In this document: positions 1 through 47,167 of the stretch, in pieces
Position numbering within the stretch: the first letter of the stretch is position 1
How the letters are laid out: each line of letters begins with the position of its first letter
Origin: a virus
IMG/VR virus record: IMGVR_UViG_3300029319_000045
Coordinates: 1 to 47,167 of that record
DNA length: 47,167 bases
Strand: one strand, 5' to 3'
Translations under genes and position numbers: made by a program
Notes under the pieces: model-generated
Databases searched by the model: none
The model's input: the letters and a program-made list of their open reading frames with translations, nothing else
What the model was told of the DNA's origin: nothing

Positions 1-235
1 GAGATTCAGTTTCAAATAATTCAACTTCATAGCCTTCTATAAAAACTTGATCATTGAATAGTTTATTAATTTGAACTTCGTTTTTATCTCCACTCCGCCA
101 TGCTTCCCATTTCCAATCATCAGGCAATGCACCTTGTAGGAATTCATTGTCTATAAATTGTAATAATTTTACAGGGCAATCAAAATGCAGTTTTCCACCT
201 TTAGGGTTAATCAACAATACAGTTTTATCAGCCAT
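1..235 (-). CDS. Hypothetical protein, 3' end cut by window edge
   Basis: An open frame begins at ATG 235 (reading leftward) and runs off the window after 78 codons without a stop. The protein begins MADKTVLLINPKGGKLHFD and is rich in Trp and acidic residues. I do not recognise the family and see no catalytic motif. An AGAAAGG ribosome site lies about 8 bases upstream of the ATG. It is the last visible member of a leftward string of small genes, and the upstream gene ends only 3 bases before it, so it is very likely co-transcribed with the genes to its right. Confidence 0.7.
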   Translation of the reverse strand, partial: MADKTVLLINPKGGKLHFDCPVKLLQFIDNEFLQGALPDDWKWEAWRSGDKNEVQINKLFNDQVFIEGYEVELFETES

Positions 236-238
236 TTT

Positions 239-634
239 TTATACCTTTCTTTGATTCAAAAATTTGTCAATCATATTGCGATGATCATTTACGAAACTGA
301 TTACTTCATCAAATGTATAAAATGCGTGATGGTAATCCCAATTTTCACTATTTTCTATCCATCCCCAATCATAGGGAACTACCACAAATCTAGGAATTTC
401 TTTCGTTGCATTTGATACAACGTCTATATATCCATATCTTTTATTGGGTTCGGGGTGATCCGTAAAAACTTGCCAATAATTTTTAACTAAAAAACTTGGG
501 CATTCGTCATTAGGATAGCTTATATAGTGTTCCCAACTTTTAGGGATAGGGAGATCACTCCAGTAATGCTCCCTGTCTATAAAACCTCCTTTAATATTTT
601 TAATGTATGCCTCAATTGAATTGTTATTATCCAT
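239..634 (-). CDS. Hypothetical protein (131 aa)
   Basis: A 131-residue soluble protein starting MDNNNSIEAYIKNIKGGF. It is rich in Trp, Tyr and Pro and lacks membrane segments or recognisable motifs. Its start codon lies inside the last codons of the upstream 41-residue gene (overlap 627-634), so it is translationally linked in the leftward accessory operon. The gene to its left starts 3 bases beyond its stop. No function can be assigned. Its compact packing with neighbours and full-length open frame make it a real gene rather than a chance frame. Confidence 0.8.
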   Translation of the reverse strand: MDNNNSIEAYIKNIKGGFIDREHYWSDLPIPKSWEHYISYPNDECPSFLVKNYWQVFTDHPEPNKRYGYIDVVSNATKEIPRFVVVPYDWGWIENSENWDYHHAFYTFDEVISFVNDHRNMIDKFLNQRKV

Positions 635-752
635 TGTTAGCTTTCTTTAGTTTGTCTAATTGATGACCTATTTTTTTTCTTTCTTCGTTTGTTTTGGCAT
701 TTACATATTTTTTTGCCAATTGCAAATATTTTTCAAAATCTTCATTTTTCAT
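627..752 (-). CDS. Small hypothetical protein (41 aa)
   Basis: A 41-codon frame read leftward from ATG 752: MKNEDFEKYLQLAKKYVNA, followed by a Lys-rich tail ending KLKKANNG. It is predicted to be one or two charged helices. The start ATG overlaps the stop of the gene on its right (ATGA arrangement, 749-752). Its own stop overlaps the start of the 131-residue gene on its left. The double overlap is the main evidence that it is translated. No family is recognised, and the function is unknown. Confidence 0.65.
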   Translation of the reverse strand: MKNEDFEKYLQLAKKYVNAKTNEERKKIGHQLDKLKKANNG

Positions 753-943
753 TTGTAGCCTTTCAAAATAAGATTTGCTCTTTTCATTGCTTTCTCTTTT
801 GTGTCAAATAAAAAGTAGTTTTCTTTTAATTTTTTATAATCGTAGCAATGAACAAAAAAACTTTTTTCTTCATTTTTACCTACAACTATTTCTAGTTTAT
901 GAGGTATCGTAATGTATTCTTTTTTCATTTGTTTAGTATCCAT
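749..943 (-). CDS. Hypothetical protein (64 aa)
   Basis: A 64-residue protein, MDTKQMKKEYITIPHKLEI and onward, ending in a Lys-rich helix. It overlaps the start of the next gene by 4 bases (ATGA) and its own start lies inside the 24-residue frame at 925-999. No membrane segment or known motif is visible; the alternation of charged and hydrophobic residues suggests a small alpha/beta fold. It belongs to the same leftward accessory string. A second in-frame ATG (residue 6) is possible as the start, so the N-terminus is not certain. Confidence 0.65.
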   Translation of the reverse strand: MDTKQMKKEYITIPHKLEIVVGKNEEKSFFVHCYDYKKLKENYFLFDTKEKAMKRANLILKGYK

Positions 944-999
944 TCCAAAACAGTTAAAATTAAATACGCAAAATAAATTCCAATAAATAATAAAATCAT
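925..999 (-). CDS. Possible 24-residue membrane peptide
   Basis: Leftward from ATG 999 the frame reads MILLFIGIYFAYLILTVLEW then four residues and stop. It is almost entirely hydrophobic, one transmembrane helix long. Its stop overlaps the start region of the 64-residue gene, like the other overlapping starts in this string. Phages commonly encode such single-helix peptides (lysis regulators, membrane modulators), but a short AT-rich frame can also be hydrophobic by chance because T-rich codons encode Phe, Leu and Ile. No strong ribosome site is visible (AAAAGGATTAAAA upstream is only moderate). Confidence 0.4.
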   Translation of the reverse strand: MILLFIGIYFAYLILTVLEWILNK

Positions 1000-1010
1000 T
1001 TTTAATCCTT

Positions 1011-1718
1011 TTAATGTGCTAAATATACGATCTGATCGTATCTCTTAGACCAACATTTTTTACACTCTCCGCACTTGTGTGTTCCGTCAATAGTCGCATG
1101 GCATAAAACAGAATTATTCGTCTTGATTAAACTATAGTTTTCTACCTTTGATATCACAGTAGAAATTTTATAGTTTGCATTAGGTTTAAATTTGTTTTTG
1201 TTCACCATGTAATCAGAAATCCGAACCACAACATTTTTGGGAAAATCTCCGTATTGTTTTAAATACTTTTTAATAACCGGAAATTCTTTCGTGGGTATCC
1301 AATGCTTAACTTTTGGCGTTTGCTTTGCTACCTCTATAATCCTGATCAAAAATTCAATTCCGTTTGCCTTTGCGTTTGCGTTAAAATCGCCAGAATCTAA
1401 CCACCGGAAATACTTTTTTTCTGTTTTATTTATTAGAGAAACCATAGCATTAACCCAGTCATCTCTATTTTGAATTGCTAAGTTCTGCAACCTTTGGGCA
1501 TGGGATTTTTGAACACTAGGATAATTGTAATTGCCTTCATATGCGTAACAATTTTCACAAACTGAACCTTTGCATTTGTGAAGTTTTGAACCAATGCCAC
1601 AATTTAAAACAGAAATACCAAAGTTATTAACGTCATTCCCCATTTTAGAAGAATGTCCCAAAGTTCCAACAATCTCTGTTGCTTTCTTTTTTGTGAATAT
1701 AATTTTTTGTTCTATCAT
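1011..1718 (-). CDS. GP88-like phage protein
   Basis: The 235-residue product carries the hallmark of the phage gene product 88 family: a conserved SKMG region followed by a Cys-rich block CGIGSKLHKCKGSVCENCYA (about residues 40-60) and a second Cys cluster near the C-terminus (HKCGECKKCW). These Cys pairs could hold a metal. The biochemical role of the family is not known to me. I chose ATG 1718, giving MIEQKIIFTKKKATEI, because a longer frame from 1820 would run through the small Cys gene at 1741-1914 and the extra 34 residues look unlike the family. It is part of the leftward accessory operon. Confidence 0.75.
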   Translation of the reverse strand: MIEQKIIFTKKKATEIVGTLGHSSKMGNDVNNFGISVLNCGIGSKLHKCKGSVCENCYAYEGNYNYPSVQKSHAQRLQNLAIQNRDDWVNAMVSLINKTEKKYFRWLDSGDFNANAKANGIEFLIRIIEVAKQTPKVKHWIPTKEFPVIKKYLKQYGDFPKNVVVRISDYMVNKNKFKPNANYKISTVISKVENYSLIKTNNSVLCHATIDGTHKCGECKKCWSKRYDQIVYLAH

Positions 1719-1740
1719 CTTTCTAGCCTTTCTATGCTTT

Positions 1741-1914
1741 CTATTTAATTGCATATTTTGAATAACAACGGGAACAACAATCTTCTGTCGTGTCTCCGTC
1801 CCACGCAAAAAACCAATCATATGTTTCAGTTTCTTCTGTATTAAAAACCATTTTACAACCTTGACAGGTTACATTTTCAATATTGTAAAAACAGTCTAAT
1901 TGAGATAAATACAT
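1741..1914 (-). CDS. Small Cys-pair (zinc-ribbon-like) protein (57 aa)
   Basis: Leftward from ATG 1914 the frame encodes MYLSQLDCFYNIENVTCQGC and onward to ATRK-poor tail CCSRCYSKYAIK, stop at 1741. Two Cys pairs, C17-x2-C20 and C47-x2-C50, are spaced like a small zinc ribbon. The start is preceded by AGAAAGGATATAGA, a fair ribosome site. It is the first gene of the leftward operon that contains the GP88-like gene. The frame in another register across this stretch extends the GP88 gene upstream, but the Cys pairing and ribosome site favour this small gene. Function is unknown; a DNA- or protein-binding zinc module is an inference. Confidence 0.6.
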   Translation of the reverse strand: MYLSQLDCFYNIENVTCQGCKMVFNTEETETYDWFFAWDGDTTEDCCSRCYSKYAIK

Positions 1915-1977
1915 TCTATATCCTTTCTATCTTTATTCTTTCTAAACTACTTTTATTATTATCTCATACTACTTATA

Positions 1978-1995
1978 GGATAGGGAAAAAACTTG
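1978..1995. repeat. A-tract direct repeat, copy 1
   Basis: GGATAGGGAAAAAACTTG. The same word recurs at 2167-2186 and, less exactly, at 3344-3361. All three copies lie in non-coding DNA in the same orientation and each is followed within 100 bases by a CCCACCCACCC run. Role is unknown; an operator or promoter element is plausible. Confidence 0.55.
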
Positions 1996-2039
1996 CGCCC
2001 TCTTGTTTGTTCCTTGATTCCTGAAACGTGCGCCAAGAT

Positions 2040-2055
2040 CCCACCCACCCAACCC
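2040..2055 (-). other. G-quadruplex motif 1 (minus strand)
   Basis: Four C-triplets at 2040-2042, 2044-2046, 2048-2050 and 2053-2055 give, on the minus strand, four G-triplets separated by 2, 1 and 1 bases. This satisfies the standard G3 N1-7 quadruplex pattern. Whether it folds in vivo is not shown by sequence. Confidence 0.65.
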
Positions 2056-2089
2056 GAAAACCATTGACAAATCAAAGGGAATCGGGAAA

Positions 2090-2106
2090 CCCACCCACCC
2101 CACCCC
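2090..2106 (-). other. G-quadruplex motif 2 (minus strand)
   Basis: C-runs at 2090-2092, 2094-2096, 2098-2101 and 2103-2106 separated by single A residues. The minus strand therefore reads GGGGTGGGGTGGGTGGG, four G-tracts with one-base loops, the arrangement known to form the most stable parallel quadruplexes. Confidence 0.7.
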
Positions 2107-2166
2107 AAACAATTTATAATCTTAGTTCCTGGTTTCATTAGTTAATACCTATTAAACAAGGATAAA

Positions 2167-2200
2167 GGATAGGTAAAAAATACTTGACTTGACAAAAATA
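2167..2200. repeat. A-tract direct repeat, copy 2, with TTGACAAAAAT
   Basis: GGATAGGTAAAAAATACTTG followed closely by TTGACAAAAAT. This matches copy 1 (1978-1995) and copy 3 (3344-3369), where the order ATAGG, A-tract, TTGACAAAAAT is kept. TTGACA resembles a -35 box, but no -10 box follows at the right distance on the plus strand. On the minus strand the same bases supply the T-run of the adjoining terminator. Confidence 0.55.
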
Positions 2201-2218
2201 TGGGTGGGAAACCACCCA
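2191..2218 (-). terminator. Leftward intrinsic terminator
   Basis: TGGGTGG (2201-2207), a GAAA loop and CCACCCA (2212-2218) form a perfect 7-bp stem. Read leftward the stem is followed by TATTTTTG (2200-2193). It lies just past the stop at 2226, so it closes the leftward operon 3253-2226. Confidence 0.8.
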
Positions 2219-2225
2219 CCCAGAT

Positions 2226-2660
2226 TCATTCTTTATTATTAGGTTTGTTCTGATCAAAATCAAAGTATTCGTCCTCATCGTAGTAATACTCATCGCCATT
2301 TTCATCGCATTCTGTTTTTGTAGGGGCTAAACCTACAAGACTACCAAAACCATTACAGGGTGTTTCAATCCTGTAATTACAGAATTGCTCTCCAATGTAA
2401 TCAGGCATAACGATTTCAAAGAACTGTCTAGCAGAGTCATAACAATCTCTACTGAACCACCCTCTCAATGCTTCATCATCTTTAACCTTGATGATCGTAT
2501 CAAGTGGAACAGTAACCAAACCAAAATCTTCTGTATCCAAATGGACAGTTCCTGTGACACGAACCAATTTGTATTTATTCTCTTTAGAATAACCACCAAC
2601 AGTCACTACCCCTTTGAGGTTATCTAAACATTCCTGAATATGTTGATCTGCTTTACTCAT
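2226..2660 (-). CDS. Hypothetical acidic-tailed protein (144 aa)
   Basis: A 144-residue soluble protein beginning MSKADQHIQECLDNLKGVV. The first 100 residues look like a compact mixed fold with regular beta-like hydrophobic patterning; the last 30 are strongly acidic and Tyr-rich (YYYDEDEYFDFDQ), a feature seen in proteins that mimic DNA or bind basic partners. No family is recognised. The start overlaps the stop of the upstream small gene by 4 bases and a GGAGGG ribosome site precedes it. It is the last gene before the leftward terminator at 2191-2218. Confidence 0.85.
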   Translation of the reverse strand: MSKADQHIQECLDNLKGVVTVGGYSKENKYKLVRVTGTVHLDTEDFGLVTVPLDTIIKVKDDEALRGWFSRDCYDSARQFFEIVMPDYIGEQFCNYRIETPCNGFGSLVGLAPTKTECDENGDEYYYDEDEYFDFDQNKPNNKE

Positions 2661-2800
2661 TTCTTCAAACCCTCCTTAATTAAAATCATAAATACTTGCT
2701 TCCTGGAAATACTGCAGCCGAGCTCCTTCTCGAACTTCTTTTGCAATCTGACCAAGAGTTTTAACTCTTGGTCAGTAAACTTAAATAAGATCTGGTTCAT
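2657..2800 (-). CDS. Small ribbon-helix-helix-like protein (47 aa)
   Basis: Leftward from ATG 2800 the frame encodes MNQILFKFTDQELKLLVRLQ, then a Lys/Glu-rich helix, then SISRKQVFMILIKEGLKK. The pattern of a short beta strand with alternating residues, a helix, a turn beginning with Ser-Arg and a final hydrophobic helix is that of Arc/CopG-type ribbon-helix-helix regulators, which dimerise and bind operators. The match is by shape and not by a diagnostic residue, so it is tentative. It overlaps the neighbours on both sides by 4 bases (ATGA), and the ribosome site AGGAGAAAGC is good. It could regulate the repeats in the nearby non-coding regions. Confidence 0.6.
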   Translation of the reverse strand: MNQILFKFTDQELKLLVRLQKKFEKELGCSISRKQVFMILIKEGLKK

Positions 2801-3000
2801 GCTTTCTCCTTTCTTTTAATGGCTTCAAGCATTGTTTCAAACCTCTTAGGAACTACAAAGAAATCATTACAGATATCACACGCGCGATCATCTGGTTTAT
2901 GAGAAAGAGGCCAAGGATTATTACCTTCAACCCAATCTTTATTCTTTGCTACTTCATCACATGACACACCACATAAACAACACTTTGGAACTTCATTCAT
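2797..3000 (-). CDS. Small double-CxxC protein (67 aa)
   Basis: A 67-residue protein with two Cys pairs, C7-x2-C10 and C41-x2-C44, plus an NNPWPL segment between them and a CDICN motif. The arrangement looks like a small treble-clef or zinc-ribbon module; related short proteins of this layout are common in marine phages and bacteria. Zn binding is an inference from the paired Cys. It sits in the middle of the leftward operon with an AGGAGAAAG ribosome site and a 4-base overlap with the next gene. Its target is unknown. Confidence 0.75.
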   Translation of the reverse strand: MNEVPKCCLCGVSCDEVAKNKDWVEGNNPWPLSHKPDDRACDICNDFFVVPKRFETMLEAIKRKEKA

Positions 3001-3022
3001 ACTTTCTCCTTTCGGAGAGGGC

Positions 3023-3253
3023 TCACGCCCTCTCCTTTAGTTTCGAATATAAATTTAGATCCTGAACCAAATCCTCATATACATGAAGGTTCTCGCACAG
3101 GTGTCGAATCATTTTCAATGCAAACGCGTGATTGATTTGCAATAATGACTCTAAACCGTTTTGAGTGAATACTGCGCCCTCACCTTCCATTAGCTTTGGA
3201 TTGATTCTAGCAACGCATTCGGCTACTGCTTTTGACGTGGCTTCGTCTAGCAT
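3023..3253 (-). CDS. Hypothetical protein (76 aa)
   Basis: A 76-residue helical-looking protein starting MLDEATSKAVAECVARINPK, with no membrane segment. It is the first gene of the leftward operon ending at 2226 and has a strong AAGGAGAAAG ribosome site 4-5 bases before ATG 3253. The family is not recognised. Its promoter must lie in 3254-3522, shared back-to-back with terL. The Leu/His-rich second half could pack as a small helical bundle, but no function is claimed. Confidence 0.75.
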   Translation of the reverse strand: MLDEATSKAVAECVARINPKLMEGEGAVFTQNGLESLLQINHAFALKMIRHLCENLHVYEDLVQDLNLYSKLKERA

Positions 3254-3343
3254 ACTTTCTCCTTTCTTGTTAGTTACATACTAAGGATATACCAGATATA
3301 TACTCACGTCTAATTGTTTTTTTTCATCGGAGTCCCTGGTCGC

Positions 3344-3369
3344 ATAGGCAAAAAATATTTGACAAAAAT
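3344..3369. repeat. A-tract direct repeat, copy 3
   Basis: ATAGGCAAAAAATATTTG runs into TTGACAAAAAT, matching copy 2 at 2167-2200 in order and spacing apart from a 4-base difference. A CCCACCCACCC run follows at 3382. Confidence 0.55.
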
Positions 3370-3381
3370 CCTGGCGCGTGA

Positions 3382-3396
3382 CCCACCCACCCGCCC
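3382..3396 (-). other. G-quadruplex motif 3 (minus strand)
   Basis: C-triplets at 3382-3384, 3386-3388, 3390-3392 and 3394-3396 with single-base spacers give GGGCGGGTGGGTGGG on the minus strand, a one-base-loop quadruplex motif. It lies between the divergent leftward operon and terL. Confidence 0.7.
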
Positions 3397-3424
3397 GGTT
3401 TTACTAACACACCTTTACACAAGA

Positions 3425-3476
3425 TTTAGACAAAGGAAAACGTATGAAAAACCTATGACCCCCCACCTTGTCTAAA
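3425..3476 (+). promoter_or_regulatory. Hairpin with 9-bp inverted repeat upstream of terL
   Basis: TTTAGACAA (3425-3433) and TTGTCTAAA (3468-3476) are exact reverse complements; GG 3435-3436 can extend the stem with CC 3466-3467 past a bulged A. The loop holds AAGG-preceded ATG AAA AAC CTA TGA, a four-codon frame. AAGCCTTTTT follows the stem, so a weak terminator or attenuator is possible. It could equally be a protein-binding dyad. Confidence 0.45.
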
Positions 3477-3522
3477 AAGCCTTTTTGCTATAAAATTTTC
3501 ACAAAATTCAAAACGTATCGAA

Positions 3523-4980
3523 ATGTTGATAAAAGAAGACCCAGAAACAGAAATTGCTAGACTCGAGTACAGATTAGCAAGACTGACTGCCTTAGAAGAT
3601 GCAAAGAAAAACTTTTTGTCTTTTGTGCGATTTATCTGGCCTCAGTTTATTTGTGGATACCATCACAAAGAGATGGCAAAACAATTTGAACGATTAGTAA
3701 ATAACCAATGCAATCGCATTATAATTAACATACCACCTCGTCATGGTAAATCTGAATTAACTTCTTATCTGTATTTAGCATGGCTCATGGGCAATCATCC
3801 TAGATCCAAGATCATTCAAGCAACACACACAGCTGAGTTAGCCATGCGTTTTGGTCGTAAGGTCAGAAACCTTATGGATAGTGATGCGTACAAAGAAGTA
3901 TTCCCCGATGTTCGATTGGCTGCAGATAGTAAAGCTGCAGGTCGATGGGAAACAAATAAGGGAGGGGAGTACTTTGCTTCTGGTGTTGGTGGTGCAATGA
4001 CAGGTCGTGGTGCTGACTTTTTGGTTATTGACGATCCGCATTCGGAGCAAGACGCATTGTCTGAAACAGCTATGGAAAAAGCATACGAATGGTACACCTC
4101 TGGTCCTAGACAGCGTTTGCAACCAGGAGGCAAAATTCTTTTAGTTATGACTCGATGGTCTAAAGTTGACTTAACTGCTCAGGTATTAAATGATCAGGCA
4201 AAAGACAGCCGTGCAGATAAATGGGAGGTTATTGAGTTTCCGGCATTGTTGCCAAGCGGTAAACCTACATGGCCTGAGATGTGGAAAGAACAAGATCTTT
4301 TAGCAGTAAAGGCGGCTTTGCCAATATCTAAATGGAATGCTCAATGGCAACAAAACCCAACAGCAGAAGAAGGAGCGATCTTTAAAAGAGAGTGGTGGAA
4401 TGTGTATGAGGGTCAAACCATACCTTCATTAGATTATGTGATACAAAGTTACGATACTGCGTATACCAAAAAAGAGACAGCAGACTTTTCTGCAATCACA
4501 ACGTGGGGGGTTTTTCGCCCAGACGAAGAAACAGAAGCTTTGATCTTAATTGACTCAAAGAAAGGAAGATGGGATTTTCCTGAGTTAAAAAAGGTCGCAT
4601 ATGAATTATATAAATACTGGAGTCCAGATTGTGTTTTAATAGAGGCTAAGGCATCAGGTTTACCTTTGTCTCAAGAACTTCGCAGAACTGGTATTCCTGT
4701 AGTAAACTACTCACCAGGAGGAAGAAACTCTGGAACAGATAAGATTAGTAGAGCAAATGCGATTGCTCCTGTTTTTGAGGCCGGAATGGTGTGGGCTCCA
4801 GATGAACCTTGGGCAGAGGAGGTTGTTGAAGAGATGGCAGAATTTCCGTATGGTGACCATGATGACTTGGTTGATAGTGCGGTTCAAGCAGTCATGCGGT
4901 TTCGACAGGGTAACTTCATCGATTTACCCTCTGATTATATTGAGGACGAAGTGGGTCCTCCACAATTTTCTTATTATTGA
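3523..4980 (+). CDS. terL: Terminase large subunit (TerL)
   Basis: The packaging motor: its ATPase domain pumps DNA into the prohead and its nuclease domain cuts the concatemer. The N-terminal ATPase shows Walker A PPRHGKSE (residues 71-78), Walker B FLVIDDP (166-172) and a coupling motif ILLVMTRWS (205-213). The C-terminal RNase H-like nuclease has acidic residues at YDTAY (D311), VLIEAK (E374) and DHDDLVD (D448 and D451). At 485 residues it is of normal length. No ribosome site precedes ATG 3523 and no other in-frame start lies close upstream, so initiation may be weak or leader-controlled. No small subunit gene is seen next to it, which is unusual but not rare in marine phages. Confidence 0.97.
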   Translation: MLIKEDPETEIARLEYRLARLTALEDAKKNFLSFVRFIWPQFICGYHHKEMAKQFERLVNNQCNRIIINIPPRHGKSELTSYLYLAWLMGNHPRSKIIQATHTAELAMRFGRKVRNLMDSDAYKEVFPDVRLAADSKAAGRWETNKGGEYFASGVGGAMTGRGADFLVIDDPHSEQDALSETAMEKAYEWYTSGPRQRLQPGGKILLVMTRWSKVDLTAQVLNDQAKDSRADKWEVIEFPALLPSGKPTWPEMWKEQDLLAVKAALPISKWNAQWQQNPTAEEGAIFKREWWNVYEGQTIPSLDYVIQSYDTAYTKKETADFSAITTWGVFRPDEETEALILIDSKKGRWDFPELKKVAYELYKYWSPDCVLIEAKASGLPLSQELRRTGIPVVNYSPGGRNSGTDKISRANAIAPVFEAGMVWAPDEPWAEEVVEEMAEFPYGDHDDLVDSAVQAVMRFRQGNFIDLPSDYIEDEVGPPQFSYY

Positions 4981-4983
4981 TAA

Positions 4984-7900
4984 ATGGAAAAACTAACTTC
5001 GGAACAACTATTAGAGATTAGAGATAATCCAAACGTACAAAAGTTTATGGATATTATCGGAACTTTAGAATCCGGTAATCGATACAACGTCATAACTGGC
5101 GGAGAAACTTTTGATGATGATTCTAAGCATCCTGATAAGTTTGGTGTTAGAACTGCCGATGGGGTAAGTGATGCGGCAGGTAGATATCAATTTTTGAACA
5201 CAACTTTTCAAGGTATAGTAGATCAAAACCCACAAGCTGAAATTACAGATTTCTCTCCTGAAGCACAAGATAAGGCTTTTATTTTGTTGTTAAAAGGAGA
5301 AGGAGTTTTAGATGATGTGATGCAAGGGGGTCAGGGACATACTAGAGCAATAGAAAATCTTGGCAAACAATTTACTTCTCTACCTTCTTCTACAAAGTTT
5401 TACAAGCAAGGTGGAGCAAAAACGTATGCATATCTAAACGAGAAATTTGGTGTTCCGTTTCCTAGACCGCCAGCAACTCCTGGTGTGAGCAAACCTTCAA
5501 AAGAAGAAATCCTAAATACAGACATGACGATTGTGCAGCAACCATTCATGGATCCTGCTCAACAACCATCTAGCTATGACATAGCTGCCGCGTTGACATA
5601 TTTGTCTGATACACAAACAAACGCGGAGACAAACTTCTTAAATGCAATGATGGGTATGCCCACTACAGGTGCTACAAAATCTTCGTTTGACCCTTTGACC
5701 AAGTTTCTTAAAGAGTCTGCTCAAGGCGATACTGCCTTAGATGTTATGGTCGAGGAGCAAGAACCAAGGAACAGGGCAGAAGGCTCACCGCCTGAAGGAG
5801 AAGTAAAAAGAACTCCTGGTGCTTTTATAGGGCCTTCGGAAGAAGTCAGTCCTGCGATGGCTACCGTTAGGGATTTTTTCAAAGGAGTTGGTAGTTTTAT
5901 TTCGCCAACAAGTAAAGGTGGTTATTACGATTATTTTGGAGACTATGTTCCTCCGGCTCCTGCCGAAAAACGAGGGTTATCCGCAGAAGAATTATTAGGT
6001 ATCAAAGGGATAGATGGAGAAAAAGGTATTATAGGTATGTTTGATGATCTTGCCTATGGTAGATCTTTGTTAAGAGATAAAAGAAAAGATAGGCCTGTGT
6101 CGTATCTTTTTCCTGAATCATATGTAAAACCTCAGTATAGGGGTCCGTTAACAGATTTAGGTTTCTTAGGAGTAGATGCTGTTACTTTAGGTCGTAACCC
6201 TTTAAGAGGAGCTGCACTAGTCGCTCGAGAAGGAGCAGAGCAACTAGGTGATTTAGGTAAATATGGTTTAGGTAAAGTAGAAAAAGATCTCTCAGGAGAA
6301 GAAAGATTATTTAGAGAAGGCTCTTTTTACGATACGGCTATGTCAACGCTTAGACCTACTTTTATGTTTCAACCATTTGAAAAAAAAGTTATGGAAAGAG
6401 CTATTCCTTCTTATCAAGATCCAACTGATCTTCCAGAGGTAGCTCAACCATTTGTTCAACAACAAATTGAATTAGCAAATCAAAATAAAGCAAAGATGCA
6501 GGAGTTAAAGGATTTAGAAGCTGTAGTAAAAGGAGAGCCTAATTCTGATGAAAAAATAAAAAAGTTGAATGATATAAAGGAACAAAAACAAGAAATTAAA
6601 AACAGTAAACCAGATCCTAAAAAGATAATTTACATACAAAATGCGATTGAAAAAACTCATCGTGATACAGGAGTATATAACCCAAATGTCACAGGAGTTG
6701 ATCCTTATTATTTATCTTTACTGGGTAGAACTAAAGCAGGTGTTGCATCTTTACAAGATCAAACCCCTTTAGATGCATCTTTAAGAAAAACGGTTAATAA
6801 AGATATTTTTGAAAGTTTAGAGTTATTACAAGAAAATCCTAAAAAATTTTTTGGTGGGTTGAATCTACCTTCAAGAGGAGGTGATGTTACATATGACGGT
6901 GTTTTTACTTTTATAGGTACAGGAATTTTTCCTGAAGCAAAAATGGACTCTCTTCCTTCAATTTTTTCAAGTGCTCCAAATAAATCAGGAAATTCTATTT
7001 CTGATTCTACTTTAAAAAACATAGAAAAAATACAAAGAAGAGCTAATGAACCATATAAATTTATAGTTTCAGAAAACGATCTTAGGTATGGTAGGGACGA
7101 TTTTTCTGAAGGCGATCTTAAACTTTTCTTATCTTTTGATACTGACAGCGACTATAATTATGTAAATCCAAAGATAGACGGTTTTCTTGTAGATCCTGTA
7201 AAACTTAGTCAACATCTAAAAGAATTTTCTTATCATAAAGATATGCCTCTAGCAGACGTTTTAAAGGCAGATTTAGGAACGAGTGAAGAGTTTGTAAAAA
7301 AATTAATAAAAATACCAACCAAAGAATTTTTTCTTAGAAAAAAATATAATATAAAAGGTGGTGATACTTTTAAAGACAGAAAAGATCACGCTGTATTAGA
7401 AGAATTAGACGATTATTCAGCAAAATTAGGTAAAGATTTTGTTGAAGATCAAGAAAGAATGTTTTCTAGATTATTTCTTGGTCAAGTAGCAAATAACAGG
7501 CAATCAAAAACAGATGTTCCCTTAGATTATAGGCAAAAAATAGCTGTTCCATTTGATTTTAATCCAGAAAATACAAAAGAGGTTCAAGGTTTAATACGAG
7601 CGTATGGAATAAAAAATTTACCTAAAGGAGATATTGAAGCTTATGAAAAAGATGTAAATAAAATACTTCCAATACTTCAAAGTAGTCTTCAAGATTTAAA
7701 AAACAATTTTAGTAGGTATGTAAAATCAGATAATCCATCATATGTTGCTGGCGACTTTATGGACGAAAGAAAAAAATATGTTCCTTCAGAAAAACAAAAA
7801 CCACTCTCACAAATTGAACAATCAAAAGTTATAACAGATGCTATTGAATTAGGTTTAAAAAGAGCTGTAATCCAAAACGCACAAAAAGATCTATCGTACA

Positions 7901-9186
7901 TTGGTATTACATCGCTTTTTTCTACATCTGTACCGGATGTTAGAGCAGCTACTCCGCTACTTGAAAACGCTCTTCCTATTCGTTATGAAACACCTTATTC
8001 TGTTAGGCAAACTGGAAGAGGTTATTCTTTTGAATCGATGCTTCCAGAAGAGGGTGTTATAAACAAAGCTAATTTTGCAAAAGCGATAAAGAAACCTTCA
8101 GATTTTGAGGACTATGGATCACTTATTTTAGATAAAATTAGGACTTTTGGATTTTCAGGTCCAAGAAGTATTATTGGATATTCATCATCTGAGGCTGGAA
8201 AACCAATTCTGCGTGATCCTGTTTATCCAGGAAATAGAGGATTTAATATGGGGTTGTCTATTGAAAGTGTTTCTCCTTATGAAAAAACACTTCCAACTAG
8301 TATTGTAGATATAATTAATAACCCAAAAGAACTTCCTGGTTATCAATACCAAGCTTATGAAGAGCTTTTTCAAAAAGAACTAAGTGAGTATGATACTAGA
8401 CCAAGCCCTGGTTACATGGAAAGAACTTTAAGTTTGTTTGATTCAATTAGTGCTGATAAAATGAAAGATAAAGATTTGTATACATTGCAATCTTTATTAG
8501 ATGATGTTGAACATACTTCAAAATCTGCTACTAACAAAATACAAAAATTAGTAGGGAGTATGGGAGGTTCTGGTAGACAACGAATAATTGATAAAAAACT
8601 TTCTCCTGAAAACAAAATGCTTGACACAGAGTTATATTTAAAAGTTGATGATCCTGCTCTTAATTTAAGTAAAGACACTAAAAGTGGTTGGTATGAAGAT
8701 ACAACTAAACAAGGTATGAAACTTAGAGGAGAAATTTTTAATCATTGTATTAAAGATCCTAATAAAAGATATTTAGATGCTTGTTTAGATGTAAATCCTC
8801 AGGAAATGAGAATTTTTCATTATTTCAATGATAAAGGACATCCAATTTTAACGTATGCTCTTGATATAAGAGAACCAGGAGGATCTTTTATAGATAAAGA
8901 TCCTAAAAATGTTCGATGGACAAAAGAACTGTATGGATACGATGATATAAGGGTTCGAGATTTAGCTAAAGAACAAGACGAATTATATAAGGCTACAGGA
9001 AGATTTAATGATGACATAAGTCTTCCATTACTTAAAGACGATAGTGATCTTGGAGTTAGATCTATGACTTTTAGAGAAGTAAAAGAAAAGATTATAGCTC
9101 CCCTTGAAAAACAAATAGAAAACGACGGTTTTAAGTTTGCAGATAAAACACCTAAAGCTTCTGATATGTTAGAAACTGATGATTAA
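4984..9186 (+). CDS. Giant lysozyme-headed virion protein (1400 aa)
   Basis: Residues 10-160 match the lambda-R-like lytic glycosidase fold (GH104): catalytic E29 in GTLESG, SDAAGRYQF (62-70), DFSPEAQDKA (89-98) and a terminal NLGKQFTSLP. This domain cuts peptidoglycan glycan chains. The remaining 1200 residues are low in recognisable domains, with a GSPPEGE motif near 267-273, a Lys/Glu helical stretch (490-540) and a C-terminal region (about 1232-1330) with GMKLRGEIFNHC and a following FHYFNDKGHPILTYAL that faintly resembles PcfJ-type domains of polyvalent proteins. It sits between TerL and portal, 3 bases after TerL. A virion-carried protein that opens the cell wall at ejection is the best inference; a soluble lysin is less likely at this size. 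Confidence 0.8.
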   Translation: MEKLTSEQLLEIRDNPNVQKFMDIIGTLESGNRYNVITGGETFDDDSKHPDKFGVRTADGVSDAAGRYQFLNTTFQGIVDQNPQAEITDFSPEAQDKAFILLLKGEGVLDDVMQGGQGHTRAIENLGKQFTSLPSSTKFYKQGGAKTYAYLNEKFGVPFPRPPATPGVSKPSKEEILNTDMTIVQQPFMDPAQQPSSYDIAAALTYLSDTQTNAETNFLNAMMGMPTTGATKSSFDPLTKFLKESAQGDTALDVMVEEQEPRNRAEGSPPEGEVKRTPGAFIGPSEEVSPAMATVRDFFKGVGSFISPTSKGGYYDYFGDYVPPAPAEKRGLSAEELLGIKGIDGEKGIIGMFDDLAYGRSLLRDKRKDRPVSYLFPESYVKPQYRGPLTDLGFLGVDAVTLGRNPLRGAALVAREGAEQLGDLGKYGLGKVEKDLSGEERLFREGSFYDTAMSTLRPTFMFQPFEKKVMERAIPSYQDPTDLPEVAQPFVQQQIELANQNKAKMQELKDLEAVVKGEPNSDEKIKKLNDIKEQKQEIKNSKPDPKKIIYIQNAIEKTHRDTGVYNPNVTGVDPYYLSLLGRTKAGVASLQDQTPLDASLRKTVNKDIFESLELLQENPKKFFGGLNLPSRGGDVTYDGVFTFIGTGIFPEAKMDSLPSIFSSAPNKSGNSISDSTLKNIEKIQRRANEPYKFIVSENDLRYGRDDFSEGDLKLFLSFDTDSDYNYVNPKIDGFLVDPVKLSQHLKEFSYHKDMPLADVLKADLGTSEEFVKKLIKIPTKEFFLRKKYNIKGGDTFKDRKDHAVLEELDDYSAKLGKDFVEDQERMFSRLFLGQVANNRQSKTDVPLDYRQKIAVPFDFNPENTKEVQGLIRAYGIKNLPKGDIEAYEKDVNKILPILQSSLQDLKNNFSRYVKSDNPSYVAGDFMDERKKYVPSEKQKPLSQIEQSKVITDAIELGLKRAVIQNAQKDLSYIGITSLFSTSVPDVRAATPLLENALPIRYETPYSVRQTGRGYSFESMLPEEGVINKANFAKAIKKPSDFEDYGSLILDKIRTFGFSGPRSIIGYSSSEAGKPILRDPVYPGNRGFNMGLSIESVSPYEKTLPTSIVDIINNPKELPGYQYQAYEELFQKELSEYDTRPSPGYMERTLSLFDSISADKMKDKDLYTLQSLLDDVEHTSKSATNKIQKLVGSMGGSGRQRIIDKKLSPENKMLDTELYLKVDDPALNLSKDTKSGWYEDTTKQGMKLRGEIFNHCIKDPNKRYLDACLDVNPQEMRIFHYFNDKGHPILTYALDIREPGGSFIDKDPKNVRWTKELYGYDDIRVRDLAKEQDELYKATGRFNDDISLPLLKDDSDLGVRSMTFREVKEKIIAPLEKQIENDGFKFADKTPKASDMLETDD

Positions 9187-9200
9187 ACAAAGGAAAATAA

Positions 9201-11597
9201 ATGGCTAACCCATTTGACAATATAGAAAAAGCCCTGACCCCTGATTCTTTACCAGAGGGTTCTGTGACTGTAGAAGTAGAACAGACCACTATTGCTCCAG
9301 AAGAAGAAATTAGTGTTGTCCTTGATGATGAGGGCGGTGCAACAATAAACATTGGAGAAGATGATCAGGAAGAAGTTTCTAAGCATGAAGAAAATTTAGC
9401 AGAAAAGATTGCGGATTCTGATTTAACAAAAATTGCTTTAGATATTCTTGATTTGTATGAGTCAGACATGGCAAGCCGTGATGCTTGGGAAAGGACGTAT
9501 TCTGAGGGGTTAAAGCTTTTAGGTTTCCAATACGAAGAAAAGACGCAACCATTTCGTGGTGCATCCGGTGTCCATGTTCCTTTGATGACAGAAGCAATTA
9601 TTCAATTCTGTGCTCAGGCTATGAAAGAGTTAATGCCATCTGGTGGTCCTGTAAGGACACAGGTTCTTGGTACTCCTACTAAGAAAAAGGAGCAACAAGC
9701 ACAAAGGATCAAGGACTTTATGAATTACCAGATCACTACGGTAATGAAAGAATACACACCTGATTTTGACCAGATGTTGTGGTATGTCGGTTATGGTGGT
9801 TCAGCGTTTAAGAAAGTTTATTACGATCAGTCAAAAAAGAGATGTGTATCTCCGTTTATTTTGCCAGATAACTTTGTGATGCCATACGATGGATCAAGTA
9901 ATCCGTGGGAAAATGAGCGTTGTATTCAGGTAGTTCAGATGTCTGGTAATGAGTTAAAAAAACGTCAGATTGATGGAACGTATAGAGATATAGATTTACA
10001 AGAAAGTACTCCAGAGATTAGCTCCATTCGTGAAGCTGAAGATCGTGTATCTGGTATCGACAGTAATGAAAGTGACTTGAGCTATACCTTGTTGGAAGCA
10101 CACATTCACTTAGATTTACCTGGTTACGGTAACAAAGACGGATTGAAACTGCCGTATATTGTAACGATAGATAAAGACTCTGGAGAAGTTTTATCCATTT
10201 ACAGAAACTATGATGAGGACGATGAGGAATTTACTCCGCGTCAGTATTTTGTGCATTATATGTTTTTACCTGGCCCTGGTTGCATGGGCTATGGTTTAGT
10301 TCATTTGATCGGAAATCTAACAAGGTCGGCTACTGCCGCGTTGAGACAATTACTTGATGCAGGGACATTAGCTAATTTACCTGCTGGATTTAAGGCTAGA
10401 GGTTTACGCATTGCAGATGATGATAAACCGCTACAGCCAGGAGAGTTTAGAGATGTTGATGCGGGAGGAGGTGATCTACAATCTTCGTTATTACCTTTAC
10501 CATACAAGGAGCCTAGTCAGACTTTGTTTACGTTGTTAGGTTTCTGTATTGATATGGGTAGAAGATTATCGAGCATTTCCGATATGCAAATTGGAGATGG
10601 TAATCAACAAGCCGCAGTAGGCACAACAATTGCAATGTTAGAAAGAGGTGCAATGGTTATGTCTGGCATTCACAAAAGATTACACTATGCGCAAAAATTA
10701 GAGTTTGAATTAATGGCAGATGCGTTTTATAAGTATTTACCGGATGAATATCCATACGATGTGCCTGGTGCAGATAGAACTATTTTAAAAGAGGATTTTG
10801 ATGAAAGAATTGATATTATTCCTAGTGCGGATCCAAATATTTTTTCTGCTGCGCAAAGAATTATGATGGCTCAAACTCAGTTACAACTAGCTCAGTCAAA
10901 TCCTCAGATACATAATATTTATGAAGCATATAGAAGAATGTATGAAGCTTTAGGCACAAGAGATATTGACATGATTCTCAAACCTGATGATACGCAAACT
11001 CCTGAACCAAAAGACCCTGCTACAGAAAATGGAGAGGTTTTGGATGGTAAATCTTTGAAAGCATTTCCTGGACAGGAGCATGATGCACACATTATGACGC
11101 ACTTAATGCAGTCAATGTCTCCAATTGTTATGCAAAATCCATTAGCTGCTGTAAATTTAACAAAACATATTATGGAACACATTCGGTTAAAGTCAGAAGA
11201 GATGACAGAAGCACAGTTGTATCAACAATTTGGAGAAAATTACAAAAATTCTGTTTCAGAAATTGAAAAAGAATCAAAAGTTGCACAAATGGTAGTCCAA
11301 AATATGGAATTTTTGAGGCAAGCTTCTCAACAATTGACTGGTGCAGGTCAGCCTGACCCAATTGTTCAATTAAAAGAGAAAGAATTACAACTTAAAGCAC
11401 AAGATACTCAAAGAAAAGCACAGGAAAGTACTCAAAAAATGAATTTACAGGCTCAAGATATGCAAATGGATGCTCAACTTGCTCAACAAAGGCTTCAAGC
11501 AACCAGAGATATAGCAGATGAGAAAGCAAATATTGCTAGGGAAAGAGTGGCACAAGAAGAAAGAAAGCAAATGAGAGAAAATAGAGGAGAAAATTGA
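9201..11597 (+). CDS. Portal protein (P22-like)
   Basis: The 798-residue portal forms the dodecameric ring through which DNA enters and leaves the capsid. Features are an acidic N-terminal leader (1-70), a core with DAWERTYSEGLKLLGF, GASGVHVPLMTEA and SGGPVRTQV, a central aromatic region with MLWYVGYGGSAFKKVYYD, and a long Gln/Lys-rich coiled coil at the C-terminus (about 715-798) comparable to the barrel of podovirus portals. The size fits P22-type portals rather than the shorter siphovirus type. An AAAGGA ribosome site precedes ATG 9201. The position after TerL and before scaffold and capsid is the usual one. Confidence 0.92.
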   Translation: MANPFDNIEKALTPDSLPEGSVTVEVEQTTIAPEEEISVVLDDEGGATINIGEDDQEEVSKHEENLAEKIADSDLTKIALDILDLYESDMASRDAWERTYSEGLKLLGFQYEEKTQPFRGASGVHVPLMTEAIIQFCAQAMKELMPSGGPVRTQVLGTPTKKKEQQAQRIKDFMNYQITTVMKEYTPDFDQMLWYVGYGGSAFKKVYYDQSKKRCVSPFILPDNFVMPYDGSSNPWENERCIQVVQMSGNELKKRQIDGTYRDIDLQESTPEISSIREAEDRVSGIDSNESDLSYTLLEAHIHLDLPGYGNKDGLKLPYIVTIDKDSGEVLSIYRNYDEDDEEFTPRQYFVHYMFLPGPGCMGYGLVHLIGNLTRSATAALRQLLDAGTLANLPAGFKARGLRIADDDKPLQPGEFRDVDAGGGDLQSSLLPLPYKEPSQTLFTLLGFCIDMGRRLSSISDMQIGDGNQQAAVGTTIAMLERGAMVMSGIHKRLHYAQKLEFELMADAFYKYLPDEYPYDVPGADRTILKEDFDERIDIIPSADPNIFSAAQRIMMAQTQLQLAQSNPQIHNIYEAYRRMYEALGTRDIDMILKPDDTQTPEPKDPATENGEVLDGKSLKAFPGQEHDAHIMTHLMQSMSPIVMQNPLAAVNLTKHIMEHIRLKSEEMTEAQLYQQFGENYKNSVSEIEKESKVAQMVVQNMEFLRQASQQLTGAGQPDPIVQLKEKELQLKAQDTQRKAQESTQKMNLQAQDMQMDAQLAQQRLQATRDIADEKANIARERVAQEERKQMRENRGEN

Positions 11598-11767
11598 ACG
11601 TAGATCAGTTATTAAAGTACATAAAACAAAGAAAAAAAGAAATATCAGATGTAATGGTTGGTGGTGGCCTAAAAAATATGGAACATTATCAAAGATTACT
11701 AGGAAATTTAGATGAAATTACGTCTATTGAAGAAAAAATCAAACAGACGCTAGATCAACATGAATAA
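11594..11767 (+). CDS. Small conserved phage protein, TTG start (57 aa)
   Basis: Begins at TTG 11594, overlapping the portal stop by 4 bases, with a clear GAGGAGAAAA ribosome site. It encodes 57 residues (MNVDQLLKYIKQRKKEISDV and onward, ending LDQHE). The charged, heptad-like pattern with a VGGGLKNMEHY segment is typical of a small helical protein found next to portal genes in marine phages. It has no membrane segment. Function is unknown; a portal-assembly or scaffold accessory role is an inference from place only. Confidence 0.8.
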   Translation: MNVDQLLKYIKQRKKEISDVMVGGGLKNMEHYQRLLGNLDEITSIEEKIKQTLDQHE

Positions 11768-11790
11768 AATCATGCAATACAGGAGAAATT

Positions 11791-12237
11791 ATGGCAGAAA
11801 TGACAGCTTTACAAAAAAAGTGGGCAGAGGATCGCAAAGAAACTCTACCTGACACAGAAGAAACGACAAAATTAGACCCAAAAAACCTAGATGAGTCTGT
11901 TTTAGAAAGAATACCTAAGCCAACTGGTTGGAGATTAGTTGTTTTACCGTTTAGACCACCAAAAAGAACAAAAAGTGGGCTATATTTAGCGGAAAAAGCA
12001 GTAGAAAAACAACAAGTTGCTACCGTTTGTGGGTATGTTCTTGAAACAGGACCACTAGCGTACTATGATCAAGAAAAATTTCCGCACGGAGCGTGGTGTA
12101 AAAAAGGTGATTGGGTAGTTTTTGCTCGATATGCAGGTGCTCGTATTAACATCGAAGATGGTGAGATACGCATTTTAAATGATGACGAAATTTTGGCTAC
12201 GATTAGTGATCCAGAAGACGTTATTCACATGGTATAA
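11791..12237 (+). CDS. GroES-like co-chaperonin
   Basis: A 148-residue protein whose residues 40-145 follow the Cpn10 fold: IPKPTGWRLVVLPFRPPKRT, a mobile-loop stretch with SGLYLAEKA, VATVCGYVLETGP, GAWCKKGDWVVFARYAGARI and a final ILNDDEILATI. GroES rings cap GroEL and close the folding chamber. Phages such as T4 (gp31) encode their own to fold the capsid protein in host GroEL. The N-terminal 38 residues are an extra charged extension. It lies between portal and scaffold, so capsid folding is the likely job. No GroEL is in the window. A ribosome site, AGGAG, precedes ATG 11791. Confidence 0.88.
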   Translation: MAEMTALQKKWAEDRKETLPDTEETTKLDPKNLDESVLERIPKPTGWRLVVLPFRPPKRTKSGLYLAEKAVEKQQVATVCGYVLETGPLAYYDQEKFPHGAWCKKGDWVVFARYAGARINIEDGEIRILNDDEILATISDPEDVIHMV

Positions 12238-12248
12238 AGGAGATTTCC

Positions 12249-13163
12249 ATGCAAGATCAGATAGAAGAAACACAAATTGAAGTGCCTCTAACGGAAGAGG
12301 ATAAAGCCACAGAAGTTGAAATACCGGAAGATAAAAAGTCTGAACCGGACGTTGTTGAAGTAACTGAAGCAGAGGAAGATTCGTCAAAAGAGCCAGAAAA
12401 ACCCTCCTCTGATGAAGATAATCAAGAACACGAGGAATATAGTGCGAAGGTAAAAAAACGCATTGATAAAATGACGGCAAAACTTCGTGAAGCAGAAAGA
12501 AGAGAGAAAGCCGCGGTAGAATATGCTCAAAATGTTCAAAATCATTTAGAGCAAGAAAGAAAAAAGGCAACTGCTCTTGATAGTAGTTATTTAACAGAGA
12601 GTGAAGGAAGAATAGAATCTCAATTAGCAATTGTTGAAGCTAATTTAAAAAATGCAGTAAGTAGTGGCGATGGTGATGCTGCCGTAGAGGCTCAAAAAGT
12701 TTTAGCTCAACTTGTTTATCAAAAAGAAAAGCTTGAAAACGATAAAAAACAAAGAAAGCTTCAACAGGAACAACGAATTGAGCAACCTGTCACACAACAA
12801 CAACCTCAACAACAAAGAATTGATCCTAAGGCACGAAAGTGGGCTGAAGACAATGAATGGTTTGGTGAGGATAGAGTTATGACCTCTGGTGCTATGGAGA
12901 TTCACAATCAACTAAGTGCTGAGGGGTTTGACTTAACATCTGATGAGTATTATGATGAACTAAATCGGAGAATTCGTAAGGAGTTCCCGCACAAATTTAA
13001 AAAACAGGCGAACACTAATAACGTCCCAAGTGTTGCACCTGCTACGAGAACCAATAAGACTGGACGCACGAGATCAATAAAACTCACTCAAAGTGAAGTT
13101 AGTATTGCAAGACGATTAGGTGTTCCTTTAGAAGAATATGCAAAATATGTTAGGAGGTCGTAA
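12249..13163 (+). CDS. Scaffold-like protein
   Basis: A 304-residue, strongly charged protein. The first 70 residues are acidic and likely disordered; 75-170 is a coiled coil (KKRIDKMTAKLREAERREKA and onward); 175-190 is Gln-rich; the C-terminal 60 residues are basic. This layout, acidic-disordered head, central coil and basic tail just before the decoration and capsid genes, is that of head scaffolding proteins that shape the prohead and are then removed. No protease motif is seen. Its start has an AAAGGAG site and it overlaps the next gene by one base. Function is inferred from order and composition. Confidence 0.75.
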   Translation: MQDQIEETQIEVPLTEEDKATEVEIPEDKKSEPDVVEVTEAEEDSSKEPEKPSSDEDNQEHEEYSAKVKKRIDKMTAKLREAERREKAAVEYAQNVQNHLEQERKKATALDSSYLTESEGRIESQLAIVEANLKNAVSSGDGDAAVEAQKVLAQLVYQKEKLENDKKQRKLQQEQRIEQPVTQQQPQQQRIDPKARKWAEDNEWFGEDRVMTSGAMEIHNQLSAEGFDLTSDEYYDELNRRIRKEFPHKFKKQANTNNVPSVAPATRTNKTGRTRSIKLTQSEVSIARRLGVPLEEYAKYVRRS

Positions 13164-13633
13164 TGGCTGCTTTAAATAAAAAAAGTCGTGGTAGCGAGAC
13201 ACGCTCAAAAGAAACTCGTAAAAAAGCATGGGTACGTCCTTCAAGATTAGATACTCCACCTGCTCCTCCAGGATACAAGCACAGATGGCTTCGTGCTGAA
13301 TCTGGTGGTAGGGAAGATAGAATGAACGTAGCTGCGAAGTTACGAGAAGGATATGAATTGGTTAGAGCAGAAGATAATCCAGAATTCGTTGTTCCAACCA
13401 TGGACGATGGAAGACACGCGGGAGTTTGTTCCGTGGGAGGACTTGTGTTAGCCAAGATTCCTGAAGAGGTAGCAGAGGAGAGAAATGCATATTATCAACA
13501 AAGAACCCAAGACCAAATTTCGGCTGTTGATAATGATTTATTGAAAGCTAATGCTCATAGCTCAATGGTGATTGATAAACCGAATCGACAGTCTCGTACA
13601 ACTTTCGGAAGCCCTCAGGCCGAAGAAAATTAA
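13163..13633 (+). CDS. Conserved head-module protein (156 aa)
   Basis: A 156-residue soluble protein with a basic head (KKSRGSETRSKETRKKAWVR) and a conserved core PGYKHRWLRAESGGREDRMN, then GRHAGVCSVGGLVLAKIPEE. I recognise this core as a frequent marine-phage family lying between scaffold and capsid, but its role is not established to my knowledge. No catalytic motif or membrane segment. It overlaps the scaffold stop by one base after an AGGAGG site, so the two are translationally coupled. A head maturation or DNA-binding role is possible. Confidence 0.8.
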   Translation: MAALNKKSRGSETRSKETRKKAWVRPSRLDTPPAPPGYKHRWLRAESGGREDRMNVAAKLREGYELVRAEDNPEFVVPTMDDGRHAGVCSVGGLVLAKIPEEVAEERNAYYQQRTQDQISAVDNDLLKANAHSSMVIDKPNRQSRTTFGSPQAEEN

Positions 13634-13648
13634 TTAAAAGGATAAAAC

Positions 13649-14224
13649 ATGGCTAATGTCGATAAACCTTTTGGTCTTCGTGCTCTCGGTAATCTTTCTG
13701 CAACTGGTTCTCAGAAGCAGTTTGGCTACCAGATAGCTGATAACCAATCAGGGGCTATTTTTCAGGGTGACCTTGTTACTTTAAAAGACGGTTTTATTCT
13801 CCAGTTTGACCCATCATCGCATACTGCGGCTGTTGGTGTTTTCAACGGAGTTTTTTATACCGATCCCACGACAGGGAAACCTACTTTCAAGAATTTTTAC
13901 CCAGGTTCTGTGAATATTACTACAGGTACTATTCAAGCAGATGTTCTTGATGATCCAAATCAGTTGTTTATTATTCAATCTGATGAGGATATTGAGCAAG
14001 CTGACTTTGGTAAAAACGCTGACGTTGTAGTTGGTTCAGGAAGCACAACAACTGGACTTTCTGCTATGGAGCTTGATTCTTCAGATATAGGCACAGGTGC
14101 AGCAAAGAACTTAAAGTTAATTGGTATTTACGATACACCAGGAAACGCTTTAGGTAATTTCTGCCAAGTTGTTGTTAAAATTAACGAACACTTGTACGGT
14201 AGTGCTGGTGTTGCTGGACAATAA
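13649..14224 (+). CDS. Head decoration-like structural protein (191 aa)
   Basis: A 191-residue protein, beta-rich and Gly/Ser/Thr-rich, beginning MANVDKPFGLRALGNLSATG. The length, composition and place immediately before the major capsid protein fit a decoration or head-stabilising protein that binds the outer capsid surface. The region DLVTLKDGFILQFD has the look of a small beta-barrel. It has an AAAAGGA ribosome site and is followed 11 bases later by the capsid gene. The exact role could also be minor capsid. Confidence 0.7.
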   Translation: MANVDKPFGLRALGNLSATGSQKQFGYQIADNQSGAIFQGDLVTLKDGFILQFDPSSHTAAVGVFNGVFYTDPTTGKPTFKNFYPGSVNITTGTIQADVLDDPNQLFIIQSDEDIEQADFGKNADVVVGSGSTTTGLSAMELDSSDIGTGAAKNLKLIGIYDTPGNALGNFCQVVVKINEHLYGSAGVAGQ

Positions 14225-14235
14225 GGAGTTAGACA

Positions 14236-15141
14236 ATGGCAATTTCTAGATCACAACTAGTCAAGGAGCTTGAGCCAGGTCTTAACGCTCTTTTTGGACT
14301 AGAGTATGCAAACTACGAAAACGAACACGCTGAGATTTATGATACAGAGACATCTGATCGTGCTTTTGAAGAAGAGGTAATGCTCTCAGGTTTCGGTGAG
14401 GCTCCTGTAAAAACAGAGGGTGCTGGTGTTGCTTTTGACGCTGCACAAGAAGTTTATACAGCTAGATATTCACACGAGACAATTGCATTAGCGTTTTCTC
14501 TTACAGAAGAGGCAATTGAGGATAATCTATATGATAAGCTCTCTGCTCGTTACACTAAAGCTCTTGCTAGAAGTATGGCAACCACTAAGCAAATTAAAGC
14601 AGCAAATGTTCTTAATAATGCTTTTGGTACTTCAGTTGGAGGCGATGGGGTAGCTCTTCTTTCTACAGCACACCCAACATTGGGTGGAGCAAACTTAGCG
14701 AATAAGTTAGCTACTGATGCGGATTTAAATGAAACCTCTCTTGAGCAATCTCTTATTGATATTGCTGCATTTACAGATGAGCGTGGACTTAAAATCGCTG
14801 TTAGAGGCTTGAAGTTAATTATTCCTAAGGAGCTTCAGTTTACTGCTGATAGAATCTTAGAGTCTACTTTAAGACCAGGAACAGCAGATAATGATATCAA
14901 TGCTACTCGTAACATGGGAATGCTCCCACAAGGGTACACAGTAAATCATTATCTTAATGATCCTGATGCGTTCTTTATTAAAACCGATGCTCCAAACGGA
15001 ATGAAGATGTTCCAACGAGTTGGTATTAAGACCGCCTTTGAAGGTGATTTTGATACAGGTAACGTCCGTTACAAAGCTCGTGAAAGATATTCCTTTGGTT
15101 TCTCAGATCCTAGAGGAATGTTTGGTAGCCAAGGTGGTTAA
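14236..15141 (+). CDS. Major capsid protein
   Basis: A 301-residue protein of HK97-like capsid character, closest in layout to Mu gpT-type coat proteins. Visible landmarks are an N-terminal helix LVKELEPGLNALFG, an E-loop-like stretch VMLSGFGEAPVKTEGAG, the long helix KALARSMATTKQIKAANVLN, the segment LLSTAHPTLGG and the C-terminal RERYSFGFSDPRG. It forms the icosahedral shell. A strong AAGGAG site precedes the start and an intrinsic terminator follows the stop at once, as expected for the most abundantly made protein. Confidence 0.92.
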   Translation: MAISRSQLVKELEPGLNALFGLEYANYENEHAEIYDTETSDRAFEEEVMLSGFGEAPVKTEGAGVAFDAAQEVYTARYSHETIALAFSLTEEAIEDNLYDKLSARYTKALARSMATTKQIKAANVLNNAFGTSVGGDGVALLSTAHPTLGGANLANKLATDADLNETSLEQSLIDIAAFTDERGLKIAVRGLKLIIPKELQFTADRILESTLRPGTADNDINATRNMGMLPQGYTVNHYLNDPDAFFIKTDAPNGMKMFQRVGIKTAFEGDFDTGNVRYKARERYSFGFSDPRGMFGSQGG

Positions 15142-15148
15142 CTGGGTT

Positions 15149-15174
15149 GGGGGCTTTTGCCCCCTTTCCTTTTT
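15149..15174 (+). terminator. Intrinsic terminator after capsid gene
   Basis: GGGGGC (15149-15154), loop TTTT, GCCCCC (15159-15164), then TTTCCTTTTT. A perfect 6-bp GC stem with a T-rich tail, directly behind the capsid stop. It would stop or reduce transcription into the downstream tail genes. Confidence 0.92.
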
Positions 15175-15184
15175 GGAGATATAG

Positions 15185-15337
15185 ATGGATATAATTTTTA
15201 AATTTTGGGATGCTTGGACAAAACAAGTATCTGAATCAACAAAAAGTGTCATAGACGGCAATGCTGCTATGGCAAAAGCAATGGTAGATTATTCTGAAAA
15301 ACCTTATAATTGGGTAAAAGAAACTATTAAAAAATAA
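15185..15337 (+). CDS. Small hypothetical protein (50 aa)
   Basis: From ATG 15185, behind a TTTTTGGAGATATAG leader with a GGAG ribosome site, the frame encodes MDIIFKFWDAWTKQVSESTK and onward, ending WVKETIKK. It is a single amphipathic helix type peptide of 50 residues with several Trp. Some phasin-like short proteins share this composition but no family assignment is made. It lies between the capsid terminator and a structured RNA candidate. Confidence 0.7.
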   Translation: MDIIFKFWDAWTKQVSESTKSVIDGNAAMAKAMVDYSEKPYNWVKETIKK

Positions 15338-15405
15338 CTAGGGTAAATTAGTCATACATACTGACCTAGCAGACGTATTAGAGATTGTATGACGAGTGCT
15401 AATAC
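15338..15405 (+). ncRNA. Two-hairpin RNA with complementary loops (kissing-loop candidate)
   Basis: Hairpin 1 pairs CTAGG 15338-15342 with CCTAG 15365-15369. Hairpin 2 pairs GTATTAG 15375-15381 with CTAATAC 15399-15405. The loop of hairpin 1 contains GTCATACA (15351-15358), and the loop of hairpin 2 contains its exact reverse complement TGTATGAC (15386-15393). The two loops can therefore kiss over 8 bp, or the same bases can form an alternative long hairpin. The block starts right after a stop codon and ends 13 bases before the next ATG, whose ribosome site GGAG lies just outside, so it may be the leader of the 15418 gene. Confidence 0.6.
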
Positions 15406-15417
15406 ACGGAGATTAAA

Positions 15418-15888
15418 ATGGCAACAACAACCTTTTCAGGTCCTATTAAGGCCGGAACAATTAAAGAAACAACAGGAACCACTCCTGGTACAAATAAATC
15501 AAATACTGGTTTTGTGATTATGGCTCAAGCCGCTGTGATTGATATTGCGGGAGCATCTGCCACAACTACTGTGGGAACAATACCAGCAAACTCTAAAATA
15601 ACTGAGGTTACTTTAAATATTGTTGAGGCTTCTGATAATGCCTCAGCCGCTACGGTATCAATTGGTTTTTCTGGGGCAACAACTGCTTTAATGGGAGCCA
15701 CAAATGCTAAAGCTATTGGTTTAACTCAGAGTACTGGAATGGCCACAGCTTCTATAAATATTGGAACAGTTGATAGAGATGTAATAGCTACATATACACC
15801 TATAGCCACTGTGGCAGGAACACTTGGAATTGCAGATGTAACTGTTAAATATTTACAAGATGCTAATTTAAATGTAACTGACTCATAA
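15418..15888 (+). CDS. Structural protein (156 aa), beta-rich
   Basis: A 156-residue Ala/Thr/Gly/Ile-rich protein with no Cys. The repeating small and beta-branched residues suggest an all-beta virion protein such as a head fibre or decoration trimer. It starts with MATTTFSGPIKAGTIKETTG; marine phages often carry a similar short protein after the capsid gene. The start follows a GGAG site just beyond the RNA structure at 15338-15405. No enzymatic motif. The role is inferred from composition and place. Confidence 0.7.
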   Translation: MATTTFSGPIKAGTIKETTGTTPGTNKSNTGFVIMAQAAVIDIAGASATTTVGTIPANSKITEVTLNIVEASDNASAATVSIGFSGATTALMGATNAKAIGLTQSTGMATASINIGTVDRDVIATYTPIATVAGTLGIADVTVKYLQDANLNVTDS

Positions 15889-15898
15889 GGAGTAGGTC

Positions 15899-16192
15899 AT
15901 GGGTTATCTTTCTGACGCGAAAGCGGTTACTACGACTAGCGGATCAGCTTCTATATCAGGGAGAGTTAGGTTAACTGGTTTATATTTTACAAGTAAAGCC
16001 AGTGCTGCTATGACTTTTAGAAATGGATCTGCTGGAGGCGCAAACCTTTTGACGATTTCATCTTCTGATGGGGCTACTGCTTCTGAAACTATTAACATCC
16101 CAAATCAAGGAATATTATTTTCAGATGGTGTTTTAGTAACAGCAACCACTGCGGGAAATATTCCAAGTCTGACTATTTTTTACGAGGCTTAA
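15899..16192 (+). CDS. Small structural protein (97 aa), beta-rich
   Basis: A 97-residue protein, Gly/Ser/Ala/Thr-rich with regular alternation of hydrophobic residues (MGYLSDAKAVTTTSGSASIS and onward). It resembles a small jelly-roll or beta-sandwich virion protein and lies 10 bases after a similar structural gene with an AAGGAGTAGG ribosome site. No motif or membrane segment. Likely a capsid or tail decoration protein; family not named. Confidence 0.65.
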   Translation: MGYLSDAKAVTTTSGSASISGRVRLTGLYFTSKASAAMTFRNGSAGGANLLTISSSDGATASETINIPNQGILFSDGVLVTATTAGNIPSLTIFYEA

Positions 16193-16193
16193 A

Positions 16194-16490
16194 GTGGCTG
16201 AGAAAAAACGGAAAGGCATGGGAATTAAAACTTCCGTGAAATCCGGTAATTTTCGCCCTACGAAAAGTGGGGCGGGAATGACTAAGAAGGGAGTAGCTGC
16301 ATATCGCAGAGCCAATCCTGGTTCTAAACTCAAAACTGCTGTAACTGGAAAAGTCAAACCTGGCTCTAAAGATGCGAAGAGACGCAAGTCTTTTTGTGCA
16401 AGATCGGCTGGGCAAATGAAAAAATTTCCAAAAGCAGCAAAAAATCCAAATAGTCGCTTACGGCAAGCTAGAAGAAGGTGGAAGTGTTGA
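16194..16490 (+). CDS. Basic protein, DUF6321-like (98 aa)
   Basis: Starts at GTG 16194 with AGG seven bases upstream. The 98-residue product is highly basic; the core KKGVAAYRRANPGSKLKTAV then KRRKSFCARSAGQMKKFP is one I associate with the DUF6321 family, widespread in marine phages and also in large DNA viruses. The function of the family is not established. The density of Lys and Arg fits nucleic-acid binding. It opens a run of basic small genes reaching to 19503. It ends in a TGATG overlap with the next gene. Confidence 0.75.
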   Translation: MAEKKRKGMGIKTSVKSGNFRPTKSGAGMTKKGVAAYRRANPGSKLKTAVTGKVKPGSKDAKRRKSFCARSAGQMKKFPKAAKNPNSRLRQARRRWKC

Positions 16491-16753
16491 TGGAAAAAGA
16501 AGATATCCAACGCATTTTTAGCAAAGATATAAACAGTAAAGTTGCTGTTCAAGCGAATGAAATAAAACATCTTCATGCCGATGTAGAAGACATGAAAAAA
16601 GATATTGAGGAGATAAAAAAATCTTTAGCTAACATAGATAAAGTATTATCAGAAGCTAGAGGTGGTTGGAAAACACTTATGTGGGCGGCAGGTGCAGGAA
16701 GTGCTGTGACTGCTTTTTTAATTATGATTCAACAGCTTTTTTGGGGGAAGTAA
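16490..16753 (+). CDS. Coiled-coil membrane protein (87 aa)
   Basis: An N-terminal soluble half with heptads (VQANEIKHLHADVEDMKKDI and onward, residues 17-58) is followed by one transmembrane helix (about 62-82, WAAGAGSAVTAFLIMIQQLF). This layout is that of XhlA-type haemolysin/holin accessory proteins, so a lysis-related or membrane-anchored role is possible. I chose ATG 16490, which overlaps the previous stop as TGATG, over an in-frame ATG at 16478 that would overlap the upstream gene more. It lies among basic proteins and not among the other lysis genes. Confidence 0.7.
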   Translation: MEKEDIQRIFSKDINSKVAVQANEIKHLHADVEDMKKDIEEIKKSLANIDKVLSEARGGWKTLMWAAGAGSAVTAFLIMIQQLFWGK

Positions 16754-16754
16754 A

Positions 16755-17195
16755 ATGGCTAGAGGTATTATTAAACGTGCTTTAATGAGCAGTAAACCGA
16801 AAAAAAGGTCTGTTCAAAAGAGATTTGAAGATGATCCACAAGAAACTATGGAGTTTGCAAAAGAAGTTTTGGGGGATGATCAAGTAAAATACTTAAAAAA
16901 TGAAGGACTCTCTGATTTACAAATAGCAAAAAGAGCAGCAGCGCAAGTTGCTGTAGAGAGAAAAGGTTCAACACTTACACAAGCACAAGAAGGTAAAACT
17001 GATGTTGAAGTAATGAAAGAGCGTGAAAGGTTAGATAAAAAAGCAAAAGCTATATCTAAAGGTGGTCAAACTAGCCCTAGAGAGAATAGAGAATTTAAAA
17101 AAGGCGGAGAAGTCGTAGTAAAGAAACCTAAAAAGAAAAAGAAGGGTAGACGAGGTATGGGAGCAGCGACTCGAGGTGGAGGAGCGGTAGCGTAA
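16755..17195 (+). CDS. Basic protein with RRGMGAATRGGGAV tail (146 aa)
   Basis: A Lys/Arg-rich 146-residue protein. The middle is a charged helix; the C-terminal 40 residues read FKKGGEVVVKKPKKKKKGRR then GMGAATRGGGAVA. The same tail ends the next protein. I do not recognise the body of the protein. The polybasic tail suggests binding to DNA or RNA, and the shared last 14 residues suggest a common partner or a targeting tag. Its stop overlaps the next start by one base. Confidence 0.75.
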   Translation: MARGIIKRALMSSKPKKRSVQKRFEDDPQETMEFAKEVLGDDQVKYLKNEGLSDLQIAKRAAAQVAVERKGSTLTQAQEGKTDVEVMKERERLDKKAKAISKGGQTSPRENREFKKGGEVVVKKPKKKKKGRRGMGAATRGGGAVA

Positions 17196-17650
17196 TGGGA
17201 GCTCCTCAGGCAGTTGGTAAAGGAATGTCATTTGCCTATAAAATTTTACGCGGTAAAAATGTTAAGGCTCTTGAAGCTGCGGGTAAAACTGAGGCTCAAA
17301 TAATTAAAATTGCTGAGAAGGAAAGAAAAAGATATTTAAAAACAGGTATACCGATTGATCCTAATAAATATGCAAAGGGAAAGTATGCAAAGGGAAAAAA
17401 TCCTAATGTAACTGATGCTCAGAGAGAAGCAGCGAAAAAAGCTGGTATTGATAGAGCGAGAAAAACTGCAGCTAGAAATAAAGGAGAAAAATATGATATT
17501 CCTGAAATAGATGAGTTTGATCATCCCCTTGGAATTGATGATATAACTGATATTGGTTTAAAAGACGGTGGGTTAGTTTGTAAAAAACCCAGAAACAAAG
17601 GCAGACGAGGTATGGGTGCTGCCACTAGAGGAGGAGGAGCGGTATCATAA
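17195..17650 (+). CDS. Basic protein with the same RRGMGAATRGGGAV tail (151 aa)
   Basis: A 151-residue protein, mostly basic, with an internal AKGKYAKGK repeat (residues 60-68). Its C-terminal LKDGGLVCKKPRNKGRRGMG then AATRGGGAVS repeats the end of the preceding protein. The two bodies are otherwise different, so the tail has been shared or copied, not inherited by recent duplication of the whole gene. It overlaps genes on both sides by one base (TAATG), so the pair is made together. Function unknown; a virion DNA-associated protein is an inference. Confidence 0.75.
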   Translation: MGAPQAVGKGMSFAYKILRGKNVKALEAAGKTEAQIIKIAEKERKRYLKTGIPIDPNKYAKGKYAKGKNPNVTDAQREAAKKAGIDRARKTAARNKGEKYDIPEIDEFDHPLGIDDITDIGLKDGGLVCKKPRNKGRRGMGAATRGGGAVS

Positions 17651-17844
17651 TGGCTACTACAAGTGTAAGACAAAAAAGAGGTAAGAAAAAAACTGCAAAA
17701 AAATCAGGTTCTAAACCTACGAATCCTGCTTTGTATGCTCGAGTAAAAGCGGAGACAAAGCGTAAATTTGATAAATATCCGTCAGCTTATGCTAATGCAT
17801 ATTTAGTACGTACGTACAAGAAAAGAGGAGGGGGTTACGCATAA
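17650..17844 (+). CDS. Basic protein, DUF5872-like (64 aa)
   Basis: A 64-residue basic protein with the core LYARVKAETKRKFDKYPSAY followed by ANAYLVRTYKKRGGGY. This YPSAYAN motif is the signature I associate with the DUF5872 family, found in marine phages and in large algal viruses. The N-terminal 25 residues are almost all Lys, Gly, Ser and Thr. No enzyme motif; nucleic-acid binding is the natural inference. It overlaps both neighbours by one base in the basic-gene string. Confidence 0.75.
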   Translation: MATTSVRQKRGKKKTAKKSGSKPTNPALYARVKAETKRKFDKYPSAYANAYLVRTYKKRGGGYA

Positions 17845-18131
17845 TGTCTCTTAAAGAATGGTTTGGTAAAGGACCTAAAGGAGATTGGGTAGATATTGGA
17901 GCTCCTAAAAAAAAAGGGAAATATCAAGCTTGTGGACGCAAGTCTGCCAAGAAGAGCAAACGTGGTTATCCGAAATGTGTTCCAAGAGCAAAAGCAAAAT
18001 CAATGACCGCGGCACAAAGAAAGTCGGCAGTGCAAAGAAAGAGAGCCGCTGGTAATACAGGTAGCAAACCCACTAATGTAAAAACTATTTTAGGAAAAAA
18101 ACGTAATGTCCGTAAGAAAAAGAAATCCTAG
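17844..18131 (+). CDS. Conserved basic protein with CGRKSAKK and YPKCVP motifs (95 aa)
   Basis: A 95-residue protein, pI clearly very high, with WVDIGAPKKKGKYQACGRKS then YPKCVPRAKAKSMTAAQRKS. The layout W-V-D-I, C-G-R, YPKCVP and a Ser-Ala-x-x-R-K helix recurs in small basic proteins of marine phages and giant viruses. Two Cys (C28 and C45 area) could bind a metal. The C-terminus is a polylysine tail. It overlaps the next gene by 26 bases. Function is not established; DNA packaging or condensation is an inference. Confidence 0.75.
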   Translation: MSLKEWFGKGPKGDWVDIGAPKKKGKYQACGRKSAKKSKRGYPKCVPRAKAKSMTAAQRKSAVQRKRAAGNTGSKPTNVKTILGKKRNVRKKKKS

Positions 18132-18396
18132 AATACCTAGAAAAGAAGGTCAACCTGCTAAATCTAAGAAACATTCGGATTTGTATACAGATGAAAATCC
18201 AAAAGGTACAATAAGAGGATTAAAGTTTGCTACGAAGGAAGACGCAGTAAAAAGTGTGACCAAAATTAGAAATAGTGGTAAATCAAAGGCGCATAAGATA
18301 CAGGCCGCTGTTGCAATGGAACAAAGGGCTAGAGTTATGGGCAAAAGAGATGCTGCTAGTGTTTACAGGAAGTATATTAACAGTGTAAAAGCATAA
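18106..18396 (+). CDS. Conserved basic protein with SDLYTDENPKGTI motif (96 aa)
   Basis: A 96-residue protein containing KKHSDLYTDENPKGTIRGLK and later AHKIQAAVAMEQRARVMGKR. Both motifs belong to a small family I have seen in marine phages and large eukaryotic DNA viruses; I cannot name it with certainty. The start ATG lies 26 bases inside the previous gene with an AGGAAAAAAA ribosome site. The protein is basic, probably helical at its C-terminus, and lacks membrane segments. Part of the basic cassette. Confidence 0.75.
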   Translation: MSVRKRNPRIPRKEGQPAKSKKHSDLYTDENPKGTIRGLKFATKEDAVKSVTKIRNSGKSKAHKIQAAVAMEQRARVMGKRDAASVYRKYINSVKA

Positions 18397-18414
18397 ATTT
18401 TTAAGGAGAAAAAC

Positions 18415-18654
18415 ATGAACGTAAGTCCAAGAAAAAGAATGGCTATGGGAACTAAAATGGCTAAAGGAAAAGCTAAAGGTGGTGCTGTAAAAGCTAAAAT
18501 GGCCAAAGGTGGTGCTGTTAAAACTAAAATGGCCAAAGGTGGTGCTGTTAAAAAGATGATGGCTAAAGGTGGTGCTGTTAAGAAAATGATGGGCGGCGGC
18601 ATGATGAAAAAGGGTTTTGCTAAAGGTGGTGCAGTAAAAAGAAAGATGAGTTAA
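18415..18654 (+). CDS. AKGGAVK repeat protein (79 aa)
   Basis: A 79-residue, very simple protein made of five copies of AKGGAVK joined by KM, KKMM or TKM spacers, with a Met/Gly-rich stretch (MMGGGMMKKGF) before the last copy. Only about eight amino-acid types dominate. Lys-Gly-Gly-Ala-Val repeats recall histone H1 or protamine-like tails that coat DNA. A good TTAAGGAGAAAA site precedes ATG 18421-region start at 18415. The underlying DNA carries an exact 30-base period. Function unknown. Confidence 0.75.
   Translation: MNVSPRKRMAMGTKMAKGKAKGGAVKAKMAKGGAVKTKMAKGGAVKKMMAKGGAVKKMMGGGMMKKGFAKGGAVKRKMS
18472..18591 (+). repeat. Tandem 30-bp repeat inside the AKGGAVK gene
   Basis: AAAGGTGGTGCTGT begins at 18475, 18505, 18535 and 18565, exactly 30 bases apart, and a diverged fifth copy is at 18622. 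Each unit encodes ten residues. Confidence 0.9.
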
Positions 18655-19394
18655 TGGCTTATCTTACGAGCAATATTCCATATACTAAGGTTTGGATTAG
18701 AAAAGAATTTACACATGGACATCAAAAATACCACGGTGAATTTTTGCACGGATTGGCAGTCGCGGTCACAACAATGCCCGACAGATGCCTTAGTTTTCAG
18801 ATCATCTTCACCGGATGTGAAACAGACGGAACAGAAGAACCGAATGTTACCGGAGGAGCAATGTGGGCTCGTATGCCAATCACAGCCCTTTGCGGAGACA
18901 TCACATTCGATGACTGGCCTGAAAGAATGGAAACACACCTTGCTCAACCTTGGGATTGTCCATCACACCATCACACAGTTTTGGAACTTCAGAGGTGTAA
19001 ACCATCTCCCTGGTTATGCAAGATTGACGGAGATTTCTATAGTGGACGGTATTTATTCACTGTCGACTATACCGAAAGTGAAATCGCAGATTGTCCAGCC
19101 CAACACAAACAGAGTCATGTTATTGTGTTAACTGAAGGAAAATGGGAAGGCAATATGGTCGCTTTACCGAACAACAGGGTTAGAGTTACTTCCCCTGCAT
19201 TATGGGCTACTGGAGAAGGTGCTCCAGACTTTCGCCCTAGTCAACATACGCATTGTGCAGAACAGGATGACAGTTACATGGATCCTGATGTAACATTTAA
19301 TAATCTTTACAGTGAGGAAGAAAATGGCGATTTCAAGAAAACAAATGCCAAAACAACTAAAAGGAAACAGAAAGCCAATACCAAAAGGAAATAA
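18654..19394 (+). CDS. Conserved marine-phage protein, His/Cys-rich (246 aa)
   Basis: A 246-residue protein with a start overlapping the previous stop (TAATG). SNIPYTKVWIRKEF, HGEFLHGLAVAV, GRYLFTVDYTES and NNRVRVTSPALW follow the pattern of a family I know from many marine phages, usually without assigned function. It holds many His and Cys residues, some clustered (CPSHHHTVLELQRC). The final 24 residues (Lys/Thr-rich) are read in a frame overlapping the next gene and may be non-conserved. Codon and base use differ from neighbours: bases 18841-18900 are 33/60 G+C against 21/60 at 18241-18300. That suggests a different history or strong composition constraint. Confidence 0.8.
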   Translation: MAYLTSNIPYTKVWIRKEFTHGHQKYHGEFLHGLAVAVTTMPDRCLSFQIIFTGCETDGTEEPNVTGGAMWARMPITALCGDITFDDWPERMETHLAQPWDCPSHHHTVLELQRCKPSPWLCKIDGDFYSGRYLFTVDYTESEIADCPAQHKQSHVIVLTEGKWEGNMVALPNNRVRVTSPALWATGEGAPDFRPSQHTHCAEQDDSYMDPDVTFNNLYSEEENGDFKKTNAKTTKRKQKANTKRK

Positions 19395-19503
19395 AGGTTT
19401 GGCTAAGTTAAAAAAAGTAGCTCCTCAAGTTGTTGCTAAAATGGGCTTCAAGAAAAAAGGTGGTCTTGTACAAGGTATAAAAAGGATTAAGAGAAAACCA
19501 TAA
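19324..19503 (+). CDS. Small basic protein with KKGGLV motif (59 aa)
   Basis: Starts at ATG 19324 after AGTGAGGAAGAAA, a good ribosome site, and so overlaps the end of the previous gene by 71 bases. The 59-residue product (MAISRKQMPKQLKGNRKPIP and onward) is very basic and ends GFKKKGGLVQGIKRIKRKP, another GG-x-V tail. An upstream ATG at 19312 is possible but lies closer to no ribosome site. It closes the basic cassette before the adaptor gene and overlaps the adaptor start by one base. Confidence 0.75.
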   Translation: MAISRKQMPKQLKGNRKPIPKGNKGLAKLKKVAPQVVAKMGFKKKGGLVQGIKRIKRKP

Positions 19504-20153
19504 TGGCTACCTCAAATACAACTAATTTTGATTTAAACGTAGACGATTTAATCGAAGAGTCTTACGAGCGTTGTGGTATGCGTATGACTTCTGGTTATCA
19601 GTTAAACTCTGCTAGAAGATCTCTTAATTTACTATTTCTTGATTGGGCAAATAGAGGATTAAATCTTTGGACAATTGAACAAGCCACTATATCTTTAACA
19701 GCTTCTACCACTAGTTACAATTTAGGAACTGACATAGTAAATGTTTTAACGGCAGTTATAAATGATACAAACGACATCGCAATGGACAGAATAAGTAGGG
19801 CAGAGTATTTAAATCTTCCAAACAAGTCCACAGAGGCAAGACCCGCACAATACTATGTTGAAAGAACAAATGTTCCTAAAGTTTTTTTGTACCCTACTCC
19901 TGACAAAGCATATATTTTTAAATACTACAGAATAAGACGTATACAAGATCCTGGTAACTATACAAACACATTAGACGTAAACTTTAGGTTTCTTCCATGT
20001 TTATCGGCAGGATTAGCTTATTATTTATCTTTAAAATTTGCACCCGATAGAACAGCCGTTCTAAAAACTCTTTATGAAGAAGAGTTTGCTCGAGCTGCTG
20101 CTGAGGACAGAGATACGGCTAGTGTAAGTTTTGTTCCACAGGTAGGAGCATAA
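19503..20153 (+). CDS. Head-tail adaptor, gp4-like
   Basis: A 216-residue helical protein with IEESYERCGMRMTSGYQLNS, LLFLDWANRGLNLWTIEQ, a beta segment and a C-terminal helix ending FVPQVGA. It fits the P22 gp4 / T7 tail-tubular A adaptor group that binds beneath the portal and extends the DNA channel. The order portal, capsid, adaptor fits. A second adaptor-like protein is at 20484. The start overlaps the previous stop by one base (TAATG). Confidence 0.82.
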   Translation: MATSNTTNFDLNVDDLIEESYERCGMRMTSGYQLNSARRSLNLLFLDWANRGLNLWTIEQATISLTASTTSYNLGTDIVNVLTAVINDTNDIAMDRISRAEYLNLPNKSTEARPAQYYVERTNVPKVFLYPTPDKAYIFKYYRIRRIQDPGNYTNTLDVNFRFLPCLSAGLAYYLSLKFAPDRTAVLKTLYEEEFARAAAEDRDTASVSFVPQVGA

Positions 20154-20154
20154 A

Positions 20155-20487
20155 ATGTCTGGGTATGCTTCAGGAAAGTATGCATACGGACTATGTGACG
20201 TTTGTGGGCAGAGATTTTTTTATCAAGATCTTAAAAAAAATTGGAAAGGGTTTAAAGTTTGTCCTGAGGATTACGAGCCAAAGGAACCTCAATTAGAACC
20301 TTTAAGGTTTAATTCAGATGCAATTGCCTTACATGAGCCTAGACCTGATAGAGAAGAACCTTTGGAAGTTTTTATTGGAGGAACTGGAGACACAACTTTT
20401 GAATCTGACGGTATGCAACCTAAATCTGATGCAAAAACTATAGAGCTTTCTGGATCAGTAGGAACAGTTACGGTGACAATAACATGA
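20155..20487 (+). CDS. Small Cys-pair structural protein (110 aa)
   Basis: A 110-residue protein with an N-terminal C14-x2-C17 pair (YGLCDVCGQRF), then C36 in FKVCPEDYEPKEPQLEP, and a beta-rich C-terminus ending in TVTVTIT. Such short proteins with a zinc-knuckle head lie between two adaptor genes in several marine phages. Metal binding is inferred from the Cys pair plus one more Cys. It overlaps the next gene by 4 bases (ATGA), so a tail or connector role is likely. Confidence 0.78.
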   Translation: MSGYASGKYAYGLCDVCGQRFFYQDLKKNWKGFKVCPEDYEPKEPQLEPLRFNSDAIALHEPRPDREEPLEVFIGGTGDTTFESDGMQPKSDAKTIELSGSVGTVTVTIT

Positions 20488-21143
20488 ATTATAGTGAACT
20501 TTTAACTAATTTAAGAAATTACACTGAGGTGGATAGTAACGTGTTTACGGACGCGGTAATTGACACTTTTATAACCTTTGCGGAAAACAGAATATTAAGA
20601 GAAATAGATTTAGATGTTTTTAAAGAAGAAGTATCAGCAAATATGACATCTGGAAATCGCTTTTTATCTATGCCAACAGATATTTTAACTCATCGTTATA
20701 TTATGTTTACGGATGGTAATGGCGATCAAGTTTTTTTAGAATTTAGAGATCAATCTTTTATGAAAGAGTATTGGCCTAATTTTTCAAATACATCAACTCC
20801 TAAATATTACGCTGTTTTTGATGAAGATACGTTTTACATTGCTCCTACACCAGATCAAAGCTATGTCACTCAATTAGGTTATATAAGAAGACCTCTTCAG
20901 TTGTCATCAACAAACACCACTACATGGATAAGCACAAATGCTCCTGAGGCACTCTTTTATGCAGTTTTGATTCAAGCACATAGTTATACAAAAGGACCTT
21001 TAGAGATGCTTCAATATTTTGAACAAAGTTATAGTCAAGCGATTCAAGGATTAGGAGTTGAGCAACAAGGAAGAGGTAGAAGAGATGAGTATAGAGATGG
21101 AGCTTTAAGGATTCCTATAAAATCTGTTTCTCCTGGTCCTTAA
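20484..21143 (+). CDS. Second head-tail adaptor-like protein (219 aa)
   Basis: A 219-residue protein starting MNYSELLTNLRNYTEVDSNV, with helix-rich FITFAENRILREIDLDVF and a conserved tail (YFEQSYSQAIQGLGVEQQGR). The sequence shares the helical N-terminus and beta insertion of adaptor/connector proteins and the spacing resembles the other adaptor at 19503. It probably binds near the portal or tail-neck. It overlaps the upstream gene by 4 bases. Confidence in the structural class is good, in the exact name less. Confidence 0.8.
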   Translation: MNYSELLTNLRNYTEVDSNVFTDAVIDTFITFAENRILREIDLDVFKEEVSANMTSGNRFLSMPTDILTHRYIMFTDGNGDQVFLEFRDQSFMKEYWPNFSNTSTPKYYAVFDEDTFYIAPTPDQSYVTQLGYIRRPLQLSSTNTTTWISTNAPEALFYAVLIQAHSYTKGPLEMLQYFEQSYSQAIQGLGVEQQGRGRRDEYRDGALRIPIKSVSPGP

Positions 21144-21177
21144 TTATTATAAAATTTAGTTTTAAGGGGAACATTTT

Positions 21178-21465
21178 ATGTTTGAAGTAAAAACAGGAAA
21201 TATTTTAAGTCCTATGGTAAAGACTAGCGTAGACGGAGGTTTGTCTATGGAAGACTTATCTGAAGCCTGTGTTTCAAAAATTATATCTGTTTCAGAAACA
21301 GCTTCTCCTGAAATAAAAGAACAAGTTTATTTTTTTCAAGATAGATTACAAAATTTAATTTATCAATTTTTAAAAAATGCAGCGAAATCTGAAAGAGATA
21401 CTTGCATACAATTGTGTATAAGAGGAGGTGAAGAAAACGCTGCAAATTTATTAAGGAGATTATAA
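21178..21465 (+). CDS. Small conserved protein (95 aa)
   Basis: A 95-residue helical protein: MFEVKTGNILSPMVKTSVDG, then a Cys pair region and a helix with SERDTCIQLCIRGGEENAAN. Related short proteins occur in marine phages after the adaptor genes but no function is known to me. It has an AAGGGGA ribosome site and shares one base with the next start. Cys residues at about 31, 80 and 84 are not in a metal pattern I recognise. Confidence 0.7.
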   Translation: MFEVKTGNILSPMVKTSVDGGLSMEDLSEACVSKIISVSETASPEIKEQVYFFQDRLQNLIYQFLKNAAKSERDTCIQLCIRGGEENAANLLRRL

Positions 21466-21890
21466 TGGCAATTACTCAGGCAATGTGTACGAGTTTTAAG
21501 CAAGAACTTTTAACTGGCACACACAATTTTACAAATGGTCAAGATACTTTTAAATTAGCTCTGTTTACAAGTTCTGCTAATTTAGATGCTACTACTACTG
21601 CCTTTTCAACTTCAAACGAGGCTTCTGGAACAGGATATTCTTCAGGTGGCAATAGTTTAACAAATCAAACACCAACTACTGGTGGCACGACTGCATTTGC
21701 TGATTTTTCTGACACTGATTTTACTAGTTCTAGTATCACAGCAAGAGGAGCTCTTATCTACAATTCATCTAAAAGTAACAAAGCAGTGTGTGTTTTAGAT
21801 TTTGGATCAGATAAAACATCTTCAAACGGAACTTTTAGTATTATATTTCCCGGTGCTGCGGCTAGTACAGCGATTATTAGAATTGCTTAA
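21465..21890 (+). CDS. Structural protein (141 aa), beta-rich
   Basis: A 141-residue Thr/Ser/Gly/Ala-rich protein beginning MAITQAMCTSFKQELLTGTH. The opening phrase with KLALFTSSANL recurs in short virion proteins of marine phages. It is probably an all-beta tail or fibre-associated protein. Its start follows TTAAGGAGATTATA, a strong ribosome site, and it is followed 12 bases later by the repeated tail-fibre gene. No enzymatic motif or membrane segment is visible. Confidence 0.75.
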   Translation: MAITQAMCTSFKQELLTGTHNFTNGQDTFKLALFTSSANLDATTTAFSTSNEASGTGYSSGGNSLTNQTPTTGGTTAFADFSDTDFTSSSITARGALIYNSSKSNKAVCVLDFGSDKTSSNGTFSIIFPGAAASTAIIRIA

Positions 21891-21902
21891 TGGGAGAGTA
21901 AA

Positions 21903-23291
21903 ATGGCTTTAATACAAGCAGATAGAGTAAAAGAAACTTCCTCTACAACAGGAACTGGAAATTTTACTTTAGCGGGAGCAACTACAGGATTTCGTAGATT
22001 TAATGATGGTGTCGGTAGTGCAAATACTTGTTACTACGTTATAACTGACAACACAGATTATGAGATAGGTTTAGGAACTCTTAGTAATTCTGCCACTTTA
22101 GCTAGAACTACGGTTATAACATCCTCTAATTCTAACAGTGCAGTAGATTGGGGGGCAGGTACAAAAGATGTTTTTACCACATATCCTGGCACAAAATCAG
22201 TAATACAAGATGCTAACGGAGAGGTTTCATTAGGAAGTGCTTTAGGTGTTTTTGGCGCAGTTTCAGTGGGTGGGACACTTGCTGTAACAGGGGATACAGA
22301 CGTTGCTAATCTTTCAGCTAGTGGCACATTTGATGTAGCGGGAGAAACTAATTTAGTTACTGCTACTATTACAGGAACCGTAAATGTAACAGGAGATACT
22401 ACGTTAGATAATGTAACTGCTAGTGGCACTTTAAATGTAGCAGGGGAAACTAATTTAGCTACTGCTACCATTACGGGTAATGTATCTGCTGATGGTACAC
22501 TAAATATATCTGGTAACGGTTCTGTAGGTGGCACATTTAATGTAGAAGGTGATCTTAAAAATACATCAGGTAACTTAACAGTAGATCCTGCTACACAGAT
22601 ATTTGAAATAAAGGGTTCTGGCTCTACTGAGGGACAGATACAACTTAATTGTGCTGTTAATACACACGGTCAAATAATTACTGCAGCAGATCACGGTGTT
22701 TCAGCTACTAATACTTTAACATTACCTGGAGGAGACACTATAGGTAATGCAAATGCTACTTTAGTTTCTGATACAGGCACACAAACAATCTCAAATAAAA
22801 CTTTTGATGATGTAACTTTAGGAACAGGTACAGCAGATATATCAACAATGGTTAGTCAGGTTGCTTTTCAAAATAATTTAAGAGAACGAACTAGTATAAA
22901 TACTACAAGTGCCACTGGAACAATTAACTTTGACATATTAAGTCACAATGTTGAACTTAGAACAAACGATGCGGCGGCTAACTTTGAACTTAATTTTAGA
23001 GGAAATGCCAGCACCGCTTTTTCTGCAACTGTAGCAGTAGGTCAAACAACATCATTTGCTTTTGAATCTAGTATGGGTAGCACGGCTTATTATTTAACAG
23101 CTATAAAAATAGATGGAGCCACGGCTTCACCTGTTCACTGGCAAGGAGGAACCACTGCACCATCGGAGGGTAATGCCGCTGGCATAGATAGTTATTTGAT
23201 TAACATAACTAGAGGAGCAGATGGAGGTAGTGGTACAGCACAATACACTTGTCTAGCTTCTCAAACTCAGTTTGGAAAGGTCACTTACTAA
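21903..23291 (+). CDS. Tail fibre with beta repeats (462 aa)
   Basis: A 462-residue Thr/Gly/Asn/Val-rich protein. Residues 100-220 carry short repeats of the type VxGTLNVxGETNLxTATITG that look like a beta-helical or trimeric fibre shaft; the DNA has a 102-base near-repeat there. The N-terminal 60 residues (GFRRFNDGVGSANTCYYVIT) resemble a tail-attachment domain, and the C-terminal 130 residues a globular tip. Fibres bind host receptors. The start overlaps nothing, and the end shares its stop with the next start (TAATG). Confidence 0.8.
   Translation: MALIQADRVKETSSTTGTGNFTLAGATTGFRRFNDGVGSANTCYYVITDNTDYEIGLGTLSNSATLARTTVITSSNSNSAVDWGAGTKDVFTTYPGTKSVIQDANGEVSLGSALGVFGAVSVGGTLAVTGDTDVANLSASGTFDVAGETNLVTATITGTVNVTGDTTLDNVTASGTLNVAGETNLATATITGNVSADGTLNISGNGSVGGTFNVEGDLKNTSGNLTVDPATQIFEIKGSGSTEGQIQLNCAVNTHGQIITAADHGVSATNTLTLPGGDTIGNANATLVSDTGTQTISNKTFDDVTLGTGTADISTMVSQVAFQNNLRERTSINTTSATGTINFDILSHNVELRTNDAAANFELNFRGNASTAFSATVAVGQTTSFAFESSMGSTAYYLTAIKIDGATASPVHWQGGTTAPSEGNAAGIDSYLINITRGADGGSGTAQYTCLASQTQFGKVTY
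22321..22476 (+). repeat. 102-bp near-direct repeat in the fibre gene
   Basis: GTGGCAC at 22321 and 22423 begin two copies of about 54 bases that differ at few positions (both contain GAAACTAATTTAG and ACTGCTAC). The offset of 102 bases equals 34 residues of the fibre shaft. Confidence 0.75.
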
Positions 23292-26200
23292 TGCCACTTA
23301 AAGGGTTAAAAGGAGGGTCAGGTGTAAAACCACTGGGTTATGGTTTAGGTGCTGCAGAAGAAGCAACAGATCCTAATTTTAATCAAACTGTATTACTTCT
23401 TCATGCAGATGGCTCTGAAGGAGCAGGAGATACTCCAAACTTAGGTGACCCAAACTACAAAGCATTTAGAGATAACTCTGCATCACCTCTTGCTATTACT
23501 GTAAATGGCAATGCTTATGGTAATGACTTTAGCCCATATTATTATGCTGATGGTTATTGGTCTGAGTTTTATAATACTGCTTCTGACTCAGCAGGTAATT
23601 GCAATCATAAAATATTACCTGCATCTTTTCTTAATGATTTAACTACTGGAAATAAATCATCATCTACTAAAACAATTGAAGCATGGGTATATCCTACAAG
23701 TATTAGAACAAATGCAAATCAATATTATGCAATGGCTTGGTTTTGTAAAGGTAACGTGTATTTTAATTGTGGTCTTTCATCTGCCTCAGATACTACTACA
23801 GGAAAATTTGTAGCATATCATTTTGATGGATCACAAAGAGCTTTAGCAAGTTCAAGTGATTTTACAATGAATCAATGGTATCATGTTGCTGTAGTCATTG
23901 CTTCAGAAACTATAAAGTTATATGTTGATGGAGTATTAGAAGCAAGTGGCACTTGGTATGGAATTGGAAGTACTGGAATTGGAGAAGTTAGTGTTATTGG
24001 TGGAACAGCTAGTAACAATGATTGGAATGGGTATATATCAAATTTAAGGATATCTTCTACAGCTAGATACACTTCTGCTTTTACACCTAGCACTTCACCA
24101 TTTACAAGTGACAGTGATACTTTATTGCTTACAAATCAATCAAATAGATTTATTGATAACTCTAGTTCAGCAAATGCATTTACATTTCAAAATAATCCAC
24201 AAATATCTACCAACACACCATTTACACAAAGTAAAACTGCAAATGTAGGTTCTGGATTTTTTGATGGTACTGATGATTATTTAAATGCAACTTTATCTTC
24301 TGCAATTGGAACAGGAGATATGACAGTTGAGTTTTGGTATTATCCTACAGTTTTTACAAATTATCTTGCACCTTTTGCTGTAAACGCAAGTGGTTCTCGT
24401 GGTGAGGGTTTTAATGTAGGCTCTGATGGTAATGGCAAATTAAAATTTGTTGACACCGATGGCACAAATTATGAGTCTGGAAACAATCAATTACAACTAC
24501 ATTCGTGGAATCATATTGCTATAGTTAGAGATGGTAGCACAGTTCGTATATTTCACAATGGAACGCAAATAGGAACTGTATCTAATAGTGAAAATTGGAC
24601 AGGGACAATAATTGCTGTTGGTGCTAGAGCAGATGATTTTAGTGAAGAAATTACGGGATACATCGCAGATTGTAATTTAGTAGTTGGCACAGCAAAATAT
24701 GATGCTTCTGGGTATACCGTCCCGACATCTACAACATCTGCTGATGCAAATACTAAGTTTCTTACATGCCAATACTCAGGAGCAGTTCGTAATGTAGGGT
24801 TTGTAGATGACTCTAAATATAATCATCGTATCACTCGTAATGGTGATGTAAGCTTAGGCACATTCAGCCCATTTAGTTTAGAAGATGGGTATTGGTCTGT
24901 TTATTTTGATGGAAGTGATGATGAATTAAATTTAACAAATACAGCTACAATTGGGACTGGCAATTTTACAATGGAAATGTGGGTATTCCCCCATAATAGA
25001 AGCAATTCATGTTTGATTGATTCTAGGTCAGCTAATGGAGCTACTGATGGAATTATATTTAAACTAAATAGCAATAAATTTCAAATATCAGGAATTGATG
25101 GCACAACAGATATTCCTTTAAACGAATGGACTCATTTAGCTGTAGTTCGTGAGGGTACAGGAGCAAATCAAACTAAAATGTATATTAATGGTGCATTAGA
25201 AAAAACAATTACATTTGCTTTAGACTTAACCAGTACATTTTTTGGAGTAGGTGTATTTAATGATGGCGGTAATTCAGGAGATTATAAAGGTTATATTTCA
25301 AACTTAAGAGTTGTAAATGACACAGTTTATACAGATGCTTTTACAGTTTCTTCAGAACCTCTTACAGCTATATCAAATACAGATGTTTTAATATGTCAGT
25401 CAAATAAATTTATTGATAATTCTACAAATGGATTTGCAATTAGTTTACCTCAAGGTACGGCAAAAGTAACACCATTTAGTCCATTTGCAGCAACTAGATC
25501 ATATAGTAAAGATGTGGTAGGCGGTAGTGTATACTGTGATGCCGCCGCTGATTATTTAAGCATTGAACAAACTACGGAAGAAGATTTTAAGTTAGATGGC
25601 GATACAGATTGGTGTGTAGAATTTTGGTTGTATATGATAAACCCTTCTGCAAATTATGCCAGAGTTATGCAGTTAGATGCTAATAGTTGGGCAATTCGTT
25701 TTGATACTACTACAAGCAAAATTGGAATGGGTGAGTCTGATGCAGGGGCGACAGAAGATATTGAAGATCCAACAGCATTACCAGCAAATCAATGGACACA
25801 TTTTGCGTTCACACATAAAAATTCAGATAGCACATTAAGACTATTTAGAAATGGAGCGTTAGTAACAAGTACAACGTCATGGAGTCCATCATGGACTCAT
25901 AGCACAAACCCTTTGTTAATTTCAAGATATAAAAGCGGTAGTGCTAATTTTTTTGGAAATTTATATTTAGGTTCATTTAGAATAGTTAAAGCCGACTATA
26001 TTTATGATAGTGCATTTACACCTCCCACTGCTCCTTTCACTGCAAATGCAAACACAGTGTTACTTATGAATTCTACTAACGCAGGTATTATTGACCACAC
26101 AATGCGTAACAACCTTGAGACAGAAGGTAATACAAGAATCTCAACTATACAAAAGAAATTTGGTACTGGTAGTATCTACTTTGATGGAACAAATGATAGT

Positions 26201-26683
26201 TTAAAATTACCAAATAATCCAAATTTAATTATGAGTACAGGAAATTGGACAATAGAATTTTTTATGTATTATGACCAATCTTCTTTTTCAGGATATAGAA
26301 CTATCATAGATCAAAGGAATTCTTCTTATAGTGAAACATCAATAGTTATATATTTTGATGGCGGAAACTCTTTAGATTTTTATACTGCAGGAGCAATGAG
26401 AGCTGATATAGATATTTCTAGTTTAAGTGTGCGAACTTGGCATCATGTAGCTTTAGTAAAAAATGGAAGCACTACTAAATTTTATTTAGATGGAACTGCT
26501 ACTGGAACATCAGATACTTCTGATACAAGAGATTATGTAGCCGTAGGAGATACTCATATAGGTGAAAGATATAATACTTCTCAACATTTTTTAGGTTATT
26601 TAGATGACTTTAGAATAACCAAAGGTGTTGCCAGATATACTTCAAACTTTACAGCCCCAACAAAAGCCTTTGCTAACAAATAG
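23291..26683 (+). CDS. Five-LamG-domain tail protein (1130 aa)
   Basis: The 1130-residue product starts at ATG 23291 (TAATG overlap). Five successive LamG-like domains are seen at about 120-270, 330-480, 540-700, 755-910 and 965-1125, each with the tokens of a concanavalin-like sandwich: FDGTDDYL-type opening, E-x-W/F-x-Y-x, W-x-H-x-A-V, LYVDG or NG, and G-Y-I-S-N. Linkers repeat FIDNSS-type phrases. LamG folds bind sugars and glycans, so this is probably the receptor-recognition fibre or tail spike. An upstream in-frame ATG at 23249 was rejected because it would overlap the previous fibre by 43 bases. Confidence 0.85.
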   Translation: MPLKGLKGGSGVKPLGYGLGAAEEATDPNFNQTVLLLHADGSEGAGDTPNLGDPNYKAFRDNSASPLAITVNGNAYGNDFSPYYYADGYWSEFYNTASDSAGNCNHKILPASFLNDLTTGNKSSSTKTIEAWVYPTSIRTNANQYYAMAWFCKGNVYFNCGLSSASDTTTGKFVAYHFDGSQRALASSSDFTMNQWYHVAVVIASETIKLYVDGVLEASGTWYGIGSTGIGEVSVIGGTASNNDWNGYISNLRISSTARYTSAFTPSTSPFTSDSDTLLLTNQSNRFIDNSSSANAFTFQNNPQISTNTPFTQSKTANVGSGFFDGTDDYLNATLSSAIGTGDMTVEFWYYPTVFTNYLAPFAVNASGSRGEGFNVGSDGNGKLKFVDTDGTNYESGNNQLQLHSWNHIAIVRDGSTVRIFHNGTQIGTVSNSENWTGTIIAVGARADDFSEEITGYIADCNLVVGTAKYDASGYTVPTSTTSADANTKFLTCQYSGAVRNVGFVDDSKYNHRITRNGDVSLGTFSPFSLEDGYWSVYFDGSDDELNLTNTATIGTGNFTMEMWVFPHNRSNSCLIDSRSANGATDGIIFKLNSNKFQISGIDGTTDIPLNEWTHLAVVREGTGANQTKMYINGALEKTITFALDLTSTFFGVGVFNDGGNSGDYKGYISNLRVVNDTVYTDAFTVSSEPLTAISNTDVLICQSNKFIDNSTNGFAISLPQGTAKVTPFSPFAATRSYSKDVVGGSVYCDAAADYLSIEQTTEEDFKLDGDTDWCVEFWLYMINPSANYARVMQLDANSWAIRFDTTTSKIGMGESDAGATEDIEDPTALPANQWTHFAFTHKNSDSTLRLFRNGALVTSTTSWSPSWTHSTNPLLISRYKSGSANFFGNLYLGSFRIVKADYIYDSAFTPPTAPFTANANTVLLMNSTNAGIIDHTMRNNLETEGNTRISTIQKKFGTGSIYFDGTNDSLKLPNNPNLIMSTGNWTIEFFMYYDQSSFSGYRTIIDQRNSSYSETSIVIYFDGGNSLDFYTAGAMRADIDISSLSVRTWHHVALVKNGSTTKFYLDGTATGTSDTSDTRDYVAVGDTHIGERYNTSQHFLGYLDDFRITKGVARYTSNFTAPTKAFANK

Positions 26684-26691
26684 GAGATAAA

Positions 26692-27156
26692 ATGTATATT
26701 GCAAAAGTAGATGGAAATGTTGTCGGTGAAATAGTACATTACACAAAAGTGTTTCGTAGTGTGCCTACCGATGAACAGTTAGCTCTTAGAGGCTATAAAA
26801 AAATAAATAAATTTAAACCTTATAATGTTCTAACAGAGCGACTAACAGGTGTTACACCTTATGTATCAGGAACATATGTATTTACTGTAGAAAAAACAGA
26901 TATGACTGCTGATGAAATAACTTCAGCTAAAAATAGTGCTATGGCTAATATACGTTCTCAAAGAAATAGTATGTTAAAAGATACAGATTGGGCTGCAATT
27001 AGAAAAGCAGAGACAGGCACAGCTATGCCTAGTGCTATGGCTAGTTATAGACAAGCGTTAAGAAATGTCCCTGCTACGATAGGCAGTGCAGACCCAAGAA
27101 CATGGAGTGATTGGCCTAGTATAAGTTTAGATGGAAGTTCTGCTAGTGGAGTGTAA
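26692..27156 (+). CDS. Tail-fibre assembly-like protein (154 aa)
   Basis: A 154-residue protein with C-terminal KNSAMANIRSQRNSMLKDTDW and YRQALRNVPATI, then TWSDWP. R-x-x-R-N-x-x-L-x-x-T-D-W followed by YRQ-x-LR is a mark of tail-fibre assembly chaperone-like proteins in phages. These assist folding or trimerisation of the fibre. It follows the LamG fibre gene by 8 bases after an AGGAGATAAA ribosome site, which fits. The N-terminal half is not recognised. Confidence 0.7.
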   Translation: MYIAKVDGNVVGEIVHYTKVFRSVPTDEQLALRGYKKINKFKPYNVLTERLTGVTPYVSGTYVFTVEKTDMTADEITSAKNSAMANIRSQRNSMLKDTDWAAIRKAETGTAMPSAMASYRQALRNVPATIGSADPRTWSDWPSISLDGSSASGV

Positions 27157-27161
27157 GATAC

Positions 27162-27677
27162 ATGGACCCAGTGACTTTACTGTCAGCGGCAAGTCTGGCT
27201 TTCAATGGTGTCAAAAAAGCCATTCAGGTTGGAAGAGACATGGAGGATATATTCAAGCAGCTTTCTACTTGGAGCGGTCATGTTTCTGATTTACAAGAAT
27301 GGATGGGTCAGGAAAGAAAGTACAAGAAACCTACTTTATGGCAAAAACTGACATGGGATAAAAGCGAAACGGCAGAGGCATTTGATGAACTTATCGCAAA
27401 AAAGAAGATTAAAGAGATGGAGGACGCAATCCGCCATGAATTTACCTGGGGAAAGCTGCACCACCTGGGCATGGACGGACCCTATGGATATCGGGCGTTC
27501 GTTAAAATTCGTAGGGAGGTTAGAGCCAAACGCAAGGCTGAAATATATAATCAGATGCGAAGAAGGAAAGCTTTTTTATATAACACAAAAATGGGTGTGG
27601 CAATTGGAACCCTCGTATTAATTTTAATTTGGTTATTACATTTTTTATGGACAGCAATATTGGAATCTAGTAAATGA
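27162..27677 (+). CDS. Marine-phage membrane protein (171 aa), GC-rich gene
   Basis: A 171-residue protein with a soluble N-terminal part (MDPVTLLSAASLAFNGVKKA) that carries a helical, positively charged middle, and a C-terminal transmembrane helix (about 143-166, GVAIGTLVLILIWLLHFLW). Similar proteins lie in the lysis region of marine phages. A spanin or holin-partner role is possible but not shown. Bases 27421-27480 are 35/60 G+C, clearly above the AT-rich background, so the gene may have been acquired separately. Its stop overlaps the next start (ATGA). Confidence 0.72.
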   Translation: MDPVTLLSAASLAFNGVKKAIQVGRDMEDIFKQLSTWSGHVSDLQEWMGQERKYKKPTLWQKLTWDKSETAEAFDELIAKKKIKEMEDAIRHEFTWGKLHHLGMDGPYGYRAFVKIRREVRAKRKAEIYNQMRRRKAFLYNTKMGVAIGTLVLILIWLLHFLWTAILESSK

Positions 27678-27880
27678 TTACTATAGCTTTTTGGATGGGT
27701 ATATTAGTTCCAAATGTGGATCAGTATTATTGTAAGTTACAGTGGGTAGAGAGAAGTTTATGCTATTACTGGTGTGCAAACAGTAAAAGAGGTTTTAACT
27801 GGTTTGAGCCAAAAACAGAGAAAGGTTGTAAACTAGAGAAATTGTTTTACAAAGTAGAAAAGGAAAAGACAAGTGCTTAA
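27674..27880 (+). CDS. Small Cys-containing hypothetical protein (68 aa)
   Basis: A 68-residue protein, MITIAFWMGILVPNVDQYYC and onward, with four Cys (about 20, 30, 34 and 52) and an N-terminal hydrophobic stretch. That could be a signal or anchor helix, though short. It overlaps the upstream membrane protein by 4 bases and the holin start by 8 bases, so it belongs to the lysis cluster. Function unknown; an outer-membrane spanin-type partner would need a lipobox, which I do not see. Confidence 0.6.
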   Translation: MITIAFWMGILVPNVDQYYCKLQWVERSLCYYWCANSKRGFNWFEPKTEKGCKLEKLFYKVEKEKTSA

Positions 27881-28310
27881 TTTAATATCAGGGTTATTAC
27901 CAATAGGAGAAAAGCTAGTAGAACGCCTAATACCAGACAAACAGGCACAGGCGAAAGCTCTTCAACAACTAAAACAAATGGAGCAAGACGGAAGTCTTAA
28001 ACGCATGGAAGCTGAGTTTGCTGATAAAGATAGCGCAAGACAGCGTGAAATGGCTATCTCTACCAGTGAACATAGTCCCTGGTTAAATAAAATTATAACC
28101 AGCCTACTCGCACTTGGAATCGTGGGACTTGCTTTTGCTTTGTTTGGGGTCATACTGTTTTTAGAGGTCACACCTGCAAACAAAGATATTTTAATTTTCT
28201 TATTAGGGAATTTAACAACTTTGGTAGGTTTAGTATGCTCATATTATTTTGGTAGTTCGGTGGGTAGTAAAGATAAAACAGAAGAAATTAAGGGGTTAAT
28301 AAAAAAATGA
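27873..28310 (+). CDS. Holin (3TM family)
   Basis: Starts at GTG 27873 after AAAAGGAAAAG. The 145-residue product has an N-terminal amphipathic helix, a charged KQAQAKALQQLKQMEQDG-type region, then two clear transmembrane helices at about 76-98 and 106-127 (ITSLLALGIVGLAFALFGVI and IFLLGNLTTLVGLVCSYYFG). This is the layout of the 3TM holin family associated with gene-transfer-agent and phage release; it forms the membrane hole that frees the lytic enzyme. It lies directly before the M15 peptidase. Confidence 0.85.
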   Translation: MLNLISGLLPIGEKLVERLIPDKQAQAKALQQLKQMEQDGSLKRMEAEFADKDSARQREMAISTSEHSPWLNKIITSLLALGIVGLAFALFGVILFLEVTPANKDILIFLLGNLTTLVGLVCSYYFGSSVGSKDKTEEIKGLIKK

Positions 28311-28690
28311 TGGATTGGAACACAAGCACTTATTTTTCAATGCATGAGTTTAAATGCTCTCACACTGGTAAATGTGAAATGAACCCAGATTTTATAGATA
28401 AACTCAATGATTTGCGTTTAGCTTTTGGTAAACCCATGATAATAACAAGTGGGTTTAGAGATGTCACTCATCCAATTGAAGCAAAGAAAAAAACTTCTGG
28501 AGCTCATACCACAGGACAAGCCGCAGATATAGCGATATCAAGAGAAGATGCTTTTCATTTGTTATCTCTAGCATTAAGTAAAGGATTTACTGGAATTGGT
28601 ATACAACAAAAAGGTTCAGGACGTTTTATCCATTTAGACACTTTACAAAACACGGAGGAGAGGCCAAGACCTACGATTTGGTCATATTAA
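28307..28690 (+). CDS. M15-type peptidase endolysin
   Basis: A 127-residue peptidase: residues 10-50 form the opening (FSMHEFKC and ITSGFR), H67-x6-D74 in AHTTGQAAD and H109 in FIHLD supply the zinc ligands of the M15A family. These enzymes cut D-Ala-containing peptides of peptidoglycan. The gene overlaps the holin stop by 4 bases (ATGA), so it is the likely soluble endolysin. It is complete at the size expected of a single-domain M15 protein. The window has a second lytic domain in the giant protein at 4984. Confidence 0.88.
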   Translation: MMDWNTSTYFSMHEFKCSHTGKCEMNPDFIDKLNDLRLAFGKPMIITSGFRDVTHPIEAKKKTSGAHTTGQAADIAISREDAFHLLSLALSKGFTGIGIQQKGSGRFIHLDTLQNTEERPRPTIWSY

Positions 28691-28693
28691 ATT

Positions 28694-28999
28694 ATGTTTG
28701 GATTTAGTGCTTATAGTCAAGTAACATATTCTGATGTACCTCCATCTCCTGATGCAGTTGTATCAGTCACAGGAGCATCTGCTACAGGGGTTTTAGGCAC
28801 AGTTATCATCCCTAATGAAACAGTAACTTTAACTGGAGTGTCTGCAACAGCGGTTTTAGGCACAATATCAGTCACTGTTTTTGCGAATGCTAGTGCAACT
28901 TTAACAGGATTAGTTGCTACGGGAGAAGTAGGAAGTCCAATTATATGGAGTCCTGTAGATGATGCACAAAGTGCAACTTGGACAAGCATAATTAATTAA
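28694..28999 (+). CDS. Small repeat-rich structural protein (101 aa)
   Basis: A 101-residue protein with three ATGVLGT/ATAVLGT/ATGEVGS repeats about 30 residues apart (ASATGVLGTV and similar), then a conserved WSPVDDAQSATWTSI end. Beta repeats of this type with a final SATW motif occur in marine-phage virion proteins near the tail genes. No ribosome site is obvious before ATG 28694. It is probably a small structural or adhesin-like protein, with function unproven. Confidence 0.7.
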   Translation: MFGFSAYSQVTYSDVPPSPDAVVSVTGASATGVLGTVIIPNETVTLTGVSATAVLGTISVTVFANASATLTGLVATGEVGSPIIWSPVDDAQSATWTSIIN

Positions 29000-29008
29000 G
29001 GAATTGAG

Positions 29009-30415
29009 ATGAGTAAAACATACGGTAATGATTTAAAACTTGCAATTATACAATCAGGAACACAATCGGGAACCTGGGGAGAAGTTACGAATGATAACCT
29101 AGAACAAATTGTGAAAGGAATTGGTGGTTTTGTATCAGTTTCTTGTTCAGGCGATAGTACGACTGTGCCTTTTACATCCTCTGAAAATGACGAGAGTTCT
29201 AATCAAACATTTAGAAACTTATATTTAAGTTTAACTGGAACTGTTAATTCAGGGTTTGATTTGATCTTACCTTCTATTGAAAAAATGTACATTATAAAAA
29301 ATGGTACAAATGAAAACATAGAGGCAAAGACATCATCAAGTTCAGGAGTTAATATTAACACTGGAAAAACTGCAATTGTTTATATCAATGGTTCTCAAGT
29401 AGTTTCTGCTTTTGACTTTTACGATACCTTAACAATTGGAACTCCTACCTTCACTAATGCTTTAACAGTAGCAAATGGTGGAACAGGAATTGGAAGTGTT
29501 ACAAGCGGTGCTGTTCTAATCGGTGCTGGAACAGGAAACTTAGTTCCTCTAACAGGTTCATCTACAAATGATGTTCTCACATGGAATGGTAGTGCTTGGG
29601 TATCTCAAGCCGGAGGTGGTGGAAGTGGAAGCGGAACGGTTACCTCTGTTAGTGGTTCTGGAACAGTAGATGGAATTACTTTAGGTGGAACTGTTACAAC
29701 TTCTGGTTCTTTAACATTGAGTGGAGAAGTAACAAATCGTGTAAAAACAAATAGTACTGACCTTCAAAGTATACAAGGAAACTTTCAGTTAAACAAAACA
29801 ACTCCTATAATATACTTAGGAGCAACTTCAAATTATTTCGGTTTTAATGAGTCTGGTGGTCAACTTAATATAGTTGCTAGTGGCAATGCTAAAATGGGCT
29901 TAAATGCTACTCAAAACTCTACTGCTCAAGATTTTGTTCCATTTGGTGATAACACAATTGATTTAGGTGCTCCTGGAGGTAGATGGCAAAACATTTATGG
30001 TGCTACTGGGGCAGTAAATTCTTCGGATCAAAGAATAAAAAACAGTATTCAAAACACTGATTTAGGTTTAAGTTTTGTAAATGCCTTAACTCCTAGAAAA
30101 TATAAAATGAATGAAGGAGGAAAGGGATCTTTAATAAAAGAAGGAACTGACACCTCTTTTCCTGTTTATGGGTATAAAGCAGGTGTAAGATTTCATTATG
30201 GTTTAATATCTCAAGAAGTAATTACAGCTTTAGAAGGTCAAGGTGTAGATAAAAATTTATTTGGTGGTTGGACTTTAGACGATCCAAGTGATCCTGACTC
30301 TAGGCAATCATTGAGATATACAGAATTTATTGCTCCAATGATAAAAGCAATACAAGAGCTTTCTACAAAAGTTACTACACTTGAAGCAAAAGTAAAGGAG
30401 TTAGAATCTAAGTAA
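29009..30415 (+). CDS. Tail fibre with S74 self-cleaving chaperone (468 aa)
   Basis: The N-terminal 330 residues are Thr/Ser/Gly/Asn-rich fibre (beginning MSKTYGNDLKLAIIQSGTQS). The C-terminal part, from about residue 336, contains NSSDQRIKNSI, the Ser-Asp and Lys signature of the intramolecular chaperone of endosialidase (peptidase S74), followed by FHYGLISQEVITAL and a terminal coiled coil. That domain trimerises and folds the fibre, then cuts itself off next to the Ser. Intact Ser and Lys suggest it is active. It shares its stop with the next start (TAATG). Confidence 0.87.
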   Translation: MSKTYGNDLKLAIIQSGTQSGTWGEVTNDNLEQIVKGIGGFVSVSCSGDSTTVPFTSSENDESSNQTFRNLYLSLTGTVNSGFDLILPSIEKMYIIKNGTNENIEAKTSSSSGVNINTGKTAIVYINGSQVVSAFDFYDTLTIGTPTFTNALTVANGGTGIGSVTSGAVLIGAGTGNLVPLTGSSTNDVLTWNGSAWVSQAGGGGSGSGTVTSVSGSGTVDGITLGGTVTTSGSLTLSGEVTNRVKTNSTDLQSIQGNFQLNKTTPIIYLGATSNYFGFNESGGQLNIVASGNAKMGLNATQNSTAQDFVPFGDNTIDLGAPGGRWQNIYGATGAVNSSDQRIKNSIQNTDLGLSFVNALTPRKYKMNEGGKGSLIKEGTDTSFPVYGYKAGVRFHYGLISQEVITALEGQGVDKNLFGGWTLDDPSDPDSRQSLRYTEFIAPMIKAIQELSTKVTTLEAKVKELESK

Positions 30416-32289
30416 TGGCTTACTTTAAACTTTCTCTTAAACCTGGTATTGATAAACAAAACACCGAATATGGTGCTGAGGGAGGTTGGATTGATTGTGA
30501 TAATGTTCGCTTTCGATATGCTTTACCTGAAAAGGTAGGTGGTTGGACAGAGTTTCAGCAATCAACTTCTACAGGTACTTTTTTAATTGGTATGGCTAGT
30601 GATTCAATAGCTTGGAGAGATTTAGATGGCTCTCCTTACTTAGCTGTAGGAACAAACAGGAAGTTATATGTAAACTATCAAGAAAGATACTATGACATAA
30701 CTCCTAATCGATCAGAAAATAATTCTTTACCCAGTGCTTTTACAACCCTTTCTGCCAGCACTACTGTCACTGTTCACGATTCAGGTCATGGCGCAGTAGA
30801 AGGAGATTTTGTTACATTATCTGAAGTAACAGATAATCCTGGTGGAATATCTAATGCTAGTTTGACAGGTGAATTTGAAATACAAGATATTACAGATACA
30901 AATTCGTACACAATTATTGCGGCATCTGCTGCAACATCTACTGCTACAACAACAGGTTCAGCTACATCTACTTATCAAATTAATGTAGGAAAAGATGTTA
31001 ATTTTGCTGATTTTGGTTGGGGTGTTGGAGAATGGAACGCAGAAGAATGGGATACTCCTCGATCAGCAACAGGCACAGGTATTGTTCTTAACTCTAGAAT
31101 TTGGGTATTTGATACGTTTGGAGAAGATTTACTGTGTCAATTACAAGATGGTCAACTTTTTAGATGGGACACATCTGGAGGGGTTGGTAATAGAGCATCA
31201 GCGGTTGCAGGTGCTCCAACAAAAAACAGGTTTGCTTTAGTTACCAATGAAAGACATTTAGTTCTTTTTGGAACAGAGGCAACAATAGCATCTCCAGCTT
31301 CACAAGATCCTATGTTTGTTAGATTCTCTAATAGAGAGGACATAGGCACGTTCACTATAACTAGTGAAAATACTGCGGGAGATTTAAGGTTAACAGACGG
31401 TAATAAAATTGTTACGGCTATTCGATCAAGAAATCAAATATTGATTCTTACCGATACATCTTTACATGGAATGCAGTTTATAGGGGGTGATTTTGTTTTT
31501 GGTCTTACTCAACTAGGCACAAATTGTGGTTGTGCTGGTTCTCATGCCGCAGTAGATGTGAATGGTTTAGCTTTTTGGATGGGAGTTGAGGCTTTTTATG
31601 TTTTTGATGGAACAGTTAAAAAACTACCTTGCACAGTTCAAGACTATGTATTTGACGATATTAATCTTGATCAAAAAGAAAAAATATTTGCAGGATTAAA
31701 CTCTCAGTTTAATGAGTTAACATGGTGGTATTGCTCTTCTGGCAGTAATCAAATTGATAGATCAGTAACCTATAATTATTTAGAAAATGTTTGGCATATA
31801 AATTCCTCAATACACAGAACAACATGGACAGATGTTGGTGCATACAATAATCCTATAGGAATAGAGTATTTTCCAAACAGCAATGCTACTTACACTATTT
31901 CAACGATAAACGGTCTAACTCAAGGGAGAAGTCTTGTATATACTCATGAAGTTGGAACAGACGCAAATGGATCTGCAATGAGTTGTTTTTTACAATCAGG
32001 ATACTTTGATATTGGAGATGGTGATGAGATGATGTTTATGAAAAGATTTGTTCCTGATTTTAAAGATCAAGTCGGAGACATAAACGTAAATTTATTTTTA
32101 AGGACATATCCAGAAACAACAGCTACAAATAGTAGCTTAGATCCTTACCTTGTAACTCCAACAACAGATAAAATAGATACTCGAGCAAGAGGAAGACAAA
32201 TATCTTTGAAGATACAAAGTAGTTCTGCTGGTTCTACCTGGAGATATGGTACATTGAGAGTAGATGTTCAACCGGATGGAAAACGATGA
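30415..32289 (+). CDS. Tail hub/stabilisation protein, gp10-like (624 aa)
   Basis: A 624-residue beta-rich protein starting MAYFKLSLKPGIDKQNTEYG, then GGWIDCDNVRFRYALPEKVG. This opening is the mark of the packaged-DNA stabilisation / tail-hub protein (P22 gp10-like) of many marine podovirus-type phages. The middle carries several W-x-D and G-x-x beta blades that suggest a propeller-like body. It acts at the end of the tail channel, keeping DNA inside until ejection. It overlaps the fibre stop by one base. Confidence 0.85.
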   Translation: MAYFKLSLKPGIDKQNTEYGAEGGWIDCDNVRFRYALPEKVGGWTEFQQSTSTGTFLIGMASDSIAWRDLDGSPYLAVGTNRKLYVNYQERYYDITPNRSENNSLPSAFTTLSASTTVTVHDSGHGAVEGDFVTLSEVTDNPGGISNASLTGEFEIQDITDTNSYTIIAASAATSTATTTGSATSTYQINVGKDVNFADFGWGVGEWNAEEWDTPRSATGTGIVLNSRIWVFDTFGEDLLCQLQDGQLFRWDTSGGVGNRASAVAGAPTKNRFALVTNERHLVLFGTEATIASPASQDPMFVRFSNREDIGTFTITSENTAGDLRLTDGNKIVTAIRSRNQILILTDTSLHGMQFIGGDFVFGLTQLGTNCGCAGSHAAVDVNGLAFWMGVEAFYVFDGTVKKLPCTVQDYVFDDINLDQKEKIFAGLNSQFNELTWWYCSSGSNQIDRSVTYNYLENVWHINSSIHRTTWTDVGAYNNPIGIEYFPNSNATYTISTINGLTQGRSLVYTHEVGTDANGSAMSCFLQSGYFDIGDGDEMMFMKRFVPDFKDQVGDINVNLFLRTYPETTATNSSLDPYLVTPTTDKIDTRARGRQISLKIQSSSAGSTWRYGTLRVDVQPDGKR

Positions 32290-32462
32290 GCAAAATTACA
32301 AATACACGTTTACCAAATGCTAATCCTAATGAATATAGTGCGGAGCAGTTTAATCAACTGGTGCGAACACTGGAACAAATTGTCTTGCAATTAAATACCA
32401 CATACACACCCACTGAAACAGAAAATAAAGATCAAGCTCAAACTTGGTTTTTAGGAAACTAA
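32286..32462 (+). CDS. Small conserved phage protein (58 aa)
   Basis: From ATG 32286, overlapping the previous stop as ATGA, the frame encodes MSKITNTRLPNANPNEYSAE and continues to AQTWFLGN. The E-x-FNQLVRTLEQIVLQLN helix and a final TWFL are typical of a short protein that follows the gp10-like gene in marine phages. It is probably a single helix plus tail, perhaps a plug or needle-type accessory. It ends one base before the next start (AACATG). Confidence 0.8.
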   Translation: MSKITNTRLPNANPNEYSAEQFNQLVRTLEQIVLQLNTTYTPTETENKDQAQTWFLGN

Positions 32463-32463
32463 C

Positions 32464-32808
32464 ATGGCAAATATATACAGAAGATTCATACAAACTGAGT
32501 TAACATCAGCTTCACTTACAAACGTGCTTACTGTTGCTGATGAAACAACAGCTATAGTAAAATCAGTTATTGTGTCAAATGATGATTCGGCTGTCACAGC
32601 CTCTATCACAATGTCTGTAGCACCTAGTGGATCAGGTACACTTACAATTGAACCTGCAAAAGATTTATTACCAAAAACTAGCGAAGACCTATTATTAAAC
32701 AAAGGTCCCTTGGTTCTTCAGTCATCGGATATTCTGAAAGTAAAGGGAACTGGGGGTAGCCCTAATGTTGATGTGGTTGCTTCTGCACTTTTAGTGGACA
32801 GAAACTAA
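32464..32808 (+). CDS. Small structural protein (114 aa), beta-rich
   Basis: A 114-residue all-beta-looking protein: MANIYRRFIQTELTSASLTN and then alternating Thr/Val/Ser strands (ADETTAIVKSVIVSNDDSAV). The composition resembles decoration or tail-tip proteins of the same module. No metal or catalytic motif. It is the last gene before an 82-base gap that holds a hairpin, and the next gene is an internal virion protein. Likely structural. Confidence 0.72.
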   Translation: MANIYRRFIQTELTSASLTNVLTVADETTAIVKSVIVSNDDSAVTASITMSVAPSGSGTLTIEPAKDLLPKTSEDLLLNKGPLVLQSSDILKVKGTGGSPNVDVVASALLVDRN

Positions 32809-32826
32809 TGTTTTATAGGATAATCT

Positions 32827-32866
32827 ATAGGTATGTAATCACGTTCTTTCATAACGTGCAGCCTAT
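32827..32866 (+). promoter_or_regulatory. Nested hairpin in an 82-base gap
   Basis: CACGTT (32840-32845) and AACGTG (32853-32858) form a perfect 6-bp stem with a 7-base loop; ATAGG (32827-32831) and CCTAT (32862-32866) can pair outside it through an internal loop. No T-run follows at once, so it is not a standard terminator. It may be an RNA processing site or an operator dyad between two gene blocks. Confidence 0.5.
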
Positions 32867-32890
32867 TGGACAACAAAAGAGAGGAATGTA

Positions 32891-34852
32891 ATGGAAGAGG
32901 GGATTATGGGGCTTAACCCTCAAATGGGAATGCCTCAAACACAAAACATGAACCAAAGACCAAGGCCACAGGATCTTGAAGCTTTTGAACAAGCAAGAAA
33001 GCAAATTCCTTCTGAGGAGCTTTCTCAAACAGTATTAGATAGTGTTGAGGAACAAGATCCAGAAGTAATTGGAGCTTTTAAAGAATTGCTTCAAAGTATT
33101 GAGATGCCTGAAGAAGTAATTATGGCTTTGAAACAGTTGATAAGGGCTGTTTTACAAAACCCTGAGATGTATCCACAATTAGTAGATGCTTTAATGCAAT
33201 TAGGTGCAGACGCGGAAGACATTCCACCTCAATTTGATCCAGAGTTTGTATCTACTTTAGCCTTGTCTTTAGATCAGGTGAGAAAAACAACACCTATGCC
33301 AGAAGAAGTTCAAGGATTTGCTGATGGTGGTGAAGTTTCTATGAAACCGATTGCGAAGTACATGGCATCATTAGGTAGAAATGGAGATACAATCTTAGCT
33401 CACATAAATCCTCAAGAAGCTCGTTTATTAAAAGCTTTTGGAGGATCAGGAACAATTAATCCACAAACAGGTTTGCCGGAGTTTTTTTTCAAGAAAATAT
33501 TTAAGAGCGTTAAAAATGCAGTAGACGGTGTGGTTAAAGGTGCTAAAAAATTCTTAAAATCTGATGTAGGCAGAATCGTGTCTGCTATAGCTATTGGTTA
33601 TTTTGCAGGACCATATGCTGCTCAAGCTTTTGGAGCAAAAAGTTTTGCTGCACAAGCAGCGGCCACGGCTTTTGTTGGAAGCACAGGATCAAGTTTCCTA
33701 GCTGGAGATGGTGTAAAAAATTCTGTTGTGAATGGTGCAAAAACAGCCGCTGTGGCTTATGCTACCGCACCTTTTGTTAAAGCAGCGTTCCCAACTACAG
33801 GCCAAGAAGGGACAAGTTATTTTGATAGAGTTGGGCAAGGCTTTAGTTCAGACGCTGATATGGCATTTCCAGGGTTTGGTGAAAAAGAAGTTGCTCAAGG
33901 ACAAAAACAAGGTAAACTTTTCGAAACCGATTTTTCTGATATGAAGGCTAAACAAGATTTAGTTATGCGAGATAAGTTTGGAGGAATTGCGCAGAGAGCT
34001 GATACAGCTACAGATGTTGCTTCTGGATCATATCAGGCTCCGTTTGATGCACAAAGACTGGGTGCAGAAAAACTGACTGGATCAACCTACGGTGATGCAA
34101 CATATGGTTCTCGTACTCTTAGTGATTCATATCAGCCTACCAAAATTAATGTTTCCAATACGGTGCTTCGTGATGCTATACCTACTTCAGACACGATAAC
34201 TGACTTTGATAGAAATATATTAGGATTAACTGAGAATAAAATTAATCCTGACTTATTGCTTCCAGGAACTGATATACCCCCACCTGCAGGATCACAAATT
34301 GCAGGATTACCACCGAAGGATATGACTTATGGAGAATATTTTACAGAATTAGGGGGTGGGATCAAGGATCTTGTAATATCTCCTTTTTCAAAAGAAGCTA
34401 CTGCAAGAGAGGCTCTTTCACAAATAGGAAGAGCTGCAGCTGCTAAACCATATACAACGACTGCTTTGGGGTTAATTGGTGCAAATGAATTAGGACTATT
34501 AGAGGGTGTTAAAGCAAATCCAAATTTACCTGGTGGCTTTGATCAAAGAGGTTATGAATTATATATGCAAGATCCAGAGAAATATAAATCTTTTTTTGCA
34601 AGACCTGAGATAAGTTATTATGCTGATAGAGTAAGACAGATGCAAGAAGGTGGTATAGCTCAAAATTTTCCTAGAAAAACTGGAGCGATAAACGGACCAG
34701 GAACTGGAACATCTGATGACATTCCTGCAATGTTATCTGATGGTGAATTTGTATTTACTGCAAAGGCTGTTAGAAATGCCGGAGGCGGTGATCGTAAAAA
34801 AGGTGCAAATAAAATGTACTCTATGATGAAATCCTTAGAAAGGATGGGATAA
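32891..34852 (+). CDS. Internal virion-type protein with GG-x-V and DGEFVFTAKAV motifs (653 aa)
   Basis: The 653-residue protein has a Glu/Gln-rich helical N-terminus (1-140), a GFADGGEVSM motif near residue 145, GDTILAHINPQEARLLKAFG (about 165-184) with NPQTGLPEFF, then a hydrophobic Ala/Gly-rich stretch (about 228-290) that could insert in a membrane. The C-terminus has GTGTSDDIPAMLSDGEFVFT and AKAVRNAGGG. Both central and terminal motifs recur in marine-phage virion proteins. Ejection of such proteins into the cell is known in podoviruses; here it is inferred. AGAGAGGAATG precedes the start. Confidence 0.78.
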   Translation: MEEGIMGLNPQMGMPQTQNMNQRPRPQDLEAFEQARKQIPSEELSQTVLDSVEEQDPEVIGAFKELLQSIEMPEEVIMALKQLIRAVLQNPEMYPQLVDALMQLGADAEDIPPQFDPEFVSTLALSLDQVRKTTPMPEEVQGFADGGEVSMKPIAKYMASLGRNGDTILAHINPQEARLLKAFGGSGTINPQTGLPEFFFKKIFKSVKNAVDGVVKGAKKFLKSDVGRIVSAIAIGYFAGPYAAQAFGAKSFAAQAAATAFVGSTGSSFLAGDGVKNSVVNGAKTAAVAYATAPFVKAAFPTTGQEGTSYFDRVGQGFSSDADMAFPGFGEKEVAQGQKQGKLFETDFSDMKAKQDLVMRDKFGGIAQRADTATDVASGSYQAPFDAQRLGAEKLTGSTYGDATYGSRTLSDSYQPTKINVSNTVLRDAIPTSDTITDFDRNILGLTENKINPDLLLPGTDIPPPAGSQIAGLPPKDMTYGEYFTELGGGIKDLVISPFSKEATAREALSQIGRAAAAKPYTTTALGLIGANELGLLEGVKANPNLPGGFDQRGYELYMQDPEKYKSFFARPEISYYADRVRQMQEGGIAQNFPRKTGAINGPGTGTSDDIPAMLSDGEFVFTAKAVRNAGGGDRKKGANKMYSMMKSLERMG

Positions 34853-34856
34853 AAAA

Positions 34857-35897
34857 ATGGCAGAGGGTTTTTCGCGAGCAACAACAACTTTAGAGCCTGA
34901 ATTACAAGCCAAAAATATTGGTTTAGTAGAAGGCATGATGGAAGAAAAGCTTGGTAGTTACCAACGCGGTCCAGATGGAGAACTTATAAAAGTTGGTCCC
35001 GTAGATCCTGATGTTCTTCCTGCATACGAAATAGCTCCTCGTGATTATTTCCAAAATGTAGCTGATCTACAATTAGGAGAAGAATTTAGACGAGGTAGAG
35101 GTATTGGTAGTTATAAAGATTACATGGATGTAGGTTTTGATACCGCTTCACAGGCTAGAGGACTTTTTGATCAGGGCATTGGAGTTTTAAAACAAACTGA
35201 TAGACGTTATGATCCCTCTGATGTTTCAAGATACATGGATCCGTATCAACAACAAGTAATTGATGCCACCATGAAAGAATTAAACAGACAAGGTGGCATA
35301 GCGAGAAACAGAGCCTCAGATCAGGCTATTAGATCAGGAGCTTTTGGTGGCGGAAGAGAAGGTGTTCAAAGAGCTCAGTTAGATAGAAACTTAGCAGATG
35401 TTCAGTCACGAGCATTAGCTGATTTATATTCTAGAGGATATTCTCAAGCTTTAGATGCATCGAGATCTGATTTTGCAAATCAAATGGCAAGACAAGCAAA
35501 TGTTGCAACTGGTCTTGGTCAGTTTGGACAGGGCTTTCAAGGTCTTGGTGAATCTATACAAAATACTGGAAAACTTGCTCAAGGTCAGTCTTTGGCTGAT
35601 TATCAAGCACTTTATGGTGCAGGTGCTGCAAGACAAGATCAAAAACAAAGGGAAATGGAAGCTAGTAGATTAACAGATTACATGGGGATGATGTATCCAT
35701 ATCAACAATTTGGATTTTTCCAAGATGCGTTGAATAAAGTTCCAATGGGTCAGTCTACATTTACGGCTACTTCACAAGGAGGATACAATCCGTTGATACA
35801 AACTGCCGCAACTGGCGCAAATGTTATGTTTGGACTTGGTGCAATGAAATCTGCCTTTCCTGAAATGCAAGTTCCGTTCTTTGGATCGGGTGGTTAG
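34857..35897 (+). CDS. Internal virion/ejection-type protein (346 aa)
   Basis: A 346-residue, largely helical protein. YMDPYQQQVIDATMKELNRQ, then SDQAIRSGAFGGGREGVQRA and RALADLYSRGYSQALDA form a conserved block (about 125-205) that I recognise from the cluster of virion-associated proteins in marine podovirus-type phages. The C-terminus is Gly-rich (ATGANVMFGLGAMK). It lies between two other large virion-type genes, 4 bases after the previous stop. Probably part of the ejectosome that forms a conduit across the host envelope; that role is inferred. Confidence 0.75.
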   Translation: MAEGFSRATTTLEPELQAKNIGLVEGMMEEKLGSYQRGPDGELIKVGPVDPDVLPAYEIAPRDYFQNVADLQLGEEFRRGRGIGSYKDYMDVGFDTASQARGLFDQGIGVLKQTDRRYDPSDVSRYMDPYQQQVIDATMKELNRQGGIARNRASDQAIRSGAFGGGREGVQRAQLDRNLADVQSRALADLYSRGYSQALDASRSDFANQMARQANVATGLGQFGQGFQGLGESIQNTGKLAQGQSLADYQALYGAGAARQDQKQREMEASRLTDYMGMMYPYQQFGFFQDALNKVPMGQSTFTATSQGGYNPLIQTAATGANVMFGLGAMKSAFPEMQVPFFGSGG

Positions 35898-35899
35898 AT

Positions 35900-38203
35900 A
35901 TGGCTAAAGATGTTTTTAACAGAAAAATGTTTTTACAGGTTTGTCCATCAGACGGTGACAAAGATCGCACTGTGGATGACCCAGAAATAATTCAAAGAAA
36001 CATTCAAAAGACTATGAATCAACCACAGCAACCGCCACAGCAACCACCACAGCAACCACCTCAAGGTGGCATTCAATCTTTAAGAGAAGGTGGTATGGTA
36101 GGTAATCAAAGTTTAAATGTTGCAAATGAATTAAGACAAATAACTTCATCTTTAAGAAATACAGTTACACCTGTTTATAGAACAGATGGTTCTCCGCCTG
36201 AGGGAGAGAAAACAAGATTCTTACCGAACTTTTTACCAAATTTAAGAGAGCGAGGATATTTTGATCCAAACTTTTATATGCAAAAATTTACTGGATCTGC
36301 GATTCCAGACTTTTTTTCTGAAGTTCTTGATTTAGATACAAGCTACTCTCGTTCTAGAGCAAAGAATATAAAAAGAGCAGCGGCTTTAAAAGTTAAAAGA
36401 GATTATGAAAAATTGTACGGAGCAGATGCTGTAAATTATCAAGAGTACAATGATGCAGTTACAGCTTTAGAAGAAGATAATTTTGACACATCTGATTTCA
36501 CAGGAGAAAAACCAAAAGAGAGTATTGTTCCTGGACAAAAGCTTACCGTTGATGATAGAGGTGTTCCTACATTTCAACCAGAACAAACTTTTTCAACCGT
36601 TGCTCCTACGTCTGTACAACCTGCTTTGGGTCCTGAACAAAAAGATCCTTTAGGTGTTCTTAATGAAGAGCAAGAAGCAGAAAGTATAGAAAAACAAGGA
36701 GTAGGTACTAGTGGCATAGATGACGATGATGATGGTGTAACTACACCAACTGTAACTACACCAACTAATAATGAAATTGATGCTTTAATAAATCAAGCTG
36801 CGAACTCTAGTAAGTTGATTGGAGCAAATCTTATTACAGATTCTGATGCAGGGAAAAAAGATACGTCAGATTTAAAAACTAGAATGAAAGATAGAGCTGC
36901 TTTGTATAAAGAAATATTAGGTGAGGATGAAGCATCGAGAAAGTCTAGAGCTTTCTTAGTTTTAGCTCAGGCGGCTGCAAATGTTGCGGATGCGGCATCT
37001 AAAACAAGTAGATTTGGAAGTGCTCTAGCTCAAGGTTTAAAAACATTACCTCTTGGTTTAGCAAAAGCACAGGCCGCAACTTCACAAAGAGATCTTGCAA
37101 TTAAGACAGCAGCTTTAAGTGCTGTAGAAGCAGAGGATGCTGCTAAAGCTAAAGCCCTTGGAGATTTAAACAAAGCACTAGTTACAGCAGATATTAAAAA
37201 TTTAAGTAAAGATGGAGTTAAAGCTAGAAATATAGCAGTTCGGATTGGACAACTTTCTCAATCCGGTGTGAATCCTTTTACTTCCTCTTCTGTTAAATCC
37301 TATATGCCTCTTTTAGAAAAAGAAGGTTATTTAGCGAAGGGCGGATTACCAGGAGATATCATAGTTGCAAATAATCTTTTAGGTCTTCCTGTAGGCACAT
37401 TTGTCTCAGTTTCTAAACAAAGGGACGTAAATAAAGGAGCTATAAATTCCGTCTATGCACCAGCCTCATTTAACAACTATGCAGATGCATTCGCACAATT
37501 TAAAAATGGGCAAATTTCTAGAAGTGAATTAGACGCAGTAGCAGATAAAAATGCTTTTGGTGACAAGGTTGGAGTTAGTGTCACTACAAATGAAAAACGA
37601 GTCTTAGCTAAAAAAGATGTAATTGAAGACAACTATAAAGTAATAAGAAAAATAGATAAGATCATAAAAGAATTTAAAGATACTTATGGACCTAACAACG
37701 CTATTTCTAGAATGTTTTCTAAGTTAACTGTTCCTTTCATCGGGGATCAACAGTCTTATTTTGCAGATGCTAAAAAAATTGCAGCAGAGAAAAACTTCCC
37801 TCAATTTAGAAAGTTTATTAGAAGAATTGATGATGAAGGAGGAATGAGATTAAAAGCAGAGTATAAGTTAGAAGAATTAGAGTTTAAAGATTTAGAACCT
37901 GGTTTTTTATCTTCTGTAGAAGTAGCTATAGATGGTATGCTAGATAGAAGAAATGATGCTGCTAATAATATCATTGAAGCTAGTGCTGAAATAGATCCTC
38001 AGTTTAACCAAATTGCTAGATATATTAAGAGAACAGCAAAAGGAACTGAAAATGATCCTTTCTCAATATCAGACTTACAACACCCTGAAATTAAAACCAC
38101 GATAGAACAAGCAGGGTTGCAGAAACGAATATTCTATTACAGACTTCCTAACAGCGACAGAGTGAAAGAAGTAAGTGGTCAGCAAATTTTAAATATAAAA
38201 TAA
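35900..38203 (+). CDS. Internal virion-type protein with PQQ-repeat linker (767 aa)
   Basis: A 767-residue protein. MAKDVFNRKMFLQ opens it, then QPQQPPQQPPQQPP (about 41-56), SLREGGMVGNQS (a GG-x-V motif), and GSPPEGE at about 97-103, shared with the giant protein at 4984. An acidic stretch DDDDDG (about 273-278) and a long helical body (330-480) with RDLAIKTAALSAVEAEDAAK-type heptads follow; the C-terminal 150 residues are a mixed fold. Length and place fit an ejection protein or tape-like inner core. No enzyme motif was found. It starts 2 bases after the previous stop. Confidence 0.72.
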   Translation: MAKDVFNRKMFLQVCPSDGDKDRTVDDPEIIQRNIQKTMNQPQQPPQQPPQQPPQGGIQSLREGGMVGNQSLNVANELRQITSSLRNTVTPVYRTDGSPPEGEKTRFLPNFLPNLRERGYFDPNFYMQKFTGSAIPDFFSEVLDLDTSYSRSRAKNIKRAAALKVKRDYEKLYGADAVNYQEYNDAVTALEEDNFDTSDFTGEKPKESIVPGQKLTVDDRGVPTFQPEQTFSTVAPTSVQPALGPEQKDPLGVLNEEQEAESIEKQGVGTSGIDDDDDGVTTPTVTTPTNNEIDALINQAANSSKLIGANLITDSDAGKKDTSDLKTRMKDRAALYKEILGEDEASRKSRAFLVLAQAAANVADAASKTSRFGSALAQGLKTLPLGLAKAQAATSQRDLAIKTAALSAVEAEDAAKAKALGDLNKALVTADIKNLSKDGVKARNIAVRIGQLSQSGVNPFTSSSVKSYMPLLEKEGYLAKGGLPGDIIVANNLLGLPVGTFVSVSKQRDVNKGAINSVYAPASFNNYADAFAQFKNGQISRSELDAVADKNAFGDKVGVSVTTNEKRVLAKKDVIEDNYKVIRKIDKIIKEFKDTYGPNNAISRMFSKLTVPFIGDQQSYFADAKKIAAEKNFPQFRKFIRRIDDEGGMRLKAEYKLEELEFKDLEPGFLSSVEVAIDGMLDRRNDAANNIIEASAEIDPQFNQIARYIKRTAKGTENDPFSISDLQHPEIKTTIEQAGLQKRIFYYRLPNSDRVKEVSGQQILNIK

Positions 38204-38204
38204 T

Positions 38205-41200
38205 ATGCCTAAAATACAAAACTTAGACGGTTCTATATTTGATACAGAAACAGGAGAACTGACTCTTCCTGAAAAACCAGTTGAGGTAGCTCCATCTGAA
38301 GCTCCGATGTTAGACGAGCCTTCTAGTGCTATGGATAAAATACTACAGTTTTCTTATGGCTTTAACAGAGGTTTGTTTGAAATGACAGATCCTATTGTTG
38401 AAGGTATAGCTAAAATGACAGGCATTAAGGATCCTGTAAAGATTGGTGATTTTGTTCAAGTTTTTAATCGAGGAGAAACTGCTCCTAAAAATAGAACAGA
38501 ACGATATGCAAGAACACTTGGTGATTACACAGCTTTAACTGGAAGTGCTTCTGGTCTTCTTGCTTTTATGGCTAGAAAAGGATTCTTAGGACGAGCTGAA
38601 AAAACTGGTAGGTTAAGTAAGAGCGTTACATATGATGACAAATTAGTTTTATCAGCTCCTACAACTCTGGATAAAGCACTTGATATTACTAAAGATCCTA
38701 AAAAATTAGGGATTGGAGCACACCTTTCTCCATATTACATAAGCAATACCTTAAAAGGTGCTTCTAAAGATATGCTCGACTATATTAGAAAAAATCCTAG
38801 AGAAGCTTTATTTATTGATTTAGCTTTTACAGGATCTTTAGCTGCTACAGAGCAAAGTATTGAAGAGTTCATGGACGAAGGGACAGCAAAAGAACTTGCA
38901 AAAGGATTAAATCCTATCTTTCAAATGGCAATAGGTGTTCCTGCAATAGCTTTAGGGGAGGCTTTATTTAAGATATCTCCTACTAGATTTGCTGGACAAC
39001 TTTTGAGAGGAGAGCGTGGAGAAGAAGAGTTAGCCAAAAAAAGTTTAGCGGATATTTTGAAAGAAGATCCTAGATACATAGAGTCCATAGGTCAAAAAAG
39101 TTTACCTATACCTGTTTTAAATAAAATGGTTGACTTTGCTAACAATAAATCTTTAGAAAGTGCAGGAGAAAAATTAGATGCCATATTTACAATACTTAGA
39201 GATCCTGTGTATAAAGAAGGGCAATCCTTTCAATTTGCAAAAAGACTTAAAGAATGGGAAGAAGAGAATAAAGAATTATTTGAAGGCATAGACTTTAATT
39301 TAAACATTGCTGAACTAGCAGATAGTGCAACATTAAATAAAATGATTGAAGCTTATTCCGCTACTGTTCCTCAACCTGTTTTAAAAGATTTAATTGAAGT
39401 TCAAAATCAAAAGTTAACAAATTTAGCGACGTTGTTTACTCGTATGACTCCTCAAGAGCAAAAAGATAATGGTGCGTTCTTGAGACTGTACCATGAAAGT
39501 TTGAAGAAGAATGCAGAAGAGTTAAATGAAAAAGCAGGTAAGATTGGTGAAAAAGATGCAAAGGCATTTGCAAGAAAATATTCTTATGGAACCTTGGATG
39601 ACATAGGTATGTTTTTTGAAAAAGCTATTCTTCAAAAGTTAGATCAAGTAGACAAAAACTTTCAGATAAGAGCAGAACAAGGGCAGTTTACAAGAACAAG
39701 AGATGGTGCGGATGCTCCTACTAGAGATCCTTCAAAGTTTTCTCAAGAAGAATTACGAGGAGAAGCAATACCTGGTATTCCTACTATGGAGTTCACAGAT
39801 TTTTTAGTTAAATTTAAACAAAAATTTGTTCCTACAGAAAGAGATGAGAGAGATTTTCAAGATGTATCTCTCACAAGAATCTACAATTTAGTAGATAATT
39901 TTTTTGCAGCTAGACAAAATGAATTTATTCGTAGAATCGAAGAAGGCTTTAAAACAAATACAAACAAAGACGGTGAGTACTTAGGTGTTCCTGGTTTTAG
40001 AGAGTTTATGCTTTCAAAGAACTCATACAAAGTTGGAAAGAAAGAAGTAGAACTTCCAGTCTTATACGCTATATCTAGAAGGTATAAAGATAAAAAGGGT
40101 AAAGTACAACTTATAAAAGGAGAGAGTATTGCACCTGAATTACAAATGTTAATTAGAGGTCTTGATACCCCTGAACAACAAATGAATACAGTTTTCAATC
40201 ATGCCTTTTTTAATTTCTACAAAAATACAAATTTCAAGGCTATAAAAAATCCTAGAGATAAAGAAACCGGAAAGCTAGTAAAAGAAAAAGATAGAAATAT
40301 TCTTTACTATCCTACTCAGGATCAAATTGATTCATTAATTAAAAATTATATAAAGAAGAACGATTACACAGAAAAAGATCTTCTTCCAAAGATAACTTTA
40401 ACCTTGCCGGATGCATTTAGCTTATTAGGTAAAGTTAGAAACAGTTTAGCAAACACTCAGTCACAAATTAACAAAGAGTTTAAAGACTTTAATACCGGAA
40501 GACGATTTTTACTTTCGCAACAAACTATGTTTGACGATTTGAACAAAGAGATATTGCGTGGGTTCAAGAAACAAGGATTAGGAAATTTTGTTAAAGAATA
40601 CCAAGATACTTTTTCTTTCTTTAAAAATACTCTAGCTAAAAAGACCTTGGATCCTGGAACTTCGGCAGAAAGCCTAGCTAAGTTTTTATTAAGGGACTCT
40701 GCTAACTTAAAAGAATTAAATAAACTTTTTGAAAAATCAAATGGTAAACACGTTTCTAGTTACATAACGTATCTAGAAAAAGCAGTCATAGGCCAAGCGA
40801 CAGGAAACAATCCTGAAAATGTTTTTATGAAAAATGGTGAGTTTGATTTTGAAGCATTTAGTAATGCAATAAGGAATAAGATAGCTCCAAACATACGCAA
40901 AAATTTACCTCAAGAATTAAAAGACAGATTAAGTAAAGCTGATCTAATGGCTACTAGAATTTTAACCAGAAGAAAAGCAATGGAAGATAAAGCTAATGCA
41001 ATTACAGAAGGCTCTTTCATGTTAGGTATAAAAAACTATGTCGCTGAAGGTCAAAATTATGGTGATGTTATTTTAAAAGCTTTAAAAGAACCTCAGTTTA
41101 TGACTGTCTTAAAAAAAGAAGCTGATCGAGCTGAAAAAGAAGCAATTTCTAAAGCTAAGAAAGGTTTAACTCCTGACGGTATATCAAAGAAATTTGCAGC

Positions 41201-42032
41201 TAGTCAAGAAGCCAGAGATAAGTTAATTAATCCTTTAAGATCGCAAGTTTGGAAATTTTATAAAGAGCAGTTCGGATTTGGAAAAGATATTTATGATGTT
41301 CCCAATAAACTTCAACTGTTTATTACAAACCCTAAGATAAGATCTTCTTTGGAACAAATTTATTCTAAAAAAGAATTAGATAATTTAGATAAGTTGGCTG
41401 AACTTGAACGCAGAATTTTATCTGCCGGAAGAACTGAAGCAGATCTTTCTAGAGGTGCAACTACAATTAACCAAAAATTTCAAGAGTTATTTGGCTTTGG
41501 TATTCAAACTTTAGAATCTTCCGCAAGGGCAGCGTTTATAACGAACAAACAAGCTCCAATAAGTATGTTTTTCGGGTTAGGAGCAAGATTAATTGGTAGA
41601 CAACAAATGAATGTGTATGATGCAGCTATGTTTACTGCAGCTACTAATCCTAAAATCGCAGAGAAAATAGTAAATTCTTTAGATGATTATCAATCTCCTG
41701 AAGGTTTAGCTCAAGCAAGAGAACTCTTAGGCAACGTAGGATCTTATTATAAAAATGTTTTAGATGATATGACAGGCATAAGACCAAGAGCTGTCATGGC
41801 TACAAAGGTAGCTCTTCCAATCGAAGTTTCTGAGCAATTACAAGGAGAAGAGGATAAAGTTCCTTTGCCTGATCTACAAAGAGCTCCAGTCGTGCCTCCA
41901 ATGAGCACCGTAATAAAACCCTCAGCACGACCTCAACAAAGAGCTCCAGATTTTGCTACGAGGTATGAGGCTTTGTTCCCAGACGATTCAATTGTTCCTC
42001 TCCTGAAGAAAAATCAACCACCTCAGAGGTAA
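38205..42032 (+). CDS. Giant internal virion-type protein (1275 aa)
   Basis: A 1275-residue helical, charged protein, the last of the rightward virion block. Hydrophobic patches occur near residues 115-125, 200-212 and 238-252 (MAIGVPAIALGEALF), consistent with membrane interaction on ejection. Large parts are coiled-coil-like with alternating Lys/Glu. A C-terminal Pro-rich stretch (APVVPPMSTVIKPSARPQQR) ends it. Size and position resemble T7 gp16-type ejected proteins, but no transglycosylase motif was seen here. Its last 77 bases overlap the convergent nuclease gene on the other strand. Exact role is inferred. Confidence 0.72.
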   Translation: MPKIQNLDGSIFDTETGELTLPEKPVEVAPSEAPMLDEPSSAMDKILQFSYGFNRGLFEMTDPIVEGIAKMTGIKDPVKIGDFVQVFNRGETAPKNRTERYARTLGDYTALTGSASGLLAFMARKGFLGRAEKTGRLSKSVTYDDKLVLSAPTTLDKALDITKDPKKLGIGAHLSPYYISNTLKGASKDMLDYIRKNPREALFIDLAFTGSLAATEQSIEEFMDEGTAKELAKGLNPIFQMAIGVPAIALGEALFKISPTRFAGQLLRGERGEEELAKKSLADILKEDPRYIESIGQKSLPIPVLNKMVDFANNKSLESAGEKLDAIFTILRDPVYKEGQSFQFAKRLKEWEEENKELFEGIDFNLNIAELADSATLNKMIEAYSATVPQPVLKDLIEVQNQKLTNLATLFTRMTPQEQKDNGAFLRLYHESLKKNAEELNEKAGKIGEKDAKAFARKYSYGTLDDIGMFFEKAILQKLDQVDKNFQIRAEQGQFTRTRDGADAPTRDPSKFSQEELRGEAIPGIPTMEFTDFLVKFKQKFVPTERDERDFQDVSLTRIYNLVDNFFAARQNEFIRRIEEGFKTNTNKDGEYLGVPGFREFMLSKNSYKVGKKEVELPVLYAISRRYKDKKGKVQLIKGESIAPELQMLIRGLDTPEQQMNTVFNHAFFNFYKNTNFKAIKNPRDKETGKLVKEKDRNILYYPTQDQIDSLIKNYIKKNDYTEKDLLPKITLTLPDAFSLLGKVRNSLANTQSQINKEFKDFNTGRRFLLSQQTMFDDLNKEILRGFKKQGLGNFVKEYQDTFSFFKNTLAKKTLDPGTSAESLAKFLLRDSANLKELNKLFEKSNGKHVSSYITYLEKAVIGQATGNNPENVFMKNGEFDFEAFSNAIRNKIAPNIRKNLPQELKDRLSKADLMATRILTRRKAMEDKANAITEGSFMLGIKNYVAEGQNYGDVILKALKEPQFMTVLKKEADRAEKEAISKAKKGLTPDGISKKFAASQEARDKLINPLRSQVWKFYKEQFGFGKDIYDVPNKLQLFITNPKIRSSLEQIYSKKELDNLDKLAELERRILSAGRTEADLSRGATTINQKFQELFGFGIQTLESSARAAFITNKQAPISMFFGLGARLIGRQQMNVYDAAMFTAATNPKIAEKIVNSLDDYQSPEGLAQARELLGNVGSYYKNVLDDMTGIRPRAVMATKVALPIEVSEQLQGEEDKVPLPDLQRAPVVPPMSTVIKPSARPQQRAPDFATRYEALFPDDSIVPLLKKNQPPQR

Positions 42033-42702
42033 AAACTTTAAGTTTCTGTCTCCATTGATCGAGATAGGAATCGAACTCTCTACCACATATCACAAAATCT
42101 TTGAAATAACCGTCCTGAGAAGCCATTAGTACAACTCCCTGACGTATATTTGTATCAAATTGATGGTTGTGGGCATCCGCATACGCAGCTAATTGTATGA
42201 AATAATCGTCAATCCACTCTCTTTTCTTCATTTTATTGGACTGTTTAAAGTCAATTATGGAAGATTCTCCCCTAAATACCCCTGAGAGATCTATAGTCCC
42301 TGCGTAAGAGCCGTGTTTATAAACCATGACCTCACTACCCCAGACTTCATCCAAGTCCTCAAAGAACGTCTCAATGAGTCCTGCACCCATCCTATATCCT
42401 TTTATCTGGTAAAATTTCTTAGCATATGGCACAGGTCTTAATTTCACATGGGATTCAATAAACGAATGCATAGCGGTTCCAACCTTGGCGGCATTGTCTC
42501 TAATGCGTTCTGCCTCTTCCTTCCCTACACGATTGGTCCACTCAATCAGGCCAGACTTATCTTTGCTATGACTAAGTATGGTTGTCACGCTTGGCAACTT
42601 GTCCCCTACTTCGTTTACATATCTCCGACCCTCAGGAAGATCCTGACGTTTTAACGTGGTGTAGTTATATCTGTATCTAGGCTTGATAATCATATCAACC
42701 AT
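41956..42702 (-). CDS. PD-(D/E)XK nuclease (RecB/Cas4-like)
   Basis: A 248-residue nuclease. The catalytic core reads GTAMHSFIE (H79 region), then E124 in GSEV, D138 in TIDLSGVF, D151-F-K153 in SSIIDFKQS, and Q170 in YFIQLAAYADAH. Those are the motifs of the RecB/Cas4-type PD-(D/E)XK exonucleases, which process DNA ends in recombination or phage replication. It ends 77 bases inside the convergent 1275-residue gene, so its last 25 residues (DFSSGEEQLNRLGTKPHTS and preceding) are antisense to that gene. Its start overlaps the upstream helicase stop by 13 bases. Confidence 0.87.
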   Translation of the reverse strand: MVDMIIKPRYRYNYTTLKRQDLPEGRRYVNEVGDKLPSVTTILSHSKDKSGLIEWTNRVGKEEAERIRDNAAKVGTAMHSFIESHVKLRPVPYAKKFYQIKGYRMGAGLIETFFEDLDEVWGSEVMVYKHGSYAGTIDLSGVFRGESSIIDFKQSNKMKKREWIDDYFIQLAAYADAHNHQFDTNIRQGVVLMASQDGYFKDFVICGREFDSYLDQWRQKLKVFTSEVVDFSSGEEQLNRLGTKPHTS

Positions 42703-44162
42703 TTTCTTAATTCCTCTCCTAATACTTTACTAGCTATATCTATTTTATCTTTCAGAGCTTCAACTATTCTTTGATCAATTGTATCCATTACTTTCTCTCC
42801 AGGGACATAAGGAAACTGTGAAATCAAATCTATATAATTCACACTCTTTGTTTGTCCAATTCTATGTGCTCGATCTTCTGACTGTAGCCTTACTTCTAAG
42901 TCATAGTTGTTTGAATAATAAATAACATTAGAAGCCTGAGTTAATGTTAAACCATATCCACCTGTTCTGGGTTGCCCAACAAAAAACAAAAGATCAGATT
43001 TAGGATCTTGAAAGTCTTCTACAATCTTTACCCGATCTTCATTAGAAGTTGCTCCATAAAAACCTGCTGCACATCCGCCACCAAATTTTTCAGAAAGTTT
43101 CTTTACAATAGATTCTATGTCGTATGTGTAATTAGCCCATATAATAATTTTGCCGGAACATTCTTCTATGCAATCTAATAAAACACTCATTCTGTTTGAT
43201 TTTATTTCAACTAATTTTCCATCATCACTCTTTATATGTCCACAGCATATTTGATGTAATCGCAGTATCTGAGTCAAAGCACTTGCAGTTGTAGTGATTG
43301 AACCATCATCTAACATAGCAAGAGCCATTTTTTTCATAGATTTGTATACTTCTTCCTGTTCATCAGTTAAATCTACATAGCGCAATGAGTATACTTTCTC
43401 AGGTAAATCTAGACATTCTTCTTTTTTTATCCGAAAAGCAAAAGGTTTTAATTTTTCTGATAATTCATCCAATCTTCTATAACCAACTACCTGATTGAAA
43501 GACTTAGGTCCTACAGATTGTGGAGATAGAATTGCATATCTGGCTTGGAAAGCATAATAACTAGAAAAACCAAGTAAGTCTGCATTTAAAAAAGCGCATT
43601 GTGTGTATAAATCTAAGGGACTTTTTGTCACAGGAGATCCTGTACAAATTCTTCTATACTTTGCAAACCTTCCTAACTTATAAACACTTTTTGTTCTTTT
43701 TGCTTTCGGTGATTTTATGGTTGTGCTTTCATCGATTACCATGAACGCGTCATGGCATAATAAAAACTTTTCTGCGAAGCTGACACCTTTTTGTGTACTG
43801 AAAGCTTCCACATTCATGACTAGTATGTGTAGTTTATCATCCAACTCAAACATACTTTCTAAATCTTGTTTTGCTTTTTTCTTAGGACTTGGACTCCATA
43901 AAGCAGTTTTGTAGTCAACATGATCGGGCATATGTTTCGGTATCTCATTGGATACCCAGTTTTGGTATACTCCCTTTGGCGCAACAACCAAGGCTCCAGA
44001 AACATAGCCGTTATCATATAACATAGCTATGTTATTAATAATCATAAAGGTCTTACCAGTACCCATGTCGGCAAACACCGCTGCTACAGGGTCTTTCCAG
44101 AATCTAGTTAAATATGCCGCCTGATGCGCATATGGTTTATTTTTAAATTTGTACTTTATCAC
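42690..44162 (-). CDS. SNF2-type helicase/translocase
   Basis: Starts at GTG 44162. The 490-residue product has Walker A DMGTGKT (32-38), motif Ia VVAPKGVYQNW (60-70), DEST (144-147), TGSP (174-177), and motif VI QSEDRAHRIGQ (427-437). These are SNF2-family superfamily 2 hallmarks: an ATP-driven motor on double-stranded DNA, here probably acting with the PD-(D/E)XK nuclease encoded next to it. The two genes overlap by 13 bases in one leftward operon, divergent from the replication genes at 44222. Confidence 0.92.
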   Translation of the reverse strand: MIKYKFKNKPYAHQAAYLTRFWKDPVAAVFADMGTGKTFMIINNIAMLYDNGYVSGALVVAPKGVYQNWVSNEIPKHMPDHVDYKTALWSPSPKKKAKQDLESMFELDDKLHILVMNVEAFSTQKGVSFAEKFLLCHDAFMVIDESTTIKSPKAKRTKSVYKLGRFAKYRRICTGSPVTKSPLDLYTQCAFLNADLLGFSSYYAFQARYAILSPQSVGPKSFNQVVGYRRLDELSEKLKPFAFRIKKEECLDLPEKVYSLRYVDLTDEQEEVYKSMKKMALAMLDDGSITTTASALTQILRLHQICCGHIKSDDGKLVEIKSNRMSVLLDCIEECSGKIIIWANYTYDIESIVKKLSEKFGGGCAAGFYGATSNEDRVKIVEDFQDPKSDLLFFVGQPRTGGYGLTLTQASNVIYYSNNYDLEVRLQSEDRAHRIGQTKSVNYIDLISQFPYVPGEKVMDTIDQRIVEALKDKIDIASKVLGEELRKWLI

Positions 44163-44221
44163 TTGTATCTCTTTCTAGAATAGATTACAGTATACACATA
44201 AAGTGATTAAGGAGAAAGATT
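44163..44221. promoter_or_regulatory. Divergent intergenic region
   Basis: 59 bases between the leftward helicase and the rightward replication module. Both promoters must lie here or further in. The rightward gene has an AAGGAGAAAG ribosome site; the leftward GTG has only AGAGA. A TATACA element (44191-44197 area) is a possible -10 box. No dyad was seen. Confidence 0.45.
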
Positions 44222-44560
44222 TTGAGTAATATTTATGTGGTACAGGAAACTAGCGTCAATATTTTATCCGCTTCTAAATTTTTAGGAGAAGAAGGAGAAT
44301 TTAAATTTTTATTGCCTCCTACAAACCAGATTATGTTTTCACCTGGCCCTTCTATTAAAAGGATAAAAAGAGGTTTGGAGAACTTCAGCAGTAAAGATTT
44401 TTTATTGTTGATAGGGGATCCTGCCGCAATGGCTATAACTGCGGCTTGTGCTTCAGAGAAAAACAATGGTAAATTTACATTGTTGAAGTGGGATAGACGA
44501 GAATCAACATACTATCCTATTAAAGTTGATTTGAATCAGAAAGGAGAAAGTTATGAGTAA
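44222..44560 (+). CDS. Conserved marine-phage protein, TTG start (112 aa)
   Basis: Begins at TTG 44222, eight bases after AAGGAGAAAG, and has no nearby ATG in frame. The 112-residue product starts with SNIYVVQETSVNILSASKFL and contains FSSKDFLLLIGDPAAMAITA and LLKWDRRESTYYPIKVDL, a block I recognise from many marine phages at the head of the replication module. Function is not established. Its end overlaps the next start by 8 bases. The strong ribosome site is what makes the TTG start credible. Confidence 0.82.
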   Translation: MSNIYVVQETSVNILSASKFLGEEGEFKFLLPPTNQIMFSPGPSIKRIKRGLENFSSKDFLLLIGDPAAMAITAACASEKNNGKFTLLKWDRRESTYYPIKVDLNQKGESYE

Positions 44561-45119
44561 AAATCTTGCGGATTTTATTCAGGAAGAAACACAGGCATTA
44601 AATTTAACTGGAAGTGCTTTACAAGATGTAAGTGAATTAGCGAAAGAAGTTTTAAAAGCTGAAGAAGAGATCAACGCTCTTGAAACAATTTTGAGTGACA
44701 AGAAGAAAGAACATAGGAATCTTGTTGAAAATAGAATACCTGCAGCGATGCAAGAAATAGGTATGTCTAACTTTACAATGGCTGATGGTTCAATGATTGA
44801 GGTAAAACCATTTTACTCAGCTTCAATTCCTAAGGACAGAAAAGGGGAAGCCTTTGAGTGGCTTCGCAAACATGGATACGATGACATCATTAAGAATCTA
44901 GTGAGCGTTCAGTTTGGTAGAGGAGAAGACGATGATGCGTCAAAGTTGATTGGGATGATTCGTGAAAATGGAATGATTCCTAGTCAAACCGAAAAGATTG
45001 AATCTCAAACTCTTAGAGCATGGGTTCGTGAAATGGTGGAGCAGGGTGTAAAGTTCCCTACCGAACTTTTCGGTGCATTTTGTGGTACGAAAGCTAATAT
45101 TAAATCAAGTAAAAAGTAA
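44553..45119 (+). CDS. Replication-module protein (188 aa)
   Basis: A 188-residue helical, charged protein: MSKNLADFIQEETQALNLTG, then a coiled coil (40-70, KAEEEINALETILSDKKKEH) and SNFTMADGSMIEVKPFYSAS, IPKDRKGEAFEWLRKHGYDD, and a conserved end. It is a frequent marine-phage family next to the SSB-like gene, with no known activity to my knowledge. It overlaps the preceding gene by 8 bases with a GAAAGGAGAAAG site. A replisome-accessory role is inferred from location. Confidence 0.78.
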   Translation: MSKNLADFIQEETQALNLTGSALQDVSELAKEVLKAEEEINALETILSDKKKEHRNLVENRIPAAMQEIGMSNFTMADGSMIEVKPFYSASIPKDRKGEAFEWLRKHGYDDIIKNLVSVQFGRGEDDDASKLIGMIRENGMIPSQTEKIESQTLRAWVREMVEQGVKFPTELFGAFCGTKANIKSSKK

Positions 45120-45129
45120 GGAGAAAATT

Positions 45130-45891
45130 ATGAAGCTTCAAACACCAAAGAAGAACCAAAATGGTGCAATCGCAACTGTTGATGTTTCTTTATTTGAACA
45201 GTCTGCGGGAGATGGTTTACAAAACATTGCAACTGAAGATACTGCATTACCTTTTTTGAAGTTGTTATCAAAAATGAGTCCTGAAGTAGATTCAGTAGAA
45301 GGTGCTCAACCTGGCATGATGTATAACTCTGTATCTGGTCAGTTGTATAAAGACAGTTTACACGTTGTGCCTTGTCATTATGAAAAGAAGTACATTGAGT
45401 GGGCTCCTCGTGGAACTGGAAATGGAAGTCCAGTGAACACTTATGGAGCATCTTCAAATATTCTTTCTAAGACTGTGAAAAAACCAGGAGATTGGAGAGA
45501 CTATTTAGATAACGGAAATTACATTGAGGCTTGTGCTCATCACTACGTCATGTTAGTTGGCGAGAGACAACCTGCTTTAATTGTAATGAAGTCAACCCAG
45601 TTGAAGAAAAGTAGGAAATGGAACTCTATGATTATGACTACGAGTATTCCAAATTCAAAGGGAGTTATGTTCCAACCCCCATCGTACTCTCACGTTTATT
45701 CTTTAGCATCAGAAAAAGAATCAAATGATAAAGGCACATGGTTTGGTTGGGAAATTGGAAAGGTGGGTCTTATTGAGGATCAGTCTCTCTTTTTGATGTG
45801 TAAGGAATTTTCTGAATCCATATCTAAGGGAGAAGTAGAAGTCAAGCATACAGAGGATAATCCTGTAAAAACTTCTGATATTCCATTTTAA
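45130..45891 (+). CDS. Single-stranded DNA-binding-like protein (253 aa)
   Basis: The 253-residue product starts at ATG 45130, after AAGGAGAAAA; an in-frame ATG at 45073 inside the previous gene was rejected for lack of a ribosome site. The N-terminus is flexible, the middle (60-200) is beta-rich with aromatic residues (YIEWAPRGTG, YVMLVGERQPALIVMKSTQL) and the last 25 residues are acidic with a terminal DIPF, the kind of acidic, aromatic-ended tail by which SSBs recruit partners. Together with its place between helicase and primase this supports an SSB-like role, binding single-stranded DNA during replication. Confidence 0.78.
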   Translation: MKLQTPKKNQNGAIATVDVSLFEQSAGDGLQNIATEDTALPFLKLLSKMSPEVDSVEGAQPGMMYNSVSGQLYKDSLHVVPCHYEKKYIEWAPRGTGNGSPVNTYGASSNILSKTVKKPGDWRDYLDNGNYIEACAHHYVMLVGERQPALIVMKSTQLKKSRKWNSMIMTTSIPNSKGVMFQPPSYSHVYSLASEKESNDKGTWFGWEIGKVGLIEDQSLFLMCKEFSESISKGEVEVKHTEDNPVKTSDIPF

Positions 45892-45908
45892 TAACCCAAA
45901 GTATCTGA

Positions 45909-47167
45909 ATGTCTGATATCGTTAAATTTAAAACGATTTTTAATGGTTTAGAGTCAGCGTATGGCACTTACACCATCGAGAGTGAACGAGAAGATACGAA
46001 ACAAGTCGGTAAGGGCTTTGTAGTTAGAGAAGTCCCTACCGACATTATTTGGCAAAAGCACTTGGATGGTAAAGAGCCTAGTCTTGGCATAATACCAATT
46101 AGGAGCGACCAAACTTGTGTCTGGGGTGCTTTTGATATTGATGAATATAATCTAGATCATAAAAATCTTGTAGGTAAAATTAAAAAAATGAATTTACCTT
46201 TGATCGTATTTCGATCAAAGTCAGGGGGTGCTCACGTTTATATGTTTGTGAAAGAACCCTTATCAGCTGCAGATATGCAAAAACACATTAAATTGTTCGC
46301 GGCATATCTGGGCTTTGCAAATTGTGAAGTGTTTCCAAAACAAACAAAACTCTTAGTTGATAGAGGTGATGTTGGAAACTTTTTAAATCTGCCGTACTTT
46401 GGTGGAGATAACTCTAATAGATATGCGTTTAAGGAGAATGGTGATGCTGCAACGCTTGAAGAATTTTTTGAACTCTATGAAGAAAAAGTTGTTAGAAACA
46501 ATAAAGAAATCCCAAAACCGGAAGTAGAAAATGAGAACATTCCTGATGGTCCTCCTTGTTTACAGTATCTGTGTAATCAAGGGTTCCCAGAAGGCACTAG
46601 AAACAATGGCCTATTTAACATAGGTGTGTACTTAAAAAAATCTCATCCAGATTCTTGGGAAGATAAAATGTTAGAGGCAAATCAAAAATACATGAGTCCT
46701 TCTTTACCTTTGAATGAAATCAACACAATTGTTAAACAATTAAATAAAAAAGACTACAACTATAAGTGTAAAGATTCTCCGATCAATGCTCATTGCTCAC
46801 CATCAATATGTAAGATGCGTAAGTATGGTATTGGTGCTTCAGAGGCAGATATTGACGGACCAAGTATCACGGCTTTAGTGAAATACAATTCGGATCCGCC
46901 GCTATGGTTTTTAGATGTTGAAGGTCATAGAATTGAATTAACCACTGAAGAGTTACAGCAACAGCATAAGTTTCAAATTGTTTGTATGAACAAAATAAAT
47001 GTTGCTCCTCCGACAAGAAAGAAAATGGAGTGGGAAGCATTATTGAATAAGTTGCTAAGACAAATGGTAGAGACTCAGGCTATACAAGAAGCACCGGAAG
47101 ATACTTCGCATGAAGGTAGGTTCGCTGATCTGTTAGAAGAGTTTTGTACACACTTTCAAAGTGGCAT
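45909..47167 (+). CDS. Archaeo-eukaryotic-type primase, 3' end cut by window
   Basis: An open frame from ATG 45909 runs to the window edge (419 codons seen). WGAFDIDEY (73-80; D76 and D78 are metal ligands), SKSGGAHVYMF (103-113) and EVFPKQ (140-145) are the three motifs of archaeo-eukaryotic primases, and NFLNLPYFGG (158-167) fits the same fold. A PriCT-like helical part (GTRNNGLFNIGVYLKKSHPD) and a Cys cluster, CKDSPINAHCSPSICKMRK, then GIG, follow. It makes primers for replication; many phage forms are fused to a helicase, which may lie beyond the edge. The ribosome site is weak. Confidence 0.85.
   Translation, partial: MSDIVKFKTIFNGLESAYGTYTIESEREDTKQVGKGFVVREVPTDIIWQKHLDGKEPSLGIIPIRSDQTCVWGAFDIDEYNLDHKNLVGKIKKMNLPLIVFRSKSGGAHVYMFVKEPLSAADMQKHIKLFAAYLGFANCEVFPKQTKLLVDRGDVGNFLNLPYFGGDNSNRYAFKENGDAATLEEFFELYEEKVVRNNKEIPKPEVENENIPDGPPCLQYLCNQGFPEGTRNNGLFNIGVYLKKSHPDSWEDKMLEANQKYMSPSLPLNEINTIVKQLNKKDYNYKCKDSPINAHCSPSICKMRKYGIGASEADIDGPSITALVKYNSDPPLWFLDVEGHRIELTTEELQQQHKFQIVCMNKINVAPPTRKKMEWEALLNKLLRQMVETQAIQEAPEDTSHEGRFADLLEEFCTHFQSG

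Follow-up and report, generated by a model that had tools for sequence, protein, structure and literature searches.

What are the G-run motifs that stand upstream of the terminase large subunit gene (terL) of this phage, and what might they control? The window, i.e. the whole stretch of DNA that was analysed, comprises bases 1-47167 of a virus record of 59,927 bases (47,167 bases, 36.5% GC). A regular-expression scan of both strands identified exactly three canonical motifs (four runs of at least three G, loops of 1-7 nt), arrays A, B and D of the table, all with C-runs on the plus strand and G-runs on the minus strand and all located in the control region upstream of terL. The positions, run lengths and loop lengths given by the first-pass annotation were correct in every case, as was its remark that no such motif was noticed elsewhere in the window. 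The comparison with shuffled sequence that it suggested gave a mean of 0.087 motifs per window (maximum 2 in 300 dinucleotide shuffles) and an expectation of 0.003 motifs in the region 1959-3522. Arrays B and A have the two strongest G4Hunter scores of the window (-2.04 and -1.56, respectively). Bacteriophages carry 0.00005 motifs per kb at a G4Hunter score of at least 2.0 (PMC8036883).

Table. Features of the terL-side control region, in coordinates of the window.
Feature	Position	Strand	Sequence or remark
GP88-family gene (PF17338, phrog_1392)	1011..1820	-	downstream of A-C on the leftward strand
Array A	2040..2055	-	plus CCCACCCACCCAACCC; minus GGGTTGGGTGGGTGGG
TTGACA	2064..2069	+	20 nt before array B
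Array B	2090..2106	-	plus CCCACCCACCCCACCCC; minus GGGGTGGGGTGGGTGGG
Leftward promoter-like TTGTCA-N18-TATCCT	2166..2195	-	consensus match only; regional count equals the shuffle mean
TTGACA	2189..2194	+	17 nt before CCACCCACCC of site C
Site C	2201..2222 (also given as 2202-2221)	-	TGGGTGGG..CCCACCCA hairpin and T-rich tail
Variable leftward accessory ORFs	2226-2660, 2797-3000, 3023-3253	-	separate the A-C block from array D
Inverted repeat, strong	3014-3035		GGAGAGGGCTCACGCCCTCTCC; between leftward ORFs 2797-3000 and 3023-3253; terminator-like on plus
GGAGTCCC(T)	3322-3332		includes GAGTC (a GANTC methylation site); also found before the terL operon of many relatives
TTGACA	3359..3364	+	17 nt before array D
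Array D	3382..3396	-	plus CCCACCCACCCGCCC; minus GGGCGGGTGGGTGGG; divergent gap between leftward ORF 3023-3253 and terL
C-rich element	3459..3467	+	CCCCCCACC; immediately upstream of the -35-like box of the terL promoter
terL promoter-like TTGTCT-N17-TAAAAT	3468..3496	+	identical in L005-L008
terL (terminase large subunit)	3523..4980	+	anchor of comparison

Arrays A and B sit between leftward genes, just upstream of the GP88-family gene, a family also found beside the arrays of phage 023Pt_psg01. They overlap a mechanically called ORF of 59 amino acids (1959-2138, minus strand) that is frameshifted in the relative L008 by loss of one base inside array B, so the DNA at A and B is likelier to be non-coding. 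Site C, directly after the stop of the leftward ORF 2226-2660, does not have the canonical four runs in the window. Its GGGTGGG/CCCACCC hairpin is GC-rich and is followed by a T-run at an operon end, which makes the site terminator-like on the minus strand, and predicted RNA folding prefers this hairpin over a quadruplex. Five terminator-like sites are found in 1850-3600 versus 0.9 in shuffles. An Rfam search of the window at the gathering score gave no match. A C-rich element related to CCCCCCACC is present in the L010-type relatives and in Pelagibacter phage EXVC032P Baldr. The whole record holds one further CCCACCCACCC, at 59905. It lies in a terminal stretch (57957-59927; L085 10953-12928) that repeats window positions 1-2062 at 86-91% identity, and is therefore a second copy of site A; since the end of the record repeats its beginning, the contig wraps with a diverged second copy and the true genome length is near 58 kb. 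L085 also codes for a likely terminase small subunit (7941-8618; phrog_641) and a likely Mom-family DNA-modification protein (6161-6646; PF25680).

The clustering in the terL-side control region that was noted at first reading is non-random, is kept in close relatives and recurs in related phages. A block of ~260 bp with A, B and C is kept in L006 and L008 (terL 96-99%), in which the genes to its right are replaced, the accessory ORFs within 2226..3253 having largely given way to other ORFs. In both relatives array A is orthologous, with loop changes and all four runs kept (it reads CCCGCCCACCCGACCCC in L008, with runs of still at least 3), and the ortholog of site C is a full four-run array; array B of L008 has lost one C and four runs are still present. 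Array D is intact in L007, where its left flank has changed. No four-run motif is present in the relatives L010-L016 (terL 76-78%). In five of these relatives GGGTGGG[C/T]GGG occurs ~300 bp ahead of terL, on the other strand; a CCCACCCCC element lies closer to terL in most of these relatives. An exact-pattern search for more copies of the A-C block returned only the three known relatives, and BLASTN searches of deposited phages with the A-C and D blocks gave chance matches only.

Three terL-anchored samples, chosen by terL and not by the motif, represent three phage lineages, the further lineages coming from a pattern scan of viral contigs and two terL-anchored samples. The phages of lineage 2 form another group, with Baldr as a relative (TerL 59%); the anchor L104 of this lineage was found via the motif, and the sample around L104 was not motif-selected. 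Over the three samples, in which many loci are related and array counts are not independent, 53 three-run G/C arrays occur in 542 kb upstream of terL versus none in 1,164 kb downstream. Each near-complete lineage-3 genome (56-58 kb) has just one array site, at a divergent junction ~50 nt before a conserved TTGCAA-N17-TANAAT-like sequence. The TerL relatives include HTVC027P, HTVC023P, 023Pt_psg01 and DSL-LC04. The first three, pelagiphages of HTVC023P type, resemble the present phage in gene order and in TerL (56-60%). The likeness extends in 023Pt_psg01 to five related C-run repeats of 31 nt with CCCACCCNCCCC, one or two in each of the four intergenic gaps from terS to terL and none elsewhere in its 59.8 kb. 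HTVC027P and HTVC023P have no G/C-run arrays, which implies that the group can do without the element; their terS-terL regions carry other repeats, GCTTGnn in 14-nt steps (L197 16499-17746) and repeats of 33-58 nt (L199 12469-15089), respectively. Array orientation flips between lineages and is opposite in L207/L240/L235 and in the L010-type relatives. The G/C-run arrays of these control regions are a real, recurrent feature.

Other repeats were observed in the sampled contigs. A phage group with no close deposited relative (L107, L118, L130, L136, L140, L151, L155, L168, L177, L178) carries CCCACCCACCCACCCTT(A/G) at a conserved intergenic site, flanked in L140 and L151 by the inverted repeat CACATACTA..TAGTATGTG. 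A second tandem G-rich array, (TCGGG)3, is found on the opposite strand ~1.1-1.4 kb before the array in L290, L291, L297, L298 and L307, in the last of these just upstream of a leftward phrog_2554 gene; GGGGTTC repeats, also on the opposite strand, take its place in the further lineage-3 loci L304, L320 and L329.

The arrays have a close spatial relation to promoter-like sequences. Of the 42 dereplicated arrays, 17 have TTGAC 13-24 nt upstream (300 shuffles: mean 0.53, maximum 3), the distance being 17-20 nt in 16 of these 17; within the window a -35 box precedes B, C and D at this fixed distance, and not A. The lineage-2 array directly follows a consensus promoter, summarised as TTGACA-N17-TATAAT-N-GGTGGGNGGGNGGG. 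The individual forms are TTGACA-N16-TATAAT-C-GGTTGGGTGGGCGGG (L235, L268, L281; 77-94 bp before terL), TTGACA-N17-TATACT-C-GGTGGGTGGGTGGG (L240), TTGACA-N17-TATAAT-A-GGTGGGCGGGCGGG (L207) and TTGACA-N17-TATCAT-A-GGTGGGCGGGCGGG (L212). These promoter arrays have G on the non-template strand and cover the expected start site. The C-type array of the window and of lineage 3 lies at nearly the same distance from TTGACA as in lineage 2; neither in the window nor in lineage 3 is a -10 box, present in the six lineage-2 contigs just listed, evident in the interval from TTGACA to the C-type array. The absence of such a box in the window counts against a promoter reading, and so do the facts that promoter-like matches in the window region are no commoner than in shuffles and that A-C share the orientation of D though their flanking genes run leftward. 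The pattern TTGACA-N15-18-TANNNT-N-GGTGGGNGGGNGGG had no match in 84,980 cellular genomes. A sigma-factor annotation of DSL-LC04 (L201:31404-31661), considered as a possible reader of TTGACA, was discarded as it has no Pfam support. Lineage-3 loci also show recurrent dyads TGTCAAA-N2-4-TTTGAC 40-100 nt before the array, which may be a regulator site.

The explanation that we prefer, with a probability of about 0.5, is that the arrays are promoter-embedded regulatory elements that control transcription start and are read by a putative protein or by their fold. The motifs would be copies of a short GGGT/CCCA tandem array within promoter-like modules of the early/late control region, each array acting in cis to tune the initiation of transcription in the leftward accessory genes and the rightward terL/structural operon, either via a putative phage or host regulator or via local strand opening and folding. 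This is suggested by the clustering of arrays before terL and in neighbouring intergenic gaps, at a fixed spacing from TTGACA or directly after a consensus -10, and by the retention of the A-B-C block in L006 and L008 while neighbouring genes are replaced. From the presence, enrichment, position and alleles of the arrays, which are observed, we infer regulation, the direction of its effect and what any reader protein would be. Which allele an array has, CCCA or GTGCT, correlates with the neighbouring leftward gene block: the GTGCT allele, found in L294 and L305, accompanies two adjacent leftward genes that are absent from 15 CCCA loci. This association is as expected if a neighbouring gene encodes the array reader, and with two GTGCT loci linkage alone could explain it. 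Against the promoter-embedded reading count also that the analysis identified no protein binding the arrays and that HTVC027P and HTVC023P have none of these arrays. A broader version, in which unrelated marine phages would share one control element made of a -35 box and a quadruplex-forming array at -10/start-site spacing, acting as a structural or regulator-dependent start switch that replaces or supplements the -10 box, is unlikely.

A more tentative and rather doubtful proposal is that the quadruplex (or i-motif) is itself functional, the G-strand folding in infection to open or block a promoter, or folding in the leader RNA of leftward transcripts. At orthologous sites the capacity to form a quadruplex is kept in close relatives and in most lineage-3 loci. 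Loop bases vary and four runs are kept in 17 unique lineage-3 arrays, four runs being required by the search pattern; likewise, the 1- or 2-nt loops of L104/L105/L125 vary and their four runs stay, and array B of L008 keeps its runs despite the lost C. RNA folding with the quadruplex option predicts strong quadruplexes, with -30.9 versus -2.1 kcal/mol for A, -28.9 versus -5.2 for B and -36.2 versus -12.5 for D. However, in L294 and L305 (terL 91-93%) the GTGCT repeat (GTGCTGTGCTGTGCT / GTGCTGTGCTGTGCTGG) occupies the orthologous site, in place of the CCCACCC[A/T]CCC[A/G/C]CCC of their relatives, the right flank GATGGGTAAA being common to both. The arrays of 023Pt_psg01, L207, L212, L240 and L235 have mostly three full runs and at most an extra GG, site C of the window is predicted to prefer a hairpin, and canonical motifs are absent from the relatives with 76-78% terL and from the isolates HTVC027P and HTVC023P. 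With GTGCT or three-run orthologs and an orientation that differs between lineages, the quadruplex is not supported as the conserved functional feature, and the best reading of these alleles is that quadruplex potential, although real and common, is probably dispensable, whether it is tolerated or contributes to function.

Contig ends provide a further line of evidence on the fold and also bear on DNA packaging. L296, L300 (55 kb) and L315 begin inside an array and L303 just after one, where ~0.2 contig starts are expected in a 25-nt window (P ~5e-5, under a rough uniform model). Similarly, 6 of the 41 array matches in contigs available at full length lie at most 40 nt from a contig end versus 0.45 expected, and L167, L144 and the record itself end 0-18 nt past an array, the last 12 nt past CCCACCCACCC of site A. 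This pile-up hints at a hard-to-copy structure; as unrelated phages also end at arrays, these ends more likely reflect a stable structure that halts copying or sequencing than they do a genome terminus. Arrays serving the terminase as pac or cos signals would agree with their place before terL, with their fixed orientation in the window, with their being on one strand per record in part of the records scanned, and with contigs ending at an array. This reading is nevertheless distinctly improbable: the unrelated contigs L112 (68% GC), L116 (60% GC) and L168 likewise have an accumulation of ends at this sequence, end positions scatter over tens of bases, there are several arrays per genome, and the orientation is reversed in the phages named above. 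That reversal also led us to reject a strictly fixed orientation to terL as a packaging or replication signal, and a physical cos end at the array is set back by the unrelated contigs that end at the same sequence.

Repeated sites of the same orientation in non-coding DNA could alternatively belong to a replication origin, as iteron-like or primase sites, and the raw cumulative GC skew has its minimum at 3830 and the AT skew at 3340. These minima coincide with the switch of gene strand (3253/3523), which explains them; moreover, isolates of the group replicate without arrays and an array spacing of 50 bp to 1.3 kb is unlike that of iterons, so that an origin is very improbable. Least probable of all is that chance or neutral short tandem repeats accumulated in unconstrained spacer DNA. 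The arrays are indeed simple repeats and some relatives have none or carry other repeats, but the shuffle expectation for 1959-3522, the conservation of arrays while flanks change (D of L007; lineage 3), their restriction to the upstream side of terL and the fixed TTGACA spacing all oppose it. Of the roles in control that were first imagined for the motifs, control of transcription is consistent with the data, whereas packaging and replication find no specific support.

Promoter-embedded arrays have parallels in known systems. Promoter-proximal G-quadruplex motifs of viruses and bacteria share the G3+N1-7 pattern, loops of 1-2 nt, a promoter-like neighbourhood and a high G4Hunter score; the arrays described here differ in having three-run and non-G (GTGCT) alleles in either orientation, their predicted fold not being strictly conserved. 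Phage operators that overlap sigma70 core promoters are similar in the -10/start-site position of the array relative to TTGACA, the two divergent transcription units and the multiple copies, whereas the arrays are direct 4-bp tandem repeats with no dyad, several copies have no recognisable -10 and the regulator is putative. In the genome of Baldr a C-run element, CCCAAACCGACCCCCCACCCCCC, occurs at one place only, close to where the rightward operon begins; Baldr belongs to a different phage group and the element is not a four-run motif. In the library of papers searched, none links pelagiphages with quadruplexes. An RNA polymerase gene is lacking in HTVC027P (PMC12753301).

This phage has relatives that infect Pelagibacter, one of the most abundant bacteria of the sea, and the arrays bear on how such phages time their early and late genes. 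The natural alleles CCCA x4, GGGT x3 and GTGCT x3 are a ready set of test sequences, making this a rare phage case in which natural variants allow the role of a quadruplex to be separated from that of a protein site.
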